Shown here: positions 1-64,000 of the stretch, in pieces
Layout of the letters: each line of letters opens with the position of its first letter
Position numbering within the stretch: position 1 is the stretch's first letter
Assembly: GCF_022669055.1 (NCBI RefSeq)
Contig: NZ_JAJMLW010000003.1
Coordinates: forward strand, 62,001-126,000
DNA from: Adlercreutzia faecimuris
GTDB lineage: Bacteria > Actinomycetota > Coriobacteriia > Coriobacteriales > Eggerthellaceae
Direction of reading: 5' to 3'
Length of the DNA stretch: 64,000 nt
Position numbers and translations under genes: made by a program
Notes under the pieces: generated by a model
What the model was told of the DNA's origin: nothing
The model's input: only the letters and a program-made list of their open reading frames with translations
The model's database searches: none

Positions 1-48
1 CTGCACGGGCACCGGCTGCTTCGATGAATCGTCAAAGATCTCGGGCAT
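1..48 (-). CDS. start of a gene running off the left edge, probably the integrase
   Basis: An ATG at 48 on the minus strand opens a frame of 16 codons (MPEIFDDSSKQPVPVQ) that continues beyond base 1. A good ribosome site, AGGAG, lies about 6 bases upstream (51-60). It follows the excisionase-type HTH gene at 90-347 on the same strand with a gap of about 40 bases, the usual xis-int order in actinobacterial integrative elements, so a tyrosine integrase is the best guess. Sixteen residues cannot prove the family; the identity is inference from position only. Confidence 0.5.
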   Translation of the reverse strand, partial: MPEIFDDSSKQPVPVQ

Positions 49-89
49 ATACTCTCCTGTTCTTCGTTCGAACAGACAGCCCGAGGCTC

Positions 90-347
90 TCAAGACCCTT
101 GCCGGCCTGAGCCCGATAGGCGATCGAGCATCCGCTCGATCGCCGACGGCGTCACTCTGTAGAGGCGCCCGAGGTTCACGGCCTCAAGCTCGCCCTTTCG
201 GATCAGCTGGTAGACTTTCGCTGTCGAGACGCCGAGGCTCTCGGCGACTTCTCCCACGCTCAGGAGCCGTGGAGACTTCATGTCGTTGGTCTGGTTGGAC
301 ACCGGCTCTTCGCGCTTCATTTCCCTGATATCTTTCGGCATTTGCAT
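90..347 (-). CDS. excisionase-family helix-turn-helix DNA-binding protein
   Basis: Small 85-residue protein. Residues about 28-75 form a MerR/excisionase-type winged HTH: LLSVGEVAESLGVS, then AKVYQLIRKGELEAVNLGR, then a wing and a short helix (TPSAIERML). Proteins of this shape act as recombination directionality factors or repressors in integrative elements, binding near the attachment site. It lies directly before the partial gene at 1-48 and after a strong minus-strand terminator at 551-570, suggesting it is read from its own promoter between them. The start could also be the second ATG two codons in; a purine-rich AGAAGGCGG sits just upstream. HTH assignment is firm; excisionase role is inferred from context. 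Confidence 0.8.
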   Translation of the reverse strand: MQMPKDIREMKREEPVSNQTNDMKSPRLLSVGEVAESLGVSTAKVYQLIRKGELEAVNLGRLYRVTPSAIERMLDRLSGSGRQGS

Positions 348-550
348 TCCGCCTTCTTCTTGCTCGTTTCTTCAACTTCTGTCGAATGCTCTCGACTCTT
401 CTTGATGGCGGCGATGATTGCAGGTTTTCCGGGCTGGTGCTTCGTGATTTTTGCGCACAGTCCCGCACAGTCCCGCATAGTCACAAATTCGCTAAACCCA
501 CACAGCTGCCTTGTTCGAGGTGGCCCATCTGTCTGTTCTTTCGGAAAAAA

Positions 551-570
551 GCCCCGACGTTTGTCGGGGC
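551..570 (-). terminator. rho-independent terminator
   Basis: Perfect 8-bp stem GCCCCGAC / GTCGGGGC with a 4-base loop, followed on the minus strand by six T residues. It lies 18 bases past the stop of the small reading frame 589-672 and upstream of the excisionase gene, so it could end that small transcript or attenuate the downstream genes. Confidence 0.8.
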
Positions 571-588
571 TTATTGCGGCACCTTGAA

Positions 589-672
589 TCAGTGCGAGGT
601 TCTTGGTGACATGTCTGGCTTCCTCGCGTCCGACGGCGAACTGGCCATGATCGTGTATCTCTCGGTTCCCAT
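589..672 (-). CDS. possible 27-residue leader peptide
   Basis: An ATG at 672 is preceded by an unusually strong ribosome site (GGAAGGAGGA, spacing about 4-5) and opens a 27-codon frame (MGTERYTIMASSP...) ending 18 bases before the terminator at 551-570. Short translated ORF plus terminator in front of the excisionase/integrase genes is the layout of a leader-peptide attenuator, but no run of one amino acid is present that would name a signal. No family is recognisable. The case rests on the ribosome site and the position only. Confidence 0.35.
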   Translation of the reverse strand: MGTERYTIMASSPSDARKPDMSPRTSH

Positions 673-905
673 GCCAGTCCTCCTTCCCGGTCTTGTCGGC
701 GCTGTTGCGCCGGATGCTTGGAACCCGCTTCGGGCTATCGCCCGTTTGAAGCATTTCGTGTGTTCATAATAGACCCTGTGGCAAGGGGTAGTTGTTCCGA
801 AATGGGACACCCATCTTGATTGCGATGATTTAGTATGCGATGTTGATATGCTGTAACAATTCGATGTCATCATCCGGGCGGTTGGGTGGCGTTTGCGAAA
901 GCGAG

Positions 906-1823
906 ATGAGCAGGTTGGCAGAGGAAAACACCCCGAAAAAGCAGCACTATGTGCCCCAGTACTACCTGAGGCGTTTTTCGGATGATGGCGACAGTCTCTG
1001 GGTTTACAACCGCAGGGCGGGTAAGACCTATAAGAGCAGATCGGAAGACGTGTGCGAGCGCAACTACCATTATGAGATGGAAGCGAGATGCCAGAGGAGC
1101 TGGCATGGGCGTCACCTCCTCCCCGGGAAGATCGAGAAGAAGCTTTCCCAGATAGAGGGAGAGCAATCGGCTCTCCTACGCAAGATAGATGTCCAGATAG
1201 ATGCCGGGCGCATCCACGAAAAGGAGCGAAGGGCGCTCTTGTGGCTGGTCGGACACCTTATCGCGAGGCACCCTGCAATGCTTGCAGACTACGAGCCGGA
1301 TTACGATGCGATGTACAACGATCCCGAAGTGAGATGGGGCTGCGAAGTTCTGGCCCAAGCGGGAATGGCTGAGGAGATCGAGGTTCTGGCAAAGGGCGCG
1401 AACCAGATGGTGCTCGCGCTTTGGCGATGCAAGGGGAGCCCCACGTATTTCGCCAAGAACGATCTTGAAAGGCTTCGCTGCTGCTTCATCAGACCGCAAG
1501 GGGAAGCCCGCTTCATCACCTCCTCCCTGCCCCCGCATTTCAACTCTACGCTTCAGAAGGACGGAAAGTACCACATCGATGACCTTACGCTTCCGCTATC
1601 ATCCGCACTTGCGGTTCGCTATTCCAACGATGGACCTACGAAATGCGAGATCATTGAGGCCTCGGACGATTCTGTCATCGAGATCAACGCCGGATATTTC
1701 GTCTCGGAGCCCCCATGCGAGCAGATAGTTTCTGGAAGGAAGTCAGATCTCGATCAAGCACAAGCTTTCGCCCAGCGATATCGCATCAACGCCGCTATGG
1801 CGCGCATCAGAAGCTGCCGCTGA
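906..1823 (+). CDS. DUF4238 domain protein
   Basis: About 305 residues. The N-terminus carries the hallmark of the DUF4238 family, KKQHYVPQYYLRRFSD, followed by LWVYNRRAGK and a central helical region with LLWLVGHLIARHP and a late IRPQGEARFITSSLPP stretch, matching the family layout. Soluble, no signal peptide or membrane segment. DUF4238 proteins have no established biochemical activity and are often found in mobile or defence-rich regions. The start at 906 (MSRLAEEN) is preferred to an in-frame codon at 840 because the conserved block begins ten residues later; the ribosome site is weak (GCGAG). It is transcribed toward the convergent gene at 1840-2631, with only a 16-base gap between the two stop codons. 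Confidence 0.75.
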   Translation: MSRLAEENTPKKQHYVPQYYLRRFSDDGDSLWVYNRRAGKTYKSRSEDVCERNYHYEMEARCQRSWHGRHLLPGKIEKKLSQIEGEQSALLRKIDVQIDAGRIHEKERRALLWLVGHLIARHPAMLADYEPDYDAMYNDPEVRWGCEVLAQAGMAEEIEVLAKGANQMVLALWRCKGSPTYFAKNDLERLRCCFIRPQGEARFITSSLPPHFNSTLQKDGKYHIDDLTLPLSSALAVRYSNDGPTKCEIIEASDDSVIEINAGYFVSEPPCEQIVSGRKSDLDQAQAFAQRYRINAAMARIRSCR

Positions 1824-1839
1824 GAAGCGCAGAGTCCTG

Positions 1840-2631
1840 TCAAAGTCGGGAAAGCCAGCGCGCGAAAGTACCGTTCTTGGCGCATTTGCCGAAGTTGTCG
1901 CTATATCCGCAGAACCTGTCCGATCTTGAGATGGCGATCATGGAGGCTATGATGAGCAGATCGTCCGCGCCATCCATGTCCTGCTCGGCTATCCTCCGGA
2001 CATCGAGGGGAATTCCATGGCTTTCGAGGATCTTCCCGTAGTCCTTGTATCGGGGATTCTCCTCTGCGAGTACATAGAGGTCGTGCAGAAGTTCGCTTGC
2101 GGCAACTTCTGCCTCCTCTTCTCCATCCTTGACCTCGTCCTCGTCCAAGAGCCCCGATCGGTGCTTACGGCGGAGCTCATCGACGTTCACCAACACATCG
2201 GCGTAAGCCGCAACGTGGTCGATTCCGTGCATTTCGTCGGGGAAAGAGGATTCGTATCCACCCTCGACCATGAGCTCCTTACAACCGAATTCCTCTGCCA
2301 GGAACGCCGTCAGAGCATCGAATCCCTTGGGAAACGCGTTCGATCCGCCGTAGCTTTCTCCACGAGCGCAGACATCCCATTGCGTTCCGTCCAGGACCGG
2401 GCTGAAGTAATGGCAGTACCAATCCTCCACGCCGGAGGCATCCAGCTGGCGCTCCAACTTCTCCATCTGGGCATCGGTCACATGAAAATCCCTGCATTCG
2501 GGCTCAGGGTAGAAGGAGCGCGAGTATGTTGCAAGATATCCGTCGCTTGACTTGAGTATCTCAAGCTCCCAGCAGCCGCCGAAGAAGCCACCGCAGCTGA
2601 ATTTGAATATGCTTTGCGCATGTTTCGCCAT
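1840..2631 (-). CDS. uncharacterised acidic cytoplasmic protein
   Basis: 263 residues, not recognised. The start at 2631 has a ribosome site TAGGAGCG at proper spacing. The N-terminal half is aromatic- and Gly-rich (SCGGFFGGCWELEIL, RSFYPEPECRDFHV), with the look of a small beta-sheet domain; the C-terminal third is strongly acidic with a helical stretch around DEDEVKDGEEEAEV. No signal peptide, membrane segment or catalytic motif was seen. It is convergent with the DUF4238 gene, and its promoter would lie in the 2632-2780 gap. Codon use is that of the mobile element rather than the GC-rich host genes further right. Function unknown. Confidence 0.7.
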   Translation of the reverse strand: MAKHAQSIFKFSCGGFFGGCWELEILKSSDGYLATYSRSFYPEPECRDFHVTDAQMEKLERQLDASGVEDWYCHYFSPVLDGTQWDVCARGESYGGSNAFPKGFDALTAFLAEEFGCKELMVEGGYESSFPDEMHGIDHVAAYADVLVNVDELRRKHRSGLLDEDEVKDGEEEAEVAASELLHDLYVLAEENPRYKDYGKILESHGIPLDVRRIAEQDMDGADDLLIIASMIAISRSDRFCGYSDNFGKCAKNGTFARWLSRL

Positions 2632-2782
2632 CGTCGCTCCTAACCTCTCCCTAATACTCTCATACCTGCATCGACAGCGTTGTTCCGTTTTGGGACACCG
2701 GTTAGGTCTAGCGTCTTAGATAATCTGATCCGCCCATGTTGTCACAAACTCGGTTTTCATGATATATGCCCTGTTCAGGGCA

Positions 2783-2803
2783 ACTGTGACAAATTGTCAC
2801 AGT
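2783..2803. promoter_or_regulatory. dyad operator, copy 1
   Basis: Perfect 21-bp palindrome ACTGTGACAA-A-TTGTCACAGT, next to a GCCCTG/CAGGGC hairpin at 2768-2781. Nearly the same sequence recurs at 4548-4570 and 8638-8660, so it is likely a protein-binding site or a small intergenic repeat. It lies about 150 bases upstream of the Y-family polymerase gene. The 2632-2951 gap also holds a related half-site TTGTCACAA near 2739 and the SOS box at 2916. Confidence 0.5.
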
Positions 2804-2915
2804 GAAACTTTCGCATGTGATCCAGGAGCTTTATAGCTTCGCCGTTCCGAAAAATCCACAATCTGTTCGATTGACTGAATAAGCGATCGGGTGCATCATA
2901 GGGATTCACGATAAT

Positions 2916-2929
2916 CGAACACATGTTCC
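2916..2929 (+). promoter_or_regulatory. LexA-type SOS box
   Basis: CGAACACATGTTCC fits the Gram-positive/actinobacterial LexA consensus CGAAC-N4-GTTCG/C at all but the last position. It lies 22 bases before the start of the Y-family polymerase gene, a usual place for LexA to block transcription. A possible -35 TTGACT lies upstream at about 2872. This predicts damage-inducible expression. Confidence 0.65.
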
Positions 2930-2951
2930 CTTTTGATAGCGAGGTGGTGCC

Positions 2952-4226
2952 ATGGGCGACAGGGTCATCATGCATATCGACATGAACGCCTTCTACGCGA
3001 GCGTCGCCCAGCACCTCGACCCGGGGCTGAGGGGCAAGGCCGTGGCGGTGGCGGGCGACCCTGAGCGCAGGAGCGGGATCATCCTCGCGAAGTCCCGGGA
3101 GGCTAAGGCCTGCGGCGTGAAGACGGCCGAGGCGATCTGGCAGGCCAAGCAGAAGTGCCCCGAGCTCATCGTTGTGCCGCCCGATTATGCAGCCTACAAG
3201 CGCTACTCGCGACTGGCGCGCATGATCTACTACGGCTACACAGATCTCGTCGAGCCATTCGGCCTCGACGAGTCGTGGATCGACGTCACCGGATCGCTTC
3301 AGCTGCTCGGAGGCGATGCCATGCTCGTGGCGAGGGAGATCTCCGAGCGCGTGAAGTCCGAGCTCGGGCTCACCGTGTCCATCGGTGTCTCGTGGAACAA
3401 GGTCTTCGCCAAGCTCGGGAGCGACACCGATCCGGGCGACGGCATCGTCTCCATAACGCGGGGCAACTTCCGCGACGTCGCATGGCCCATGGCCGCATCC
3501 GAGATGATCTACGTCGGCCCGGCCACCATGCGCAAGCTCCGCTCAGCCGGATACGAGACCATAGGGGATCTCGCCCATGCCGGGGACTACTTCCTGAAGA
3601 GGCGCTTCGGCAAGATCGGCATCATGCTGCGCGCGTTCGCAAGGGGCGAGGACGCGAGCCCCGTGAAGGTCATGGATCCCTCGAAGGCCGATGTGGACTA
3701 CGTCGTGAAGGGAATCGGCAACGGACTCACCGCCCCGCACGACCTCGAATGCGATTCCGACGTGAAGGCGCTCGTCTGGCTCCTCTCCGAATCCGTGGCG
3801 CAGAGGCTGCGAGAGTCCCGAATGCGCTGCCGGACGGTGTCGGTGGGGGCGCGGTTCGCACGCGATCTTTCCGGCTATTCGAGGCAGAGGACGCTGAGGA
3901 CTCCGACCTGCCTCACAAGGGACGTCGCGAACGTCGCCATGGGGCTTCTGCGCTCGAACCAGCCGCTCGACAAGGAGCATGCCCTCAGGGCCGTGCACGT
4001 GCGCGTGACCAACCTCGTCCCTATGGACGTGCCCGTGCAGTGTGAGCTCTTCGGAGACGCCGAGGAGACGGAGCGCCTTGAAAGGCTGGATCTCGCGATC
4101 GACGCGCTGAGGGGGCGCTTCGGCAACACCTGCGTCAAGCGCGCGGTCGAGCTCACCGACGAGGTCATGTCCGGCCTCGACATCAAGCGCGACAACACCG
4201 TCCACCCCGTAGGGTTCCTCAGGTAG
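2952..4226 (+). CDS. Y-family DNA polymerase (DinB/UmuC type)
   Basis: 424 residues, normal length for a Pol IV/Pol V-type translesion polymerase. Catalytic landmarks are visible: HIDMNAFYASV near the N-terminus (first metal-binding Asp and steric residues) and VEPFGLDESWIDVTG around residue 100 (the Asp-Glu metal pair). A little-finger region follows, and near the C-terminus QCELFGD resembles a beta-clamp binding motif. The enzyme copies past damaged DNA with low fidelity. A ribosome site GAGGTGG precedes ATG 2952 and an SOS box lies at 2916-2929, so LexA control is likely. A small partner gene follows after 9 bases. Y polymerases of this kind are common cargo of integrative elements and plasmids. 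Whether it is DinB or UmuC by phylogeny cannot be said here. Confidence 0.93.
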   Translation: MGDRVIMHIDMNAFYASVAQHLDPGLRGKAVAVAGDPERRSGIILAKSREAKACGVKTAEAIWQAKQKCPELIVVPPDYAAYKRYSRLARMIYYGYTDLVEPFGLDESWIDVTGSLQLLGGDAMLVAREISERVKSELGLTVSIGVSWNKVFAKLGSDTDPGDGIVSITRGNFRDVAWPMAASEMIYVGPATMRKLRSAGYETIGDLAHAGDYFLKRRFGKIGIMLRAFARGEDASPVKVMDPSKADVDYVVKGIGNGLTAPHDLECDSDVKALVWLLSESVAQRLRESRMRCRTVSVGARFARDLSGYSRQRTLRTPTCLTRDVANVAMGLLRSNQPLDKEHALRAVHVRVTNLVPMDVPVQCELFGDAEETERLERLDLAIDALRGRFGNTCVKRAVELTDEVMSGLDIKRDNTVHPVGFLR

Positions 4227-4235
4227 GCGGGCATC

Positions 4236-4511
4236 ATGGTCGAAGGCATCTCGGGAAGGGCCAAGCGGTACGTCAGCGTCACGGCGCGCATGGACGAGGA
4301 CGGTCGCGTGCGGCCGCTATCCATCCAGTGGTACGACGGCAGGACCTATCCAATCGATGAGGTCAAGGACGTGCGCCGCGCCTCGTCGCGCAAGGTCGGC
4401 GGAGACGGCATCTGCTACACCGTCCGGATCGGCAACAACGTTACCTACCTGTTCTACGAGGATCCGCGCTGGTTCGTGGAAGAGGTAGTCAAGGGCGACA
4501 TGTCCGCCTAA
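4236..4511 (+). CDS. small protein paired with the Y-family polymerase
   Basis: 91 residues, basic N-terminus then mixed beta-rich sequence (RYVSVTARMDEDGRVRPLSI, YTVRIGNNVTYLFYED). It starts 9 bases after the polymerase stop, so the two are co-transcribed under the same SOS box. Similar short ORFs sit after umuC-like genes on many Gram-positive and actinobacterial elements and are annotated as hypothetical; the mapping to a named Pfam domain was not possible from sight. It may fold as a small beta-barrel. No catalytic motif. Being in the SOS operon suggests a polymerase accessory role, which is inference. Confidence 0.75.
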   Translation: MVEGISGRAKRYVSVTARMDEDGRVRPLSIQWYDGRTYPIDEVKDVRRASSRKVGGDGICYTVRIGNNVTYLFYEDPRWFVEEVVKGDMSA

Positions 4512-4547
4512 AACTCGCATTTCTTGAGCAAAACGCCAGGTTGGAGG

Positions 4548-4570
4548 CACTGTGACAATTTGTCGCGGTG
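4548..4570. promoter_or_regulatory. dyad operator, copy 2
   Basis: CACTGTGACAATTTGTCGCGGTG, an imperfect palindrome matching the sites at 2783 and 8638 in the core TGTGACAATTTGTC. It lies 36 bases after the stop of the polymerase partner gene, at the start of the 375-base gap before the gene at 4887. Confidence 0.45.
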
Positions 4571-4712
4571 AGCGCGCCGCTTCCATCCGATGCGCTGAGC
4601 CGCTCGTTCCCATGACCTCCGTCACGCTTAGCGCGCCCTGCCCCGCCTCTAATCCAGGCACTATCGCACGGAACCCGCCATGTACGCCGCAAGGCGCGCC
4701 CTTCCTGCGCAA

Positions 4713-4761
4713 AACCCGCACAAGCCGCACTTGCGGTCTCGGACTGCCGCTTGTGCAGGTT
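4713..4761. other. long imperfect hairpin in intergenic gap
   Basis: Arms AACCCGCACAAGC (4713-4725) and GCTTGTGCAGGTT (4749-4761) pair over 13 positions with one mismatch, and the loop contains a second short stem (CCGC/GCGG). It lies in the otherwise empty 4512-4886 gap upstream of the gene at 4887. No T-run follows, so it is not a classical terminator; it may be a structured leader or small RNA. Confidence 0.4.
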
Positions 4762-4886
4762 GCGGGCATGCGCCCTTTGCGAAGAAGCCCGCTTTCTTCC
4801 TTGCTTCGCAGGCGGAACCCGCGCACGGCCCCGGATCACGAGGCGGTGGCACAGGGCGACCGCCGAAAGACAAGGAGGTCTTCAAA

Positions 4887-5543
4887 ATGGGAAATCGAGC
4901 AGTCATCACCACGCCGGACAAGAACCTGGCGCTCTACCTCCACTGGAACGGCGGCCGCGACTCCGTCGAGCCCCTGCTCAAGTACTGCGAGCTCCAGGGC
5001 TACCGCCCCCCGAGCCAGGACTGCTACGGATGGGCGCGGATGGCCCAGGTGGTCGGGAACTTCTTTGGCGGATCGCTCTCGGTGGGCATAGACAGGTACC
5101 GCAGCCTCGGCGACCAGGGCGACAACGGCGTATACGTCATCGACGGCTGGAAGATAGTCGATCGCTACACGACGGAGTACGACAAGGATTGGAACGCGGT
5201 CGGCCTCAGGCACATCGACCCTTCCGCCGAGCAGAGCGGATACGACTTCGACGAGATGCTGCACGCCTTCGACGAGGCGATGCCCGAGAACCTGAGGCTC
5301 GGTGCCTTCCTAGATGCCGAAGAGGTGCCAGTGTCCGATGTCCGCCTGGGCGACAAGGTTTGGATGAGCGGGTACGAGTCCACCCCCGAGCTCTTCGAGG
5401 TCGTTGGATTCGGCGCCGACGATGCGCCCAGGGGCTTCAAGGGCATCCCCTTCGTCAACCGCTACGATCACGAGGGCGACTACTCCTGGAACGGCAACAA
5501 CTACATCGACGCTGACACCTGCCGCATCGCCCCGCGCGAATAG
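4887..5543 (+). CDS. uncharacterised mobile-element protein
   Basis: 218 residues starting at ATG 4887, chosen because AAGGAGG lies at the right distance (4872-4878); in-frame codons further upstream lack a site. The N-terminus MGNRAVITTPDKNLALYLHW followed by NGGRDSVEPLLKYCELQGYR is a conserved pattern I associate with hypothetical proteins of integrative elements; no named domain is certain. The sequence is acidic and Trp/Tyr-rich, lacks signal peptide or membrane segments, and ends in a beta-rich section (GDYSWNGNNYIDADTCRI). It is followed by two further unknown genes on the same strand (5622, 6170) and probably shares a transcript with them. Function unknown. Confidence 0.75.
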   Translation: MGNRAVITTPDKNLALYLHWNGGRDSVEPLLKYCELQGYRPPSQDCYGWARMAQVVGNFFGGSLSVGIDRYRSLGDQGDNGVYVIDGWKIVDRYTTEYDKDWNAVGLRHIDPSAEQSGYDFDEMLHAFDEAMPENLRLGAFLDAEEVPVSDVRLGDKVWMSGYESTPELFEVVGFGADDAPRGFKGIPFVNRYDHEGDYSWNGNNYIDADTCRIAPRE

Positions 5544-5621
5544 CCCCGAATTCGCCGCCAGCCCGTTGCGGCTGGCGGCTCTCCACAGTCAAACCCTATG
5601 GCGAGAGAGAGGTGCATGGAA

Positions 5622-5990
5622 ATGGGATACAGAAGCGAAGTGAGGATCGCCACCACCCGCGAGGGCTACGACCTCATGTGCGAGAAGGTCGACTCCCTGA
5701 GCGAGGGCCTCGACAGCTACCCTCTGATGGGGACCGAGCGCGAGCCCGAGTTCTTCGGCGAGGAAGACGGATGCGTGGTATTCGGCTGGGACAACATCAA
5801 GTGGTACGACGGCATGCTCGTCGATGTCACCAATGTCGTCGAAGCGCTGGCCGAGCTCGCCAAACAGGAGATTCCCCACGAGTTCTGCCGCGTCGGGGAG
5901 ACCTGGGACGATATCGAGTTCAGAGCCTCCGGCGAGAACGAGGAGCTTTCACTACATGTCGAGCCCGTGGCCTATATCGACATAGTCTGA
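5622..5990 (+). CDS. small acidic protein of unknown function
   Basis: 122 residues from ATG 5622 (MGYRSEVRIATTREG), the start best placed behind GAGAGAGG; an ATG two codons earlier at 5616 is possible but too close to that site. About a quarter of residues are Asp or Glu, and the fold looks alpha/beta with a Trp-rich middle (VVFGWDNIKWYDG). The opening YRSEVRIATT pattern recurs in hypothetical phage and integrative-element proteins. No catalytic motif or membrane segment. It lies between two other uncharacterised element genes. The strong negative charge would fit a DNA-mimic or a protein-binding role, but nothing in the sequence proves it. Confidence 0.7.
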   Translation: MGYRSEVRIATTREGYDLMCEKVDSLSEGLDSYPLMGTEREPEFFGEEDGCVVFGWDNIKWYDGMLVDVTNVVEALAELAKQEIPHEFCRVGETWDDIEFRASGENEELSLHVEPVAYIDIV

Positions 5991-6169
5991 TTTACTCAGC
6001 CCAGGTTGCGGGAATCGCAACCTGGGCTGTGCTTCGCCTTCTCGGCTCATTCACCCTATGTCCCATTATGGAACAGCAACCCATTGCACGTGCCGATAGA
6101 ATTATGGGAAACGAGATTAGCCGAAAGCGGTGCGTCCAATCCCCGGCACTCGCAAGGATGGAGAACGAG

Positions 6170-6640
6170 ATGGAATGGATCGATATAGAGACCAAGAAGG
6201 ATGTCGATGCTTTGCTGGAGAGGGTAGAGCAGTTCCACGACTGGTACGTCGCTGGCTTCTCCTACGATCCCCTTGCGCGCGCAGAAGGCGGAGACTTGAA
6301 TCTGGGGAGGTTCAAGATCGACGTGGATTCCCTGACTGTGACCTTCAGATGGGACTGCAAGAGCAGAGGTGGAGAATGGCCGGAAGTCCAGCTTGAGTTC
6401 AGCGGTCTGCTCGTCTTCAGATTCGCGAACTTCAAGGATCCGGATCCGATCTGGCACGGGCGTATCGAGGAGACGAATCGGGGATGGGCCTTCTTCGATG
6501 ATGACGGCGTTCCGTTCACGGACGAGGAGCGCGCCCATCCCGAGAGAGTCGATTCCGGGTTCTTGGCCGTATGCGACCAGATAAGGTGGCGGCCTCTCGC
6601 AGTCGTCACCGCCGATGGCCCTGACTGGTGGAACGATTAG
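6170..6640 (+). CDS. uncharacterised acidic protein
   Basis: 156 residues from ATG 6170 (MEWIDIETKKDVDALLERV). That start is preferred over an ATG at 6158 because GGAG lies 6 bases upstream. The start MxWIDIETKxDVDxLL resembles small hypothetical proteins of bacterial elements; the middle is beta-rich (FKIDVDSLTVTFRWDCKSRG) and the end Trp-rich (WRPLAVV...DWW). No signal, membrane segment or active-site motif. Its stop overlaps the ribosome site of the serpin fusion gene at 6651, so the two are very likely translated from one message. Function unknown. Confidence 0.7.
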   Translation: MEWIDIETKKDVDALLERVEQFHDWYVAGFSYDPLARAEGGDLNLGRFKIDVDSLTVTFRWDCKSRGGEWPEVQLEFSGLLVFRFANFKDPDPIWHGRIEETNRGWAFFDDDGVPFTDEERAHPERVDSGFLAVCDQIRWRPLAVVTADGPDWWND

Positions 6641-6650
6641 GAGGATAGTC

Positions 6651-8609
6651 ATGCATAACGCCGAAGTCGAAAGGAACGAAAGCAGCGGCGGCCTGAACAG
6701 GCTCGCCGGGAGACTCTTCAAAACGATTGCAGACATACCCGGCAACGCGGTCGTTTCGCCTTCCTGCCTCTTCCAAACGTTGTCGCTGGCCGCAGCGGTC
6801 ACTGACGGAGACACGCGGGCGCAGATCGTCGATGCCCTCGGCGGCGAGGATCCGATGCGATCCGAGCTCTCCTCCGTTTCAGAAATCGGGGAGCCGGAGT
6901 ACGGGTGCAAGAACTTCCATTACTCGACCGGGGCATCGATATGGCTGGACGAGAGCCTTGAAGCCAACGACCCGGGGTTGGCGGAAAAGGGATTTCCCAT
7001 CGCATGTGACGTCGAGCGCGTCGCGATGGACAGCGAGGACGCCAAGACCCGAATGAGCGAATGGCTCTCCGGCTGCACGGGCGGGCTTTACTCCGAGGCT
7101 CCCGACATGAGCCCGGATACGCTCGCTGCCCTCATGGGGGCGATGCACCTGAGGGATTCTTGGAGCGACGGGTTCGAAGAAGACACGCCACGTATGTTCC
7201 AACCGGATTTTGGGGATGCCGTGATGGCAGACTTCATGCTGGGATGGGACAACTACGACGTCCTCGACTCCGAGGGGGCGGTCACTTTATCGAAGGATCT
7301 TACATCGGGTTGCAGAATGTACATGACGCTGCCACCGACGGGCTGCTCCCTGAGAGACTACGTTGCGAGCGGATCCGCCTGGAGGAACATCTCCTCGAAT
7401 ATCGCCGGAAAGAGCACCGAGCCCTATCGTGAGTGCAAGCTGTACCTGCCCCGCTTCGAGCTGACATCCAACGGCGTGAACCTCAAGCGTTTTCTCATGG
7501 AGGCAGGCGTGACCCGTCTGTTCGAGCCCGGGGCCGACTTCAGCCCCATCAGCCCCGACGACCTCATGGTCGATGACGTCATCCAGAACACCATGCTAAA
7601 GATCGACGAGGAGGGGCTGGAGGGCGCGTCGTACGTAATCATGTGCGTGTGCGCCGGGGCGCTTCCCGAGGATGCGCCCGAGCCTCGCGAGATCGTCCTC
7701 GACAGGCCCTTCGCCGTAGCGGTCACCTCTCCCGACGGACTCCCGCTCTTCGTGGGCACCGTCGAGCTGCCGAGCGCGGAGCACCGTCCATCCAAGAGCC
7801 TGAAGGGCGTCGTCTACGGGGCCGCCATCGGCGACGCGCTCGGGGTTCCCTACGAGTTCATGGCGCGCGGCACCTTCGAGTGCGACGGCATGGTCGGCGG
7901 AGGGGCGCACGGGATGCCCGCCGGAACGTTCTCGGACGACACGTCGCTTCTGCTCGCCACCTGCGACAGCATCAGGGAGCGCGGCGGCATCGACGTCGAG
8001 GACATGCGGGAGCGCTTCCGGGCGTGGCTCTACGAGGGCGCGTACACAACCGACGGCCGCGCCTTCGACGTGGGGAACGCCACCGCCACGGCGCTTCGGC
8101 AGGGCTTCGGCTGCGACGGCGAGAGGTCGAACGGCAACGGGTCGCTCATGCGCATCGCGCCTCTGGCCCTCACGGACGCCACCGACGACGAGATACGGGC
8201 GGTCTCATCCATTACGCACGCCCACCCCGTGTCCATGGAGGCATGCGTCTTCTTCGTGCACGTCCTGAGGGATCTTCTTGAGGACGAATGGATTGAGGAG
8301 GCGATCGAGAAGAATATCCCCAGCGACGGGCGCTTCTCGTTCCTTAAGGGCATACAGGGCGCGTCTCGCGACGACATCCGGTCGACCGGCTATGTCCTAG
8401 ACACTTTGGGTGCGGCGCTCTGGTGCGCCTGCAATACCGACAGCTATGGGGAATGCGTTCTGGAAGCAGTGAACCTCGGGGACGACTCGGACACCACCGC
8501 CTGCGTCGCCGGAGCCCTTGCGGGGGCGATGTACGGCCTCGATAGCATTCCCTCGGAGTGGATAGAGCAGCTTCGCGGCAAAGAGGTCATCGATGGCTGC
8601 CTGTTCTAG
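6651..8609 (+). CDS. serpin fused to ADP-ribosylglycohydrolase
   Basis: 652 residues with two clear domains in one frame. Residues about 15-378 are a serpin: AVVSPSCLFQTLSLAAAV and TRAQIVDALG match the helix-B region, LSGCTGGL and LYLPRFELTSNGVNLKRFL the central region, and VDDVIQNTMLKIDEEG, EGASYVIM and LDRPFAVAV with LFVGTVELP the hinge, reactive loop and C-terminal signature. Residues about 382-652 are an ADP-ribosylglycohydrolase: GAAIGDALG, the metal motif SDDT (about 428), NGNGSLMRIAPL and GDDSDTTACVAGALAGA are the family's metal- and ribose-binding motifs. No signal peptide, so it should act in the cytoplasm. The hinge has P15 Gly but bulky P9-P8, so inhibition is plausible, not certain. 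Ribosome site AGGAGGA overlaps the preceding stop. An inhibitor plus an ADP-ribose remover in one protein is unusual. Confidence 0.88.
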   Translation: MHNAEVERNESSGGLNRLAGRLFKTIADIPGNAVVSPSCLFQTLSLAAAVTDGDTRAQIVDALGGEDPMRSELSSVSEIGEPEYGCKNFHYSTGASIWLDESLEANDPGLAEKGFPIACDVERVAMDSEDAKTRMSEWLSGCTGGLYSEAPDMSPDTLAALMGAMHLRDSWSDGFEEDTPRMFQPDFGDAVMADFMLGWDNYDVLDSEGAVTLSKDLTSGCRMYMTLPPTGCSLRDYVASGSAWRNISSNIAGKSTEPYRECKLYLPRFELTSNGVNLKRFLMEAGVTRLFEPGADFSPISPDDLMVDDVIQNTMLKIDEEGLEGASYVIMCVCAGALPEDAPEPREIVLDRPFAVAVTSPDGLPLFVGTVELPSAEHRPSKSLKGVVYGAAIGDALGVPYEFMARGTFECDGMVGGGAHGMPAGTFSDDTSLLLATCDSIRERGGIDVEDMRERFRAWLYEGAYTTDGRAFDVGNATATALRQGFGCDGERSNGNGSLMRIAPLALTDATDDEIRAVSSITHAHPVSMEACVFFVHVLRDLLEDEWIEEAIEKNIPSDGRFSFLKGIQGASRDDIRSTGYVLDTLGAALWCACNTDSYGECVLEAVNLGDDSDTTACVAGALAGAMYGLDSIPSEWIEQLRGKEVIDGCLF

Positions 8610-8637
8610 TTTTCGAGAAGTGTCGCCTGCTCAGAGC

Positions 8638-8660
8638 CGCTGTGACAATTTGTCGCAGTG
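8638..8660. promoter_or_regulatory. dyad operator, copy 3
   Basis: CGCTGTGACAATTTGTCGCAGTG, sharing the core TGTGACAATTTGTC with the sites at 2783 and 4548. It ends 18 bases before the ATG of the small membrane protein at 8679, overlapping the space where its promoter or leader would be. Confidence 0.45.
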
Positions 8661-8678
8661 ATGCAGGGAGGTCATTTT

Positions 8679-8858
8679 ATGGGTTGGATAATAGCGATAC
8701 TTGTCATCGGTCTGGCGATAGCCGGATTGGTTGGAGAGACCGTCCTCCACCCGCTACTCTATGGCCTGTTCATCGCCTCGATACTGATTGTTCCTCTATG
8801 GCTCGGGTCTTCGATCGTCAACGGCATCATAGATGCGATCTTCGGAAAGAGGCGATAG
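8679..8858 (+). CDS. small membrane protein, two hydrophobic helices
   Basis: 59 residues from ATG 8679 with ribosome site GGGAGG at 8666-8671. The sequence is almost all membrane: MGWIIAILVIGLAIAGLVGE, a Pro-containing turn, then LLYGLFIASILIVPLWLGS, and a short basic tail ending FGKRR. Predicted as an inner-membrane hairpin with both ends in the cytoplasm. No family was recognised. Its operator-like dyad is shared with two other gaps of the element, which suggests common control with the polymerase operon. Could be a small toxin, a regulator of a larger membrane protein, or a phage/element factor; none can be chosen from sequence. Confidence 0.65.
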   Translation: MGWIIAILVIGLAIAGLVGETVLHPLLYGLFIASILIVPLWLGSSIVNGIIDAIFGKRR

Positions 8859-8937
8859 GCCATAGGGTGTGCAAAAGTGGCTCTCCGTGCCTGCCGTTAT
8901 AATTACATGTGAAGGAACCATAAACGAGGGAAACAGC

Positions 8938-9327
8938 TTGGCCGACATCAGATGCAGGAGATTCTCGGACATTCTCAGAACCAAAGAGGATCACTACCCA
9001 TATTCAGACAGGTACATAAGCGAGGTTCACGACTCGTCCACCAAGACGGGAAGGACCGAGCGCGAGCACATGGTCGAATGGTTCCGTGCGAACGAGACCA
9101 AGGGAGGCGGCTCGTACAGCAGGCAGACTCCGAACTCCAGCGCGAGACGATGCTACAACAGCCTGATGAACGCTGCCTCGCTCCTCTGGATCGCCGAGGC
9201 TGTCGGTATAGACGAGCTTACCGTGAAGATTGCATATGAGGCTGCTGTTGGTGCCGGAGATTATCGCCGAGCATGCGGGGCGATTCGAAAGATCATCACC
9301 TGGGACATGGTCTACGCCTGCGTATAG
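8938..9327 (+). CDS. uncharacterised helical protein with TTG start
   Basis: 129 residues if started at TTG 8938, where GAGGG lies 7 bases upstream and a TATAAT (8898-8903) is suitably placed for the transcript. An in-frame ATG at 8869 would start before that -10 box and has no ribosome site. The protein is basic at its N-terminus (LADIRCRRFSDILRTKEDHY), polar in the middle, and helical in the C-terminal half (NSLMNAASLLWIAEAVG, KIAYEAAVGAGDYRRACGAI). It resembles small element proteins of unknown function. No membrane segment. It is followed by its own downstream promoter for the DUF3800 gene, so the two are probably separate units. Confidence 0.65.
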   Translation: MADIRCRRFSDILRTKEDHYPYSDRYISEVHDSSTKTGRTEREHMVEWFRANETKGGGSYSRQTPNSSARRCYNSLMNAASLLWIAEAVGIDELTVKIAYEAAVGAGDYRRACGAIRKIITWDMVYACV

Positions 9328-9367
9328 CCACGAGAGGTCGCGATTTCGTGTAGGGCGGAATTGCCTG

Positions 9368-9396
9368 TTGTCGCAGGAGCTCGCAGGCCTTATAAT
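9368..9396 (+). promoter_or_regulatory. sigma-70-type promoter for the DUF3800 gene
   Basis: TTGTCG (9368-9373) and TATAAT (9391-9396) are separated by 17 bases, matching the housekeeping promoter pattern. The start point would be near 9403, giving a leader of about 80 bases before the TTG start at 9482. Confidence 0.6.
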
Positions 9397-9438
9397 GTTC
9401 AGCAACGGACTGGTCGAATAGATCTTGGTCCACCCTGC

Positions 9439-9457
9439 GGCGGGGATATTCCCCGCC
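9439..9457 (+). promoter_or_regulatory. hairpin in the DUF3800 leader
   Basis: Perfect stem GGCGGGG / CCCCGCC with the 5-base loop ATATT, lying between the promoter at 9368 and the ribosome site at 9470. It is followed by ATTTCTATATC rather than a T-run, so it may be a weak terminator, an mRNA stabiliser, or an operator. Confidence 0.45.
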
Positions 9458-9481
9458 ATTTCTATATCTAGGAGCAATACC

Positions 9482-10162
9482 TTGTCTGACCTTGGGATAT
9501 TCATCGACGAATCTGGAGACGTGGGGTCGAACTCCGAGTTCTATCTGATCACGATGATACTCCATGACCAAGCATCGAGCATCGAACAGCAGGAACAAAA
9601 GCTTTGCTACGAGCTCGATCTTCTGGATGCGCATCCTGAAGAAGCAGTCCACTCCGGTCCCATAGTCCGCAAAGAGGACGAATGGAAGGACATCGACCTC
9701 GAAAAGCGCCGCAAGGTCTTCTTCAAGATGTTCTCGTTCGTGAGGCTCTGCCCTATCAGCTACAAGACGTTTTCTGTCAGGAAGAGGGAATGCGCCGATC
9801 GGTTCGCGCTGAGGGGGCGGCTCGCAAACGAGCTGGGCTCTTTCCTGAGGGACAACCTCGCTTTCTTCCAGGGCTTCGAGTCGGTCATCGTGTACTACGA
9901 CAACGGGCAGGCGCTCGTCACGGACCTCATCAACACCGTGCTTTGCGCCTATCTGACGAATGTGGATGTCCGCAAGATAGCTCCCTACGAATACAGGCTT
10001 AGCCAGGCGGCGGACATGGTCTGCACGCTGGAGCTCATGCGGGAGAAATCTGAAAATGGCGCGGGCATGAGCAAGTCCGAGCTCATCTTCTTCGAGAGCA
10101 GGCGAAGGCTCAGCAAAGTGTTCCTGAAGACGCTGAAGGGACTGGAGTTTCCCAAGAGCTAG
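9482..10162 (+). CDS. DUF3800 domain protein
   Basis: 226 residues from TTG 9482, where AGGAGC lies 6 bases upstream. The N-terminus LGIFIDESGDVGS is the DUF3800 signature (two acidic residues of an RNase-H-like fold), IVYYDNGQ supplies the middle strand, and RLSQAADMVCTLELM matches the C-terminal conserved helix. DUF3800 proteins are predicted metal-dependent nucleases and are frequent in prophages and integrative elements; no substrate is established. The protein is cytoplasmic, with a Lys/Arg-rich stretch after residue 60 (VRKEDEWKDIDLEKRRKVF). It has its own promoter and leader hairpin. Confidence 0.82.
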   Translation: MSDLGIFIDESGDVGSNSEFYLITMILHDQASSIEQQEQKLCYELDLLDAHPEEAVHSGPIVRKEDEWKDIDLEKRRKVFFKMFSFVRLCPISYKTFSVRKRECADRFALRGRLANELGSFLRDNLAFFQGFESVIVYYDNGQALVTDLINTVLCAYLTNVDVRKIAPYEYRLSQAADMVCTLELMREKSENGAGMSKSELIFFESRRRLSKVFLKTLKGLEFPKS

Positions 10163-10258
10163 CTCACCGGGTGAACCGAGCCCCTCGTGACATTACCGCC
10201 GCAGCTCCACCCGGAGCGCGCGTCTTCGCAAACGAGTGCTTGAGATAGGAGAATTACC

Positions 10259-10474
10259 ATGGAGTCACCCAGGGTCCTGCCAGAAGCGGGCGACAGGGTT
10301 CGATTCGAATTCGACGGAAACCTCGTCTCCGGCACCGTATTCGTCGTCGATCCTAGGGGCGGCGGCGTTTGTTTCGGTATTTGCCCCAGCTGCGATGTGA
10401 GAGCCGATGACGGCACGCTTCACAAGCATGTCCCCATCAACGAGGTCGTGCCTTTATCGGTTGAGCAGAGGTAA
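10259..10474 (+). CDS. small beta-rich protein with Cys pair
   Basis: 71 residues from ATG 10259, ribosome site AGGAGAA about 6 bases upstream. Reads as a small beta-barrel (DRVRFEFDGNLVSGTVFVVD) followed by Gly-rich turn and CFGICPSCDVRADDG, in which Cys residues could form a metal or disulphide site. No named domain. It is the last recognisable gene of the element before the AT-rich end region. Confidence 0.65.
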   Translation: MESPRVLPEAGDRVRFEFDGNLVSGTVFVVDPRGGGVCFGICPSCDVRADDGTLHKHVPINEVVPLSVEQR

Positions 10475-11281
10475 GTTGGCGGGCCCCTTCTTCGCCGCAT
10501 GCTGGATCTGGGCGGCAAATGGGCGGTCGATGCATGCTGCCAAGCGGTTTGGGGCGATTTTGCTCTGCGAACCGGCTCATAAAGACCCTGTACTCACTTG
10601 GAACTCACTTTGTACTCAGCGTTTCACGTTCTGCCTGTTCAGGCCTTTACACCCCTATGCTGAATTTATTCCTGAGTTATTCCTGGTAATAAATTTGCGG
10701 AGTAAACGATCGGGATCTCGGCATTTTTGTACTCAGCATTTTCGAAATAGGAGAAAACACCTGTTCACAGGTGCTTTATTGTAACGCCGTATTTATTCCC
10801 TTTCCGAGGTGTGTAAAACGGGGATTTAAGGTGAGTACAAAACGATACTGTTGATTTGCTTAACTAGGTGGACGTCATGATACAGGTTGGACGATATAAC
10901 ATGATTTGATACGTATTGTACGCCTGACGGCAAAAACTACAATCGAGTGGGAATAACGTGCTGGGGTAATCCGGTATACGCCTAAAGTCGTTTATAGCCA
11001 TCTACCTGCGGATATTGGCAATCGCTCCATAGCCCCGCAGGTAGATTTTGCGTAATCGTCCTCCGAAAGTCCTCCGCTCCAGCCGAAAAATAGCAAAGAC
11101 CTTTTCTGCTTTCCTGAAAAGAAACTAAACCGCATTTCCCCAGTTCGGGGCTATTTCTTCATGTCATGTCGGAGAAATCCGATAGATCTCTTCATTGTTC
11201 CGAATCCCCATAGACTTCCTTACAAGGAAACGCACCGAAGGCGTTTCCCGCCCGTAGGTTCGCTATTGAAAGGAAAGAACA
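10475..11281. other. gene-free AT-rich end region of the mobile element
   Basis: About 800 bases without a supportable gene and clearly lower in GC than both sides. It holds three copies of TTTGTACTCA (10609-10624 and 10726-10742 in direct orientation, both continuing GCRTTT, and an inverted one at 10831-10843), a hairpin CACCTG/CAGGTG at 10758-10773 flanked by A and T runs (a bidirectional terminator), and a 12-bp perfect inverted repeat ATCTACCTGCGG/CCGCAGGTAGAT at 11000-11011 and 11035-11046 followed by TTTT. The repeated motifs suit integrase arm sites near an attachment site, an inference. Confidence 0.45.
11000..11046 (+). terminator. large hairpin followed by TTTT
   Basis: Perfect 12-bp arms (ATCTACCTGCGG / CCGCAGGTAGAT) around a 23-base loop, then TTTTG. 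It may be a terminator on the plus strand or part of a structured RNA; no gene ends close upstream, so its target is unclear. Confidence 0.4.
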
Positions 11282-11383
11282 ATGTTTATCGCAGAACTTA
11301 CCAAGCCGCTCGGCACCCTCGTTTTCGGCATGGCGCAGCCGCGCAATGACTACGAGACGAAGCAACAGAAGATGACACAATGA
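11282..11383 (+). pseudogene. 33-codon remnant of an element gene
   Basis: ATG 11282 follows a fair ribosome site (AAAGGAAAG) and opens MFIAELTKPLGTLVFGMAQP plus 13 more residues, ending in TGA at 11381. The opening reads like the N-terminus of a longer folded protein (beta strand, PLGTLVFGMA) cut short, and AT-rich sequence of the reverse-transcriptase module follows at once. I therefore read it as the 5' piece of a plasmid- or ICE-type gene truncated by the insertion at about 11380. It could instead be a genuine small protein. Confidence 0.35.
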
Positions 11384-11434
11384 TTAATAATTTATCCTGC
11401 TTTCGCTCAGCCACTTTCGGAGGCAGGGGGCCGC

Positions 11435-11480
11435 GGTCGCTTCCAGGTGCTCTGGGGTGCTTCGCATCTACCGAGCGACC
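11435..11480 (+). ncRNA. candidate structured RNA upstream of the reverse transcriptase
   Basis: A 46-base GC-rich stretch folds by eye into a three-way junction: outer stem GGTCGCT (11435-11441) with AGCGACC (11474-11480), inner hairpin CCAG-GTGCT-CTGG (11443-11455), and inner hairpin GGTGC-TTC-GCATC (11456-11468, with one G-U pair). It lies about 60 bases before the reverse transcriptase start, where several DRT systems keep an associated non-coding RNA. A weak -10 TATGAT lies just after it. The fold is seen; the RNA's existence and role are inference. Confidence 0.35.
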
Positions 11481-11540
11481 CTATGATACGATGACAAATA
11501 CTCGAAGCGTATTCATGAATGTTTCTTTGGAGTGTGTATT

Positions 11541-13244
11541 GTGTTTAGAACGATAGTACGAGAGGTGCCGCAAGATTATCTGTTGACTCCTTTTCCTAGA
11601 AATTACTGTGATTTTATGGATGAAATCTCTAGTGATGATCTTTATACGGGACTTCTTGGGTACGGTTTGTTCGCCGATAAACTGCCGCCGATGTTTACTA
11701 GTAAATCCTTCGCGGCGGACTGCGTTAATAGTAAAGAGTGCAGAGTTGGTCACGAGAAGAGCGATTGGGTTGTTTTTTCTTACATTAGAAATATCGGAAC
11801 AAAACGCGTTTTTGGCATCCCGTCTCCCTTTGCTTATGAGAGTCTAGTGCGTCATTTGGTCGAACACTGGAAAGAAATCAAAGAAATCTTTCGTAACAAC
11901 ACACAAGGCCATCCCTATCGAATTAGCCGCATTCACATTCGAAAGCGCAAAGACTCGGACTCGCTTTTTAGTATGAATTATCGTTGTTGGCAAATTGAAG
12001 AAAACCCGTTGCCTGCCTTGTTGATAGGAAATCGGATGGCCGTCGATTGTGATATATCGAGGTGCTTCCCCAGTATTTATACGCATGCTCTAGATTGGGC
12101 TATTTTAGGAAAGGAAAAGGCAAAGAGAAATACGAATGGTACAGAGTGTAGATGGTCGCATGAGCTAGACCAGCGCACGATGAACACAACAAATGGCGAG
12201 ACTCATGGTTTGCTCATTGGCCCTCATACCTCAAATCTTCTTGCCGAATTAATCTTAACGCGTATTGACGCAGCATTATTCGAAAAGGGATATCGATTTT
12301 TGCGACATATCGACGACTATCGCTGTTACGTAGACAGTAAGGAGCGAGCGAGGTCGTTCATCCTGGATCTTGAGACTGAGCTCGATCTGTATGGGCTCTC
12401 CGTAAATCAGAAAAAAACGAGGGTTTGGGATCAGCCGAGTGCTTCTCTCGATGATTGGGTGAGAATACTGAAAAATGCTTTTCCGCACAAACCCCTCCTT
12501 GATAAGGGTGATGTGGAGAGGTTTCTAGACACCGCCATAGTGGCTGCAAAAGAGTCTGGAAGTGGGTCTGCGCTGGCTTATGCTTTTGGGATGCTATCAA
12601 AAAGTCGCATGAACCACTGGGCCCGAAAATACTACGGCGATATTGCCCTCCACCTCGCTTACACTCAGCCGTATCTCCTCCCTTTCGTTGAAGAGCGAGT
12701 TATCATGGCGGCAAAGATACCAAGCAAACGCATTGAAATTTTTTCGAATTTACTGCTAGATAAGTCCATTGAGGAGAGGGATTACCTTTCGGCATCTTAT
12801 GCAATCTATTATGCAATGCGATATGGTTTTGCGCTTGCTCTTTTGGAGAGTGCGGAGGCGGCCTCTGTTTTAGAGGAGACACGAGATTGCGTTCTGTGTA
12901 CCTGTGCGTTGGTGTATTCAAGAAGACGGCAGAACAAAGCTTTGCGCAACAAGCTTATTAGCTATGCAAAGGAATTGGCGAAAACCGAAGGAGACTTTCA
13001 GCGCAATTGGTTGTTTGTTTATGAGGCGTTGCCGATCGATCAGATACCCAAAGAGTATCTGTCTGGCGCGTGGCGCGCAATCAAACGCAAGGGGATCAGC
13101 TTTATCGACACGATTCGTATTGAAGAGCCGCCGAGAAATAACGAGTCGATAGAAGATGTCATTGATGCTTTGGCGGAGCAGTTGTCCGACGACGGTGAGG
13201 TGGGAGCTGATAGAGCAAGCGACCGAAGCACTAACGAGCTGTGA
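11541..13244 (+). CDS. defence-type reverse transcriptase (DRT/UG group)
   Basis: 567 residues from GTG 11541, chosen because GGAG lies 8 bases upstream (11529-11532); a GTG at 11532 overlaps that site. RT motifs are present in order: VDCDISRCFPSIYTHALDW (motif A, about 168-186), GLLIGPHTSNLLAELIL (motif B, about 223-239), RFLRHIDDYRCY (motif C, the catalytic Asp pair, about 252-263) and LSVNQKKT (motif D). The N-terminus has YGLFADKLPPMFTS, a pattern of the unknown-group RTs. After residue 330 comes an alpha-helical repeat-like region of about 230 residues. There is no maturase, HNH, retron msr/msd or integrase part. GC is far below the neighbours, showing transfer. Such RTs give phage resistance, often by abortive response. 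The exact DRT class cannot be named from sight. Confidence 0.85.
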   Translation: MFRTIVREVPQDYLLTPFPRNYCDFMDEISSDDLYTGLLGYGLFADKLPPMFTSKSFAADCVNSKECRVGHEKSDWVVFSYIRNIGTKRVFGIPSPFAYESLVRHLVEHWKEIKEIFRNNTQGHPYRISRIHIRKRKDSDSLFSMNYRCWQIEENPLPALLIGNRMAVDCDISRCFPSIYTHALDWAILGKEKAKRNTNGTECRWSHELDQRTMNTTNGETHGLLIGPHTSNLLAELILTRIDAALFEKGYRFLRHIDDYRCYVDSKERARSFILDLETELDLYGLSVNQKKTRVWDQPSASLDDWVRILKNAFPHKPLLDKGDVERFLDTAIVAAKESGSGSALAYAFGMLSKSRMNHWARKYYGDIALHLAYTQPYLLPFVEERVIMAAKIPSKRIEIFSNLLLDKSIEERDYLSASYAIYYAMRYGFALALLESAEAASVLEETRDCVLCTCALVYSRRRQNKALRNKLISYAKELAKTEGDFQRNWLFVYEALPIDQIPKEYLSGAWRAIKRKGISFIDTIRIEEPPRNNESIEDVIDALAEQLSDDGEVGADRASDRSTNEL

Positions 13245-13312
13245 GAGCTCGCTTAGGAATTGTAGAAATTGTCGTAAGAGCGCAGGTGCAGCGAGGCTTC
13301 CTTTGATTGAGG

Positions 13313-13657
13313 GATTCCCTACCCCCACGTCTGGTCGCTTGTGCGCTTGTACCTTGAGTAGGGGAAGTCCTCGAACCTCAGATCGGCCGCCCTGCCGGCC
13401 ATGTCGGCTCGGATGGCGCGGCCGATGGCCTCGCCGAGGGCCACGGGGACGGCGTTGCCGATCTGGCGGTAGGCGTCCATGACGTCGCCGCAGATGCGCC
13501 AGTCGTCGGGGAAGCCCTGGACGCGCCGGTACTCCTCGACGGCCGGCGGGCGGTCCTCCGTGGGATGGCACAGGTCGGTCGCGGGCATGGTCGGCGACGT
13601 GACGAGCATGGGGCACGGCCGGTCGAAGCCGATGCGCCGGTAGAAGCCTGTCTTGCC
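13313..13657 (-). pseudogene. 3' fragment of the C5 methyltransferase gene (copy A)
   Basis: These 345 bases align without gaps to 16211-16555 with about 17 mismatches counted by eye, most of them in the part encoding the last 40 residues. They encode the last roughly 113 residues of the methyltransferase (from the FDRPCPTLVTSPTMP region through IGNAVPVALGEAIGRAI to the stop) but have no start or catalytic Cys. The reading frame is still open. The fragment sits directly after the reverse transcriptase gene and ends abruptly in AAGAAATG at 13658. Together with the full gene it bounds a 2.5-kb block with the GIY-YIG gene and CRISPR array 1. Confidence 0.85.
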
Positions 13658-13823
13658 AAGAAATGAAACGGTCTTAAAGCGCGCGTTGCCGAGAGGCGTG
13701 AGCGCTAGCTTTGATTGCCACGAATGATGTTGCGGAGCATAATAAAAAAAGATTCCTCGCTAGGGCTCTTTGCGAGGGGTGAGTTGCGTTCGGAAAACGC
13801 CAGATGACAAAAAGAGGACGGCT

Positions 13824-15527
13824 TTGATCGAGATAACCACAGAGGTGCGGGCTGAGGAGCCGGCGGGCGCGTCGTTCATTGTCGATCGGTGCCCCTTCCG
13901 CTATGGCGAGCAGATCAACCTTGAGGTTCTCGATCTCGAGGAAGACAAGGTTCTCAACTGGCCCATGGTGTACATCCTGGCCAACGAGGATTCCGCCTAT
14001 GTGGGACAGACCACCAGCGTGGCTACCAGAATGACCCAGCACGGGGCAAGCGTTGAGAAACGCGACTTCACGATGGCGAACATCATCTTCAACGAGGAGT
14101 TCAACTCCTCGGTCGTCACGGATTACGAGCATCGCCTCATCGGGCTCATGCATGCCGATGGGCGCTATCAGCTCACCAACAAGAACGACGGGATGACCGA
14201 TACGAACTACTTTTCCAAGGAGCAGTACTCGGCCATGTTCGAGAGCCTTTGGGATGAGCTGAGAAGCCTCGAGCTCGTCGACCACACCATTGACGAGATA
14301 GAAGAGTCAGAGGTGTTCAAGTACTCGCCCTACAAGGGGCTGACGGTTGACCAGAGGGTCGCGCTCGATAAGATTCTGGCGGTTATAGGCAGAGGCATCG
14401 GGGATGCTGCGCCCCTGGTGGTTGAGGGCGTCCCGGGTACGGGGAAGACCATCCTGGCCATCTACCTGCTCAAGACGCTTCGGGATGATCCCCGGTTCGC
14501 CGGCATGAACATTAGGATACTGGAGCCGGTCACCTCTCTGCGCGAGACGCTCCGCAAGGCGCTTGCCGGCGTACGCGGCCTGAGCCCGGCGGACATCATC
14601 GGCCCGGCTGACTTGGTGAAGCCGGAGTTCGGCTATCGGGCGAACGGGGAGCGCGGCTTCGACATCCTGCTTGTCGACGAGGCGCACAAGCTCAAGCGCC
14701 GCGTGAACCTGGGCTCCCAATACCGGCACTTCGACAAGGTGAACGAGAAACTCGGCCTTCCCAAGGGCGCCAGCCAGATGCAGTGGGTGCTGGAGCAGGC
14801 GAGGTTCCCGATCTTCTTCTATGACCCGCGCCAGTTCGTCGGGCCCTCCTGCGTTACGAGGGAGGATGTGGAAAGTGCCCTCGGCGAGGCCGTCGGCAAT
14901 CCCATCAGGCTGGAGACGCAGATGCGGGTGAGGGGTGGCGACGATTACCTTGACTATGTCTTCGGGATCCTCAATGGGGGAGACCCTCTTCCTCGGCCGT
15001 TTGAGGGGTATGAATTCGTGCTGCACGAGGACTTTCGGGATTTCGTCGAGTCCTTTGAACGCACGTACGCTGCCCATGACCTGAGTCGCATGATCGCGGG
15101 GTATGCGTGGCCCTGGCTGACCAAGCCGAAGAAGGGGTCGAGGGTTTCGGCGGCGCCTTTCGACATCGAGATAGAGGGAGTCGGCCTTCGCTGGAACTGC
15201 ACTTCCGAGAACTGGGTCGGGAAGGGGGCGGATAATCCGGCGATCGCCCATGAGGTGGGCTGCATCCACTCCATCCAGGGGTATGACCTGAGCTATGCGT
15301 ATGTGATCATCGGCGACGACCTTGTTCTGGATGAGGAGTCGGGTCGTCTGCGGGCGAACAGGGCCGGCTACTACGACCGCAATGGCTATGCAACGGCTAC
15401 CGATGAGGAGCTCACGCGCTTCATCAAGAACATCTACTACGTGCTGATGACCCGTGGGGTTATGGGGACGCATGTCTACGTCGCGAATCCGGTGCTGCGG
15501 GGGTATTTGCGAAGGTTCTTTGCCTGA
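13824..15527 (+). CDS. GIY-YIG nuclease fused to DUF2075 (Schlafen-3-like) helicase
   Basis: 567 residues from TTG 13824, with GAGG at a proper distance; an earlier in-frame codon at 13770 lacks a site. The N-terminal domain has the GIY-YIG pattern VYIL...YVGQTTSVATRMTQH (about 49-73). Then comes a P-loop helicase of the DUF2075 type: Walker A GVPGTGKT (about 202-209), DEAH box LLVDEAHKL (about 282-290), the late motif IHSIQGYDLSYAYVIIGDDL, and YYVLMTRGVMGTHVY near the C-terminus. A structure-specific cut plus NTP-driven translocation on DNA or RNA is expected. The same pairing is seen in defence islands, and here it lies between a reverse transcriptase and a CRISPR array. Anti-phage action is inference from family and place. 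A hairpin CCTCGC/GCGAGG lies just upstream at 13754-13777. Confidence 0.85.
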   Translation: MIEITTEVRAEEPAGASFIVDRCPFRYGEQINLEVLDLEEDKVLNWPMVYILANEDSAYVGQTTSVATRMTQHGASVEKRDFTMANIIFNEEFNSSVVTDYEHRLIGLMHADGRYQLTNKNDGMTDTNYFSKEQYSAMFESLWDELRSLELVDHTIDEIEESEVFKYSPYKGLTVDQRVALDKILAVIGRGIGDAAPLVVEGVPGTGKTILAIYLLKTLRDDPRFAGMNIRILEPVTSLRETLRKALAGVRGLSPADIIGPADLVKPEFGYRANGERGFDILLVDEAHKLKRRVNLGSQYRHFDKVNEKLGLPKGASQMQWVLEQARFPIFFYDPRQFVGPSCVTREDVESALGEAVGNPIRLETQMRVRGGDDYLDYVFGILNGGDPLPRPFEGYEFVLHEDFRDFVESFERTYAAHDLSRMIAGYAWPWLTKPKKGSRVSAAPFDIEIEGVGLRWNCTSENWVGKGADNPAIAHEVGCIHSIQGYDLSYAYVIIGDDLVLDEESGRLRANRAGYYDRNGYATATDEELTRFIKNIYYVLMTRGVMGTHVYVANPVLRGYLRRFFA

Positions 15528-15714
15528 GTGCTGGTGGGTGGGCTTTTCGCGTGGATTGCGCGTTGGTGCGAGTTGGGGGCAAGCATGGATCCGCGGGGAG
15601 GTTCGCACTGTGATCGCGCCGCTTTTTCTGCGCCTTGGGGCGTCTGGCGCGATGCTTGGGTGATTTAGCGTCATGCGATGGTATGCTTGGAGGAGGAAAT
15701 CGCAAGATATTGCG

Positions 15715-16206
15715 GTCGCTGCCCCTCGCGGGGCGGCGTGGGTTGAAACCGTGTAGCTAAGCATCGAGCACCGCCTTGGCGATGTCGCTGCCCCTCGCGG
15801 GGCGGCGTGGGTTGAAACTTCTATGAGGAAGGCGAAGGTGCATGGCCCAGCATTGTCGCTGCCCCTCGCGGGGCGGCGTGGGTTGAAACTGGGCGATATC
15901 GCCATCATGGCCGATGAATGGCCGTCGCTGCCCCTCGCGGGGCGGCGTGGGTTGAAACCGGACTTCCTCTTGGAGGACGATCCCGAGTGCTTGTCGCTGC
16001 CCCTCGCGGGGCGGCGTGGGTTGAAACAACTCCAACCACCGTCACGCCGAAGTAGTACGTGTCGCTGCCCCTCGCGGGACAGCGTGGGTTGAAACAACGG
16101 CCCCTCCGTCATCGGCATCGGCGAGGCTGGGTCGCTGTCCCTCACGGGGCAACGTGGGCTGAAACTTGAGCAGCAGGTTCACCCCCGGCTCAAGGCTGGT
16201 CGCTGC
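15715..16206 (+). CRISPR. CRISPR array 1, 35-bp repeats
   Basis: Seven 35-bp repeats at 15715, 15784, 15855, 15924, 15993, 16061 and 16131, separated by spacers of 33-36 bases. The repeat begins GTCGCTGCCCCTCGCGGGGC and ends GTGGGTTGAAAC, the I-C-like form with an internal palindrome. The first five are identical; the sixth has 2 and the seventh about 5 changes, and an eighth is cut after GTCGCTGC at 16199 where the methyltransferase gene begins. Decay toward the right puts the leader on the left (15528-15714, empty of genes), ending ATATTGCG directly before repeat 1. Transcription should run left to right. No cas gene is found in the window. Confidence 0.96.
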
Positions 16207-16216
16207 GGCGGATTCC

Positions 16217-17614
16217 CTACCCCCACGTCTGATCGCTCGTGCGCTTGTACCTTGAGTAGGGGAATCCCTCGAACCGGGGATCGGCCACCCTACCAGCCAT
16301 GTCGGCGCGGATGGCGCGTCCGATGGCCTCGCCGAGGGCAACGGGGACGGCGTTGCCGATCTGGCGGTAGGCGTCCATGACGTCGCCGCAGATGCGCCAG
16401 TCGTCGGGGAAGCCCTGGACGCGCCGGTACTCCTCGACGGCCAGCGGGCGGTCCTCCGTGGGATGGCACAGGTCGGTCGCGGGCATGGTCGGCGACGTGA
16501 CGAGCGTGGGGCACGGCCGGTCGAAGCTGATGCGCCGGTAGAAGCCGGTCTTGCCGCCGGAGAGCGCGTAGGCCTTGCCCATCGCCTCGCGCTGCATGTC
16601 GTCGGGCAGGTTCTTCCAGTACTCGCCTCCCTTGAGCATACGGAAGTAACGCAGGCGCTTCTCGGGGAAGTCGGTGTGGCGCAGGGTGGCGGGGTCGAGG
16701 CCCTCGACGGCCTCGCGGAAGGTGCGCCACGGCGGCAGGCCGCACTCGCCGGCCGGGGCGTGGGTGGGCTCGAGGTAGGGCACGCGCCCGCCGCCGCGCT
16801 TCGCGATGAGCACGACGCGCTCGCGGATCTGCGGGGCGCCGAAGTTGGCGGCGTTGTAGAGGTTGAAGCTGGCCTCGTAGCCGGCTTCCTCCAGGTGGCG
16901 CAGGATGAGGCGGAAGGCGCCGCCGCGCTGGGGCTGGCCGCCCTCTACCAGGGGAAACGGCGTCGAGAGCAGGCCGCGCACGTTCTCGATGACGAGGTAG
17001 GCCGGCTGGATGTCGGCGGCGAGGGCCAGGTACTTGAGGAAGACGTTGCCGCGCTCGTCGTCGAAGGCGCGCTGGGCGCCGGCGGTGCTGAACGCCTGGC
17101 ACGGCGGGCCGCCGAACATGACGTCGACGGTGCCGGGCTCAAGGCCGGCCATCTCCAGCACCTGGGCGGCGTCGTAGCGGTTGATGTCGCCGATGAGGGC
17201 GGCGTCGGGGCGCATGGCCTGGATGGTCATGCGGCACTTGCGGTCGTTCTCGCAGTAGAGTGCCGGGTAGATGCCGGCGCGCTCCATCCCCAGGTCAAGC
17301 CCGAGGGCGCCCGAGAAGAAGCTGAGCGCGTTGATGGCGGGGGAGCCGCCGGCGGGCGTCGGGATGCCGACGCCTGCGCGGCGCGGATGGTCGGGTGGCT
17401 CGGGCACGAGGTTGTTCTCGACCAGGTAGTCGTCCAGCTTGCCGGCGAAGATGACCCAGCGGCTGCCCACCTTCTCGGCCGGCAGCTGGCCGGTGCGAAT
17501 GAGGCGAGAGACGGTCTGCTTGGTGACGCCGAGGATGCGCGCGGCATCGTCGGCGGAGAGGAGGTCGTCGCGGGTCTCAGCGGTATTGGCGGCGGGGATG
17601 TTCGGCTGCTGCAT
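16217..17614 (-). CDS. DNA (cytosine-5) methyltransferase with N-terminal HTH domain
   Basis: 465 residues. Residues about 17-66 are an excisionase-type HTH (LLSADDAARILGVTKQTVSR, IRTGQLPAEKVGSRW). The rest is a C5 methyltransferase: motif I FFSGALGLDLGMERAG, motif IV GGPPCQAFS with the catalytic Cys, motif VI ENVRGLL, motif VIII QIRERVVLIAK and motif X GNAVPVALGEAIG, with a target-recognition region between VIII and X. It protects host DNA from the endonuclease at 18126-18926. The HTH fusion suggests the enzyme also represses or balances its own operon, as N-terminal HTH domains do in some type II methyltransferases. Its 3' end abuts CRISPR array 1 and is duplicated at 13313-13657. Recognition sequence cannot be read off. 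Confidence 0.93.
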   Translation of the reverse strand: MQQPNIPAANTAETRDDLLSADDAARILGVTKQTVSRLIRTGQLPAEKVGSRWVIFAGKLDDYLVENNLVPEPPDHPRRAGVGIPTPAGGSPAINALSFFSGALGLDLGMERAGIYPALYCENDRKCRMTIQAMRPDAALIGDINRYDAAQVLEMAGLEPGTVDVMFGGPPCQAFSTAGAQRAFDDERGNVFLKYLALAADIQPAYLVIENVRGLLSTPFPLVEGGQPQRGGAFRLILRHLEEAGYEASFNLYNAANFGAPQIRERVVLIAKRGGGRVPYLEPTHAPAGECGLPPWRTFREAVEGLDPATLRHTDFPEKRLRYFRMLKGGEYWKNLPDDMQREAMGKAYALSGGKTGFYRRISFDRPCPTLVTSPTMPATDLCHPTEDRPLAVEEYRRVQGFPDDWRICGDVMDAYRQIGNAVPVALGEAIGRAIRADMAGRVADPRFEGFPYSRYKRTSDQTWG

Positions 17615-17816
17615 GGCGTCGCTTTCTGTTCGGAAAATTTCGCAGACCCATGATAGCGGGTAGGGGATGGCGAGGAGGGCAAGGCGGGGGAGTTTTTCGC
17701 GAGGAAGCGAGAAAGGCGGCTCGGTGTACTACGTGCGGGACAGGGATGGGGGATTCTTCTTGCTATGGTGTGTCTGCAAGAGAAAGAAGGTCTCGCCGAG
17801 TGAAGGGAGGGCTGTC

Positions 17817-18056
17817 ATGATCGGATGGAATCCCCAGGCTGGTCAGGCTACAGGATGCGAGCGATGCGGCATGCCGAACAGCGAGGCGTTCGGGCGGCCG
17901 GTTGAGAGGGGCGGCGGATTTGCGACGATACATGTCAGTCATGTCGTAAACACGGGCATGCCCGTCATGGAAAGCGATCTGCAGGGGGCGCTATTTCATG
18001 CTTGTAACCTGACGGGGATTCGCGGGGCTTTGGGAGATCTGCGCTATCGAGAATAG
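17817..18056 (+). CDS. small Cys-containing protein between methyltransferase and endonuclease genes
   Basis: 79 residues from ATG 17817, where AAGGGAGG lies about 6 bases upstream; the open frame extends further upstream but has no site. It has one CxxC pair (GCERCGMPN) near the N-terminus and a hydrophobic-polar remainder (FATIHVSHVVNTGMPVM, LQGALFHACNLTGIRGAL). There is no HTH, so it is not a typical restriction controller protein. It lies 69 bases before the endonuclease gene on the same strand and may be co-transcribed. Function unknown. Confidence 0.55.
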   Translation: MIGWNPQAGQATGCERCGMPNSEAFGRPVERGGGFATIHVSHVVNTGMPVMESDLQGALFHACNLTGIRGALGDLRYRE

Positions 18057-18125
18057 GCGTGGCAGGGCCGCAGCTTCGTTTTCCGGTATCCTGGGGGTTG
18101 AGGGAAGGCGACGAGAGGCGGGGAG

Positions 18126-18926
18126 ATGGCGAGCGGGTTCGAGGATCGGTTGGACGCGGCTGTTGCGGAGGAGTCCATCCAGCGGCAGCGGGACGTGGCT
18201 TACGAGCTGCTGGGAGAGTTCGCGCAGAAGCGGATCGCCTGGTACGGCGACGCGTCCAAGGTCAACCTGCGCAAGCTGCTGGCCAAGGACGTGATCATGT
18301 TCGCGGCGCGCGGCGTGGCGTCGGCCGACGAGTTCGTAGCCGAGGCGTTCCGCGCCTGCGAGAGCTCGAGCGAGGAGACGGTCATCGGCAACACATGGCA
18401 GGCGGTCATCGCAGCCATATCGTCGGACACGCTGGACACGGGCGACATGATGACCGTGCGCGACGGCGCGCTGTGGGTGTGCGAGCTGAAGTCGCAGGCC
18501 AACACGGTGAACTCGTCGTCGTTTCCGCAGGAGCTGCGCGAGCTGAAGGACAAGTGCGCGGCGCAGGAGCGCTTCCGTCGGGCGAGCGGCCAGCCGGTGC
18601 GCCCCGCCTTCTGCGTGCTGCGCAACCCCCGGCCCGTCGACGAGGTGCGCGTCTACCGCGCCGACCCGCGCGACCTGCCGAACCGCGACATCGACGGCTT
18701 CGAGTACCGCTACCTGGCCGGTGACGCGTTCTGGCTGTGGCTCACCGGGTTCGACTCGGTGGAGGGGCTCGTCGCGGACGTCGACCTCATCGCCAACGAG
18801 GGCGTCGTCGAGGCGCGGGCGGCCTGCCTCGCGCGCCTGCGCGCGGAGATGCGAGAGGCTTTGGCCGCCCGCGGCCTGGGCGAGACGATGAACGACGTGC
18901 TCAAGCTGAAGAAGCTGCTGGGCTGA
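18126..18926 (+). CDS. type II restriction endonuclease, PmeII-like family
   Basis: 266 residues from ATG 18126. Family landmarks are SSSEETVIGNTWQAVI in the N-terminal third, the catalytic strand GALWVCELKSQANTVNSSSF (the E-x-K of a PD-(D/E)xK site followed by the Asn-Ser-Ser motif), and DAFWLWLTG near the C-terminus, in the spacing known for PmeII-type enzymes. It cuts unmethylated DNA at the site protected by the divergent methyltransferase at 16217-17614. Both genes have high-GC host-like codon use. A decayed CRISPR array begins 13 bases after its stop. Specificity cannot be told from sequence. Confidence 0.83.
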   Translation: MASGFEDRLDAAVAEESIQRQRDVAYELLGEFAQKRIAWYGDASKVNLRKLLAKDVIMFAARGVASADEFVAEAFRACESSSEETVIGNTWQAVIAAISSDTLDTGDMMTVRDGALWVCELKSQANTVNSSSFPQELRELKDKCAAQERFRRASGQPVRPAFCVLRNPRPVDEVRVYRADPRDLPNRDIDGFEYRYLAGDAFWLWLTGFDSVEGLVADVDLIANEGVVEARAACLARLRAEMREALAARGLGETMNDVLKLKKLLG

Positions 18927-18938
18927 GGTTGTGTGGGG

Positions 18939-19108
18939 CGCTAGGCGCGCATGGGCGGTGTGGATTGAAACGCGTCCCAGCAGGCGTGGCGGGCGTTCCC
19001 AGGCGCAGGTCGCCGCTCGCAAGGGTGGTGTGGATTGAAGCAGGTGCGTGTCTGAGTCAGGCGCGAAGCGTATGGACGGCGCTGCTCATGAGGGCGGGGC
19101 GGATGAAG
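18939..19108 (+). CRISPR. decayed CRISPR array (relic of the array 2 type)
   Basis: Two diverged 33-bp repeats (18939-18971 and 19009-19041) and a third, very degenerate one (about 19077-19108), all ending in forms of GTGTGGATTGAAAC. The spacer after the second (starting AGGTGCGTGTCTGAG) is an altered copy of the last spacer of array 2 (AGGTGTGTGGCTGGG). It is therefore the old trailer end of an array related to array 2, left behind after duplication. It has no leader and no perfect repeat, so it is probably inactive. Confidence 0.75.
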
Positions 19109-19480
19109 TTGGCTCGTCGGCTTACAGATTGCCTCCGTGGGCGTCGACGGAGAGCGAGCATCGTCGCGTAGAGGGCGCTCTCGGCGGGACGATGGGAATG
19201 CTGGGTGTCTCTCTCACCAAATCTGTTGGACAAAAAACGCCGATATCGCGGAACTTATGCGTGGATCTTCCGACTCACTCTTACTTCTTTGACGCGTTTT
19301 CCCTGTTCAAGGCCTTGCGGGTAAAAACCCTTTTAGCTTTTTTCCTCCGAGGGACGGTGATATCTCGCTTTTTTGTCCATCCAGATGCGAGATCGCGGGT
19401 TTTTGTCCATCTAAGGGAGTGAGGGGCTGAGATTTGGTTAGAGGAGGTTGAGGGACAACAGGCGATGCCCCTGTTGCCCC
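19009..19480 (+). repeat. CRISPR-trailer direct repeat, copy 1
   Basis: About 470 bases that match 20432-20905 along their length, diverged but alignable. The unit contains a repeat, one spacer, a degenerate terminal repeat, then GC-rich and T-rich sequence with CGGCGGGACGATGGG and TTTTTGTCCATCCAGATGCG, ending near GGACAACAGGC. Within it, GGACAAAAAACGCCGATATC (19228) and its imperfect inverse (19359-19378) bound a 151-base palindromic section. No gene is supported inside. Confidence 0.75.
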
Positions 19481-19896
19481 GCTCAGGGCCTCGCTGTCTA
19501 GGCATGTCGCAGAGAGGCTGCGGCCGAGGAGCGCTGGCTCCTTGTGGCAGCGGAACCCAAGAAGGCGCCCCGGTACTTGGCGACCTCCATCCCAGAGTCT
19601 CGTTTTAAAGTATCCAGTGGGCGTGCCTGCGAGCCTTTGGCTTAGCGATGCGAGCATTCGAGCGGTGTGATTTGGCGGCGTTTCTTACTGTGTGGGTGTG
19701 TTTGGGGCGGGTAGTCAGTCGAATGCGCCGCCCGGAGGGGGCAGGCGGTGCGAAGCGGGGGCCGACAAGGAAACGCCGGCAGGTTCGCACCGCCTTTTAT
19801 GGGTTTTGGGGCGCATACGGGGCTTTCGTCGTTGCGGCAGGTGGCTTTGATATCGAGCCGTGGCGCACACATCTCAGTGGCGTACAATATATTGCG
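19481..19896. other. gene-free leader region of CRISPR array 2
   Basis: About 415 bases without a supportable gene between the first trailer copy and repeat 1 of array 2. It includes the hairpin at 19744-19794 and ends in ATATATTGCG immediately before the first repeat; the last eight bases are the same as those before array 1, so the array-proximal part is the leader. The remainder shows no clear motif. Confidence 0.55.
19744..19794 (+). terminator. hairpin with T-tract in the array 2 leader region
   Basis: Arms GGCGGTGCGAA (19744-19754) and GTTCGCACCGCC pair over 11 bp around a 29-base loop that can fold again (GCCG/CGGC), followed by TTTT. It can stop transcription coming from the left before the array, or be a small structured RNA. 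Confidence 0.45.
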
Positions 19897-20533
19897 GTCA
19901 CCGCTCGCAAGAGCGGTGCGGATTGAAACTGGACGGGACTTTGGGACGGCGTCATGGCGGTCGTCACCGCTCGCAAGAGCGGTGCGGATTGAAACTGGTC
20001 GCATAACGCGGTTGACAATCTTGCTTCTAGTCGCCGCTCGCAAGAGCGGTGTGGATTGAAACTCAATCTCAGCTCGTAAAGACCGGCAGGTTCTTCGTCA
20101 CCGCTCGCAAGAGCGGTGTGGATTGAAACGCTGTAGCTACTTTAGCAAAAACATGGAAAATGTGTCACCGCTCGCAAGAGCGGTGTGGATTGGAACTTCG
20201 CGGGCGTCTCCGGCATGAGCAGCAGGGACGTCACCGCTCGCAAGAGCGGCGTGGATTGAAACGAGCTCGTGGACGGTGAGATGGTGCCCCGCTCCTGTCG
20301 TCGCTCGCAAGAGCGGCGTGGATTGAAACAGCTTGGCGGTGATGGTGGCATACTGGATGGACGTCGTCGCTCGCAAGAGCGGCGTGGATTGAAATGGCGA
20401 CTTCGGCCAGATACTCAACTCCAGCGTTGATGTCGTCGCTCGCAAGAGCGGTGTGGATTGAAACAGGTGTGTGGCTGGGTCGGGCGCGAAGCGTATGGGC
20501 GGCGCTGCTTGTGAGGGTGGGGCGGATTGAAGC
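19897..20533 (+). CRISPR. CRISPR array 2, 33-bp repeats
   Basis: Nine 33-bp repeats at 19897, 19963, 20030, 20097, 20164, 20230, 20297, 20363 and 20432, with spacers of 33-36 bases, and a degenerate tenth at 20501-20533. The repeat begins GTCACCGCTCGCAAGAGCGG and ends TGTGGATTGAAAC, again I-C-like. Small variants occur (GTCACC, GTCGCC, GTCGTC; GGTG or GGCG; TGGAAC at repeat 5; GAAAT at repeat 8), with GTCGTC forms gathered on the right. The leader is on the left and ends ATATTGCG as for array 1. Repeat length and sequence differ from array 1. No cas genes are present. Confidence 0.96.
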
Positions 20534-20905
20534 TAGTCCGTTGGGCTGCGGGTTGGCTCTGTGGGCGTCGGCGGAGTGGGGCGCCGTCTCGTAGAGGATG
20601 CTCTCGGCGGGACGATGGGGGGGGTGTTGGGCGCTGTCCTCGGTAGGTTCGCTGGACAAAAATCGGCGATATCGCGGAACTTGTGCGCGAATCTGTTAGT
20701 TCGTTCCCGCCCCTTTGGCGCGTTTCCCCTGGTCATGGCGTTGTGGGCAAAAACTCTGCTCGCTTTTTTCCTCCTAGGGACGGTGATATTTCGCTTTTTT
20801 GTCCATCCAGATGCGAGATCGCGGGTTTTTGTCCATCTGAGGGGGGTGTGGGTTAGCTGGAGGGGAGTCTAAGGACAACAGGCTACGTCCCCGTTGCCCC
20901 GTCCC
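20432..20905 (+). repeat. CRISPR-trailer direct repeat, copy 2
   Basis: The array-2 end and downstream flank that also appear at 19009-19480. It begins with the last good repeat and the shared spacer, passes the degenerate repeat, and runs through GATATTTCGCTTTTTTGTCC (20785-20804) to about GGACAACAGGC. The imperfect inverted ends GGACAAAAATCGGCGATATC (20654-20673) and 20785-20804 again bound about 150 bases. Confidence 0.75.
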
Positions 20906-20959
20906 CGTTGTCCGCGCCGTTGCCCCCGCGCGCGGGCGCGGGCGGCGCTGTGCTTCTTG

Positions 20960-21430
20960 CTATTCCCAGCGGCGCTTGTGGGCGTTTATGGCTTGCTTGG
21001 CGGTGGCGGCGAAGCGGCGCAGCTTGGCTTCCTGCACGTGGAGGGAATCCTCGCGGTAGCGGAGGTCGTGGTGCAGGTCGCGGACGCCGCGGAGGTTGCC
21101 GATGGTCAGCTGGGCGGTGCCGGGGAGCTCGGCGCGGGTGGCCTCCACGCGGGTGTCGGGGCCGCCGAGGGCCCAGGCGGCCAGCGCGGCGTCACGCAGG
21201 CTGCCGGTCTCCTGCAGCACGGCCAGGCCGGCCCAGGCGCCCAGGCCGTCGTCGGCGTCCTCGACGACGCGCGTGCCCTCCTCGACGCGGCCCTGCGTGA
21301 CCGCGCAGATCACGAACGACTCGTCGGTGAAGCGCCACAGCACCCCGCCGACGCGGATACCGGCGGTCGTGACCTCCCAGAGGCCCGATCCGTCCCGGGC
21401 GGTGAAGCTTGCGAGCATCTTGGCGGGCAT
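20960..21430 (-). CDS. uncharacterised protein
   Basis: 156 residues from ATG 21430, with AGAGGAG at the right distance. The N-terminal half is beta-rich (KMLASFTARDGSGLWEVTTA, GGVLWRFTDESFVICAV) and the C-terminal half helical and basic (LHHDLRYREDSLHVQEAKLR, TAKQAINAHKRRWE). No signal peptide, membrane segment or known motif. It lies between the CRISPR trailer and the broken LuxR gene, on the same strand as the latter and about 55 bases past its stop, so it could be read from that promoter. Function unknown; host-like base composition suggests a resident gene. Confidence 0.65.
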   Translation of the reverse strand: MPAKMLASFTARDGSGLWEVTTAGIRVGGVLWRFTDESFVICAVTQGRVEEGTRVVEDADDGLGAWAGLAVLQETGSLRDAALAAWALGGPDTRVEATRAELPGTAQLTIGNLRGVRDLHHDLRYREDSLHVQEAKLRRFAATAKQAINAHKRRWE

Positions 21431-21484
21431 GGGGCTCCTCTCTCCTGGGGCGATTCTACTACGGAAGGGGAGTGAGCGCAGGGG

Positions 21485-23266
21485 CTAGAGGGTCTCCAGG
21501 AGATCGAGGAGCTCCTGCTTCTTGTGGATGTCGAGCTTGGTGTAGATGCGCTTGGAGTGGGTGCGGATGGTGTTCTCGGACACCACGAGCATCTCGGCGA
21601 TGCGCGCGACGGAGTGGCCGCGGGCGATGAGCTCCATGACCTCGGCCTCGCGCGCCGAGAGGCGGTAGCGCTCGCGGGCGCGCTGCGCCTGCGCGGCGAG
21701 GAGGTCTGCGGCCTCCGTCGCCTCGGCCGGCAGCAGGGGCCCCGCCGCGCTCACGCCGCCCGCGCCCCTCGCACCGCCTCCGGCGGCCGGCCCCGTCTCG
21801 CCGGCTCCCGCCGGCGCGCCCGCGCCGCCCGCGCCGAGCGTGCCGTCCGCGCCCTCGGCGCCCATGCCGAGCGTGCCGTCCGCGCTCCCGCTGCCCACGC
21901 CGCTCTTGCCACCTGCACCGCCCCCGGCTCCCGCCGGCGCGTCCCCGCCGCCCCCGGCCTCCGCCTTCTTCCCGCCGTCCGCACCCGCGCCCGCGGCGCT
22001 CCCGCCGGCCCTCCTCCCGGGGGCGATCGTGCGCAGGGAGGCCAGCTCGATGGCCTCGTCGCGGCCGCGGGCGGCGAGGGTGGACGTGAAGCCGCCCGAG
22101 CCGACGAAGTGCATGAGCCCGAGGGCCCACACGGCGACCATCGCCACGATGGCCAGGGGCGACAGCCCCATGACGCGGATGTCCTCGGCAAACGTGCCGC
22201 CGAGGAACCCGACGCTGTGCAGGGCGAACACGACCGCCCCGAAGAACCCGTAGATGAACACGGGGTTGACGCCGCGGTCGCGCGAGACCTGGGCGCACTG
22301 CATCATCATGAGCATGATGGCGGCGCTGTACACCGCGTAGAGGATGGCCGCGAGCCAGCGCGCGTACTCGTCGGAGAGCAGCGGCAGCCCCAGAAACGAC
22401 GTGATGAGGAAGGGGAACACCACCCGGTAGGCGTCGGTGATGGACAGCCGGATGCCCTTGAGCCGTCACAGCCAGATGGTCACGAGCGCCGCCACCAGCA
22501 TCCCGGCCATCGACAGGTTGTTCACGTAGATGCCGATGGAGGGCTCCGCCACGGCGACGGAGCGCATGATGCCCGCGCAGAACCCGAGGGCCCCCACGCA
22601 CAGCGCGCTGCGCCAGTATCCCCGCACCGCGTGGGCGTAGACGGCGGGATGGTCTTGGGGGACATCCTCGAACATCGGCTGGTCGAGGTTGATGGTGCGG
22701 CTGCGCAGGGTGACGACGAGCCCGAAGAGGGGCAGGAACGCCGCGGGGATCAGGTAGGCCGTCACCGCCTGGGGGATCAGATGCAGCGCGTAGTAGAGCA
22801 CCGCGCCCCAGGCCGTCCCCACCAGGAGCCCCCGGCTGCCGCCGTCGGCGTCCTGGCTGGCGAACAGGCGCTGCCAGAGCATGTAGAAGCCGGCCGACCC
22901 CAGCCCGAGCAGCACGCCGCCCGCCACCACGAGCGCCAGCGCGGCGCCGTCCAGGTAGATGGCGGCTATCAGACAGCACCAGCCCAGGAAGTAGGGGGCG
23001 CTCGCCAGCTTGACCGAGAAGCGCCGCGTGGGGCCGGGGAGGAAGTAGGCGCCGACGCAGCTCAGGGCGAAGCTCGCCGAGAAGGCCAGCGACTGCGACA
23101 GGAAGAACCAGAAGAGGATCTTCGGGGTCTGGAACGCCAGCGGCAGGAAGGGGAACACGCCGCCCCACACGCCCGCCGCGTTGATGGCGAGGAAGAGGGC
23201 GTAGCCGATCGACTCCAAGTCGGGCCTCAGGAGGGTGAAGATGCTCTGTCTGCGCTCGCGCTGCAT
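21485..23266 (-). pseudogene. membrane LuxR-family regulator split by an in-frame TGA
   Basis: The full frame from ATG 23266 encodes an MFS-like N-terminal half with about 12 membrane helices (for example LGLGSAGFYMLW, LFGLVVTL, SMAGMLVAALVTIWL), a long Ala/Gly-rich linker, and a C-terminal LuxR HTH (LSAREAEVMELIARGHSVAR, NTIRTHSKRIYTKL). A TGA at 22466-22468 cuts it after ALVTIWL; the same frame resumes at once with RLKGIRLSITDAYR, so one base change is enough to explain it. Membrane LuxR regulators of this design are numerous in Eggerthellaceae and usually sit beside the reductase operon they control, here divergent dmsABC. The lower half has an internal ATG at 22423 but no evident ribosome site. 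Loss of regulation or sequence error are both possible. Confidence 0.85.
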
Positions 23267-23370
23267 GGGGGAAGTATAGACAACGCAGCGCGAAAAGGCG
23301 TCGGGGCTGGTGGGCCAATCGGGTGGGTGAGAAGGGTCATTATGGGTCTGACCTGGTGCTTCATGAAAAA

Positions 23371-23387
23371 TCACATAATTTATGTGA
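23371..23387. promoter_or_regulatory. palindromic operator in the luxR-dmsA intergenic region
   Basis: Perfect 17-bp dyad TCACATAATTTATGTGA, the only AT-rich spot between the divergent luxR and dmsA genes. A possible -10 TATAGT for dmsA lies at 23410-23415, putting the dyad at about the -35 to -60 region, right for an activator. Half-sites are ordered TCACA...TGTGA, opposite to the CRP/FNR order. The adjacent LuxR-type protein is the natural candidate binder. Confidence 0.55.
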
Positions 23388-23572
23388 CAAGTCCCCCCGA
23401 GCCGCGACCTATAGTCTTGCCCACGACAGCCGTCGGCTAAGGGGGTCGGCGGCTCATTGGGCGGCGGGGAGGGCCGCCACCTCGAGGGGACGCGGGCCGC
23501 GCATGCAGGCGGGGCGCGCGTCGGAGGTGGGAGCGGTTTCGCCGCCCGGTGTCAGAGAGAAGGAGGATCTGC

Positions 23573-25993
23573 ATGATCGATACGAATGTGAGTCGTCGCA
23601 CATTCCTCAAGACGGGTGGGGCGCTCGGCGCGCTCGCCGTGGCCGGGGGAGGCGCCGTGGCGGCGGACTCCCTCTTCGGATCCGGCGTCGCCGACGCGGT
23701 CGCCGCGCCCGAGGAGAAGGTCACCTGGGGCCACTGCGCGATCAACTGCCCCGGGCGCTGCGCGCTCAAGATGCACGTGAAGGACGACGAGATCGCCTGG
23801 GTCGACACCCACACGAGCCCTGACGCGACGTTCGACACGCCCCAGGCTCGCGCCTGCCTGCGCGGCCGCACCTACCGCCGCTGGGCCAACAGCCCCGACC
23901 GCATCAGCTACCCCATGAAGCGCGTCGAGGGAACCAAGCGCGGCGAGGGCAAGTACGAGCGCATCAGCTGGGACGAGGCCATCGACCTGGCTGCGTCCAA
24001 GCTCAAGGAGGTCATCGAGAAGCACGGCAACGAGGCGGTCTACGTGCCCTACGCCACCGGCGTGTCGGCGACCACCTCGCGCCCGTTCAACCGCTTCCTG
24101 AACCTGGTGGGCGGCTACCTGAACTTCTACAACAGCTATTCCACAGCGCAGATCTCCTGCATCACGCCCTACATGTACGGCTCCAAGAACAACGGCGGCA
24201 GCTCGCTGTCCTCCGGCGAGGACGCCAAGCTGATCCTGTGCTTCGGCTCGAGCCCGACCGAGACGCGCCAGGGCGGCCTGACCACCCACTACGACTGGGT
24301 CCACATGCGCGAGCGCACGGGCGCCAAGATCTATATGATCGAGCCGCGCTTCAACGACTCCAACTTCGGCCATTCCGAGGAGTGGCTGCCCATCAACCCC
24401 GGCACCGACGCGGCGCTGGTGGCGGCGCTGGGCCACGAGCTCATCAAGAACGGCCAGACCGACGAGGAGTTCCTGCACACCTACTGCGTCGGCTACGACG
24501 AGGAGACCATGCCCGAGGCCTACCAGGGCAAGAACATGTCCTACAAGGACTACATCATGGGCACCGGCTACGACAAGGTGGAGAAGACGCCCGAGTGGGC
24601 CGCCCCCATCACGGGCATCCCGGCCGAGCGCATCCGCGCGCTGGCCGACGAGATCGCCACGACCAAGCCGGTCTACGTGGTGCAGGGCTGGGGCCCGCAG
24701 CGCCGCTCCAACGGCGAGTGGACCGCCTGGGCCATCATGGCGCTGCCCTGCCTCATCGGCCAGGTGGGCCTGCCCGGCACGAGCAACGGCACGCGCGAGG
24801 CGCGCAACAGCCCGTCGCTCTCCTCGCTGCCGGCCGGCACCAACCCGGTGAAGGCGTCCATCCCGTGCTTCCTGTTCACCGACGCCATCGACCACGGCCC
24901 GGAGATGACCGCCAAGAACGCCGGCGTCAAGAACGCCGACGCGCTCAAGACGGGCATCAAGTACATGATCAACTACGCGGGCAACTGCCTGACCAACCAG
25001 CACAGCGACATCAACAAGGCCCACGAGATCCTGGCCGACGAGAGCAAGTGCGAGTTCATCCTGGGCATCGACACGGTGATGTGCGACTCCATGAACTACT
25101 CCGACGTCGTGTTGCCCGACCTGTTCCGCTTCGAGAACGACTCCCAGATCGCCACGGGCTCTGACTGGGGCTACATCATCACCGGCACGCCGGCGACCTC
25201 TCCGAAGTTCGAGCGCAAGTCGGCCTACGAGATGGCCGCGATGCTGGCGGACAAGTTCGGCGTGAAGGACCAGTTCACCGAGGGCAAGACCGAGCAGGAG
25301 TGGATCCGCGAGCTCTACGACAAGTCCCGCGAGAAGGACGCCAAGCTGCCTCCCTACGAGGAGATGCAGGAGATGGGCGTGTACACGCGCGAGTACCCCC
25401 ACATCGTCTCGATGCAGAAGTTCCGCGAGGATCCCGCCGCCAACGCGCTGACCACCCCGTCGGGCAAGATCGAGATCTTCTCCGAGAAGCTGCTGAAGGA
25501 CACCGAGGGCTGGGAGCTTCAGGACGGCGACACCCTCAAGGGCATGGACACCCTGCCGCCGCTGCCCGTCTACATCCCTGAGTGGGAGGGCGTCGAGACC
25601 ACGACCGAGGAGCATCCGCTCGTGCTCTCCGGCTTCCACTACCGCGGGCGCATCCACTCCTCGTGGGGCTTCATCCCGGAGCTCAAGGAGGTCAACCCCA
25701 TGGAGGCCTGGATCAACCCGGCCGACGCCGAGCCGCGCGGCATCAAGCACGGCGACACCGTCCACGTCACCAACGACCGCGGCACCATCGAGCTGTACGC
25801 CAAGGTGACCCCGCGCGTCGTGCCCGGCACGGTCGCCGTGTCCCAGGGCGCCTGGTGGGACGGCGACGTCCATGCCGGCAAGGACGGCGTCGACAAGGGC
25901 GGTTCCATCAACACGCTCACCACGCAGCGGCCCTCGCCCCTTTCCAAGGGCAACCCGCAGCACACCAACATCTGCGAAGTCAAGAAGGCCTAG
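23573..25993 (+). CDS. dmsA: DMSO reductase-family molybdopterin oxidoreductase, catalytic subunit
   Basis: 806 residues from ATG 23573, ribosome site AAGGAGG. A twin-arginine signal (SRRTFLKTGGALGALAVAGG, Arg 8-9) sends it across the membrane. Cys 55, 59, 63 and 95 (CAINCPGRC...ACLRG) hold one 4Fe-4S cluster. NSYSTAQISC (Ser about 190) corresponds to the Mo-ligating Ser of DmsA, and the C-terminal MopB domain follows (HPLVLSGFHYRGRIHSSWG, KHGDTVHVTNDRGTIE). It should reduce a small oxidised substrate such as DMSO, an N-oxide or an aromatic compound, taking electrons from menaquinol through the B and C subunits. Family members in Eggerthellaceae have very varied substrates, so the substrate is unknown. 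The operon continues with the B and C genes. Confidence 0.9.
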   Translation: MIDTNVSRRTFLKTGGALGALAVAGGGAVAADSLFGSGVADAVAAPEEKVTWGHCAINCPGRCALKMHVKDDEIAWVDTHTSPDATFDTPQARACLRGRTYRRWANSPDRISYPMKRVEGTKRGEGKYERISWDEAIDLAASKLKEVIEKHGNEAVYVPYATGVSATTSRPFNRFLNLVGGYLNFYNSYSTAQISCITPYMYGSKNNGGSSLSSGEDAKLILCFGSSPTETRQGGLTTHYDWVHMRERTGAKIYMIEPRFNDSNFGHSEEWLPINPGTDAALVAALGHELIKNGQTDEEFLHTYCVGYDEETMPEAYQGKNMSYKDYIMGTGYDKVEKTPEWAAPITGIPAERIRALADEIATTKPVYVVQGWGPQRRSNGEWTAWAIMALPCLIGQVGLPGTSNGTREARNSPSLSSLPAGTNPVKASIPCFLFTDAIDHGPEMTAKNAGVKNADALKTGIKYMINYAGNCLTNQHSDINKAHEILADESKCEFILGIDTVMCDSMNYSDVVLPDLFRFENDSQIATGSDWGYIITGTPATSPKFERKSAYEMAAMLADKFGVKDQFTEGKTEQEWIRELYDKSREKDAKLPPYEEMQEMGVYTREYPHIVSMQKFREDPAANALTTPSGKIEIFSEKLLKDTEGWELQDGDTLKGMDTLPPLPVYIPEWEGVETTTEEHPLVLSGFHYRGRIHSSWGFIPELKEVNPMEAWINPADAEPRGIKHGDTVHVTNDRGTIELYAKVTPRVVPGTVAVSQGAWWDGDVHAGKDGVDKGGSINTLTTQRPSPLSKGNPQHTNICEVKKA

Positions 25994-26014
25994 CGGCGAG
26001 AGGAGGAGAGATAG

Positions 26015-26635
26015 ATGACTCACTACGCATTTCATTTCGACGGCACTCGCTGCACGGGCTGCAAGACCTGCGAGATGGCCTGCAAGGACTACAAGGACCT
26101 CGGGCTCGGCGTCGCGTACCGCAAGGTGTACGAGGTCACGCTCGGCGAGACGAAGAAGGCCGACGACGGCACCTTCGCCAGCACCTGCGTGAGCTATCCG
26201 CTGTCCCTGGCGTGCAACCACTGCGAGAACCCGGCCTGCGTGAAGGTGTGCCCGACCGGCGCCATGCACCAGGACGCCGACACGGGCCTGGTGTCGGTCG
26301 ACGCCGACAAGTGCATCGGCTGCGGCTACTGCCACATGGCGTGCCCCTACAACGCCCCCAAGGTGGATCGCGAGAAGGGCCACTCCGTCAAGTGCGACGG
26401 CTGCAAGGAGCGCGTGGCGGCGGGCGAGAAGCCCGTCTGCGTGGAGGCGTGCCCGGCGCGCGCCCTCGACTTCGGCCCGGTGGACGCGATGAGCAAGCTC
26501 GGCGAGCAGGCCGACATCGCCCCGCTGCCGGCTAAGTCCTACACGTCCCCCAACCTGTACGTCAAGCCTTCCAAGGACGCGAAGCCGGCCGGCGACGCCT
26601 CCGCGAAGGTCGTGAACCCCCTGGAGGTGATGTAG
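26015..26635 (+). CDS. dmsB: DmsB-like four-cluster ferredoxin subunit
   Basis: 206 residues, ribosome site AGGAGGAG. Four Cys-rich motifs are visible: CTGCKTCEMAC near residue 13, CNHCENPACVKVCP about 70, CIGCGYCHMACP about 100 and CDGCKERVAAG...CVEACP about 125-150, enough for four 4Fe-4S clusters as in DmsB. It carries electrons from the membrane anchor to the Mo subunit. No signal of its own; exported with DmsA by the Tat system. It starts 21 bases after dmsA, and dmsC begins one base after its stop. Length and motif order are normal for the family; the C-terminal tail is Lys/Ala-rich. Confidence 0.93.
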   Translation: MTHYAFHFDGTRCTGCKTCEMACKDYKDLGLGVAYRKVYEVTLGETKKADDGTFASTCVSYPLSLACNHCENPACVKVCPTGAMHQDADTGLVSVDADKCIGCGYCHMACPYNAPKVDREKGHSVKCDGCKERVAAGEKPVCVEACPARALDFGPVDAMSKLGEQADIAPLPAKSYTSPNLYVKPSKDAKPAGDASAKVVNPLEVM

Positions 26636-26636
26636 C

Positions 26637-27515
26637 ATGGAGGCCGCCTTCGCCGAGATGCCCCTTGCCCTGTTCAGCACGTTGGCCCCGATGGGCGCCG
26701 GCGCCTTCGTCATCCTGGCCGCCGCGTTCCTCACGGCCAAGCTCGACGCCGAGGCCCTGGGGCGCATCGACCGGCTCACCGCCATCCCCGTGGCGTTCGT
26801 GATCGTCGGCTTCATCGCCGCATTCTTCCACCTGGCCAGCCCCGCCAACGCCTTCGGCGTGTTCGCCGGGCTGGGGTCGTCCCCGCTGTCCAACGAGATC
26901 GCCGCGGGCGTGGTGTTCTGCGTGGTCATGGTCGTGTACTGGGCCTGGGCCCTCACCGGCAAGATGCCCGAGGGCGTCCGCAAGGGCCTCGCGGTGGTGC
27001 TGGCCGTCCTGGCCCTGGTGTTCGCCCTGTTCACGGGCATGGCGTACATGATCGACACCATCGCCTCGTGGAACACGCTGGCAGGACCCGTCCAGATTCT
27101 CGGCTACGCGCTGGTGGGCGGCGCCGCCCTGGGCGTGCTGGTGCTGGCCCTGGCCGGCTGCGCCGATGAGCTGAAGGCCGGCTCGCTCAAGACGGCCGTG
27201 CTGGCGGTGCTCGTCGTGGGCCTCGTGTGCGGCATCGGCGGCCTGGCGGCCCAGGCCATGGCGGCCAACGGCCTGGAGAACGCGCTCTACAGCGGCGCCG
27301 ACATGGTGTCGAGCGCCCTGATGGTCATCGTGGCCGGCGTGGTGTGCCTGGTGGCCTCCGGCGTGTGCGACGTGTTCGCCGTGCGCGGCGGCGGCGCGAG
27401 CGCGGTGGTCGGCATGGGCGTCGGCGCGGCGGTGCTGGCCGTCGCGGGCATCCTGCTCATGCGCCTGGCCTTCTACGCCATGCAGGTGTCGGTCGGCCTG
27501 AGCATGCTGCTCTAA
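26637..27515 (+). CDS. dmsC: DmsC-like membrane anchor subunit
   Basis: 292 residues with eight hydrophobic helices, the usual number for DmsC/NrfD-type quinol-oxidising anchors. The N-terminus (EAAFAEMPLALFSTLAPMGA) and FHLASPANAFGVFAGLGSSP with LSNEIAAGVVF around residue 60-90 match the family's conserved quinol-site region. It binds the complex to the outer face of the membrane and oxidises menaquinol. It begins one base after dmsB, so translation is coupled. Two strong GC hairpins follow its stop at 27521-27590. A second, shorter anchor gene lies after the chaperone at 28363. Confidence 0.9.
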   Translation: MEAAFAEMPLALFSTLAPMGAGAFVILAAAFLTAKLDAEALGRIDRLTAIPVAFVIVGFIAAFFHLASPANAFGVFAGLGSSPLSNEIAAGVVFCVVMVVYWAWALTGKMPEGVRKGLAVVLAVLALVFALFTGMAYMIDTIASWNTLAGPVQILGYALVGGAALGVLVLALAGCADELKAGSLKTAVLAVLVVGLVCGIGGLAAQAMAANGLENALYSGADMVSSALMVIVAGVVCLVASGVCDVFAVRGGGASAVVGMGVGAAVLAVAGILLMRLAFYAMQVSVGLSMLL

Positions 27516-27520
27516 GCGCC

Positions 27521-27590
27521 CGCCGCCCGGCGGCCCCGCTGACGGGACTGCCGGGCGGCGCTTGCGAAGGGCCCCGGATGCCCGGGGCCC
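27521..27590 (+). terminator. two strong GC hairpins after dmsC
   Basis: CGCCGCCCGGC (27521-27531) pairs with GCCGGGCGGCG (27550-27560), and GGGCCCCGG (27569-27577) pairs with CCGGGGCCC (27582-27590). There is no T-run, so they may partly end the dmsABC message or protect its 3' end while lowering expression of the chaperone gene. Confidence 0.5.
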
Positions 27591-27703
27591 GCCGCCCCGT
27601 CCCACGCGCCGGTGATCCCGGTCGCGCAGGGGCGCGGTGACGGGCCCGGGCCCCGGGGCTTTTCGCTATCATGGACGCAACACGGATACGGAGGAGGAGA
27701 GAC

Positions 27704-28345
27704 ATGGTCGACACGCGCGAGGACGAGCTCGAGGCCGTCGCGTTCATCGGGGAGGTGCTCGGGCCGCTGTTCCTCTACGACCCGACGGACGCGGCCATCG
27801 CGCCCACCTACGAGATGCTGGCGGCGCTCGACGTGGGCGAGGCCGCGCAGGAGTGGCCCCTGGTCGACGACGACGTCGCGCGCGAGGCGCTCGCGCTGAT
27901 GACGGGCGGGATCGCCGAGGGGGTGGGCGACGACGTGGTGTGGGAGTACCGGCGCCTCTTCGTCGGCCCCGGGCCGAAGGCCGCGCCGCCGTGGGGATCG
28001 GTCTACACCGACCGCGAGTGCGTCGTGTTCGGCGAGGCGACCCTGGCGCTGCGCCAGTGGATGCGCGAGAACGGCATCTCGCGCCCCGGCGACGGCACCG
28101 AGCCCGAGGACCACATCGGCCTCATGCTGCTTCTGCTGGCGTGGGTCGCGCGCAACCGCGCCGACCTGCTGGACGACTACGCGGCCGCGCACCTGCTGAC
28201 CTGGGCGCCCCATTTCCTGGAGGAGATGGAGGCGGCGGCCGCGAGCCCCTTCTTCGAGGGGCTCGCGGCGCTCACGCGCGCCTCGCTTGCGGGCGTCGCG
28301 TCCGCGCGCGGGCTGGCGGTGGAGACGCCGCGCTTCTACCGGTAG
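27704..28345 (+). CDS. TorD/DmsD-family redox enzyme maturation chaperone
   Basis: 213 residues from ATG 27704 behind GGAGGAGGAGA. All-helical, with the family signature EYRRLFVGPGPKAAPPWGSV around residue 80-100 and EDHIGLMLLLLAW further on. Such chaperones bind the Tat signal of the partner Mo enzyme, hold it until the cofactor is inserted, and then release it for export. The partner here is almost surely the dmsA product at 23573. It is separated from dmsC by two hairpins and followed by a second anchor gene after 17 bases. Confidence 0.9.
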   Translation: MVDTREDELEAVAFIGEVLGPLFLYDPTDAAIAPTYEMLAALDVGEAAQEWPLVDDDVAREALALMTGGIAEGVGDDVVWEYRRLFVGPGPKAAPPWGSVYTDRECVVFGEATLALRQWMRENGISRPGDGTEPEDHIGLMLLLLAWVARNRADLLDDYAAAHLLTWAPHFLEEMEAAAASPFFEGLAALTRASLAGVASARGLAVETPRFYR

Positions 28346-28362
28346 GCGCCGGGGGGCACGCC

Positions 28363-29073
28363 ATGCATCCGATCAACGGGTTCGCGAGCGCGTTCGGCGA
28401 GATAACGCTCGTGCTGTTCACCACTCTGGCCCCGGCGGGCATCGTCGCCTACGTCATCATGGCGCTGCCCCTCGTCGTCCGCGGCGACGGGCTCGGGCGC
28501 GACGCGCGCCGGCGCCTCGACGCCTCCCTCGGCATGCCGGTGGTGGTGGCCATGGTGGGCCTGGTGGCGTCCGCCACCCACCTGGGGAACCCGGCCAACG
28601 CGCTCTATATCGTCGCCGGCCTCGGCCGCAGCCCGCTGTCCAACGAGGTGGTGTGCGGCGTGGCCTTCCTCGGCGCGGCCGGCGTGTTCTGGCTGACGTC
28701 CTTCTCGGAGTCGGGCGGCAACGTGACGCTGCGCCGCGTCGCCGCCGCGGCGGTGTCGTGCCTGGGCGTCGTGTTCCTCGGCGCCATCTCGCTCGCCTAC
28801 AGCGCCGTCTACGCGGCATGGGGCGCCGAGCTGGCCGGGATGGAGAACGCGCTCGCCGCGGCGCGCGACCTGGCGCCGGCCTTCGGCCCCATGGTGGGGC
28901 TGTTCGCGCTGCTGGCCTGCGCGGGCGTGGCCCTGGGCGCGTGGGCCGCGTCCCCTGCGCGGCGGGCGCCCCGCTGGGCCCTCGTCGCGTCGCCGGTGTG
29001 CGTGCTGGCAGGCGTCTTCGTTATGCGCTTCGCGTTCTACATGGTCCACATGACCGCTGGCTTGGGGGTGTAG
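28363..29073 (+). CDS. second DmsC-like membrane anchor
   Basis: 236 residues, about seven or eight membrane helices, homologous to the anchor at 26637: compare LFTTLAPAGIVAYVIM and THLGNPANALYIVAGLGRSP, then LSNEVVCGVAFLG, with the first anchor's SPANAFGVFAGLGSSP. It is about 55 residues shorter. The start ATG 28363 has only a weak GGGGG site and may be coupled to the chaperone gene 17 bases upstream. Having a second quinol-oxidising anchor in one operon suggests either an alternative anchor for the same Mo subunit or a subunit for another enzyme encoded elsewhere. Confidence 0.82.
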   Translation: MHPINGFASAFGEITLVLFTTLAPAGIVAYVIMALPLVVRGDGLGRDARRRLDASLGMPVVVAMVGLVASATHLGNPANALYIVAGLGRSPLSNEVVCGVAFLGAAGVFWLTSFSESGGNVTLRRVAAAAVSCLGVVFLGAISLAYSAVYAAWGAELAGMENALAAARDLAPAFGPMVGLFALLACAGVALGAWAASPARRAPRWALVASPVCVLAGVFVMRFAFYMVHMTAGLGV

Positions 29074-29137
29074 GGCGAGCTCGCGCGCCCCCTTCCGCCC
29101 CTTCCTCGCGCGCGGCTCTCCCGCCTTGAAATTCCCC

Positions 29138-29166
29138 TTGACTTGTAGCTAGCTCGAAGATATAGA
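29138..29166 (+). promoter_or_regulatory. sigma-70 promoter for the DUF362 gene
   Basis: TTGACT (29138-29143), 17-base spacer, TATAGA (29161-29166), one of the best housekeeping promoters in the window. The start point is near 29173, about 30 bases before ATG 29204. Confidence 0.75.
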
Positions 29167-29203
29167 GTGAGCCCATGTGTCATCGTTGGCGAGAGGAGCC
29201 TCC

Positions 29204-30088
29204 ATGGGCAAGGCCAAGGTCTACTTCACGAGGGACATCACGCCGGACAACGTCGTCCGGCTCTACGGGATGCTCGGCGTCGAGCTGCCGGGGAAGGTGG
29301 CCGTCAAGGTCCACTCCGGCGAGGAGGGCAACCAGAACTACCTGCATCCGGAGTTCATGCGCCCCATGGTGGAGGCTGTCGACGGCACCATCGTCGAGTG
29401 CAACACCGCCTACGAGGGCGCGCGCGATACCACCGAAAAGCACGAGAGGCTGATGGCGGCCCACGGCTGGACCGACTGCTTTGCCGTGGACATCATGGAC
29501 GCCGAGGGCCCCGACCTCGTCCTCCCCATCGAGAACGGCCGCGTGCTCAAGGAGAACCGCGTGGGGAAGAACCTGGCGAACTACGCGAGCATGCTGGTGC
29601 TGTCGCACTTCAAGGGCCACCCGATGGGCGGCTTCGGCGGGGCGCTCAAGCAGCTGTCCATCGGCTGCGCGTCCAACCAGGGCAAGGTGGCCATCCACAC
29701 GGGCGGCGCGTCGCTCGACCAGGCCGAGTTCTGGGACAAGCACGCCGAGCAGGACGACTTCCTGGAGGCCATGGCCGAGTCGGCCGAGACCGTCGTCAAC
29801 CACTTCGGCAGCAACCTGGCCTTCGTCAGCATCGCCTGCAACCTGTCGGTGGACTGCGACTGCTGCGCGGTGGCCGAGGATCCGTGCATGGCCGACATCG
29901 GCATCTTCGCGTCGCTCGACCCAGTGGCCATCGACCAGGCGTGCATCGACGCGGTGCTGGCCTCCGACGACCCGGGCCGCGACCATTTGCTGGAGCGCAT
30001 CAACTCCAAGCATGGCACCAAGACCATCGACGACGCCGCGCGCCTGGGCTACGGCACCAAGGACTACGAGCTGATCGTCGTCGACTAG
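29204..30088 (+). CDS. DUF362 domain protein
   Basis: 294 residues from ATG 29204 with GAGAGGAG upstream. The sequence runs through the DUF362 hallmarks VAVKVHSGEEGNQNYLHPEF, VLSHFKGHPMGGFGGALKQL, SIGCASNQGK and the late ASLDPVAIDQACIDAVL. A Cys group CDCCAVAEDPCMADIG around residue 225 could bind a metal or cluster. DUF362 proteins often accompany iron-sulphur and redox systems, but no reaction is established. No signal peptide, so cytoplasmic. It has its own promoter and lies between the reductase cluster and the hybrid kinase. Confidence 0.85.
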   Translation: MGKAKVYFTRDITPDNVVRLYGMLGVELPGKVAVKVHSGEEGNQNYLHPEFMRPMVEAVDGTIVECNTAYEGARDTTEKHERLMAAHGWTDCFAVDIMDAEGPDLVLPIENGRVLKENRVGKNLANYASMLVLSHFKGHPMGGFGGALKQLSIGCASNQGKVAIHTGGASLDQAEFWDKHAEQDDFLEAMAESAETVVNHFGSNLAFVSIACNLSVDCDCCAVAEDPCMADIGIFASLDPVAIDQACIDAVLASDDPGRDHLLERINSKHGTKTIDDAARLGYGTKDYELIVVD

Positions 30089-30276
30089 CCGCGCCGCCGC
30101 GAGGGCGGGGGCGCCGACGGGGCGCCCCTCCCGCGCGCGGTCGGGCAGCGGGGGGCGCCCGGGGCGGCTGCCGGCGCGCCCGGACGCGCCCGGCCGGGGC
30201 GTGGGTTCTCGGGAAAGGTGCTGGTGGGGCGGGGCGCTTCGCGATATCATTCTTCCATCTGCGAAAGGATGGTTTG

Positions 30277-32697
30277 ATGGAGAAGCTGCTGGCCGCCTGC
30301 AAGGCCATTTTCGACGAGAGCCCCCAGGCCGTCGGCGTCGCCCAGGTGCTGACCGACGAGGCGGGGGAGCCCTACGACTTCGCCTACGTCTACCTCAACG
30401 CGGCCATGGCGGCCTTCACCGGATCGCAGGTGGAGGACCTGGTGGGCATCCACGCCTACGAGGAGTGGGGCCACGACGACATGGGCTGGCTCGAGCACTT
30501 CGCCGACGCCGCCTTCGACGGGGTGCCCTGCGAGTTCGAGACCGTCTCGGTCATGCTCGAGCGCTTCCTCCACGTGACGGTGACGCCTTTGGGCGAGGGG
30601 CGGTGCACCTTCTTCATCCAGGATGTCACCGACTGGGTCGACCAGGAGCCCTACTGGGCCGACGACTTGACCGTGGGGCTGTTCTTCCTCGACCTGCGCA
30701 CCCTCAACCTCATGCTGACGGCCGCCACCCAGGAGCGCTACGGGTTCTCGAAGGGCTACCTGCCGGCCGCCGCCTTCGCCGACGAGCTGTTCGGCCCCGA
30801 CGCGGCCGCGGCGGTGGACGAGCAGGTGGCGACGATGCGCGCCGGCGGCCACGGCGTCTTCTACGAGGGGCGCTCGGCCGACGGCCGCTGGCTGCGCCTG
30901 AGCACCGGGCGCATCGCGCAGTCCGACCGCTTCGTGTTCGGCCAGGTGGAGGACACGACGCGCGCCCACGAGGCCGAGGAGCGCAGCCTGCGGCGCATGG
31001 ACGTCATCGAGAGCCTCACCCGCGAGAACTTCGCGCTCTACGTCGTCGACCTGGCCAGCGAGGCGGTCGAGGTCTACGGCCAGCCCGACGACCTGTCCGG
31101 CGCCGGCTTCGTGCGCGCCATCGTCGACGACGCCAGCCTCCCCGCGCGCGAGGCCTACCTGCGCGACGTGGTGGCCCCCGACGACCGCGACCGCGTCGAC
31201 GCCGCCATCAGCCGCCCGGCCCTGGACGCCTTCTTCGCGTCGGCCCAGGACGAGATGGCCGTGACCTACCAGCGCCTGATCGACGGCGAGGAGCAGTACA
31301 TCGAGGCGCGCATCATCCGGCTGGCCGGCTGCGAGCGCACGGCCGTGATCGCCGTGCGCAACATCCACTCCGAGATGGAGGAGCAGCTGCGCCAGAAGCG
31401 GGCGCTCCAGAAGGCGCTCGAGCTGGCCCAGCACGCCAGCGCCGCCAAGTCCACGTTCCTCACCAACATGTCCCATGACTTCCGCACGCCCATGAACGCC
31501 ATCGTCGGCTTCGCGGGCATCGCGCTGGAGCATCGCGACGACCCCGACCGCATGGCCGAGTGCCTCGAGAAGATCCAGCGCTCGAGCGACCACCTGCTCC
31601 GGCTCATCAACGACGTGCTGGACGTGAGCCGCATCGAGAGCGGCGTGGTGGAGGTGGACGAGGAGCCCCTCGATTTGGCCGACCTGGCCTCTGACATGGA
31701 GCTTCTGTTCTCGGGCGAGGCGCAGCGCAAGAGCCTGGGCTTCTCGGTGGACGCCGCGGGGCTGCGCCACCCCCACGTGCTCGCCGACCGGCAGCACCTG
31801 GGGCAGATCCTGGTCAACCTCATCGGCAACGCGTTCAAGTTCACGGGGCCCGGCGGGCGCGTGGACGTGCGATTCGCCGAGTTCGCCGACGGGCAGTCGG
31901 GCTACGGCGCGCACGTGCCGGCGGGCTACGGCCGCTTCGAGGTGACCGTGTCCGACACGGGCTGCGGCATGGTGCCGGAGTTCCTCGACCTGCTGTTCGT
32001 GCCCTTCGAGCGCAACGGCCTGGGCGAGGTCAACCCCACCGAGGGGACGGGCCTGGGCATGCCCATCACGAAGAACCTGGTGGAGCTCCTGGGCGGCACC
32101 ATCGAGGTGAAGAGCGAGGTGGGGAAGGGGAGCGAGTTCACCGTGACGCTGCCGCTGCGCCTGGCGGAGGGCGCGGGCGGCGCCGAGGCGGGCGATGCCG
32201 GGGCGTACGCCGCGCCGGGGGCCGGCGAGGACGTCGCGGCCGGGGTCGCGGGAGCGGAGCCGGGTGTCGGCGAGGACGTGGACGGCGCGCCGGGGGGCGG
32301 CGGCGCGGGCGCGCGGTTCGCGGGGCGCCGGTTGCTGGTGGTGGACGACGACGAGCTCTCGCGCGAGATCATGAAGGAGGTGCTCGGCGGCGCCGGCTTC
32401 GCCGTGGAGGAGGCCGCAGACGGCGAGGCGGCCGTCGCGGCGGCCCGGGCGTCCGCGCCGGGCTGGCTCGACGGCATTATCATGGACATGCGGATGCCCC
32501 GCATGACCGGCGACGAGGCGGCCCGCGCCATCCGCGCCTCGGGTCGCGCCGACCTGGAGCGCATCCCCATCATCGCGCTCACCGCCGACGCCTTCGAGGA
32601 GGGGCGGCGCCGCAGCCGCGAGGCCGGCATGACCGCGCACGTGACCAAGCCCTTCAAGACCGCCGAGCTGCTGGCGCTCCTGGGGGAGCACCTGTAG
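30277..32697 (+). CDS. hybrid sensor histidine kinase (PAS-HisKA-HATPase-REC)
   Basis: 806 residues from ATG 30277, site AAAGGA. Residues about 1-370 contain PAS-like sensing segments (AVGVAQVLTDEAGEPYDFAY, and a second near 120) without membrane helices. The H-box FLTNMSHDFRTPMNAIVGF has the phospho-His at 400, the N-box is LVNLIGNAFKFTG, and the ATP lids are VSDTGCGM and GTGLGMPITKNLVELLGG. An Ala/Gly-rich linker leads to a receiver domain, LLVVDDDELSREIMKEV, with phospho-Asp 737 (IIMDMRMPRM) and the conserved Lys in VTKPF. It is cytoplasmic and passes phosphate within the molecule; no response regulator with an output domain is nearby, so the next partner is unknown. Redox or metabolite sensing is a guess. 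Confidence 0.93.
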   Translation: MEKLLAACKAIFDESPQAVGVAQVLTDEAGEPYDFAYVYLNAAMAAFTGSQVEDLVGIHAYEEWGHDDMGWLEHFADAAFDGVPCEFETVSVMLERFLHVTVTPLGEGRCTFFIQDVTDWVDQEPYWADDLTVGLFFLDLRTLNLMLTAATQERYGFSKGYLPAAAFADELFGPDAAAAVDEQVATMRAGGHGVFYEGRSADGRWLRLSTGRIAQSDRFVFGQVEDTTRAHEAEERSLRRMDVIESLTRENFALYVVDLASEAVEVYGQPDDLSGAGFVRAIVDDASLPAREAYLRDVVAPDDRDRVDAAISRPALDAFFASAQDEMAVTYQRLIDGEEQYIEARIIRLAGCERTAVIAVRNIHSEMEEQLRQKRALQKALELAQHASAAKSTFLTNMSHDFRTPMNAIVGFAGIALEHRDDPDRMAECLEKIQRSSDHLLRLINDVLDVSRIESGVVEVDEEPLDLADLASDMELLFSGEAQRKSLGFSVDAAGLRHPHVLADRQHLGQILVNLIGNAFKFTGPGGRVDVRFAEFADGQSGYGAHVPAGYGRFEVTVSDTGCGMVPEFLDLLFVPFERNGLGEVNPTEGTGLGMPITKNLVELLGGTIEVKSEVGKGSEFTVTLPLRLAEGAGGAEAGDAGAYAAPGAGEDVAAGVAGAEPGVGEDVDGAPGGGGAGARFAGRRLLVVDDDELSREIMKEVLGGAGFAVEEAADGEAAVAAARASAPGWLDGIIMDMRMPRMTGDEAARAIRASGRADLERIPIIALTADAFEEGRRRSREAGMTAHVTKPFKTAELLALLGEHL

Positions 32698-32773
32698 CGC
32701 GTCCCGGCAGGCGCCCGGCGTGGTCGGGGCGTGGCGGGTGGAAGGGTGCCTGCCGTGCCGCGGGCGCGGGCGC

Positions 32774-34282
32774 CTAGGCCTTCGCGGGGGCCGGGTGCGG
32801 GCGGCTGGCGTCGCGGCGGCGCCAGGCGTAGGCGAGCGACACGGCCAGCATGACGGCCTCGATCACGATCATGATGACGACGGTGTGCCCGAAGGCGCCC
32901 GCGTAGGCGGCCGCCTCGGCCATGCCCGCGTGCACGTTCGCCGCCACCTCGTTGGACATCGTGCCCACCAGGAGCGCCGAGGACAGCGATGAGGCCAGCT
33001 GGATGGACACCGACGCGATGGAGGCGCCGGCGGCCAGGTGCTCGGCGTCGAGCGACTCGAGCGCGGCGGCGCGGTTGGATGAGTTCTCCACCCCCACGCC
33101 GCCCAGGATGAAGACGACGGCGATCATGAGCGGCACGAGCAGCAGCGGGCCGGACGCGCCCAGCACCACGGCGAACCCGGCGGTGATGACGGCGAACCCG
33201 ATGGGCACGACGGGCCAGATGCCGTGCTTGTCGGTCAGCTTCCCGCCGAGCAGGGCCACCGCGGAGTAGGCCAGCTGCGGCAGCAGCATGAACAGGCCGG
33301 CGTCGGACGCGGTGAAGCCGGCGGCGCCCTCCAGGTACAGCGGCAGGGTGAGGCGCACGGCGTGCTCAGCGAGCGAGCCGAACATCAGCAGCATGATGCC
33401 GATGACGAAGGCGCGGTCGGCCAGCGGGCGCAGGCTGAGCAGCGGCACGGCCAGCCGGCGCTGGCGCCAGGCGAACAGCCCGGTGACGGCCACGCCGGCG
33501 GCGATGAGCGCCAGGGCCACGGGCAGCTGGTGGTTGATCTCGGATATGCCGAACATGAGCGCGCCCATCCCCGCGAAAATGAGCGGGATGCTGGGCAGGT
33601 CGACCGAGGCGGCGTCGGGGCGGCGCTCGCCGATGGGGCGCATGACGAGGAGGCTGGCGACGCAGCACGCGGCGCCGGCGACGACGGTGGGCGCGAACAC
33701 GGCGTTCACGCCGAAGCGCGTCAGCAGCAGGCCCGACACGAAGGGGCTGATGGCGAAGCCGACGCCGCCGCAGGCCGTGAACAGCGACAGGTTGAACGCG
33801 CGGCGGCCGGGCGGGGCGATCTTGATGAGGCAGGTGCTGGCGGTGGGGAAGAGCAGCCCCGCGGCGCTCGCCTGCAGCACGCGGGCGGCCATGACCATCC
33901 CGTAGTCCTGGGCGAGCAGGCCGACCAGGCCGCCGGCTGCCATGAGGCCCGTGGCCAGGCCCATGATGACGCGGATGCCCCAACGGTGCAGCAGCCGCGC
34001 GCCCATGGCGATGAGCGTGGCGCCCACGATGGTGAAGACGAGGATGACCCAGTTGGCCTGGGCGACGGTGACGTGGAACTCGCGCGCCACGCCGGGCAGC
34101 GCCACCGACATGAGCGTGATCATGAAGCCGTTGCAGAACATGGTGGCGATGATGACCGCCGTCATGGCGTTGGCCTGGCGGCGCGTCAGCGGGGGCGCGC
34201 CGCCGGCGCCGGCAGGCGTGACGGGACGCGCGGGCGCGGCCTTCCCGCCGGCTTTCGGGTCTTTCTGCGTGCTGGCGCCCAT
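32774..34282 (-). CDS. MFS drug-exporter-like permease (DHA2 family)
   Basis: 502 residues from ATG 34282 (GGAGGG upstream), with about 14 membrane helices as in the DHA2 group. Features include MSVALPGVAREFHVTVAQAN in helix 1-2, GARLLHRWGIRVIMG (motif A-like loop) and RVLQASAAGLLFP (motif C-like region). A proton-driven exporter of hydrophobic or cationic compounds is expected. The N-terminus is a low-complexity Ala/Pro/Lys tail. No regulator lies beside it; it is convergent with the hybrid kinase. Substrate cannot be told. Confidence 0.88.
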   Translation of the reverse strand: MGASTQKDPKAGGKAAPARPVTPAGAGGAPPLTRRQANAMTAVIIATMFCNGFMITLMSVALPGVAREFHVTVAQANWVILVFTIVGATLIAMGARLLHRWGIRVIMGLATGLMAAGGLVGLLAQDYGMVMAARVLQASAAGLLFPTASTCLIKIAPPGRRAFNLSLFTACGGVGFAISPFVSGLLLTRFGVNAVFAPTVVAGAACCVASLLVMRPIGERRPDAASVDLPSIPLIFAGMGALMFGISEINHQLPVALALIAAGVAVTGLFAWRQRRLAVPLLSLRPLADRAFVIGIMLLMFGSLAEHAVRLTLPLYLEGAAGFTASDAGLFMLLPQLAYSAVALLGGKLTDKHGIWPVVPIGFAVITAGFAVVLGASGPLLLVPLMIAVVFILGGVGVENSSNRAAALESLDAEHLAAGASIASVSIQLASSLSSALLVGTMSNEVAANVHAGMAEAAAYAGAFGHTVVIMIVIEAVMLAVSLAYAWRRRDASRPHPAPAKA

Positions 34283-34414
34283 GGGGGCCTCCCTCCGCTC
34301 GTCGGTGCTCCTCCGACCAGCATAGGCGCGCCTCCTCGCGCGACCGCCCGGCACCCCGACCTGTAAGCGCCCCGCCACCGACGCGCCACCGCCCGGTTTC
34401 GCCGGCTAGCGCGC

Positions 34415-34550
34415 CTAGAAGAAGCCGGGGAAGCGGGCCATGAGCTGGTCGGCGTAGTCCTCGCCGACGCAGTAGTCCCTGATCTCGCCGTCCTGGAACA
34501 TGATGGAGGTGGGGAGCCAGCGCGCGTTGTAGTGCCGGGCCGACGCCTTA
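34415..34550 (-). pseudogene. C-terminal remnant of a thioredoxin-like gene
   Basis: The minus strand encodes about 45 residues ending in a normal stop (ARHYNARWLPTSIMFQDGEI, then RDYCVGEDYADQLMARFPGF), which matches the C-terminal half of a thioredoxin fold around the cis-Pro. There is no N-terminus or CxxC; the frame is lost near 34550 at a run of G residues. The break marks the left border of the AT-rich AbiE insertion. Confidence 0.7.
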
Positions 34551-34683
34551 CTGCAGGGGGGGGCTTTGACTTGCCTGCGTGACGAAACTATTATTATCTG
34601 TGGCGAGGGTGCTGGTATGGGGATGTAATTTCCCTTGGATCGGCGCCCCGCTTGCTTTCTGAAGCTATGCTATGGGAAAAACG

Positions 34684-34709
34684 AAACGGTGCCCCGCGGG
34701 GCGCCGTTT
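34684..34709 (-). terminator. strong hairpin with T-run on the minus strand
   Basis: AAACGGTGCCCC pairs with GGGGCGCCGTTT around GC. On the minus strand it is followed by GTTTTTCCC, on the plus strand by CTGCTTTCG. It likely insulates the AbiE operon from outside transcription at the element's left border. Confidence 0.6.
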
Positions 34710-34724
34710 CCTGCTTTCGAAGGC

Positions 34725-34750
34725 AAAACGTAAATGCGGGATTACGTTTT
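34725..34750. promoter_or_regulatory. inverted repeat 1 upstream of the AbiE operon
   Basis: AAAACGTAA (34725-34733) and TTACGTTTT (34742-34750) form a perfect 9-bp dyad with an 8-base spacer. AbiEi antitoxins repress their own promoter by binding inverted repeats, so this is a likely operator. Confidence 0.6.
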
Positions 34751-34773
34751 GGAGGATCAACAGGACGTAATTT

Positions 34774-34817
34774 GAACTTCTATGCTAAAAAAATTAATAT
34801 TTATAGCATATAAGTTC
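34774..34817. promoter_or_regulatory. inverted repeat 2 upstream of the AbiE operon
   Basis: GAACTTCTATGCTA (34774-34787) and TAGCATATAAGTTC (34804-34817) pair at 13 of 14 positions around an AT-only centre. It spans the expected promoter just before the GTG at 34838 and is the second likely AbiEi operator. Confidence 0.6.
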
Positions 34818-34837
34818 ATGCGAGAGAAAAGAGAAAC

Positions 34838-35422
34838 GTGCAGGATATTCTAGATATAGCGGAATCAAACAAGGGGTTTGTGACGACGGCCGATGTGACG
34901 GCGGCTGGGATTCAGCGTCGCGAACTCGCAAGGGCGGTTAGCGAAGGTCTGATCCTTCGGATTGGCCGCGGTATCTACTGCCTTCCTGAGACATGGGAAG
35001 ATGAGTACGTCATCGCTCAGCACCGCTTCTCCCGAGGCGTGTTCTCTCACGAGACGGCGCTCTATCTGCTCGACCTCTCCGATCGCATGCCGGAGAGGCT
35101 GACCATGACGTTTCCCCAAGGATATAACACCTCGGGAGTGTCTGCAGAAGACCTGATTCCGAGAACCGTCGCCGGAGAGCTTCTCGATTTGGGGAAGACG
35201 CGTCTCAAGACGCCCTATGGCAACGAGGTGATTGCCTACGATGTGGAGCGTTCCCTGTGTGATCTGTTCAGGGGCTGCGCTTTCCCTGACGTGCAGATAC
35301 TTAATCCTGCTATGAAGAGCTACCTGTTTCGAAAAGGAAGGAACATTCCCAAGCTTCTTGAGTATGCCCGAATGCTCGGCGTGGAAAAAAGGGTGCGGAT
35401 GCATGTGGAGGTTTTGCTATGA
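34838..35422 (+). CDS. abiEi: AbiEi-type antitoxin/transcriptional repressor
   Basis: 194 residues from GTG 34838. The N-terminal winged HTH (FVTTADVTAAGIQRRELARA, IGRGIYCLP) is followed by the AbiEi C-terminal region with FSHETALYLLDLSDRMPE and VERSLCDLFRG. It neutralises the AbiEii toxin encoded next, in the family's type IV manner, and represses the shared promoter through inverted repeats such as those at 34725 and 34774. Its stop overlaps the toxin start by 4 bases. GC is lower than in the host genes, in line with recent acquisition. Confidence 0.88.
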   Translation: MQDILDIAESNKGFVTTADVTAAGIQRRELARAVSEGLILRIGRGIYCLPETWEDEYVIAQHRFSRGVFSHETALYLLDLSDRMPERLTMTFPQGYNTSGVSAEDLIPRTVAGELLDLGKTRLKTPYGNEVIAYDVERSLCDLFRGCAFPDVQILNPAMKSYLFRKGRNIPKLLEYARMLGVEKRVRMHVEVLL

Positions 35423-36264
35423 GAACAAAGAACGCGATGCAGCTTAAGGCTCTCATCAAGCGAAAGGCTCGGGAGATGGGCGTCTCTCCGCAGGCGATGC
35501 TTCAGGATTATATGCTCGAAAGGCTCATAGTGAGGGTGGCCCATTCTCCATGGGGAGACTGCCTGATTGTGAAAGGCGGTGTGCTAGTCGGGTCTCTCAT
35601 CGGCCTCGACAGGCGGACGACGAAGGATCTCGACACTACCGCAACGGGCTTCTGCCTCTCCGAGGAGACCATTTCCCGCGTGTTTGAGGATATATGCTCG
35701 ACAGAAGTGGATGACGATTTGACGTTTGAGATTGTCAAGGTGGCGAGAATCAGGGAAGGGGATGAATATCCCGGCGTTAGGGTTTCGCTTCAAGCACGAT
35801 ATGAGCCCCTGGATGTTCCCCTGGCGGTTGATGTGACAACGGGAGACAGAATAACCCCCTCGGCTATGTCCTATGACTTCCCCCTCATTTTCGACGAGGG
35901 GTTCGTTCGCATCATGGCCTATCCAATGGAGACTGTTCTTGCCGAGAAGTTGGAGACGATTCTGGCAAGGGGCATCGCTTCGACTCGCCCGCGAGACTTC
36001 TATGACGTCTATGAACTGTGGAAGCTGAGGGGTTGCGATGCTCGAGGGCTTCGCCCGGCGCTGGTGGCGACTTGCGAAAGGAGGGGAAGCACGGGGGCAT
36101 TGGACAGGGCGGAAGGGACAATCGATGAAATACGCCGCAGTGAAGCCCTTCGAGTAACCTGGGAGAACTACGCCAGGCGATATGCCTATGCTGAAAGTAT
36201 CTCCTATCCCGAGGTATGCGATGTTCTATCCGAAGTTTTGAGGGCCTGCGGGGTGCTCGGTTAA
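35419..36264 (+). CDS. abiEii: AbiEii/AbiGii-type nucleotidyltransferase toxin
   Basis: 281 residues, ATG overlapping the antitoxin stop. The nucleotidyltransferase core is GGVLVGSLIGLDRRTTKDLD (catalytic Asp-x-Asp type site about residue 65-75), with DVTTGDRITPSAM and the motif AEKLETILARG, then STRPRDFYDVYELWKL. These enzymes transfer nucleotides, for related MenT toxins onto tRNA ends, and stop growth during phage infection. Full length, no frameshift. The downstream border of the module lies between 36264 and the surface protein gene at 36292. Confidence 0.9.
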   Translation: MRTKNAMQLKALIKRKAREMGVSPQAMLQDYMLERLIVRVAHSPWGDCLIVKGGVLVGSLIGLDRRTTKDLDTTATGFCLSEETISRVFEDICSTEVDDDLTFEIVKVARIREGDEYPGVRVSLQARYEPLDVPLAVDVTTGDRITPSAMSYDFPLIFDEGFVRIMAYPMETVLAEKLETILARGIASTRPRDFYDVYELWKLRGCDARGLRPALVATCERRGSTGALDRAEGTIDEIRRSEALRVTWENYARRYAYAESISYPEVCDVLSEVLRACGVLG

Positions 36265-36291
36265 ATATGAGGTTTTCGAGGCCGCGGCGCG

Positions 36292-38043
36292 CTAGGCGAG
36301 GTGGGTGCGGGCCTTGCGGAGGAGGACGGCGCTGGCGGCGGCGGTTATGAGGAGGAGGGCGGCCAGGGCGGGGGCGTTGTCGCCGGTCTGCGGGATGTCG
36401 GGGGCGCGGGTGCCGGCGGCCTTCGCGTTATCGGGGGCGCCGGGCGCGGCGGGCGCCGTGTTGCCGGAGGCGCCGCCCGCGTCGGGCGCGCCTGCGTCGG
36501 GGGCGCCGGGCGTGGCGGGCTCGTCGGGGGCGCCGCCGGGCACGTCGGGCTGGCCGGGGTCGTCCGGGTTGGCCGGCTCGTCCGGGTTGCCGGGCTCGTC
36601 GGGGTTGTCCGGCTGGCTCGGGTCGTCCGGGTCATCCGGGTCGACGGGCTCGCCGCCGCCGGGGGTGTCGGGCACGTCGGGCTTCGGCTCCTCCTTGACG
36701 AAGTGGGCCAGGAACAGCGTGGGGGAGAAGGACGAGCGGCCGTGGTTCAGGAACCCGAGCGCCGTCTCGGCGCCGAGCTCGGCCTCGGTGGAGACGCGCT
36801 CGTCGTCCTCGTACCAGCCCTCGAACACGTAGCCGGCGGCCGGCTCGGCCGTGACGGCCTCGAGGCCCGCGCCGGTGCGCGACTCGACGATGAGGATGCT
36901 GCGGCTCACCTGCCCGCCCTCGGCAGGGTAGGCGCCGTAGAGCACGTAAGTGTCGCCGGCGGGCAGCTCGCCGGTCTGGGCGGTGGCGCTCTCGGGGCCG
37001 GCGTCGGCGGCCAGGCCGTAGGCGGGCGCCTCCCCGTGGGCGGTCACGGTGCTCATCAGGGCGTCTCTTTGCACGTCATCGGCCGTGACGACGTGGGTCC
37101 ACTCGGACGACCGCGTCTGGCCGGGGGCCAGCGGGCCCACGGGGGCGAACGAGGCGATGTCGCCCGCGAAGGTGACGGTCGCCAGGTCCACGTTGCCCGT
37201 GTTGGTGACGGTGGCGCGGAAGGTGACGGCCTCGCCCTCGGTGAAGCAGCGGCCGTTGGCGGGCGCGGAGACCAGCTCCTCGGTCAGCCGCAGGGACGCG
37301 GAGGGGCGGGCGAAGCGGGCGATGAAGGTGGTGGCGGCCAGGGTGCCGTCGGCGTTGCGGTCGGCACCCGCCAGGGCCTCGTCGCGGGTGAGCACCGCGT
37401 CGGCGCTCACCTGGTTAGCGCCGTTGTACCAGCCGATGCACACGTAGCCCTTGAGCGGCGTGGCGACGCTGCCGCCGAGCCCCGCGCCGTCGGAGGCGCG
37501 CACCAGCTCCTCGCCGGGGCGGACGTTGCCGGCCGTGCCGGGGGAGGTGCGGTAGAGGATGGTGACGAAGCTCTCGGGCGCCGGCTCCGGCTCGGGGGCG
37601 GCACCGTCCGGGGCCTCGGGCGCGGCGGGGTCGGGCTCCTCGGCGCCAGAGGCGGGCGTGGCGGCGTCGCCAGTCGCGGCGGGGCGGGCCTGCGGGGCGG
37701 GCGTGGGAGCGGCGGGGGTGGGGACGGCCTCGGGCACGGCGAGCGCCGGGGGACGGTCGGCGGCGTCCTCGGCGGCTGCGGGGGCGGCGGCCGGGCCGGG
37801 CGCGGGGGTCTCGGAGGCGGATGCGGTGGCCGATGCGCGGGCGCCTGCGGCAGGCGCGGACGCGGCGGGGGCGCCACCTTCGGCCGCCCCGGCGAACGAG
37901 GGGGCGTCCGGGGCGGTCATCACGGCCAGGGCGAGGGCCATCGCGCAGGCGCCGAGCAGCGCCCCGATCCGCCGCCTCTGGGCGTAGCGCGCGTCGTGGG
38001 GCCTTCTCGTGGGGCGTCCGCCCCTCTTCTCGCCGGTCTTCAT
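36292..38043 (-). CDS. sortase-anchored surface protein with InlB-like repeats
   Basis: 583 residues. An N-terminal basic region and hydrophobic stretch (IGALLGACAMALALAVM) form a signal peptide; an Ala/Pro-rich low-complexity stalk follows. Two InlB B-repeat-like modules (TILYRTSPGTAG...GYVCIGWYNG and YVLYGAYPAEGG...GYVFEGWYED) flank a middle beta-sandwich (VTFRATVTNTGNVDLATVTF). A Pro/Asp/Gly-rich spacer built on P(D/N)EP repeats leads to IPQTGD, a membrane helix and a basic tail, an LPXTG-type sorting signal. The protein should be fixed to the cell wall by a sortase and face host or neighbour cells. Ligand unknown. Confidence 0.9.
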   Translation of the reverse strand: MKTGEKRGGRPTRRPHDARYAQRRRIGALLGACAMALALAVMTAPDAPSFAGAAEGGAPAASAPAAGARASATASASETPAPGPAAAPAAAEDAADRPPALAVPEAVPTPAAPTPAPQARPAATGDAATPASGAEEPDPAAPEAPDGAAPEPEPAPESFVTILYRTSPGTAGNVRPGEELVRASDGAGLGGSVATPLKGYVCIGWYNGANQVSADAVLTRDEALAGADRNADGTLAATTFIARFARPSASLRLTEELVSAPANGRCFTEGEAVTFRATVTNTGNVDLATVTFAGDIASFAPVGPLAPGQTRSSEWTHVVTADDVQRDALMSTVTAHGEAPAYGLAADAGPESATAQTGELPAGDTYVLYGAYPAEGGQVSRSILIVESRTGAGLEAVTAEPAAGYVFEGWYEDDERVSTEAELGAETALGFLNHGRSSFSPTLFLAHFVKEEPKPDVPDTPGGGEPVDPDDPDDPSQPDNPDEPGNPDEPANPDDPGQPDVPGGAPDEPATPGAPDAGAPDAGGASGNTAPAAPGAPDNAKAAGTRAPDIPQTGDNAPALAALLLITAAASAVLLRKARTHLA

Positions 38044-38178
38044 GCCGTCATCGCCTCGCCTTCGCCTCTTCCCGCTGGGCCTTCGAGCCTTAAGGGTAGG
38101 CGCGGGCGCGGGCGCGGCGACGGCGCGGGGCGCAACTGTAGGGGGGCCGGGTGCGGGCCGTTTCCCCGGCGTTGGGCG

Positions 38179-38475
38179 CTAGCCCAGGATGTCGTCCACC
38201 TTGCGCACCTTGGATTCCATGGTGCCCGTGTGACCGGGGCGCAGGTCGGCCTTGAGGATGACCTCGGTGCGGATGCCCTGCTCGGCCAGGACGAAGGTGG
38301 CGCGCTTGACCACGTCCATCACCTCATCCCAGTCGCCCTCGATCTCGGTGAACATGGAATTGGTGCGGCAGGGCAGGCCCGATGCGCGGATGACGCGGAC
38401 GACCTCGGCCACGTGCTCGGCCAGCTCGTCGCCCACGCCGAAGGGGGCGATGGCCACGGCTACCAGGGTGTTCAT
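38179..38475 (-). CDS. MTH1187-family thiamine-binding protein
   Basis: 98 residues. VAVAIAPFGVGDELAEHVAE, RTNSMFTEIEGDWDEVMDVV and RTEVILKADLRPGHTGTM follow the MTH1187/YkoF-like (DUF77) fold, whose members bind thiamine or its pyrimidine part. It is encoded just after thiM with a 4-base overlap, so both serve thiamine or thiazole salvage. Cytoplasmic, possibly a carrier or scavenger. Length is normal for the family. Confidence 0.87.
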   Translation of the reverse strand: MNTLVAVAIAPFGVGDELAEHVAEVVRVIRASGLPCRTNSMFTEIEGDWDEVMDVVKRATFVLAEQGIRTEVILKADLRPGHTGTMESKVRKVDDILG

Positions 38476-39332
38476 GAGCGGACCTCCTCGATGGTCAGGG
38501 GGTTGGCGGCGATCTCGGCCGCCGTCAGGTTGAACAGGGCGTCGATGAAGGCGACCTTGAAGCTGGCGGGCCCCGCGGCACGCGCCTCGGCGGCGGTGCC
38601 GGCCGCGGCGTAGTGGGCCGAGGCGGCCACGGCGGCGGTGAGCGGGTCGGCCACGGCGGCGTAGACGGCGGCCACCCCGCCGAGCGAGCAGCCGAAGCCG
38701 GTCACGCGGGCCATGAGCGGGCTGCCCCCGGCCACGCGCACGGCCACGCGGCCGTCGGTCACCAGGTCGTCCTCGCCCGACACGGCGACGGCGCCGTCCG
38801 TGCGGCGGGCGAGCGCCGCGGCGGCCCGGGCCGCGTCATCGACGGCGTCGGCGCTGTCCACGCCGCGCACCCGTCCCGTGCCGGCGACGGCGTCGGCCGC
38901 GCCCCAGGCCTGGGCGAGCGCGATGACCTCCGACGCGTTGGCGCGGACGATGGCGGGGCCGCAGGCCGCCAGCTCGTCGAGCACGGCGCCGCGCAGGCCG
39001 CCGATGCCGATGCCCACCGGGTCGAGCACCCAGGGGCGCCCCAGGTCGCGGCAGGCGCGGGCGGCGGCGGGGATGCTCTCGCGGTGCGTGGGCAGAAGCG
39101 CCCCCATGTTCACGTAGAACGCGCCGCCGGCCTGGGCGAGCGCGACGGCCTCCTCGGGCAGGTACACCATGGCGGCCGACCCGCCGACGGCCAGCTGGGC
39201 ATTGGCCACGAAGTCCATGGTGATGGCGTTGGTGATGGCGGGCGCGAGCGGGGCTGAGGCCCGCACGTCGTCGACGGCGCGGGCGACGCGGCTGCGCAGG
39301 GCGTCGAGGTCGAGGGCGGAGTCGGCGGTCAT
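38472..39332 (-). CDS. thiM: hydroxyethylthiazole kinase
   Basis: 286 residues from ATG 39332 with AAAGGAG upstream. It phosphorylates 4-methyl-5-(2-hydroxyethyl)thiazole for thiamine salvage. Family marks are NAITMDFVANAQLAVGGSAA, NMGALLPTHRESI, PWVLDPVGIG and the C-terminal anion hole/catalytic region VTGFGCSLGGVAAVYAA (the usual GTGC reads GFGC). Followed by the thiamine-binding protein gene in a 4-base overlap. I looked for a TPP riboswitch upstream and found no CTGAGA or ACCCTT-type element. The gene lies on the GC-rich backbone. Confidence 0.92.
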   Translation of the reverse strand: MTADSALDLDALRSRVARAVDDVRASAPLAPAITNAITMDFVANAQLAVGGSAAMVYLPEEAVALAQAGGAFYVNMGALLPTHRESIPAAARACRDLGRPWVLDPVGIGIGGLRGAVLDELAACGPAIVRANASEVIALAQAWGAADAVAGTGRVRGVDSADAVDDAARAAAALARRTDGAVAVSGEDDLVTDGRVAVRVAGGSPLMARVTGFGCSLGGVAAVYAAVADPLTAAVAASAHYAAAGTAAEARAAGPASFKVAFIDALFNLTAAEIAANPLTIEEVRS

Positions 39333-39802
39333 GGGCGCTCCTTTCCGAGGCGGTCCCGGCGCGGGCTGCGTAGGCGCGGGGCCGGGGGATGATCGGTCCA
39401 TGATAGGCGAAGCGCCGGCGCGCGGCCCCGGGCGCCGGCGCGCGGTTGCCATTTCGGCGGGAGGGGACGGGGACGGGCCCGGCTGCGCCCGATGCGATTG
39501 CGCCTGCGGATGCGGCCGGCCGTCGCGTCTGCCCCTCCCCGCGCCGCCGGCAGGGCTCGTGCGGGCGTGTTCGCCCCCCACCTGGGTCGACGCGAGGTCG
39601 TTACCTCAAAGGCGGAGATGGGGATCATAAGTTGGAGGCAGCTACAAACTATTTGCGGGAAAGCGTAACCAAGCCGTTACTTCCGTGATAGCACCGAAGC
39701 ATCTGCGAGGCACGGACGGCCTCTGCGGGGGCAGTGCGGGCTCCGTGGCAAGGGGGCCATCCAGTCCGTCCGCCGCCCCGCGAAGGCAGTAAGAAGCAGG
39801 GG
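39333..39802. other. gene-free divergent region before thiM
   Basis: About 470 bases between thiM (minus) and the secreted protein at 39803 (plus). It should hold both promoters. The middle (39610-39700) is the AT-richest part, with a short GTAAC/GTTAC hairpin near 39665-39680. No TPP riboswitch, tRNA or convincing small ORF was seen. Confidence 0.5.
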
Positions 39803-40375
39803 ATGGTGAAGCCCATGGGCAAGCACAACGAAGCGAGCATGAGCGCGCAGGCGGCTGCCTGGTCGCCGGCCAGGAAGGCGGTGGCCGTCGTGGCCGCCCT
39901 GGCCCTGGCCCAGGCGCTGCTCGGCTCCCCCGCCTTCGGCGCGGGGGACGCGGCCGATCCGGGGGATGCCGGCCCGGTCGCCGAGGAGCAGGCTGCGACG
40001 GCTGACGGCCAGGAGCGGGAAGGCGAGGCGGCGCCGGCCGCGGATCCCGCCGCGACGCCGGCCGCCCCGACGGCCCCGGCCGCGGGCGCGGGCGCGCAGG
40101 GCGCGGCGCCGGCCACGCCCGCGCCGCTCGTCACCGATGCGGGCACCGAGGTGATCGACGAGAACGAGACCCCGCTGGTCGCCCCGCGCGAGGAGAGCCT
40201 GGATGACGCGCCGGTGCCCCTGGCGGCGCTTCCGTCCGACGTCGCTGGCGCCAACGCGGGGGAGCAGGGCGCCCGCCCCTGGCCCGCCGCCCCGTTCCTC
40301 GCCGCGGCCGCCGTCCTGGCCGCCGTGGTGGCCGTCATCCTCATAAGGGCCCGCCGCAAGGCCGCCGAGGAATAG
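39803..40375 (+). CDS. secreted Ala/Pro-rich protein with C-terminal membrane anchor
   Basis: About 190 residues from ATG 39803 (an ATG four codons on at 39815 is also possible). A basic N-terminus and hydrophobic segment (KAVAVVAALALAQALLGSPA) give a signal peptide cut after FGA. A low-complexity Ala/Pro/Gly/Glu stretch follows, then IDENETPLVAPREESLDDAP, and a C-terminal helix (FLAAAAVLAAVVAVILI) with the basic tail RARRKAAEE. There is no sortase motif, so it stays membrane-bound. Function unknown; the ENETPL/DD region resembles stalks of other coriobacterial surface proteins. Confidence 0.7.
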   Translation: MVKPMGKHNEASMSAQAAAWSPARKAVAVVAALALAQALLGSPAFGAGDAADPGDAGPVAEEQAATADGQEREGEAAPAADPAATPAAPTAPAAGAGAQGAAPATPAPLVTDAGTEVIDENETPLVAPREESLDDAPVPLAALPSDVAGANAGEQGARPWPAAPFLAAAAVLAAVVAVILIRARRKAAEE

Positions 40376-40563
40376 CAGCAGGGGGGCGCCCGATGGGCGC
40401 CCCCGTGTGTTTCGGCCGGCGTTTCCGCCCACCGCGGATCCCCCATGTGCGCGCGACGACCCGCCCGGCACGCATGCACCCGGCGCGCTTCCGAGAGTAG
40501 GGGTGAGGCGCGCCGGAAGAATGCGACGCCGTTCCCCCTACGCGTGGGGTTCGCGGGTGGGGC

Positions 40564-40824
40564 TTAGGCCTGCTTGTAGGCCACGTAGGTCTGCTTTACC
40601 TGGCCGTTGGCGTCGAAGGCGGCTATCTCCTCGGCGGTCTTGAACTCCAGGTCGTCGCCCTTGTAGCCGTAGTTGCTGTTGTTCATGGTGTACATGTAGC
40701 CGTAGATGATGCCGCCCTCGTCGGCGCCCTTGTCCTGGGCGTCGGCCAGCTCCTGGGCAGCGGCCTTGCACTTGTCGAGCTCCTTGGGGTTCCAGAGGCG
40801 GTCTCCGCCGAGCGGTCCGAGCAT
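40564..40824 (-). CDS. small uncharacterised protein
   Basis: 86 residues from ATG 40824, with a strong ribosome site AAGGAGGG. MLGPLGGDRLWNPKELDKCK starts the protein; the rest is acidic and Gly/Tyr-rich (GGIIYGYMYTMNNSNYGYKG) and ends KQTYVAYKQA. No signal, membrane part or known motif. It is divergent from the small zinc-ribbon gene at 41107, and the shared 282-base gap carries three CAACGAAA-type motifs also found before the athL-like operon, so it may belong to that regulon. Confidence 0.65.
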   Translation of the reverse strand: MLGPLGGDRLWNPKELDKCKAAAQELADAQDKGADEGGIIYGYMYTMNNSNYGYKGDDLEFKTAEEIAAFDANGQVKQTYVAYKQA

Positions 40825-40900
40825 GATGCCCTCCTTCTTTCTGGGGTTTGCCTTGTGGCCCGTATGGTAGCCGCCGCGCGCCCCGGGTGGGACGGCGCGG

Positions 40901-41020
40901 CGCCAACGAAAGCGGGCGCCGCCCCAACGAAACGCGGAGCCGCCTGCGCGGGCGCCCCGAAGAAGCCCAAAACAAGCCGCTGAACAGGTAATACGTCGCA
41001 GCATCAAGTTTTCGTTGCGC
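40901..41020. promoter_or_regulatory. cluster of CCAACGAAA motifs
   Basis: CGCCAACGAAAGCGGG (40901-40916) and GCCCCAACGAAACGCGG (40921-40937) lie 20 bases apart in direct orientation, and TTTTCGTTGCG (41009-41019) is an inverse copy. The same motif occurs at 42511-42528 and 42663-42680 in the LysR-athL gap, hinting at one regulator for both regions. Confidence 0.45.
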
Positions 41021-41106
41021 AGGCTCCAACGGCGCGCTGCTGTCGCGCGCCGCCGCGGCGCCCTAAGCTGGGGCCATCGAATCCCGACCCGTGAGGAGGA
41101 TCCCCC

Positions 41107-41325
41107 ATGTGCTTCAGACCAGCAGCCGTGAGCGCCGACAAGATCGCCTGCCCCATGTGCGGCCACGAGAACCCCATCACCGCGACCACCTGCGAGGAGT
41201 GCGGCTTCGCGGCCGGCGCCCCCGGCGCGGCCCCCAAGGCCCCCGGCGCCCCCGGTGCTCCTAAGGCCCCGGGCGCCCCGAAGGCCCCCGGCGCTCCCAA
41301 GGCCCCGGGCGCGCCGCGCCCATAG
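41107..41325 (+). CDS. small zinc-ribbon protein with collagen-like tail
   Basis: 72 residues from ATG 41107, ribosome site GAGGAGG. Starts MCFRPAAVSADK, then a zinc ribbon CPMCGHENPITATTCEECG (two CxxC pairs), then a tail of (G/K)APGAPKAP repeats. Short MCFRP-type zinc-ribbon proteins occur near anaerobic reductase genes of gut Coriobacteriia as far as I recall; no function is known. Cytoplasmic. It may bind a partner through the Pro-rich tail. Divergent from the gene at 40564-40824. Confidence 0.75.
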   Translation: MCFRPAAVSADKIACPMCGHENPITATTCEECGFAAGAPGAAPKAPGAPGAPKAPGAPKAPGAPKAPGAPRP

Positions 41326-41411
41326 GCTCCCCGGAAGGCCCGTCCTCTCTCCTCGGGGGCGCCCCGCCGATGACCCGGCGGGGCGCCCCTCCTGCGTCTG
41401 GGCGCGGCGCG

Positions 41412-42377
41412 CTACCCGCAGAGCGTGTAGAGGCCCGCGTCCTGGTGGGCGCCGTAGAAGCCGTCGAGGATGTCGATCAGCGCGCGGAAGGCCGGCGCCT
41501 CCAGGTCGCGCTCGCGGCCGGCGAAGCCGATCTCCACCTCGTAGGGGCGCTCCATGGGGCGCAGCACGTAGCCGCCGTCCTCGGGCGTGGTCAGCTCGGC
41601 GATGGCCGGCAGGAACGACACGGCCGAGTCGGCCTCCACCATCTGGCGGCGCAGGGCGAAGTTGGCGCTCGACAGTGCGATGGCGTCGCGTCCGAAGCGC
41701 TTGGAGAGCACGGTGTAGAGGTGGCTGTTGGTGGCCACGATGGGGCGCGTGGCGATGTCGGCGTCCGTCAGCACGTCCTTCTGCGCGAGCGGCGAGGCGG
41801 CGCACACCATCGCCTTGTCGAAGGTGCGCAGGTAGGGCCGGTAGCGAAAGCCGTGCTCCTCGAGGGCGGCCAGGCCCTCGTCCTCGGAATGCCTCTCCTG
41901 GTTGAAGAAGCAGAACAGCCCGACGGCCGGCAGCGCGTCGCCGTCGCGCTCGGCGCAGGAGGCCAGCAGGCTCTGGCGGATCTGCGAGTTCTGCGACTCG
42001 CGGAAGATGATCTCGCGGGCGCCCAGCAGGTAGTCCTTGGCCTTCTGGGGGAAGAACGCCAGCGTGGCCACGTTCTGGCAGTCGAGCAGGAGCGACCCGC
42101 AGGGCGCGTGGTCGGGCTGCGCCTTGGCCGCGGCCAGGTCGAGCAGCGCGTTGTAGTCGTCGACGACGCGCGCCGCCGCGTCGGTGAGCTCCTCGCCGGC
42201 GGGGGAGAGCGCGAGCTTGTTGGAGTAGCGGATGAACAGCTGGCAGCCCAGCTCCTTCTCGAGCTCGCCCATGGCGCGGCTCATGCCCTGGGACGAGATG
42301 AAGTTGAGCTTGGCGGCCTGGGCGATGGACTTGGTCTTGGCCACGTCCAGGAAGTAGTGCAGGTACTCGATGTTCAC
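41412..42377 (-). CDS. LysR-family transcriptional regulator
   Basis: 321 residues from GTG 42377 (VNIEYLHYFLDVAKTKSIAQ). The N-terminal winged HTH is clear: AAKLNFISSQGMSRAMGELE, LGCQLFIRYSNKLALSPAG. The C-terminal part has the two-lobed substrate-binding fold of the family (for example ATRPIVATNSHLYTVL). LysR proteins usually activate the divergent operon when they bind its substrate, here the molybdoenzyme operon at 42858. The CCAACGA motifs in the intergenic gap are candidate binding sites. The gene is on the opposite strand, 480 bases away from athL. Confidence 0.9.
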   Translation of the reverse strand: MNIEYLHYFLDVAKTKSIAQAAKLNFISSQGMSRAMGELEKELGCQLFIRYSNKLALSPAGEELTDAAARVVDDYNALLDLAAAKAQPDHAPCGSLLLDCQNVATLAFFPQKAKDYLLGAREIIFRESQNSQIRQSLLASCAERDGDALPAVGLFCFFNQERHSEDEGLAALEEHGFRYRPYLRTFDKAMVCAASPLAQKDVLTDADIATRPIVATNSHLYTVLSKRFGRDAIALSSANFALRRQMVEADSAVSFLPAIAELTTPEDGGYVLRPMERPYEVEIGFAGRERDLEAPAFRALIDILDGFYGAHQDAGLYTLCG

Positions 42378-42510
42378 GGGCAGCCCCCTTCGCGCCTCGC
42401 GTCCCCTCGGCGCCGCATCCGGCGCAGCCCCATTGTACTCGCGGGCCCGTCGCGCGGAAAGGCCGCCGGGCCGCCCGCACCCCGCCCGCCGCAACGTCCC
42501 CTGGCGCCGC

Positions 42511-42680
42511 CCCCACGAATCGTTGGGGCGCCCGGGCGCGTTTTCGCCCCTTTTCCTGCCCGCGCCCCTTCCTGCGTGCCCCCGCCCTGATTCGGCGGCC
42601 CCTCACGCGATCGCCCTGATCCGGCGGCCCGCCCCGCGTCTCCTCCCGCATCGCCGCGCTCGGCCCCAACGAAAACGGGG
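42511..42680. promoter_or_regulatory. operator-like motifs in the LysR-athL gap
   Basis: The dyad CCCCACGAATCGTTGGGG (42511-42528) and GCCCCAACGAAAACGGGG (42663-42680) repeat the motif at 40901-41020; GCGCAACGGGGC at 42685 is a partial copy. The whole 42378-42857 gap (480 bases) contains no gene and must hold both divergent promoters; the AT-richest part, CCCATAATCGAGG at 42722-42734, is the best place for the athL -10. Confidence 0.5.
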
Positions 42681-42857
42681 GGCAGCGCAACGGGGCGTTT
42701 GTTTTCGCCGGCCGCCGCGGTTCCCATAATCGAGGCAGAGAGCCGGGGCGGCCGCTGCGCGCGAGGCGGGCGTCCCGGGTCGGATCCGCGGCCCGGGCCG
42801 CCGGCGCGAAGGCGCGGCGCGGCCGGGCGATGAGAGGCAAGCGAAAGTAGGAGGAGC

Positions 42858-45470
42858 ATGAAAACATCCGACAAGACGGTGTACAAGAACATGTCGCTGT
42901 GCTCTTTCGGCAACGGGGCCAACCTGACCGCTGTCGATTCCATGGACGGCCGCGTGGTGCGCATGCGCCCGGTGCACTTCGACGAGCACTACACCAAGGA
43001 AGACCTGAACTACTGGACCATCGAGGCGCGCGGCCACACGTTCGAGCCGGGCATGAAGACCCTGAACTCGCCCTTCACCTTCATCTACAAGACGCGCACC
43101 TACTCGCCCAACCGCATCCCCTTCCCGCTCAAGCGCGTGGACTGGGGCCCGGACGGCGAGCGCAACCCGCAGAACCGCGGCAAGTCGAAGTTCGAGCGCA
43201 TCAGCTGGGACGAGGCCACCGACATCATCGCCCGCGAGATCGTCCGCATCGACGAGACCTACGGCCGCAACTCCATCTTCTGCCAGGGCGACGGCCACGG
43301 CGAGACGGGCTCGATCCACGGCCCCCACGGCACCATGGCCAACCTGCTCGACATGACCGGCGGCCTCACCATGCAGGCGCGCCAGCCTGACAGCTGGGAG
43401 GGCTGGTACTGGGGCGCCAAGCACGCCTGGGGCAACGAGCCCCTGGGCCAGAACACCCACCAGCACAACCTGTTCAAGGACATCTCCGAGAACTCCGACG
43501 CCGTGCTGTTCTGGGGCTGCGACCCCGAGACCACGCCGTGGGGCTGGTCGGGCCAGCAGGCGAGCCGCCTGTGCTTCTGGTTCACCGAGATCGGCGTCAA
43601 GCAGATCCACATCGCGCCCGACGTGAACTACGCCAACGCCGTGCACTCGGACCTGTGGATCCCCATCCTGCCCAATACCGACGCCGCCATGCAGCTGGCC
43701 ATCGCGTATATGTGGATGACCGAGGGCACCTACGACAAGGACTACGTGGCCACCCACACCGACGGCTTCGACTGGTTCGAGTACTACGTGCTCGGCCATG
43801 AGGACGGCGTGCCCAAGACCCCGGAGTGGGCCGAGGAGAAGTGCGGCGTGCCGGCCTACCGCATCAAGGCGCTCGCGCGCTACTGGGCCAAGCACAACGT
43901 GTCCATCGGCCACTGCAACGGCGGCTCCTACATCCGCAGCTGCTACTCGCACGAGCCGGCGCGCCTGGAGGTGTACCTGCTGGCCATGCAGGCCGTGGGC
44001 AAGCCGGGCCGCAACCAGGTGAAGTTCATCGAGTGGGCCCTCATCGGCATGGACTCGTTCAACCCGCTGCCCCCGGGGCACTTCCTGCCCGAGGTGCGCG
44101 CCTGCTACCACGGCTCGGTGCTCGGCGAGCTGCCGGCGTCGTTCATCCCCAAGACGCTCGTGCCCCAGTGCATCACCGTGAAGGAGGGCGAGAAGGTGGA
44201 GTGGTACGGCCACACCACGAGCCGCCATCACCGCACCGACCAGTTCAAGAAGTTCCAGTTCCCCCAGGACGGCGACCACGGCATCAAGATGATCTGGTCG
44301 GACAGCCCCTGCTGGTCCACCTGCTGGAACGGCGGCAACGAGTTCCAGGACGCGCTGACCAACCCCAACCTGGAGTTCTTCCTGGTGGAGCACCCCTGGA
44401 TGGAGAACGACACCCTGTTCGCCGACATGATCCTGCCCATCTCCACCACCCTCGAGCTGGACGACTTCGGCGTGGACACCTACTCCGGCCAGTTCAACTC
44501 CATCATCTGGGAGCGCCATGCGTGCGACCGCCAGCATGAGTCGCTGTCCGACTACGAGGCCGTGCTCGAGGTGGCCAAGAAGCTGGAGAAGTACGGCGGC
44601 ATCTACGAGGACTGCGCGAGCCACCTGTCCGGCGACATGACCGTCGAGGAGTGGCAGGAGGTCGGCTACCAGGGCTGCGGCCTGCCCGAGGACGAGCAGG
44701 ACATCGAGATGATCCGCGAGCGCGGCTACCAGATGCTGCCCACCCGCGAGGGCTGGGACGAAGAGCCCGCCGGCATGATCGAGTTCTACGAGGACCCGGA
44801 TGCCAACCCCATGGAGACCCCCACGGGCAAGATCGAGTTCTACTCCACCGGCCTGGCGAACTTCTTCCCCGACGACCCGGAGCGCCAGCCCGTGGCCAAG
44901 TGGATCGAGGAGTCCGAGACGCACCACGAGCGCCGCAGCTGCGAGCGCGCCAAGGACTACCCGTTCCTGCTCGTGTCCAACCACCCGCGCTGGCGCATCC
45001 ACGCCAACTTCGACGACTGCCCGTGGACCCGCGAGATCGAGACCTGCAAGGTCATCGGCAAGGACGGCTACGCCTACGAGCCGGTGTGGCTCAACCCGGT
45101 GGACGCCGAGCGGCTGGGCATCGTCGACGGCGACATCGTCGAGGTGTTCAACGAGCGCGGCACGGTGCTCGGCGGCGCCTACGTCACCGAGCGCATCGTC
45201 CCCGGCGCGGTGCTGCAGGATCACGGCGCCGAGACCGACCCCATCGTCCCGGGCGTGGGCGGCATCGACCGCGGCGGCGCGAACAACCTCATCGCCCCCT
45301 CGGCCACGTCGTCGAAGAACGCGGCCGGCGAGGTGACCGGCGGGTTCCTCGTGGGCGTGCGCAAGTGCGACATCGACGCGCTCATGGAGCGCTACCCCGA
45401 GGCCTTCCAGGCCGAGCACTACACCGTTGAGACGGGCACCAACGTCTACGACTACCTGCAGGAGGACTAA
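42858..45470 (+). CDS. athL: pyrogallol transhydroxylase/catechol dehydroxylase-type molybdoenzyme, large subunit
   Basis: 870 residues, ribosome site AGGAGGAG. A molybdopterin enzyme of the DMSO reductase family without Tat signal and without the N-terminal 4Fe-4S Cys motif, so cytoplasmic, as in the Pelobacter transhydroxylase (about 875 residues). His 147 (CQGDGHGE) and the trio Asp 178-Ser 179-Trp 180 (QPDSWEGWYWG) match that enzyme's active-site His 144, Asp 174, Ser 175 (Mo ligand) and Trp 176. The C-terminal MopB domain follows (FLLVSNHPRWRIHANFDD, GIVDGDIVEVFNERG). It should move or remove a hydroxyl group on a polyphenol ring such as pyrogallol or a catechol. Next gene is the matching small subunit. 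Substrate is inference. Confidence 0.85.
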   Translation: MKTSDKTVYKNMSLCSFGNGANLTAVDSMDGRVVRMRPVHFDEHYTKEDLNYWTIEARGHTFEPGMKTLNSPFTFIYKTRTYSPNRIPFPLKRVDWGPDGERNPQNRGKSKFERISWDEATDIIAREIVRIDETYGRNSIFCQGDGHGETGSIHGPHGTMANLLDMTGGLTMQARQPDSWEGWYWGAKHAWGNEPLGQNTHQHNLFKDISENSDAVLFWGCDPETTPWGWSGQQASRLCFWFTEIGVKQIHIAPDVNYANAVHSDLWIPILPNTDAAMQLAIAYMWMTEGTYDKDYVATHTDGFDWFEYYVLGHEDGVPKTPEWAEEKCGVPAYRIKALARYWAKHNVSIGHCNGGSYIRSCYSHEPARLEVYLLAMQAVGKPGRNQVKFIEWALIGMDSFNPLPPGHFLPEVRACYHGSVLGELPASFIPKTLVPQCITVKEGEKVEWYGHTTSRHHRTDQFKKFQFPQDGDHGIKMIWSDSPCWSTCWNGGNEFQDALTNPNLEFFLVEHPWMENDTLFADMILPISTTLELDDFGVDTYSGQFNSIIWERHACDRQHESLSDYEAVLEVAKKLEKYGGIYEDCASHLSGDMTVEEWQEVGYQGCGLPEDEQDIEMIRERGYQMLPTREGWDEEPAGMIEFYEDPDANPMETPTGKIEFYSTGLANFFPDDPERQPVAKWIEESETHHERRSCERAKDYPFLLVSNHPRWRIHANFDDCPWTREIETCKVIGKDGYAYEPVWLNPVDAERLGIVDGDIVEVFNERGTVLGGAYVTERIVPGAVLQDHGAETDPIVPGVGGIDRGGANNLIAPSATSSKNAAGEVTGGFLVGVRKCDIDALMERYPEAFQAEHYTVETGTNVYDYLQED

Positions 45471-45472
45471 CC

Positions 45473-46282
45473 ATGAAGGCAATCCTTTTCGACGCGAGCC
45501 TCTGCAACGGCTGCTACGGCTGCCAGATGGCCTGCAAGGACGAGCACTGCGGCAACAGCTGGCTGCCCATCGCGGCCGAGCAGCCCCTGACCGGCCAGTT
45601 CTGGTGCCGGGTGGACCAGGAGACCCGCGGCAAGACCCCCGAGGTGAAGGTGCAGTACACGCCTGTGCTGTGCGCCCACTGCGAGCACGCCAGCTGCATG
45701 GAGGCCGCGGAGGACGGCGCGGTGTACCGCCGCGAGGACGGCCTGGTCATCATCGACCCGCTCAAGTCCAAGGGCCAGCGCCAGATCGTCGACGCGTGCC
45801 CGGCCCATGTGATCTTCTGGAACGAGGAGCTGGAGATCCCCCAGAAGTGCACCGGCTGCGCGCACCTGATGGACGACGGCTGGGAGGCGCCCCGCTGTGT
45901 GGACGTGTGCGCCACCGGCGCGCTCACCTACGTGGACGAGGCCGACATCCCCGACGACGCCGAGCCGATGCCCGTGCTGGCCGACAACCACCCGCACGTG
46001 TACTACCGCCACATCCCGCGCCGCTGGGTGTACGGCGTGCTGGTCGACCGCGTGGCCAACGAGGTGGTCATCGGCGCCACGGTGCGCCTGATGGACGCCG
46101 CGGGCAACGAGGTGGCCGCCGTCGAGACCGACGACTTCGGCGAGTTCCGCTTCAAGGAGCTGGCGAGCGCGCCCCACACGGTGCGCGCGTCGGTGGCGGG
46201 CTACGAGGACGTGGCCCTGGCCGCCGACACCACCGACGCCGACGTGGTGCTCGGCGACATCTTCCTCAAGGCCGTCGCCTAG
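45473..46282 (+). CDS. athS: iron-sulphur small subunit with C-terminal transthyretin-like domain
   Basis: 269 residues, starting 2 bases after the large-subunit stop. Residues 1-190 hold three ferredoxin-type Cys groups (CNGCYGCQMAC at 11-21, CAHCEHASCMEA about 64, CTGCAHLM...CVDVC about 125-145), enough for three 4Fe-4S clusters. Residues about 195-269 form a carboxypeptidase-regulatory/transthyretin-like beta domain (VNEVVIGATVRLMDAAGN-type, ETDDFGEFRFKEL, PHTVRASVAGYEDV). That extra domain is the mark of the transhydroxylase small subunit and separates it from DmsB. It passes electrons or stabilises the large subunit. Confidence 0.87.
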   Translation: MKAILFDASLCNGCYGCQMACKDEHCGNSWLPIAAEQPLTGQFWCRVDQETRGKTPEVKVQYTPVLCAHCEHASCMEAAEDGAVYRREDGLVIIDPLKSKGQRQIVDACPAHVIFWNEELEIPQKCTGCAHLMDDGWEAPRCVDVCATGALTYVDEADIPDDAEPMPVLADNHPHVYYRHIPRRWVYGVLVDRVANEVVIGATVRLMDAAGNEVAAVETDDFGEFRFKELASAPHTVRASVAGYEDVALAADTTDADVVLGDIFLKAVA

Positions 46283-46417
46283 CCGCGAGGAGGGGAGGGC
46301 CCGCGCCCGCGCCACGGCGCCGGGACGGGCCCCGTCAGGAGGAAGGCCCCGCGCCCGCGCGCCCGCGCGGCCGCGAACGCGGGGCCTGCCGCACGCAACG
46401 AAGGAAGGGGATACCCT

Positions 46418-47836
46418 ATGGCTGAGCAAGCCAAGGACAACAAGGTCCTGTTCAAGTGGATATGGATCGCCGTGGCCATCGTGCTGATCCTCATCGGGCA
46501 GGTGGGCCCGCTGTGGGCGCCGGATCTGTCGCGCGAGGGGCAGTCGGCCATCATGGTGCTCGTCGCCGCCGTGGTGATGTGGGCCACCGAGGCGCTGCCG
46601 CTGCCCATCACGTCGCTCGTGATGGTGGCGGCGTGCGGGGCGCTCGGCATCGCGTCGTACAACGCCATCTGGGCCGCCACGTTCACCGGCGCGCTCTGGA
46701 TGTTCGTCGGCATCTTCGGCTTCACGACGTTCCTCGCCCAGTCCACGTTCCCCCAGCGCCTCATCGCCAAGATGGTGGCCCTGGTGAAGGGCGACGTCAA
46801 CAAGGTGATCCTGGGCTTCATGATCATCTGCTGCGTCATCTCAGTGGTCATGTCCAACATCGCGCTGACCGCCATCATGATGGGCTTCGCCGAGACGCTC
46901 CTGCGCGCCGCCGGCGCCGAGCCCGGCAAGTCCAACCTCGGCCGCTGCCTGGCCTTGGCCATCCCGTTCGCCGTCATGTTCGGCGGGTGCCTGCTGCCCT
47001 CCGGCACGCCCATCAACGTGGTGGTGCTCGGCCTGGCCGAGAGCGCCTGCGGCGTGACCATCTCGTTCGCCGGCTGGTTCGCCTTCATGGTGGTGCCGGT
47101 GGTGCTGAGCCTCATCGCCAGCTGGATCATCCTGGTGAAGATCTACAAGCCCGAGCCGCTGAGCAAGGAGACCGTCGAGCGGTTCCTCGGCGAGGTGTCG
47201 GCCCTGCCGCCCATGGACTTCAAGGAGAAGTTCAACATCGGCGTGCTGCTGCTGGCGCTCGTCTGCTGGATCGCGAGCTCGTGGGTGCCCGTGCTCAACA
47301 CGACGCTGGTGGCCCTGGTGGCGCTGGGCCTGCTGTTCCTGCCCGGCACGTCCATGATCACCATGCGCCAGTACCGCTCCGACAGCCCCTGGGACATCCT
47401 GCTGATGATGGCCTCCATCAACGGCATCGTGGCCGCCATGTCGGCCGCCGGCTCGGTGGCGTGGATGGTCAACCTGCTTCTGGGCGTGACCAACGGCATG
47501 AGCTTCTTCATGCTGTTCATGGTGATCAGCGTGGTGCTGGCCATCGTCCACAACTTCTTCCCGTCGGGGCCTGGCCTGGCGGCGCTCGTGACCGCGCCGG
47601 TGCTGGGCCTGGTGGGGGCGGTGACCGGCAACTACACCGCCACCATCCTCATGATCGCCCTGTGGTGCGCGCTGTGCTTCCTCGTGCCGCTCGACTCGGT
47701 GCTGCTGGTGTCCTACGCCGGCGGGTACTACAAGTTCAACGAGATGTGGAAGGGCGGCCTGCCCATCACCGTGGCGACGATGGTGTTCTTCAGCGCTTTC
47801 CTGCTCATCGTCTGCCCGCTGGTGGGGGCGGCCTAG
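46418..47836 (+). CDS. SLC13/DASS-family anion permease 1
   Basis: 472 residues, ribosome site AAGGAAGGGG. About 12 membrane helices with the SLC13 layout: MWATEALPLPITSLVMVAAC (SLC13 start), MSNIALTAIM, LLPSGTPINVVVLG (the substrate-binding SNT-like loop, here SGTP) and NFFPSGPGLAALV in the second half. Such carriers move dicarboxylates, citrate or other organic anions with Na+. Its place in the athLS operon suggests import of an aromatic acid or co-product exchange. A second family member follows at 47960. Confidence 0.88.
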   Translation: MAEQAKDNKVLFKWIWIAVAIVLILIGQVGPLWAPDLSREGQSAIMVLVAAVVMWATEALPLPITSLVMVAACGALGIASYNAIWAATFTGALWMFVGIFGFTTFLAQSTFPQRLIAKMVALVKGDVNKVILGFMIICCVISVVMSNIALTAIMMGFAETLLRAAGAEPGKSNLGRCLALAIPFAVMFGGCLLPSGTPINVVVLGLAESACGVTISFAGWFAFMVVPVVLSLIASWIILVKIYKPEPLSKETVERFLGEVSALPPMDFKEKFNIGVLLLALVCWIASSWVPVLNTTLVALVALGLLFLPGTSMITMRQYRSDSPWDILLMMASINGIVAAMSAAGSVAWMVNLLLGVTNGMSFFMLFMVISVVLAIVHNFFPSGPGLAALVTAPVLGLVGAVTGNYTATILMIALWCALCFLVPLDSVLLVSYAGGYYKFNEMWKGGLPITVATMVFFSAFLLIVCPLVGAA

Positions 47837-47959
47837 GATAGTCCGTGCGCGGCGGGGCGGCCCCGCCGGGGGCTCGCGGCGGGCGGGGTGCCCGCCACGA
47901 GCGCCCCGCCGCGCGTCCACGCGGCCCTGCGGGGCCTGATCGATTCTAGGGGAGCGATC

Positions 47960-49402
47960 GTGGTCGAGAGAATCCTGCAACCTGTGGCGGCGGGCGCCGC
48001 GCGCCTGCGCCCGCGCAGCATCCTGTTCATGGCGCTGGCCGCCGCCATCGTGGCCGCGGCGGCGTGGGCGCCCGCCACGGCGGGGCTGGCCTTCGAGGGC
48101 CGCATGGTGCTGGCCATCCTGGCGGCGGGCATCCTCCTGTGGGTGACCGAGTCGATGCCGCTGCCGGCGACGGCTCTGCTCATCTTGGTGCTGATGCCCG
48201 TGACGGGCGTGTGCTCGTTCGAGGCGGCCTACGCCAACGCCATGGGCTCGACGGTGTTCTTCCTGATGGGGACGTTCGCCTTCACCGTGGCGCTCGACGC
48301 CACCACGGTGCCCACGCGCATCGCGGCGCGGGTGCTGGCCTGGTCGGGGACGAGCTCGCCGAAGATGCTGCTGGGCTTCATGGCGGCCACGGCGTTCCTG
48401 TCGTTCTTCATGTCCGACGTGGCGGCCTGCGGCGTGTTCATATCCGTGGGCAAGCGCCTGCTGGAGCGCAGCGGCGCCGAGCGGGGGCGCTCGGCCCTGG
48501 GCAAGGCGATGATGATCGCCATCCCCTGGGCGTCCTACGCCGGCGGCCTGGCGGTGATGACGGGCAACGGCTGCAACGTGGTGACCGTGGGGCTGTTCGC
48601 CGAGCTGTTCGGCGTGCAGATGACCTTCATCGAGTGGTCGATGCTGGGCGTGCCGTTCTGCCTGGCCATGCTGCTGGTGGCCTGGGCGGTCATCGTGGGC
48701 GTGTTCAGGCCCGAGGCCATCGGGCAGCCCTCCATCGACGCCACGCGCGCCGAGGCGGCGGCGCTCGGCCCCCTGGCGGGGCCGGAGAAGGCCACCATGG
48801 GCATCATCGCCGCGGCCATGGTGGCCTGGATCGCGAGTTCCTGGGTGCCGGCGCTCAACACCGCCATGATCGCCATCGTGGCCGTGGTGCTGCTGTCGCT
48901 GCCGGGCGGGTCGACGCTTGAGTTCAAGGAGCTCGTGTCGCGCATGAACTGGGGCGTGCTCGTGATGATCATGTGCATCCTGTCGGTGGCCCACTTCGTG
49001 GTGGCCACGGGCGCCGGCGACTGGATGGTGGGCGCCATCATGGCCGTCATGCCCGACGGGTGGAAGACGCCCTTCCTCGTGCTGCTGGCGCTGTCGGCCG
49101 TGGGCGCCGTCACGCACAACGTGGTGCCCGTGGGCCCGGCGGTGGCCGGCATCCTGGCCTACCCCTTCGGCGTGCTGGCCGGCGACTTCGGCATCAGCCT
49201 GTACTGCATGCTCATGGTGGTGGCCTGGCAGGCATCGCTGGCCTACGTCCTGCCGCTCGACTGCGTGCCCATCCTCACGTACTCCACCGGCTACTACTCC
49301 ATGGCCGACATGGCCCGCGTCGGCTGGATCCCCACCGTGGTGCTGACCGCCCTGACTGCGACGCTCCTCCCCGCGCTCTGCGCCCTGTTCGGGTTCGCGT
49401 AG
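47960..49402 (+). CDS. SLC13/DASS-family anion permease 2
   Basis: 480 residues from GTG 47960, chosen for AGGGGAG five bases upstream; an in-frame GTG at 47888 has no site. Helix layout as in the preceding gene: LLWVTESMPLPATALLILVL, FFMSDVAACGVFIS, MTGNGCNVVTVGLFAELFGV and THNVVPVGPAVAGILAYP. The two share order but have clearly different substrate loops (SGTP against TGNG), so they are not simple copies. Probably transports another anion of the same pathway, or forms a two-protein unit. The gap between them holds GC hairpins. Confidence 0.88.
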   Translation: MVERILQPVAAGAARLRPRSILFMALAAAIVAAAAWAPATAGLAFEGRMVLAILAAGILLWVTESMPLPATALLILVLMPVTGVCSFEAAYANAMGSTVFFLMGTFAFTVALDATTVPTRIAARVLAWSGTSSPKMLLGFMAATAFLSFFMSDVAACGVFISVGKRLLERSGAERGRSALGKAMMIAIPWASYAGGLAVMTGNGCNVVTVGLFAELFGVQMTFIEWSMLGVPFCLAMLLVAWAVIVGVFRPEAIGQPSIDATRAEAAALGPLAGPEKATMGIIAAAMVAWIASSWVPALNTAMIAIVAVVLLSLPGGSTLEFKELVSRMNWGVLVMIMCILSVAHFVVATGAGDWMVGAIMAVMPDGWKTPFLVLLALSAVGAVTHNVVPVGPAVAGILAYPFGVLAGDFGISLYCMLMVVAWQASLAYVLPLDCVPILTYSTGYYSMADMARVGWIPTVVLTALTATLLPALCALFGFA

Positions 49403-49489
49403 GGGAGGGCGGCGCGCGGGTTCGCCTGGGGGAGGCGCTTGCGGTAGAATGCTTCGGTGCGTTTTTCGATAGCGAGCGGAGGCATTCCC

Positions 49490-49909
49490 ATGATCAAGGA
49501 CATCATCACCGACGAGGCCGTGCTCTCGCAGCCCTGCGAGCCGGCCACCGCGGCTGACGCCGAGGTGGCCCAGGACCTGGTCGACACGCTTCTGGCCAAC
49601 GAGGAGGCGGCGGCGCTGGCCGCCAACCAGATCGGCGTGACCAAGGCCATCATCGCCTACCTCAACGACAAGGACCGCCCGGTGGTGATGTACAACCCGC
49701 AGATCACCCAGGCGCTCAAGCCGTTCCCGGCCGTGGAGGCGTGCCTGTCGCGCGAGGAGGCCGCGGGCGTCACCCGCTACAAGTGGATCCGCGTGTCCTA
49801 CGACGTGTTGCTCAACGGCGAGCTCATGTCCCGCAAGAAGAAGATGGAGGGCTGGCAGGCCCAGCTCGTCCAGCACATGGTGGACCACTGCAACGGCGAG
49901 CTGGTGTAG
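49490..49909 (+). CDS. peptide deformylase-like protein, catalytic Glu replaced
   Basis: 139 residues from ATG 49490 (GCGGAGGC upstream). Deformylase motifs: motif 1 AALAANQIG (usually GxGLAAxQ), motif 2 EACLS with metal Cys 85, motif 3 QHMVDH with metal His 129 and 133. The catalytic Glu of HExxH is Met 130. Metal ligands are kept but the base that drives deformylation is gone, so it may be inactive, use another base, or act on a different substrate. Its length is that of the short deformylase-like family common in Firmicutes and Coriobacteria. Two bases separate its stop from helD's start, suggesting co-transcription. Confidence 0.85.
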   Translation: MIKDIITDEAVLSQPCEPATAADAEVAQDLVDTLLANEEAAALAANQIGVTKAIIAYLNDKDRPVVMYNPQITQALKPFPAVEACLSREEAAGVTRYKWIRVSYDVLLNGELMSRKKKMEGWQAQLVQHMVDHCNGELV

Positions 49910-49911
49910 GG

Positions 49912-52133
49912 ATGGCCGACGCCAGCGAGGGGCGCGCGCCGGCCGACGCCGTGGCCGCCGCTGACGCCGCGGCCCGCGACGCCCAGGCGGCCGAGCGTGC
50001 GGCCGAGGCAGCCGAGCGTGCGGCCGACCCCGTGTTCGCCGCCGAGCAGGAGCACCTCTCCGCCACCTACGCCAAGCTGCTGGAGCTGGGCCGCGCGGCG
50101 GCCCGGGCCATGGCCGAGCTCGCGGCTGATGCCGCGGCCGACAAGGAGTCGATGGCCGAGGAGCTGGCGACCAACTACGCCACCTGGGACGACGCCATGG
50201 AGACCCACGCCGACTTCATGGCCCTGAACCGCATCATCGACGGCTACAACCTGTCCCACGGCGTGCAGGCCGAGCGCCTGGCCGCCGTCGAGACGCTTCT
50301 GCGCCAGCCCTACTTCGCCAAGGTGTCGCTGCGGTTCCGCGCGGGCGACGCGCCCAAGGACCTGTACCTGGGCACCGCCGGCATCTCGGACGAGAGCTAC
50401 CGCCGCATGGTGGTGGACTGGCGCAGCCCGGTGGCCGAGGTGTACTACAACCAGGACCTGGGCCCCACCTCGTACGAGGCCGACGGGCGCACGATCAAGG
50501 TCGACCTTCTGCTGCGCCGCCAGTTCGACATCGAGGCCGACCGGCTCAACGGCTACTTCGACAGCGACGTGGCCATCCAGGACTCGCTTCTGCTGGCGTC
50601 GCTCGCGCGCCAGCGCTCGGCCCAGATGCAGGCCATCACGGCCACCATCCAGAAGGAGCAGAACGTCGTCATCCGCCACGAGGACGTGCCGGCGCTGCTG
50701 GTGACCGGCATCGCCGGCTCGGGCAAGACCTCGGTGCTGCTCCAGCGCATCGCCTACCTCTTCTACCGCAACCGCGACACCCTGCGGCCCGAGGACGTCT
50801 ACCTGCTGACGCCCAACCCGTTGTTCCGCAGCTACATATCCGGCGTCCTGCCCGACCTGGGCGAGCGCAATCCCCACACCCTCACCTGGGACGAGTTCCT
50901 GGCGCCGCTGCTGCCTGAGGGACGCGGCGTGGGCGACGGCGCGGCCACGCTGGACGACCTGGCGCGCATCGACGCGGCCGTGGCGGGGATGGAGTTCGAG
51001 CCGCGCGACTTTCTGCCCGTGGCGTGCGGGGGCGTCGTGCTCCTGGGCGCCGACGCGGCGTGGAAGGCGTGCCAGAAGTTCCGCACCGCGCCTGCCGGCC
51101 CGCACCGCGTGAGCCTCATGCGCGAGGAGCTGGGCCGTCGCCTGGAGGCGCGGCTCGCCCAGATGGCCGCGACCGACGGCGTGCAGGCGGAGGTGGCGGC
51201 GCTGCCCATCGAGGAGCAGCTGCGGCTGTTCGGCGAGACGGTCGATCCCGTCGACGAGGCCGAGGAGCGCGCGCTGGCCTTGCGCTACCTGCGCGACCGC
51301 CACGCCGGCGCCTTCGACGTGGTCGAGCGCGACGAGTGGCTCGACGTCGACCACCTGGCCCTGCGCCTTTTGGGCGAGGCCGGGCTGGCCTCCGTCCCGT
51401 GGGCCTACCTCAAGATGGCGGTGACCGGCCTTTCCGAGCCGGGCGCGCGCTACGTCTTCGTGGACGAGGTGCAGGACTACTCCGCCGGCCAGCTGGCGGT
51501 GATGGCACGCTACTTCCGCCGCGCCCGCTTCCTTCTGCTCGGCGACCCGAACCAGGCCATCACCGAGGGGACGGCCGGCCTGGACGAGGTGCGCGCCGTG
51601 TTCGAGCGCGCCTGCGGCAGCGTGGACGAGTGCCGCCTCATGACGAGCTACCGGTCGTCTCCGGCCATCACCGCGCTGTTCGCGGGGCTGCTGCCGCCCG
51701 AGGTGCGCGGCGAGGTGTCCTCGGTGCTGCGCGACGACGTGGCGCCGGTGGTGGAGGTGTGTGCCGACGGGGACGCCCATATCGCCGCGCTCGCCCGCGT
51801 CATCGCCGACGCGCGGGACGCCGGCGGGCTCACCGCCGTGGTGGTGCCGTGGAAGAGCGAGGCCAAGCGCCTGGCGCGCGTCCTGGGCGACGACGCGCCG
51901 CCCGTCGTGGACGGCCGCGAGGGGCTGCCGGACGCGGGCGTGGTGATGGTGCCGCTGCGCTACGCCAAGGGGCTCGAGTTCGACGCCGTCATCGTGCCGG
52001 ATGCGTCCGAGCGCGCCTTCCCCGCCGACGACCTGGGGCGCCGCCGCCTCTACACCACGGTGTCGCGCGCCACGCGCCGGCTGACCATCCTGGCCGAGGG
52101 CGCGCTCACGCCGCTCCTGGCCGAGGCGGGGGC

Positions 52134-52137
<4 letters not shown>
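49912..52137 (+). CDS. HelD-like UvrD/Rep-family ATPase
   Basis: 741 residues from ATG 49912, coupled to the deformylase-like gene. An N-terminal Ala-rich coiled coil is followed by AIQDSLLLASLARQRSAQMQ and the Walker A region TGIAGSGKTSVLLQRIAYLF (about 264-284). Later motifs are FVDEVQDYSAGQLAVM (DExQ box), LLLGDPNQAI, MTSYRSSPAI, RYAKGLEFDAVIV and TTVSRATRRLTIL. This is the HelD group, which pulls stalled RNA polymerase off DNA; the N-terminal arm would enter the secondary channel. A normal DNA-repair role like UvrD is less likely because of the arm. Confidence 0.87.
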
Positions 52138-53954
<1,817 letters not shown>

Positions 53955-54107
53955 CGGGGGCGGCGGTCGGTAACGGGGCGGGAACTGCTTTTTCCTCGGG
54001 GCGTTACGGTTGGGCGCCCGGGTCGGCGCGGGGGCGTCGGCGTGGCATCGTGGAGCCGTGGGCGACACGCACGCCCACGCCTACGCGAGCACCCGTTGGG
54101 AGGAACC

Positions 54108-55598
54108 ATGAAGAAGCACCCCGCCGCACCCTCAGCCGCCAGCGCCCCCGCGCCGTCTGTCCCGGCGGCCTCCGCGACGCCTGCGCCCGTCGCGTCCCCC
54201 GGCGCCATGGAGGCCGCGGCGCCCGTCGACGACAACCTGGCCGCCGCGCCGCCCACCGGCGCCGCCAACGGCGGCTTCAAGCGCACGCTCTCCGTCTTCG
54301 ACCTGGTCATCTACGGCCTCATCTCCATGGTGCCCATCGCGCCGTTCAGCATCTACGCGAGCGTCTTCAACGCCTCCCACGGCATGCCGGCGCTCACCTA
54401 CCTCATCGCGCTGGGCGCTATGCTGTTCACCGTGCTGTCCTTCGGCGTGATGATCAACCGCTTCCCGTCGTCGGGGTCCATCTACACCTACGCCACCAAG
54501 GGCATCGGCAAGCTGGTGGGCTTCGTGGCCGGCTGGCTCATGCTGCTGCAGTACCTGGTGGGGCCGACGCTGTGCTACATCATGGCGGGCCTGGCCCTCA
54601 ACCAGTACGTGCCGGCGGTGCCCGTGTGGGGCTGGTGCCTGATGTTCATGGCCTTTACCGCCTTCGTGGCCCTGCGCGGCATGAAGACGACCATCGCCGT
54701 CAACCGCGTGGCGCTGGTGGGCGAGCTTCTGGTGCTGGGGCTGTTCCTGGTGCTCGGCATCGCCTACATCATCGGACATCCCGCCACCTCGGGATTCTCG
54801 GCCACCGCCTTCTTCAACCCCTCCGCGTTCAACTTCGGCGACACCATGGGCGCCGTGTCGCTAGCCGCGTTCTCCTACGTGGGCTTCGGCTGCGTGGCCA
54901 CGCTCACCCAGGAGGCCAAGGACGGCAAGACCGGCCCGTCGCGCGCCATGATGATCATGATCCTTCTGCTGGGCGCCATGTTCGTGTTGACCTGTCTCGT
55001 GGCCACCTGGGTCGACCCGTCGGGCAAGGTGTTCGCCGGCAACGAGGACAACGGCTTCTACCTGGTGGCCCAGATGGTGGCCGGGCCCTGGCTCGGCATC
55101 GTGTGCGCCGTGGCCGTGGCGCTGGCCCAGGGCGTGTTCACCGGCATGGTGTTCGAGGTGTCCATCGTGCGCGTCATCTACGTCATGGGCCGCGGCGGGT
55201 CGCTGCCGCGCGTGCTGGGGAAGATGGACGAGAAGACGGGCGTGCCCGTGGTGGCCACCCTGTTCGTGTCGTGCCTGTCGCTGGCCATCCTGCCGGCCCT
55301 GCTGTACCTGGGGATGGACGAGGTGGCCAAGGTGAGCAACTTCGGCGCGCTGTCCACCTACCTCATCCTCAACTTCACCGTCATCTGGTACTACTGGGTG
55401 AGGCAGAAGGACCACTCCAACCCGTGGCGGCTGCTCGTGTGCCCGGTCCTGGGCATGGCGGTGACCCTGGCCGTGCTGGCGTCGCTGAGCAACGTCGCAC
55501 ACATCGTGGGCATCATCTGGATCGTCCTCGGCGTGATCTACTACCTGGTCACCACCCGCGTCCTGCACCACGACGTGGACCTGGGCGACCCGGCCTAG
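54108..55598 (+). CDS. APC-family amino acid permease
   Basis: 496 residues from ATG 54108, ribosome site GGGAGGA. A long Ala/Pro-rich tail of about 60 residues precedes 12 membrane helices beginning SVFDLVIYGLISMVPIAPFS. Helix 1 and helix 6 breaks typical for APC carriers are visible (SMVPIAPF; FSYVGFGCVATLTQEAKDGK). Moves an amino acid or amine with protons or by exchange. The unusual long N-terminal tail is seen in other genes of this genome. Substrate unknown. Confidence 0.88.
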   Translation: MKKHPAAPSAASAPAPSVPAASATPAPVASPGAMEAAAPVDDNLAAAPPTGAANGGFKRTLSVFDLVIYGLISMVPIAPFSIYASVFNASHGMPALTYLIALGAMLFTVLSFGVMINRFPSSGSIYTYATKGIGKLVGFVAGWLMLLQYLVGPTLCYIMAGLALNQYVPAVPVWGWCLMFMAFTAFVALRGMKTTIAVNRVALVGELLVLGLFLVLGIAYIIGHPATSGFSATAFFNPSAFNFGDTMGAVSLAAFSYVGFGCVATLTQEAKDGKTGPSRAMMIMILLLGAMFVLTCLVATWVDPSGKVFAGNEDNGFYLVAQMVAGPWLGIVCAVAVALAQGVFTGMVFEVSIVRVIYVMGRGGSLPRVLGKMDEKTGVPVVATLFVSCLSLAILPALLYLGMDEVAKVSNFGALSTYLILNFTVIWYYWVRQKDHSNPWRLLVCPVLGMAVTLAVLASLSNVAHIVGIIWIVLGVIYYLVTTRVLHHDVDLGDPA

Positions 55599-55708
55599 GG
55601 TGGGAGGGGCACCCCCACGGGCATCCGCGTCCAGGAGGTGGGGGAGTGGCTCGTGGGGGAGTAGCGCGTCCGCCGCGTGCCCGTGCCCGCGTGGCCGCGG
55701 GCGGGGCG

Positions 55709-58351
55709 CTAGGGCAGCAGGTCCTCGATGAAGCCGGCCCGGTAGTCGCGGAAGACGGCCTCGCCGGATTCCTGGGTGGCGTCGAGGTCGACCGTCGCGG
55801 TGATCTGGAAGTCGTGGTCGCCGGCCTCGTCGGCGAAGACCTGGCGCACCCGCCAGGCGTGCTCGGCGCGCTCGGGCGCCTCGTCGATCTCCAGGTAGGC
55901 GGCCGAGCGCGCGTCGGCGTCGATGCCGATGCTCTCGTGCGCCTCGAAGTAGGCGTCGAGCGCGTCCTGCCAGCGGCGCTCGCCGAAGCCCCATTCCCCG
56001 TCCAGCCGGCCGAGCTCGGCGGCGCGGCCCTGGGAGGCCAGGCGCACGCGGGCGAACAGCGCGTTGCGCACGAGCACGCGCAGGCCGCGGCGGTCGGACA
56101 CCACGGCGCCGTCCGCCGCCGGAGGCGCCGCGTCGGGCAGCTCGCCCGCGGCCGCCCACTCGTCCACCAGGCTCGAGTCGGTCGTGCGCACCAGGAACCC
56201 GAGCCACGCCACCACGTCCTGGAGCCGCTCGTCGCGGGCGGCGGGCGGAATGGTGCGGTCGAGCACCCGGTAGGCGTCGGAGAGGTAGCGCAGAAGCGTC
56301 CCCTCCGACTTCGCGATGCCGTAGCGGCCCACGTAGGTCTTGAAGTCGCTCACCGTCTCCACCATGTCGCGCAGCACGCTCTTGGGCTCGAGCTCGTAGT
56401 CGCGTGCCCATGGCACCGCCTGGCAGTACAGCCCGAAGGCATGGTCAAGCAGGTCCTCGAGCGGGCGGGGGTAGGTGACGTCGGCTAGCCGCTCCAGGCG
56501 CTCCTCGTATTCCACGCCGTCGGCCTTCATCTCGGCCATGGCGGCGTCCTTCGCCTTGCGCTCCTGGGCGCGCAGCACCTGGCGCGGGTTCTCCAGCGTG
56601 GCCTCGACGATCGATATCACGTCCAGCGCGTAGGCGGGGTCGTCCCGGTCGAGCAGGTCGAGGGACGCCAGCAGGAAGGGGGACAGCGGCTGGTCGAGCG
56701 TGAAGTCTTCGGGAAGGTCGACGGTGAGCAGGTACTCGTCGGCGCCATCCGGCCCCGCGCCCGCGCGCCGCTCCACCACGCCCGCCTCGATGAGCGTGGC
56801 GAATATCTCGTCGGCGCGGGCCGCGAGCGCCGCCTTCTCCTGCGGCTCCTGGGCCGAGTCGGCGATGAGCTGGCGCACGGCCGCCCGCGCGTCCCCGCCG
56901 CGCGCGACGACGGCCAGCACCATGGAATGCGTGATGCGCATGCGCGGGGTCAGCTTCTCCGGCGCCTTCTCCACCAGGTGGGTGAACGTCTTCTCGTCCC
57001 AGCTCACGAAGCCCTCGGGCGGCTGCTTCTTCTTGATCTTGCGCAGCTTCTTGGGGTCGCCCGCGGCCTTGACCTGGGCGCGGTGGTTCTCGATCTCGTG
57101 CTCGGGGGCCAGCGCGATGACCAGGCCCTCGGTATCGAAGCCGGATCGCCCGGCGCGGCCGGCTATCTGATGGAACTCGCGGGCGCGCAGCCGGCGCATG
57201 TGGTGGCCGTCGAACTTGGTCAGCTGGGTGAGCACCACGGTGTGGATGGGCACGTTGATGCCCACGCCGAGCGTGTCAGTGCCGCAGATGACGGGCAAGA
57301 GCCCCTGCTGGGCCAGCTTCTCCACCAGCAGGCGGTAGCGCGGCAGCATCCCCGCGTGGTGCACGCCCACGCCGGCGGAGAGCAGCCGCTGGAGGATCTT
57401 GCCGAAGGCGGTGGTGAAGCGCGTGCCCCTCATCGCCTGCTTCACGGCCTCGCGCTGCTCTCTGGTGGCCACGCCGTAGCTGGCAAGCGACTGGGCCGAC
57501 GCCAGCGCGGCGTCCTGCGAGAAGTGCACCAGGTACAGCGGCGCCTCGCCCTTGCGCAGGGCCAGCTCGACCGTGGCCTCGAGCGGCTCGAGAGAGTACT
57601 CGTAGGCGAGCGGCACCGGGCGCGGCGCGTCGGCGATGACGTCGACGGGGCGGCCCGTGCGCTCCTCGAGGTCGGCGGCGATGGAGCTGACGTCGCCGAG
57701 CGTGGCGCTCATCAGCAGGAACTGCGCGCGGGGGAGCGTGAGAAGCGGCACCTGCCACGCCCAGCCGCGGTCGGGGTCGGCGTAGAAGTGGAACTCGTCC
57801 ATGGCGACGCAGCCCACCTTCGACGCCTCGCCCTCGCGCAGGGCCTGGTTCGCCAGGATCTCCGCCGTGCAGCAGATGACGGGCGCGTCGGTGTTGATGG
57901 TGGTGTCGCCGGTGATCATGCCGACGTTCTCGCGGCCGAGGATGTCGACCATGGCGAAGAACTTCTCGTTGACGAGCGCCTTGATGGGCGCGGTGTAGTA
58001 GGCGGTGCGGCCCGTGGCGACGGCCATGAAGCACAGGCCGAGCGCCACCATCGACTTGCCCGAGCCGGTGGGCGTGCCCAGGATCACCGAGTCGCCGACG
58101 GCCAGGTCCATGAGGGCGTCCTCCTGGTGGGGCCACAGCTCCATGCCGCGCGACTCCACCCAGCCGAGGAACACCTCGAGCGCCTCGGAGGGGTCGAGCA
58201 CGTCGCCCTCGCCCGTCTCGGCCCAGGGCAGCAGCCAGCCGAGCGACCCGGGCGCGAAGGGGTCGTCGGGCGCATGGGCGCCGGCTCCGGCGTCGGGCGC
58301 GGGGGCGTCCTCGGGCAGCTCGTAGGCGGGCTCTTCGGCGATGGCGGTCAT
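55709..58351 (-). CDS. Ski2/Mtr4-like DEAD/H-box helicase
   Basis: 880 residues from ATG 58351 (GAGGAGCC upstream). Superfamily II motifs: WPHQEDALMDL (Q-like), TPTGSGKSMVALGL (I), APIKALVNEKF (Ia), VAMDEFHFYADPDRGW (II, DEFH), LLMSATLGD (III), VICGTDTLGVGINVPIHTVV (V) and QIAGRAGRSGFDTEG (VI). The C-terminal half is helical and matches the actinobacterial Ski2-like/HelY-type proteins. Expected to unwind RNA or DNA; helpers in RNA turnover are a likely role. Between it and the thioredoxin gene lies the inverted-repeat element at 58416-58590. Confidence 0.87.
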   Translation of the reverse strand: MTAIAEEPAYELPEDAPAPDAGAGAHAPDDPFAPGSLGWLLPWAETGEGDVLDPSEALEVFLGWVESRGMELWPHQEDALMDLAVGDSVILGTPTGSGKSMVALGLCFMAVATGRTAYYTAPIKALVNEKFFAMVDILGRENVGMITGDTTINTDAPVICCTAEILANQALREGEASKVGCVAMDEFHFYADPDRGWAWQVPLLTLPRAQFLLMSATLGDVSSIAADLEERTGRPVDVIADAPRPVPLAYEYSLEPLEATVELALRKGEAPLYLVHFSQDAALASAQSLASYGVATREQREAVKQAMRGTRFTTAFGKILQRLLSAGVGVHHAGMLPRYRLLVEKLAQQGLLPVICGTDTLGVGINVPIHTVVLTQLTKFDGHHMRRLRAREFHQIAGRAGRSGFDTEGLVIALAPEHEIENHRAQVKAAGDPKKLRKIKKKQPPEGFVSWDEKTFTHLVEKAPEKLTPRMRITHSMVLAVVARGGDARAAVRQLIADSAQEPQEKAALAARADEIFATLIEAGVVERRAGAGPDGADEYLLTVDLPEDFTLDQPLSPFLLASLDLLDRDDPAYALDVISIVEATLENPRQVLRAQERKAKDAAMAEMKADGVEYEERLERLADVTYPRPLEDLLDHAFGLYCQAVPWARDYELEPKSVLRDMVETVSDFKTYVGRYGIAKSEGTLLRYLSDAYRVLDRTIPPAARDERLQDVVAWLGFLVRTTDSSLVDEWAAAGELPDAAPPAADGAVVSDRRGLRVLVRNALFARVRLASQGRAAELGRLDGEWGFGERRWQDALDAYFEAHESIGIDADARSAAYLEIDEAPERAEHAWRVRQVFADEAGDHDFQITATVDLDATQESGEAVFRDYRAGFIEDLLP

Positions 58352-58415
58352 GGCGGCTCCTCGGGCAGGCGCGGGCGGGTGGGCTTCAATTATAGGGAAG
58401 CGGTCGCGCGCGTCG

Positions 58416-58590
58416 GCAAAATGGCCAGAAACGACGGTTTGACGACGCGCGAGCGCGCCCTGGCGGGCCATGCGGTGCTAAAACCCCAGGTCGCGCTTCT
58501 CGGGTCTCTCCAGTGTGCGGTGCCATAGCCGGTATTTTCCGCGAATCGGGCCGTCGGCTGTCGTCAAACCGTCGTTTCTGGCCATTTTGC
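58416..58590. mobile_element. 175-bp element with 31-bp perfect terminal inverted repeats (MITE-like)
   Basis: GCAAAATGGCCAGAAACGAC... at 58416-58446 is the exact reverse complement of 58560-58590. The 113 bases between have no ORF and are GC-rich with short hairpins. Such long perfect ends around a short non-coding core are typical of miniature inverted-repeat elements. No clear target-site duplication was seen, and it might instead be an RNA hairpin or a regulatory palindrome between the trx and helicase genes. Confidence 0.6.
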
Positions 58591-58676
58591 GCGCGGATTC
58601 TGCGCGAGGGGGTCGGATGGCTCGGTTCCGGCGCTCGCGGGCCCAGCTCCGCAGGCGCCCCGATCCTTCGTGCCGG

Positions 58677-58985
58677 TTAGGAGGCCATCCGCAGCAGCTC
58701 TTCCTTGGGCTGCTCTCCGACCTTGCGCTCGACCAGCTGGCCGCCGTCGAACAGCGCGAAGGTGGGCACGCCGTCGGGGGCGAAGCGGTCGGCCACCTCG
58801 GGCGACCGGTCGATGTCGACGCGGTACACCGGGACGACGCCCTCGAGCTCGGCGGCTACCTCGTCGACGACGGGCGCCTCGGCCTGGCAGTGCGGGCACC
58901 AGGTGGCGAAGAACTCCACGAGCGTTCTGCCGCCGCCGTCGATGACCTTCTGCTGGAATGCGAGCTTGTCCAATTCCTCTACCAT
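58677..58985 (-). CDS. trxA: thioredoxin
   Basis: 102 residues, ribosome site AAGGAG. Active site FFATWCPHCQAEAP (CPHC rather than the usual CGPC), Asp in DIDRSPEVAD, and the cis-Pro GVPTFALF. Cytoplasmic disulphide reductase. CPHC is the DsbA-type dipeptide, which gives a more oxidising potential than CGPC; this is established for engineered and natural variants but the effect here is inference. Single gene, with the MITE-like palindrome after it. Confidence 0.9.
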   Translation of the reverse strand: MVEELDKLAFQQKVIDGGGRTLVEFFATWCPHCQAEAPVVDEVAAELEGVVPVYRVDIDRSPEVADRFAPDGVPTFALFDGGQLVERKVGEQPKEELLRMAS

Positions 58986-59204
58986 GGCAGATCTCCTTAC
59001 GTTTGCGGTTGTGGCGCCGCGGCGCCGGATGCGGGGAGCGCCCCCGGACGGGCGGCTGGCGGCGCGGGCCGGTGCCGAGCCGTCCTCCTACCCTAGGGCG
59101 CTCCCCGGCCTGAGGCCCCTGGCGCTCCGTCTTTGTTTTCAACTTGCGGCGGCCCGTAACGCGCCCGTTTCCTCTTCCGGCTGGCGCAGGCGTACCATGG
59201 GCCC

Positions 59205-60131
59205 ATGGATGCCCGTGATTCCCATGATCCGGCCGCCGCGCCGCTGATGTTTCCCGAGCCCCTGCGCGAGGGGGTCATCCTCGCGCGCCCCAACCGCTTC
59301 ATCATGGACGTGGCGCTGGCGGAGGAGGGCGCGGAGGACGCGCGGAACGCGGCGCTGACGGGGGAGGGCGCGGAGGACGCGCGGAACGCGGCGCTGACGG
59401 GGGAGGACGCAGCGGGCACCCCCGGCTCGCCGCCGCCCGGCGACCTTGCGCCTGGCGCGCCCGGCGCCGCCGCGCCCGGCGCCCGCGTCGTGCGGTGCCA
59501 CTGCCCGGCGGTGTCGCGCATCGGCGGGCTCGACCTGGCGGGGCGCCCGTGCCTCGTCTCCGACAGCCACAACCCCAAGCGCAAGCTGCCGCTCACCGTG
59601 GAGGCGTTCTCCCTCGACGAGCCCGCCGCGCCCGCCAAGCGCTGGATCGGCATCAACCAGAACGCGTCCAACCGCTACGTCGAGCACTTCCTGCGCGCCG
59701 GCGCCCTCGAGCCCATCGCCGGGCGCCCGCGCGAGGTGCGCCGCGAGGTGCCGCTCGGGTCGTCGCGCCTCGACTTCCTCGTGGACGACCGCCTGTACCT
59801 GGAGGTCAAGACGCCGCTCGTGCAGATCCAGACCGCCGTGCCCGACTACGTGCCGCGCCTGCCCGAGGCGCCCTTCTCGTCCACCGAGCGCTCGCTGCGC
59901 CACCTGCGCGAGCTGGCCGCGTCGCTCTCCGACCACGAGCGCGCCGTCATCCTCTACTGCCTGTACTACCGCAACGACGGCTTCCGCTTCTACCACGGCA
60001 CCACCTACGACGAGGTGCTGGCCACCGTCGACGCCTGCCGCGCCGCCGGCGTGGAGCTGTGGCAGGCCGACTTCGAGGTCACGCCCGAATCCATCGCCCT
60101 GCGCCGCTGCTTCCCGCTTGAGGAGTGGTAA
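59205..60131 (+). CDS. sfsA: SfsA-like DNA/RNA nuclease family protein with an expanded loop
   Basis: 308 residues, longer than the usual 230-240. The OB-fold opening LREGVILARPNRFIMDVAL is followed by a roughly 60-residue Ala/Gly/Pro insert that contains a 13-residue tandem repeat (EGAEDARNAALTG), then the fold resumes at RVVRCHCPAVSRI. The nuclease core has SRLDFLVDDRLYLEVKTPLV (PD-(D/E)xK-like: Asp, Glu and Lys) and AVILYCLYYRNDGFRF. SfsA was first known as a sugar-fermentation stimulator and resembles nucleases. Start 59205 has no strong ribosome site. Confidence 0.87.
   Translation: MDARDSHDPAAAPLMFPEPLREGVILARPNRFIMDVALAEEGAEDARNAALTGEGAEDARNAALTGEDAAGTPGSPPPGDLAPGAPGAAAPGARVVRCHCPAVSRIGGLDLAGRPCLVSDSHNPKRKLPLTVEAFSLDEPAAPAKRWIGINQNASNRYVEHFLRAGALEPIAGRPREVRREVPLGSSRLDFLVDDRLYLEVKTPLVQIQTAVPDYVPRLPEAPFSSTERSLRHLRELAASLSDHERAVILYCLYYRNDGFRFYHGTTYDEVLATVDACRAAGVELWQADFEVTPESIALRRCFPLEEW
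59325..59402 (+). repeat. 39-bp tandem repeat inside sfsA
   Basis: Two 39-bp copies (59325-59363 and 59364-59402) beginning GAGGGCGCGGAGGACGCGCG, with a third partial copy (GAGGAC) following. In frame: adds 13 residues per unit. Copy number likely varies among strains. Confidence 0.8.
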
Positions 60132-60141
60132 GGTCCCGCCG

Positions 60142-61503
60142 CTACGCGGCCGTCGCGGGGTCGCCGGCGGCCGGCTTCCCCTCTTCCCCGTCCCCTCCGC
60201 GGCGCTCGGGGATCAGGAAGATGAACACGAGCGAGCTGACCAGCAGCAGGAACGGGTAGAACAGGAACGGGATGATCTGGAACGCCGTCACCGCGAAGCC
60301 GAGCTCGGTGCAGGCGCTGATGGCCACGAGCATCTGGGCGCCGTAGGGGATGACGCCCTGGAAGACGCAGGAGAACGTGTCGAGGATCGACGCCGTCTTG
60401 CGCCGCGAGATGCCGTAGGTCTCGGCCATGTCGCGGGCGATGGGGTTGGCCATGACGATGGCCACGGTGTTGTTGGCCGTGGCGATATCCATGGCGCCCA
60501 CGAGCAGCCCCATGCCCAGCTGGCCGCCCTTACGCCCCTTGAACAGGCGCTTGATGCCGTTGAGCAGCGCGGTGAAGCCGCCGTACTCGCGGATGAGCGC
60601 GCAGATGGCGCTCACCAGCACGGCCACCATGGTGGTCTCGAACATGCCCGCGGCGCCGGTGCCCATGTTGCCCAAAAGGTCGGTGGGCGCCGTGACGCCG
60701 GTGGCCACCACGATGATCGAGCCCGACACGATGCCCAGCAGAAGCACGATGAACACGTTGATGCCGATGATGCCGCCCACCAGCACGATGAGGTAGGGGA
60801 TGAGCTCGACCAGCTCGTAGTCGTGGGTCACGGTGCCGGCCAGGTCGGTGTTGAGCGACAGCGCCAGGATGATGACGAGCGTCACGAGGGCGGCCGGCAG
60901 GGCTATCTTGAAGTTCTCGCGGAACTTGTCCTTCATCTGGCAGCCCTGGCCCTGGCAGGCGGCGATGGTGGTGTCGGATATGAACGACAGGTTGTCGCCG
61001 AACATCGCGCCGCCCATGACCGACGCCACGCACAGAGGCAGGCTGAAGCCCGACGCGGCCGACACGGCCACGGCGATGGGGGTGATGAGCGTGATGGTGC
61101 CCACCGACGTGCCCATGGACAGTGACACGAAGCAGCTCACCACGAACAGCACCGCCACCGAGTACTCGGCCGGGATGATGGAGAGCATGAGGTAGGCGAC
61201 CGACTCGGCCGAGTCGCGGCCGACCGTGCCGACGAACACGCCGGCGGCCATGAAGATGAGGATCATGGTGACGATGGTCTTGTCACCGATGCCGCGGCCC
61301 ATGATGGCGAGCTTGTCGTCGAAGGGCAGCGCGCGGTTCTGGAAGCACGCCACCAGAAGCGCGATGAGGAAGATCACCACGATGGGGATGTTGTAGAACC
61401 CCATGGGGATGCCCATGCCGTACTCGAACAGAATGCCAAGCCCCAGGTACAGCACCAGGAACACGCCGATGGGCAGCAGCGCCCGAACTCTTCCCTTTTC
61501 CAT
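60142..61503 (-). CDS. NhaC-family Na+/H+ antiporter-like permease
   Basis: 453 residues, about 11-12 membrane helices. NhaC-family features are GIGDKTIVTMILIFMAAGVF, SLSMGTSVGTITLITPIA (charged-pair and Thr-rich region of helix 5), GAMFGDNLSFISDTTIAA and IATANNTVAIVMANPIARD. Such carriers exchange Na+ for H+, malate or other small anions. The start ATG 61503 has a weak site. Convergent with sfsA, 10 bases from its stop. Substrate other than Na+ cannot be ruled out. Confidence 0.87.
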   Translation of the reverse strand: MEKGRVRALLPIGVFLVLYLGLGILFEYGMGIPMGFYNIPIVVIFLIALLVACFQNRALPFDDKLAIMGRGIGDKTIVTMILIFMAAGVFVGTVGRDSAESVAYLMLSIIPAEYSVAVLFVVSCFVSLSMGTSVGTITLITPIAVAVSAASGFSLPLCVASVMGGAMFGDNLSFISDTTIAACQGQGCQMKDKFRENFKIALPAALVTLVIILALSLNTDLAGTVTHDYELVELIPYLIVLVGGIIGINVFIVLLLGIVSGSIIVVATGVTAPTDLLGNMGTGAAGMFETTMVAVLVSAICALIREYGGFTALLNGIKRLFKGRKGGQLGMGLLVGAMDIATANNTVAIVMANPIARDMAETYGISRRKTASILDTFSCVFQGVIPYGAQMLVAISACTELGFAVTAFQIIPFLFYPFLLLVSSLVFIFLIPERRGGDGEEGKPAAGDPATAA

Positions 61504-61796
61504 CTTCGCCCCGTCCGTCGGTGATAAGCGTACAGCCGCCTATCTTACACCACCGCCGCCCGGGCCCGGCCCGCGCCGCCATGCGCGTTCCCGCGCGCCG
61601 GCTATCGCCCCAAGCGCACACGGGGTGCGCGAGACACGCGAACGCGAGCCCGCGCCCAGCGCGGGGTGGGGCGAGTGGGACAAGCGCGGAAACGCGGGCG
61701 GTGCGGGGACGTGGGGATGGGGGCGCAAAGAGGGGGCGGGGCGACGTGGCCCCGCCCCCGGCGGCATGGCTTTGCGTGGGGCGGCCCGCCCGGCGC

Positions 61797-62336
61797 CTAG
61801 TAGTTGGTGGCGCGGATCTGGAAGTAGGCCTGCGGGTGGGCGCAGACGGGGCACTCCTCGGGAGCCTCGGTGCCGATGTGCAGGTGGCCGCAGACGGTGC
61901 AGTACCACACCTGCACCTGCTCGCGCTTGAACACCTCGTCGTTGGCGATGCGCTCGGCCAGCACGTCGAAGCGCTCCTGGTGGCTCTTCTCGATGGCGGC
62001 CAGGCCGTCGAAGAAGTCGCCGAGCTCGGCGAAGCCCTCGTCGCGCGCCACCTTCGCGAACTCCTTGTACTGGACGTCCCACTCGTAGTGCTCGGAGTCG
62101 TGCGCCAGCTTGAGGCACTCGGGCGTGGGCGGGGTGCCGCCGTCGTGCAGCTTCTTGAACAGGAGCTTCGCGTGGTGCAGCTCGTTGTCGGCGGTCTCCT
62201 GGAAGAGGTTGGATATCTGGACGTAGCCGTCCTTCTTGGCCTGCTGGCCGTAGAACACGTACTCGACGTAGGCCAGGGCCTCGGCGTTGAGGGCGGTCTC
62301 GATGTTCTTCCACGACTGGGAATCCTGCAGCTTCAT
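61797..62336 (-). CDS. rbr: rubrerythrin
   Basis: 179 residues from ATG 62336, site AAGGAG. The di-iron four-helix domain has EALAYVEYVFYGQQA, ETADNELHHAKLL and a second pair in EKSHQERFDVLAERI. A rubredoxin-type zinc/iron knuckle closes it: VWYCTVCGHLHIGTEAPEEC and PVCAHPQAYF. It reduces peroxide in the cytoplasm of an anaerobe. Followed upstream by the MerR/TipA-like regulator; no direct operon. Confidence 0.93.
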   Translation of the reverse strand: MKLQDSQSWKNIETALNAEALAYVEYVFYGQQAKKDGYVQISNLFQETADNELHHAKLLFKKLHDGGTPPTPECLKLAHDSEHYEWDVQYKEFAKVARDEGFAELGDFFDGLAAIEKSHQERFDVLAERIANDEVFKREQVQVWYCTVCGHLHIGTEAPEECPVCAHPQAYFQIRATNY

Positions 62337-62436
62337 GGCATCTCCTTCCGCATGATGGCGTGACGGGGCCATCATGCGCGCGGGGCGATGCGCTGAGGGT
62401 CGCGGTCAGGATTTGGGGCCGGCAAGGCGGGCGGGG

Positions 62437-63306
62437 CTAGGCGGCGCACCAGGCGGCGATGGCGTCGCGCAGGAAGGCGGTGGCGCCGGGGCCCGCGGCG
62501 TCGTCGTAGTAGCGGGTGAAGCGCGCGTCGGCCACGTAGCCGTCGGCGAGCGCCGCATGGGCCTCCCGCGTGTAGGCGCCCTCGCCCCAGTGGAGGGCGA
62601 GCCAGCGGCCGTGCATCTCGGCCAGGGCGCGGGCCTCGGGGCCGGCCGGGTCGCCGGCGCCGTCGGCGAAGGCGGCGCGCAGCTGGTCGAGCACCGCCTC
62701 GCCCAGGGCCTCGCGGTCGTTCCAGGCGTCCTCGTCCAGGGCGAGCGTCCTCTCGTTGGCGGCGTCGACGGCCGCGTCGCCCCAGCGCTCGCGGGCCTCG
62801 GCGCCGTAGGCCTTCTCGTTGTCCTCGACGGCCTGGCGCTTCAGGCCCTCGAATCGCTCGTGATCGGTCATGATGGTTTCTCCTTCCAGGGCGGCGATGG
62901 TCTTCTCCACCGTGCCCATCAGGGTGTTCAGTTGCTCTTGCTGCGCGCGCAGGGTGGCAAGGCGGGCGCGGAGCGCCGCGGCGCGGTCGAAGCCCGGGTC
63001 GTCCAGGCTGCGGCGGATGTCGCCGAGCGCCAGCCCGCAGGCGCGGAACAGCAGGATGTGCTGCAGCCGCTCCACCTGGTCGGGGCCGTAGCGGCGGTAC
63101 CCGCTCGCGTCCCGCGCCGGCGCCAGCAGGCCCTCGGCCTCGTAGTGGTGCAGGGCGCGTACCGTCACGCCGGCCAGATCCGCCAGCGCCCCGGCCGTGT
63201 AGCCGCCCGCCGGGGCGGCGGAGGCGGGCGCGTCGCCGGGGGCCGCGGGGCGGGCGGCGGCGCGGGATGCGGGGGCGGCGGTGCCGCGCGGGGTCGTCTG
63301 TGCCAT
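62437..63306 (-). CDS. MerR-family regulator with TipAS-like drug-binding domain
   Basis: 289 residues from ATG 63306, site AAGGAG. A low-complexity N-terminal tail is followed by the MerR HTH (YTAGALADLAGVTVRALHHY, SGYRRYGPDQVERL) at about 35-105, a coiled coil (about 115-142), and a C-terminal TipAS domain (FEGLKRQAVEDNEKAYGAEA, GRWLALHWGEGAYTREAHAA). TipA proteins bind thiopeptide-like or other drugs and twist the promoter to activate it. Autoregulation is likely: the promoter at 63334-63364 has the 19-bp spacer with a dyad. Confidence 0.9.
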   Translation of the reverse strand: MAQTTPRGTAAPASRAAARPAAPGDAPASAAPAGGYTAGALADLAGVTVRALHHYEAEGLLAPARDASGYRRYGPDQVERLQHILLFRACGLALGDIRRSLDDPGFDRAAALRARLATLRAQQEQLNTLMGTVEKTIAALEGETIMTDHERFEGLKRQAVEDNEKAYGAEARERWGDAAVDAANERTLALDEDAWNDREALGEAVLDQLRAAFADGAGDPAGPEARALAEMHGRWLALHWGEGAYTREAHAALADGYVADARFTRYYDDAAGPGATAFLRDAIAAWCAA

Positions 63307-63333
63307 GGGGCTCCTTTCCTCTTGCCGGGGACA

Positions 63334-63364
63334 AGCATAGACCCTCACGTTACGTGAGGGTCAA
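63334..63364 (-). promoter_or_regulatory. MerR-type promoter with 19-bp spacer and operator dyad
   Basis: On the minus strand TTGACC (63359-63364), 19 bases, TATGCT (63334-63339). The spacer is mostly the dyad ACCCTCACGT/ACGTGAGGGT (63341-63361). The long spacer is what MerR-family proteins correct by twisting DNA, so it is controlled by the adjacent gene. Confidence 0.8.
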
Positions 63365-63543
63365 GGGGGAGTTTCGGGTTTTTCGAGTCGGGGGTATCGG
63401 GCGCTGCCGGGGCCGCGCGCCTCGCCCTTCCCGTCCGCGCCGAAATAGGGGGGGCGCGGGCGCAGGAGCGCGCCCCATTTGCCTTCGCGGCGCCGGTGGG
63501 GGACAATGGGCGCCATCCCGGCCCCTCGCAAAAGGATCCCCCC

Positions 63544-63816
63544 ATGGCAGCTCTCACCGACCTTCCCAACATCGGTCCCCATGCCACCGATCAGCTGCGC
63601 GCCGTCGGCATCGACGCGCCTGATCAGCTGGTGGCGATCGGCGCCAAGGAGGCGTGGCTGCGCATGCAGGCCGTCGATCCCGGCGTGTGCCTCCACCAGC
63701 TCCAGGCGCTCGAGGGCGCCGTCCTCGGCATCCCCAAGGCGCGCCTCAGCCCCGAGCGCAAGGCCGAGCTCAAGGCCTTCGTCGCCGCGCACCGCCCCGC
63801 GAAGGACGCGCGATGA
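63544..63816 (+). CDS. TfoX C-terminal domain-like protein
   Basis: 90 residues from ATG 63544, site [26 protein letters not shown] and [20 protein letters not shown] form the helix-hairpin-helix fold of the TfoX/Sxy C-terminal domain, and [20 protein letters not shown] completes it. The N-terminal TfoX domain is missing, as in many short homologues. Role unproven; possibly DNA binding. Its stop overlaps dtd by 4 bases (ATGA), so both are co-translated. Confidence 0.87.
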
Positions 63817-64000
63817 GGGCCGTCATCCAGTGCGTCAGCGAGGCGCGCGTGACCGTCGACGGGCGCGTCACCGGCGAGATCGGGCCCGGGTTCCTCATCC
63901 TGCTGGGCGTCGGGCACGGCGACACCGAGGCCGAGGCCGACCGCCTCTGGCGCAAGGTGTCGCGCCTGCGCGTGTTCGACGACGCCGACGGCAAGACCAA
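63813..64000 (+). CDS. dtd: D-aminoacyl-tRNA deacylase, 5' part
   Basis: Starts at ATG 63813 inside the TfoX-like stop and runs off the right edge after 62 codons. [40 protein letters not shown] and [11 protein letters not shown] are typical Dtd N-terminal motifs. Dtd removes D-amino acids from mischarged tRNA. The end of the gene is beyond the window. Confidence 0.92.

Follow-up and report, generated by a model that had tools for sequence, protein, structure and literature searches.

A serpin fused to an ADP-ribosylglycohydrolase beside defence genes in Adlercreutzia faecimuris

Adlercreutzia faecimuris, an actinobacterium from a family associated with the gut, encodes a protein of 652 residues in which a serpin is joined to an ADP-ribosylglycohydrolase (DraG/ARG) domain. 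The gene is a single open frame at positions 6651-8609 (plus strand) of the window, the stretch of 64,000 nucleotides that was analysed. Our preferred reading, to which we give a probability of roughly 0.4, is that the fusion is a two-module cytoplasmic protection factor on an integrative conjugative element, with a DraG domain that undoes ADP-ribosylation and a serpin that traps a protease. The DraG/ARG domain would strip ADP-ribose from macromolecules to which a foreign ADP-ribosyltransferase, such as a phage enzyme or a competitor toxin, has attached it, a target in which we have moderate confidence. Serpins are one-shot suicide traps for proteases, and this one, whose closest relatives in its Coriobacteriia clade have no signal peptide, would trap a serine or cysteine protease that prefers small residues and is either cytoplasmic or injected. 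Our confidence that it inhibits a protease is weak to moderate, and our confidence that the two modules cooperate is weak. The two-module reading draws on the confirmation of both domains with intact catalytic motifs, on the low dN/dS of the DraG part, on a clade context that matches the description of orphan ARG systems (PMC9503650), and on the Imm35-ARG precedent, the published role of ARG in immunity and the neighbouring conjugation and defence genes. It is weakened by the occurrence in one genome only, by departures from the inhibitory hinge at P14 and P9, and by the lack of a recognisable protease target or ADP-ribosyltransferase nearby.

The fusion gene is preceded by an ideal Shine-Dalgarno sequence (AGGAGG, 6639-6644, plus strand), which lies 6 nt 5' of the ATG at 6651 and makes this start preferable to the mechanical start at 6615; the latter was ruled out by this position and 6651 was taken. 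The Shine-Dalgarno sequence overlaps the stop codon of the preceding gene (6158-6640, plus strand), so the two genes are probably co-translated. This upstream gene encodes 160 residues without a family match and has homologues in three other Eggerthellaceae-level relatives. As the earlier note had proposed, the product is one protein and probably a cytoplasmic one; it is read in a single frame, and no signal peptide was found on it. The serpin part stops at the natural serpin C-terminus (FVGTVELP), and about 13 residues (between Pfam boundaries 372 and 386) join it to the ARG domain. This linker (residues 373-385, 7767-7805, plus strand) has no internal start codon, and in its second half it is similar to the N-terminal end of DraG proteins from a neighbouring genus (SAEHRPSKSLKG in the fusion, PAHEIRDSKALRA in L005). 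The GC3 is 0.79 in the serpin part and 0.86 in the DraG part, and both look like coding sequence. Occurrence in a single genome is what one would expect if an assembly or sequencing error had merged separate genes. However, such an error is very improbable, because there is no ATG, GTG or TTG between 7755 and the DraG core that could serve as a separate DraG start, no homopolymer of at least 6 anywhere in the gene and no frame change at the junction, because the serpin end is natural and the linker DraG-like, and because the junction sits within a 520-kb contig of a genome assembled in 6 contigs. As far as the sequence can tell, the join was confirmed as genuine and the gene as intact, free of the frameshift that had been raised as a possible cause.

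The DraG/ARG domain covers residues 386-652 (7806-8606, plus strand). Its Pfam match (PF03747, ADP_ribosyl_GH) spans residues 386-636 with an E value of 3.8e-62, far above the curated cut-off, and a PDB sequence search returned the ADP-ribosyl hydrolase 6dre as the closest solved relative (E 1e-48), as well as DraG itself (2woc, E 1e-30). The metal-binding motif SDDT (residues 428-431, 7932-7943, plus strand) aligns with TDDTS of 6dre, and the metal-binding motif GDDSDT (residues 610-615, 8478-8495, plus strand) aligns with 6dre and 8za7; further ARG motifs are GDALG (394-398), FDVGN (472-476), NGNGS (from 494) and THAHP (522-526). With a whole-domain match, the two metal motifs and a TH motif, the domain belongs to PF03747. 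It is very likely to be catalytically active as a two-metal hydrolase, and our confidence in this is strong. It scored 189.8 bits against the Tri1 equivalog NF041672, for which the curated cut-off is 490, and is related to Tri1 but not an equivalog. Compared with the sister proteins of the neighbouring genus, the dN/dS is 0.15-0.18, which shows that the DraG half is under purifying selection; this ratio covers the DraG part only, as the serpin and the fusion are known from one genome. The genome holds a single ARG and no macro match, and a limited check for ADP-ribosyltransferases found no match to DarT or ADPrib_exo_Tox in it. No cognate toxin gene was recognised beside the fusion, whose close neighbours have no family match or only DUF3800. 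With no partner transferase found, the DraG of the fusion looks like an "orphan" ARG.

The N-terminal part had been taken for a serpin in the earlier note, and Pfam, the PDB search and structure prediction agree on this. Its domain (residues 16-372, 6696-7766, plus strand) matches PF00079 over profile positions 4-368 of 370 (E 1.5e-38, far above the curated cut-off), and conserpin 6ee5 was found in the PDB sequence search (E 3e-22). An AlphaFold2 model of the serpin domain alone, without DraG and with 30 aligned serpins as input, reached a mean pLDDT of 82.6, and its top Foldseek matches are solved serpins (best E 4.5e-28, TM 0.79). The whole-domain profile match and the serpin fold place it in PF00079. 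The motifs SPSCLF (36-41), EEG (320-322) and DRPF (351-354) are present and the serpin frame is unbroken over 376 codons. Both halves of the protein are complete, as had been claimed. The reactive centre loop (residues 320-350, 7608-7700, plus strand), as delimited by alignments, contains the hinge EEGLEGASY and a presumed scissile region CAG-ALPE. Structure prediction had been suggested for this loop and gave a confident serpin fold, but residues 335-347 have a pLDDT below 50 and are poorly defined. By the 17-residue rule, P1 would be Gly336. Ala-Gly at P2-P1 and Pro at P3' are common to several related serpins, and the loop may hint at a protease that accepts small residues. The closest serpins have no recognisable signal peptide, their N-termini being judged by eye.

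Not all serpins are inhibitors, as HSP47-type and hormone-binding serpins are non-inhibitory, and the main rival to the two-module reading is that catalysis or reactivity is confined to the DraG domain. The serpin would then be a non-inhibitory module for client binding, stability or localisation, in place of the chaperones that bind peptides in orphan ARG systems. In inhibitory serpins, P17-P9 reads ExGTEAAAA (PMC8233489); the hinge of the fusion agrees with this at P17-P15, P13 and P11 and differs at P14 (Leu) and P9 (Tyr), and because of these departures inhibition may be lost. However, the E-E-G and the small residues at P12-P10 are retained. Moreover, a Tyr at P9 and a non-Thr residue at P14 are common to many Coriobacteriia serpins, and may therefore be tolerated, and the loop is partly conserved among related serpins, which suggests a shared target. 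A non-inhibitory front end would also fit with the frequent coupling of ARG systems to vWA or TY chaperones, which are proposed to hold ADP-ribosylated proteins (PMC9503650), and with the swapping, in the DraG clade of the fusion, of front ends such as zinc ribbon, NADAR-Sel1 and Nudix, which are not protease inhibitors. On balance we regard a non-inhibitory serpin as possible, if unlikely.

The Coriobacteriia DraG clade appears to swap its front-end domains, and the serpin is a new partner for it. A zinc ribbon is fused to DraG in three clade members (L008, L009 and L103) and a small unassigned domain in three (L101, L018 and L014). Genes for vWA proteins adjoin DraG in L101 and lie a few kb away in L108 and L114, and L114 also has a macro-domain gene near DraG. 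Within this clade, a Nudix-ADP-ribosylglycohydrolase fusion was also observed in L110 (5572-6939), and L109 (6758-9808) encodes a NADAR-Sel1-ADP-ribosylglycohydrolase fusion of 1016 residues, a single protein that holds two distinct domains for removing ADP-ribose. Some DraG relatives have a "MITFEQ" domain as front end, which was considered as a possible Imm35; this was not supported, and Imm35 (PF15567) had no match in the bacterial family searched.

The serpin-DraG fusion is apparently unique, although absence from searches is no proof. A survey for the same architecture, which had been suggested earlier, turned up no match spanning both domains besides the fusion itself among 138 Eggerthellaceae-level relatives. 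No second fusion was found by a serpin search of 398 genomes of the class, a DraG search of 397 genomes of the order, a full-length search of 396 genomes of the phylum or a narrow pattern scan of one genome each for 84,980 species, nor in the viral contigs, phages and plasmids searched. These samples overlap, and the loose first look at the family misses some serpins, such as that of G058, which was missed there and found in the class search. This G058 serpin has a long open frame but no DraG beside it and was rejected as a fusion. A match in L004 that reaches into the serpin tail was spurious, as its upstream frame is not a serpin, and a DraG-LeuA fusion in L112, left out of the count, probably stems from faulty assembly of a metagenome.

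In the DraG tree, the fusion protein (P0001) is sister to four proteins of a neighbouring genus without a serpin (support 100/99). The nearest relatives, from a neighbouring genus and without a serpin, are 78-81% identical, and those at 54-81% in the 138 Eggerthellaceae-level genomes are standalone or have other front ends. In the serpin tree, P0001 groups with standalone serpins of Slackia and relatives (support 100/97), of which the nearest, in Slackia, are about 34% identical; the other two serpins that its genome encodes fall elsewhere. As the sister DraG proteins lack a serpin and the closest serpins are standalone, the fusion arose on the P0001 branch and is recent. Such an event could be a neutral accident, in which loss of a stop codon fused two genes whose products still work separately or whose serpin is decaying. 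The restriction to a single genome, with no other fusion in the genome searches, and a join that directly follows the natural end of the serpin and precedes the DraG core are compatible with this. The serpin frame, however, has stayed intact with a confidently predicted fold, whereas the related standalone serpin L065 is already broken into two frames, and the dN/dS of the DraG part has been kept low. We therefore consider a neutral accident distinctly unlikely. Plasmids of Bifidobacterium longum (NZ_CP143940.1 and three others) carry a DraG 52% identical to that of the fusion, which suggests mobile spread of the DraG clade.

After guaA, upstream of the window, there are two integrases, a relaxase, a VirD4-like coupling protein and a VirB4-like protein, along with a TrbL-like protein and a pilin-like surface protein; a type III restriction-modification cluster there includes a WYL regulator. 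The 3' side of the fusion carries DRT4, two CRISPR-like arrays and a cytosine methylase accompanied by an EcoO109I-like nuclease. Their membership of the element is uncertain because its right end is not fixed; a search for element ends from the 3' end of guaA found no convincing repeat. Judging by these genes, the fusion sits next to defence genes on an integrative conjugative element, which agrees with the integrative element of the earlier note. The adjoining conjugation module would suit a counter-defence factor that shields the conjugative element from host immunity, and bacterial defences employing proteases or ADP-ribosylation are known. However, the recognisable neighbouring cargo is defensive and not anti-defensive, and orphan ARG systems have been proposed to undo viral ADP-ribosylation and to protect the host (PMC9503650), and we see little chance that counter-defence is the role. 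The earlier note had proposed counter-defence or immunity; with ARG being an immunity enzyme, immunity fits better and counter-defence less.

Several other features were observed around the fusion gene. A possible membrane protein of 59 residues (8679-8858), preceded by GGAGG, directly follows it. A DUF3800 gene lies 3' of both the fusion gene (window 9425-10162, plus strand) and the closest standalone serpin in Slackia, which it adjoins (L063, 6737-7423; 28% identity), and L129 has DUF3800 in alternation with homologues of the 160-residue gene that precedes the fusion. The DRT4 antiviral reverse transcriptase (11532-13244, PADLOC E 2e-166) has a GC content below that of its surroundings. A 346-bp stretch of the 3' part of the cytosine methylase is duplicated at 95% identity (13312-13657 and 16210-16555), and the copies flank a CRISPR-like array and a Schlafen-group-3 helicase that weakly matches GIY-YIG; the arrangement resembles a small unit of insertion or recombination. 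The two CRISPR-like arrays are different and about 3 kb apart (15709-16167 with 7 copies at a spacing of about 69, and 18939-20539 with 12 copies at about 67).

In its boldest form, which is doubtful, the two-module reading would make the fusion a mobile immunity protein that unites two unrelated weapons, one erasing ADP-ribose and the other trapping proteases by a suicide mechanism. If true, this would be the first demonstration of a serpin working as an immunity or anti-phage module in the bacterial cell. For prokaryotic serpins without a signal peptide, the fusion offers a directly testable role, namely protection against injected proteases.

Among known proteins, the serpins of Slackia isoflavoniconvertens without a signal peptide (L063/L116) fall in the same supported clade (100/97) and have a similar reactive loop and a nearby DUF3800 gene, but they are standalone and 34% identical to the serpin of the fusion. 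As in the orphan ARG systems, no coupled transferase was found for the fusion, and Nudix, NADAR, macro and vWA associations are found in the DraG clade of the fusion; however, the paper describing these systems mentions no serpin (PMC9503650), and no Nudix or WYL regulator and no NADAR, vWA or macro gene was found beside the fusion. ARG is an established immunity and deconjugation enzyme (PMC3482391, PMC9503650, PMC11699363), and its function as an enzymatic immunity protein has been published (PMC3482391, PMC11699363). The Imm-ARG and ADP-ribosylarginine hydrolase immunity enzymes (6dre; BAH of the Bxa system) share their catalytic domain with the fusion, and they protect the cell by enzymatically undoing ADP-ribosylation (PMC3482391, PMC11699363). 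In contrast, the present ARG is fused to a serpin, has no recognisable toxin partner and scores below the Tri1-type equivalog cut-off. No paper naming both "serpin" and "ADP-ribosylglycohydrolase" was found in the literature searched, and to this extent the earlier statement that no such fusion has been described stands. However, proteins that join Imm35, which is suspected of inhibiting peptidases, to ADP-ribosyl glycohydrolase have been reported (PMC3482391), so that a suspected peptidase inhibitor and an ARG had already been found in one protein, whereas in the present fusion the Pfam family and the fold identify the front end as a serpin. The serpin-ARG protein is a further variant beside the published Imm35-ARG fusions and is less isolated than had been claimed.

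Follow-up and report, generated by a model that had tools for sequence, protein, structure and literature searches.

A probable DRT4 (UG15) reverse transcriptase of Adlercreutzia faecimuris from a subclade below the NCBI naming cut-off

The reverse transcriptase gene and its surroundings

The stretch of Adlercreutzia faecimuris DNA analyzed here comprises 64,000 nucleotides of contig NZ_JAJMLW010000003.1 and is called the window. It harbors an intact reverse transcriptase (RT) gene, which lies with all of its features on the forward strand. The frame is open from GTG 11532 to 13244, which would yield 570 amino acids, and it is likewise open from GTG 11541 (11541–13244, 567 amino acids). The latter is the likelier start, since a GGAG, on sequence inspection the probable ribosome binding site (11529–11532), is found 8 nt upstream; this is also the start given in a preliminary description of the locus. 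Residue numbers of the RT protein are counted from GTG 11532.

The four RT motifs reported in that description, including the HIDDY of motif C, are indeed intact. Motif A, VDCDISRCF (residues 171–179; 12042–12068), contains the catalytic D174 and is followed by motif B, ETHGLLIGPHTSNLLAE (residues 223–239; 12198–12248), motif C, RHIDDY (residues 258–263; 12303–12320), with the catalytic D261 and D262, and the motif D region, GLSVNQKKTRV (residues 288–298; 12393–12425). The RT part is followed by a predicted helical solenoid, which in the structural model extends from about residue 308 to 531 (12453–13121), corresponds to the alpha-Rep/HEAT-like domain found in class 1 UG/Abi RTs, and agrees with the helical C-terminal region of about 230 residues noted before. 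The protein ends with a tail (residues 531–570; 13122–13241), whose last residues are TNEL. This tail, with TNEL or TNEV at its end, is common to the three Eggerthellaceae proteins and absent from the relatives L023 and L046.

Downstream of the RT gene, a GIY-YIG/Schlafen-type helicase (13770–15527), a C5 methyltransferase on the reverse strand (16217–17614), an EcoO109I-like endonuclease (18126–18926) and CRISPR repeats of two related types (15709–16167, 18939–19047 and 19897–20539) are present. The nuclease-helicase, the restriction system and the CRISPR arrays described earlier are therefore all found in its vicinity, and the reading of the locus as a low-GC reverse transcriptase in a defense island has held, as a UG/Abi-type defense RT lies among defense genes. 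An active CRISPR system is unsupported, because the arrays are present without a Cas1 or Cas7 gene anywhere in the genome assembly (97.8% complete).

Two further observations concern the same region. A 346-bp direct repeat with 329 identical positions (13312–13657 and 16210–16555) corresponds to the 3′-terminal part of the C5-methyltransferase gene. Its copies enclose a segment with the helicase gene and the first CRISPR array, an arrangement that looks as though recombination at the 3′ end of the methyltransferase gene had introduced this segment. Furthermore, the open reading frame at 6615–8609 encodes a serpin domain (residues 28–384) fused to an ADP-ribosylglycohydrolase domain (residues 398–648), which looks unusual.

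Assignment to the DRT4 family

The Drt4 profiles of PADLOC match nearly the whole RT protein with 552.8 and 489.9 bits, and the next class, Drt6, follows with 269.6 bits, which is a gap of 283 bits. The Drt4 label of PADLOC is mixed, as PDLC02177 and PDLC02179 carry it and their best-scoring proteins fall into the DRT6 clade of the tree described below. For this reason the models PDLC03752, PDLC02178 and PDLC02180 were relied on together with the tree. A phmmer comparison of the RT protein with the UG15 chains of the PDB gave an E-value of 1e-45.

In a maximum-likelihood tree of 33 RTs, with UG14, UG30 and UG31 compared by profile only, the RT protein is placed within the DRT4 clade (support 100/99) together with L025, a protein whose match to the UG15/DRT4 chain of the PDB covers all 540 residues. 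It lies outside the DRT6 clade (100/99), which forms a separate supported group, as do AbiP2 and Drt3b. A position among retrons or group II intron maturases, which the preliminary description had named as an outcome speaking against a defense RT, was not obtained. AbiK groups with the long branch of the group II intron RT; this placement is unsure and is likely an artefact without effect on the DRT4 clade.

The structure was predicted with AlphaFold2 on an 18-sequence alignment, without three rows from plasmid records, and the model (pLDDT 84.2, pTM 0.85) displays an RT domain followed by helices. Its best matches in the PDB are the DRT4 structures 9vdo and 9vdv (Z 33.9, 467–468 residues aligned, rmsd 2.5–2.6), followed by DRT6 (9wy8, Z 32.2) and UG15 (9l9s, Z 31.2), and at a lower level by AbiK (Z 25.2), Abi-P2 (Z 22.0) and group II intron RTs (about 14). 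The predicted fold fixes the class 1 architecture, an RT domain plus an alpha-Rep helical domain. It distinguishes DRT4 from DRT6 weakly (33.9 versus 32.2), and here the sequence evidence decides. A comparison of the C-terminal region with known DRT classes had been proposed, and the model including its helical domain fits best to DRT4 (9vdo, 468 residues).

Since profiles, tree and fold agree, the RT protein is assigned to DRT4/UG15, and it is almost certainly a member of this family. The preliminary description had regarded the class as not assignable, a view that has to be given up; of the two options it left, a known DRT class or a new one, the former stands as DRT4/UG15 and the latter falls. 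The gene is of a known class, and it belongs to a DRT4 subclade that remains unnamed under the Drt4 cut-off of NCBI.

Two subclades and the naming cut-off

The DRT4 clade of the tree is divided into two subclades. Subclade A (100/99) contains the structurally solved protein. Subclade B (100/98) comprises the window RT protein, the protein of Adlercreutzia muris (L002) as well as L004, L022 and L023, and the subclade-B model of PADLOC, which is PDLC02178 and not PDLC02180, is likewise the best-scoring one for a protein from the same order (L046). The RT protein is 26–28% identical to the DRT4 structural reference, whose activity was studied, and the identity amounts to 31.7% in the RT part and 20.6% in the helical domain. 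A search for a solved structure of subclade B gave none.

The NCBIfam equivalog for Drt4, NF041749, uses a cut-off of 450 bits, which is a naming threshold and not a biological feature. With 351 bits the RT protein stays under it, and the same is seen for all tested members of subclade B (343–360 bits), whereas subclade A reaches 480–686 bits and DRT6 proteins 240–281 bits. The cut-off therefore separates the two DRT4 subclades, and members of subclade B would not receive the Drt4 name; in view of the agreement between tree and PADLOC, we read it as having been set on one subclade. Subclade B is a less-studied DRT4 branch that standard annotation leaves unnamed.

This raises the question whether the PDLC02178 subclade is functionally distinct, sharing the fold but differing in its DNA product, its priming residue or the phage trigger. 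Such a divergence would fit to the deep branching between it and the solved subclade (100/98), to the helical domain being less conserved than the RT part, to a different loop at residues 125–147 and to the TNEL/V tail kept in Eggerthellaceae, and among class 1 relatives different products are known, random DNA for DRT4 and alternating poly(dC-dA) for DRT3b. However, all catalytic residues as well as the DRT4-invariant tyrosines are kept, and we consider a distinct function unlikely. If it were true, it would have been hidden, since the cut-off of NCBI leaves this subclade without a name.

Base composition and spread

The GC content of the RT gene is 45.9% compared to a window mean of 66.7% (sd 6.8), and only 6 out of 623 windows of the same length are as low, which bears out the earlier remark that the base composition is far from that of the neighbors. 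A low GC content (47.8%) is likewise seen in about 730 bp upstream of the gene. The relatives of the gene are intact and show a similarly low GC content (43.6–47.8%), which fits with horizontal spread.

The gene is rare. It is carried by 3 of 138 Eggerthellaceae genomes, where it adjoins differing defense genes, and the subclade-B model matches 5 of 396 genomes of the class, one of these matches being a fragment. A search of genome contigs returned one relative, the one in A. muris (L002). Phage and plasmid collections contained matches to the RT core; the one DRT4 of nearly full length was located on a Pseudoalteromonas replicon, and the viral contigs searched contained no close relatives of the Eggerthellaceae form. 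One viral contig (L022, 4001–5581) carries a subclade-B DRT4 whose frame ends at 4945 while the similarity continues to 5581, possibly a broken copy.

The neighbors change among the relatives. In L053, from the same order, the DRT4 gene (8578–10131) overlaps the end of hsdR (8578 versus 8594) within a type I restriction-modification operon; in L052 a C5 methyltransferase and a DUF262-type protein are near the RT gene, and in L002 a DUF3427 helicase. An obligate partner gene was rejected, as the neighbors differ in every relative. This argues for a self-contained gene travelling among defense islands.

A gene acquired in this way might also be silent or no longer functional in its host. The low GC content, the sporadic distribution and the flanks, consisting of a duplicated methyltransferase fragment and CRISPR arrays without Cas1 or Cas7, would be in line with this. 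Against it stand the intact frame and catalytic residues, the good ribosome binding site, and relatives which are equally low in GC and likewise intact; such silence or loss of function therefore appears rather improbable.

Invariant tyrosines and the distinction from DRT6

Five tyrosines (102, 150, 183, 263 and 497) are invariant in nine DRT4 proteins. Here, Y183 and Y497 are also present in DRT6, and Y263 is part of motif C. Tyr150 (codon 11979–11981, forward strand), which corresponds to Y125 in the solved DRT4, is a tyrosine in none of ten DRT6 proteins, and it sits in a low-confidence loop of the model (residues 125–159) before motif A. The C-termini differ as well, since a tyrosine is found within the last 12 residues in 9 of 10 DRT6 proteins versus one of nine DRT4 proteins; the window RT protein has none there.

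These residues also bear on the possibility that the protein belongs to DRT6 or to a different class 1 UG/Abi group (UG30, UG14, AbiK or AbiP2). The overall fold is the same, and the Z-score of DRT6 is near that of DRT4. Nevertheless, the 283-bit profile gap favors Drt4, DRT6 forms its own clade, and Tyr150 is common to DRT4 only, with UG30, UG14 and UG31 being compared by profile only. Membership in one of these other classes is thus very improbable.

Because all DRT4 proteins compared carry Y150 and no DRT6 protein does, this residue is a candidate for DNA priming. On this sequence pattern it is our best guess, at somewhat less than even odds. The comparison suggests that the priming site may be Y150 in DRT4 and the C-terminus in DRT6. 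C-terminal tyrosine priming as in DRT3b was rejected for the window protein, as the tail has no tyrosine and in 8 of 9 DRT4 proteins the last 12 residues are free of tyrosine. If priming from Y125 is already contained in the primary DRT4 paper, the Y150 proposal becomes a consistency check and not a prediction.

RNA elements and the intron or retron origin

Within positions 8600–14000, Rfam detected no intron or retron RNA, and the flanks of three relatives, outside the coding ends, align no better than unrelated DNA. A conserved RNA beside the RT gene is therefore considered unlikely; Rfam gave only a DUF3800-XI RNA 2 kb upstream. This RNA (RF02975, 49.9 bits; 9406–9454) lies at the start of a DUF3800 gene (9425–10162), and since it overlies the gene start, the true start of that gene is probably downstream of 9425.

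The earlier statement that intron and retron parts are missing is confirmed by these data together with the family models. A group II intron maturase or retron RT remnant can be dismissed for practical purposes, since the RVT_1 domain and the weak matches to the group II maturase model (48 bits versus a cut-off of 300) and the retron RT model (17 bits versus 235, one retron RT family matched) are opposed by scores far under the cut-offs, a helical domain of the class 1 type, the lack of such RNAs in Rfam and the refutation by tree and profiles.

Proposed mechanism and comparison with known systems

We conclude that the RT gene most likely constitutes on its own an antiphage system of the DRT4 type (UG15, class 1 UG/Abi) and belongs to a subclade separate from the solved one, with a probability of roughly 0.85. 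Due to the homology with published DRT4, AbiK and DRT3b, a mechanism can be transferred to it, and by this analogy untemplated, protein-primed synthesis coupled to abortive defense is probable.

According to reviews, the product of DRT4 is random DNA (PMC13213688), and a further review-level source describes its mechanism (PMC13314766). DRT4 is a hexamer in published work, like AbiK (PMC13213688, PMC13314766, PMC9508834). AbiK hexamers prime on Y44 and Abi-P2 primes on Y61 (PMC9508834), while DRT3b primes on the C-terminal Y666 and produces alternating poly(dC-dA) (PMC13174585). By analogy, the RT protein would assemble into an oligomer, use one of its tyrosines as the starting point for DNA synthesis and, without a template, extend single-stranded DNA whose sequence is not programmed. 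On infection, a phage DNA-binding protein, which is ORF55 in the published case, would protect this DNA, so that it accumulates, and growth of the cell would halt before phage release, i.e., abortive infection.

Among the known systems, DRT4/UG15 (9vdo, 9vdv, 9l9s and the 21ou series) resembles the window protein in whole-length homology, clade and the RT plus helical fold, in the presence of all DRT4-invariant tyrosines and catalytic aspartates, and in apparently being a single gene among defense genes, with no RNA gene detected. The differences are the identity of 26–28%, the separate subclade, the score below the Drt4 cut-off of NCBI, extra residues at about 125–147, and a 40-residue TNEL tail which replaces that of the reference. 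DRT6 (9wy8) shares fold and class, but it belongs to another clade, has a profile score 283 bits lower, lacks an equivalent of Tyr150 and mostly has a tyrosine in the last 12 residues, which is missing here. AbiK and Abi-P2 (7r06, 7r07 and 7r08) likewise combine an RT domain with a helical solenoid and represent the template-independent, protein-primed class; in contrast, they are 16–18% identical, form separate clades, and their priming residues Y44 and Y61 lie in a different fingers loop. DRT3b is a class 1 RT with homology across the RT core, but it works with DRT3a and an RNA, and its priming Y666 is absent in the window protein.

Conclusions

With this assignment a candidate for a new RT class is removed, and the RT gene gains a name as well as a testable mechanism. 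A whole DRT4 subclade was found below the naming cut-off of NCBI, although the wider use of this is small. Finally, the comparison of DRT4 with DRT6 points to one residue, Y150, or Y125 in the solved enzyme, at which DNA synthesis in this family may be primed.
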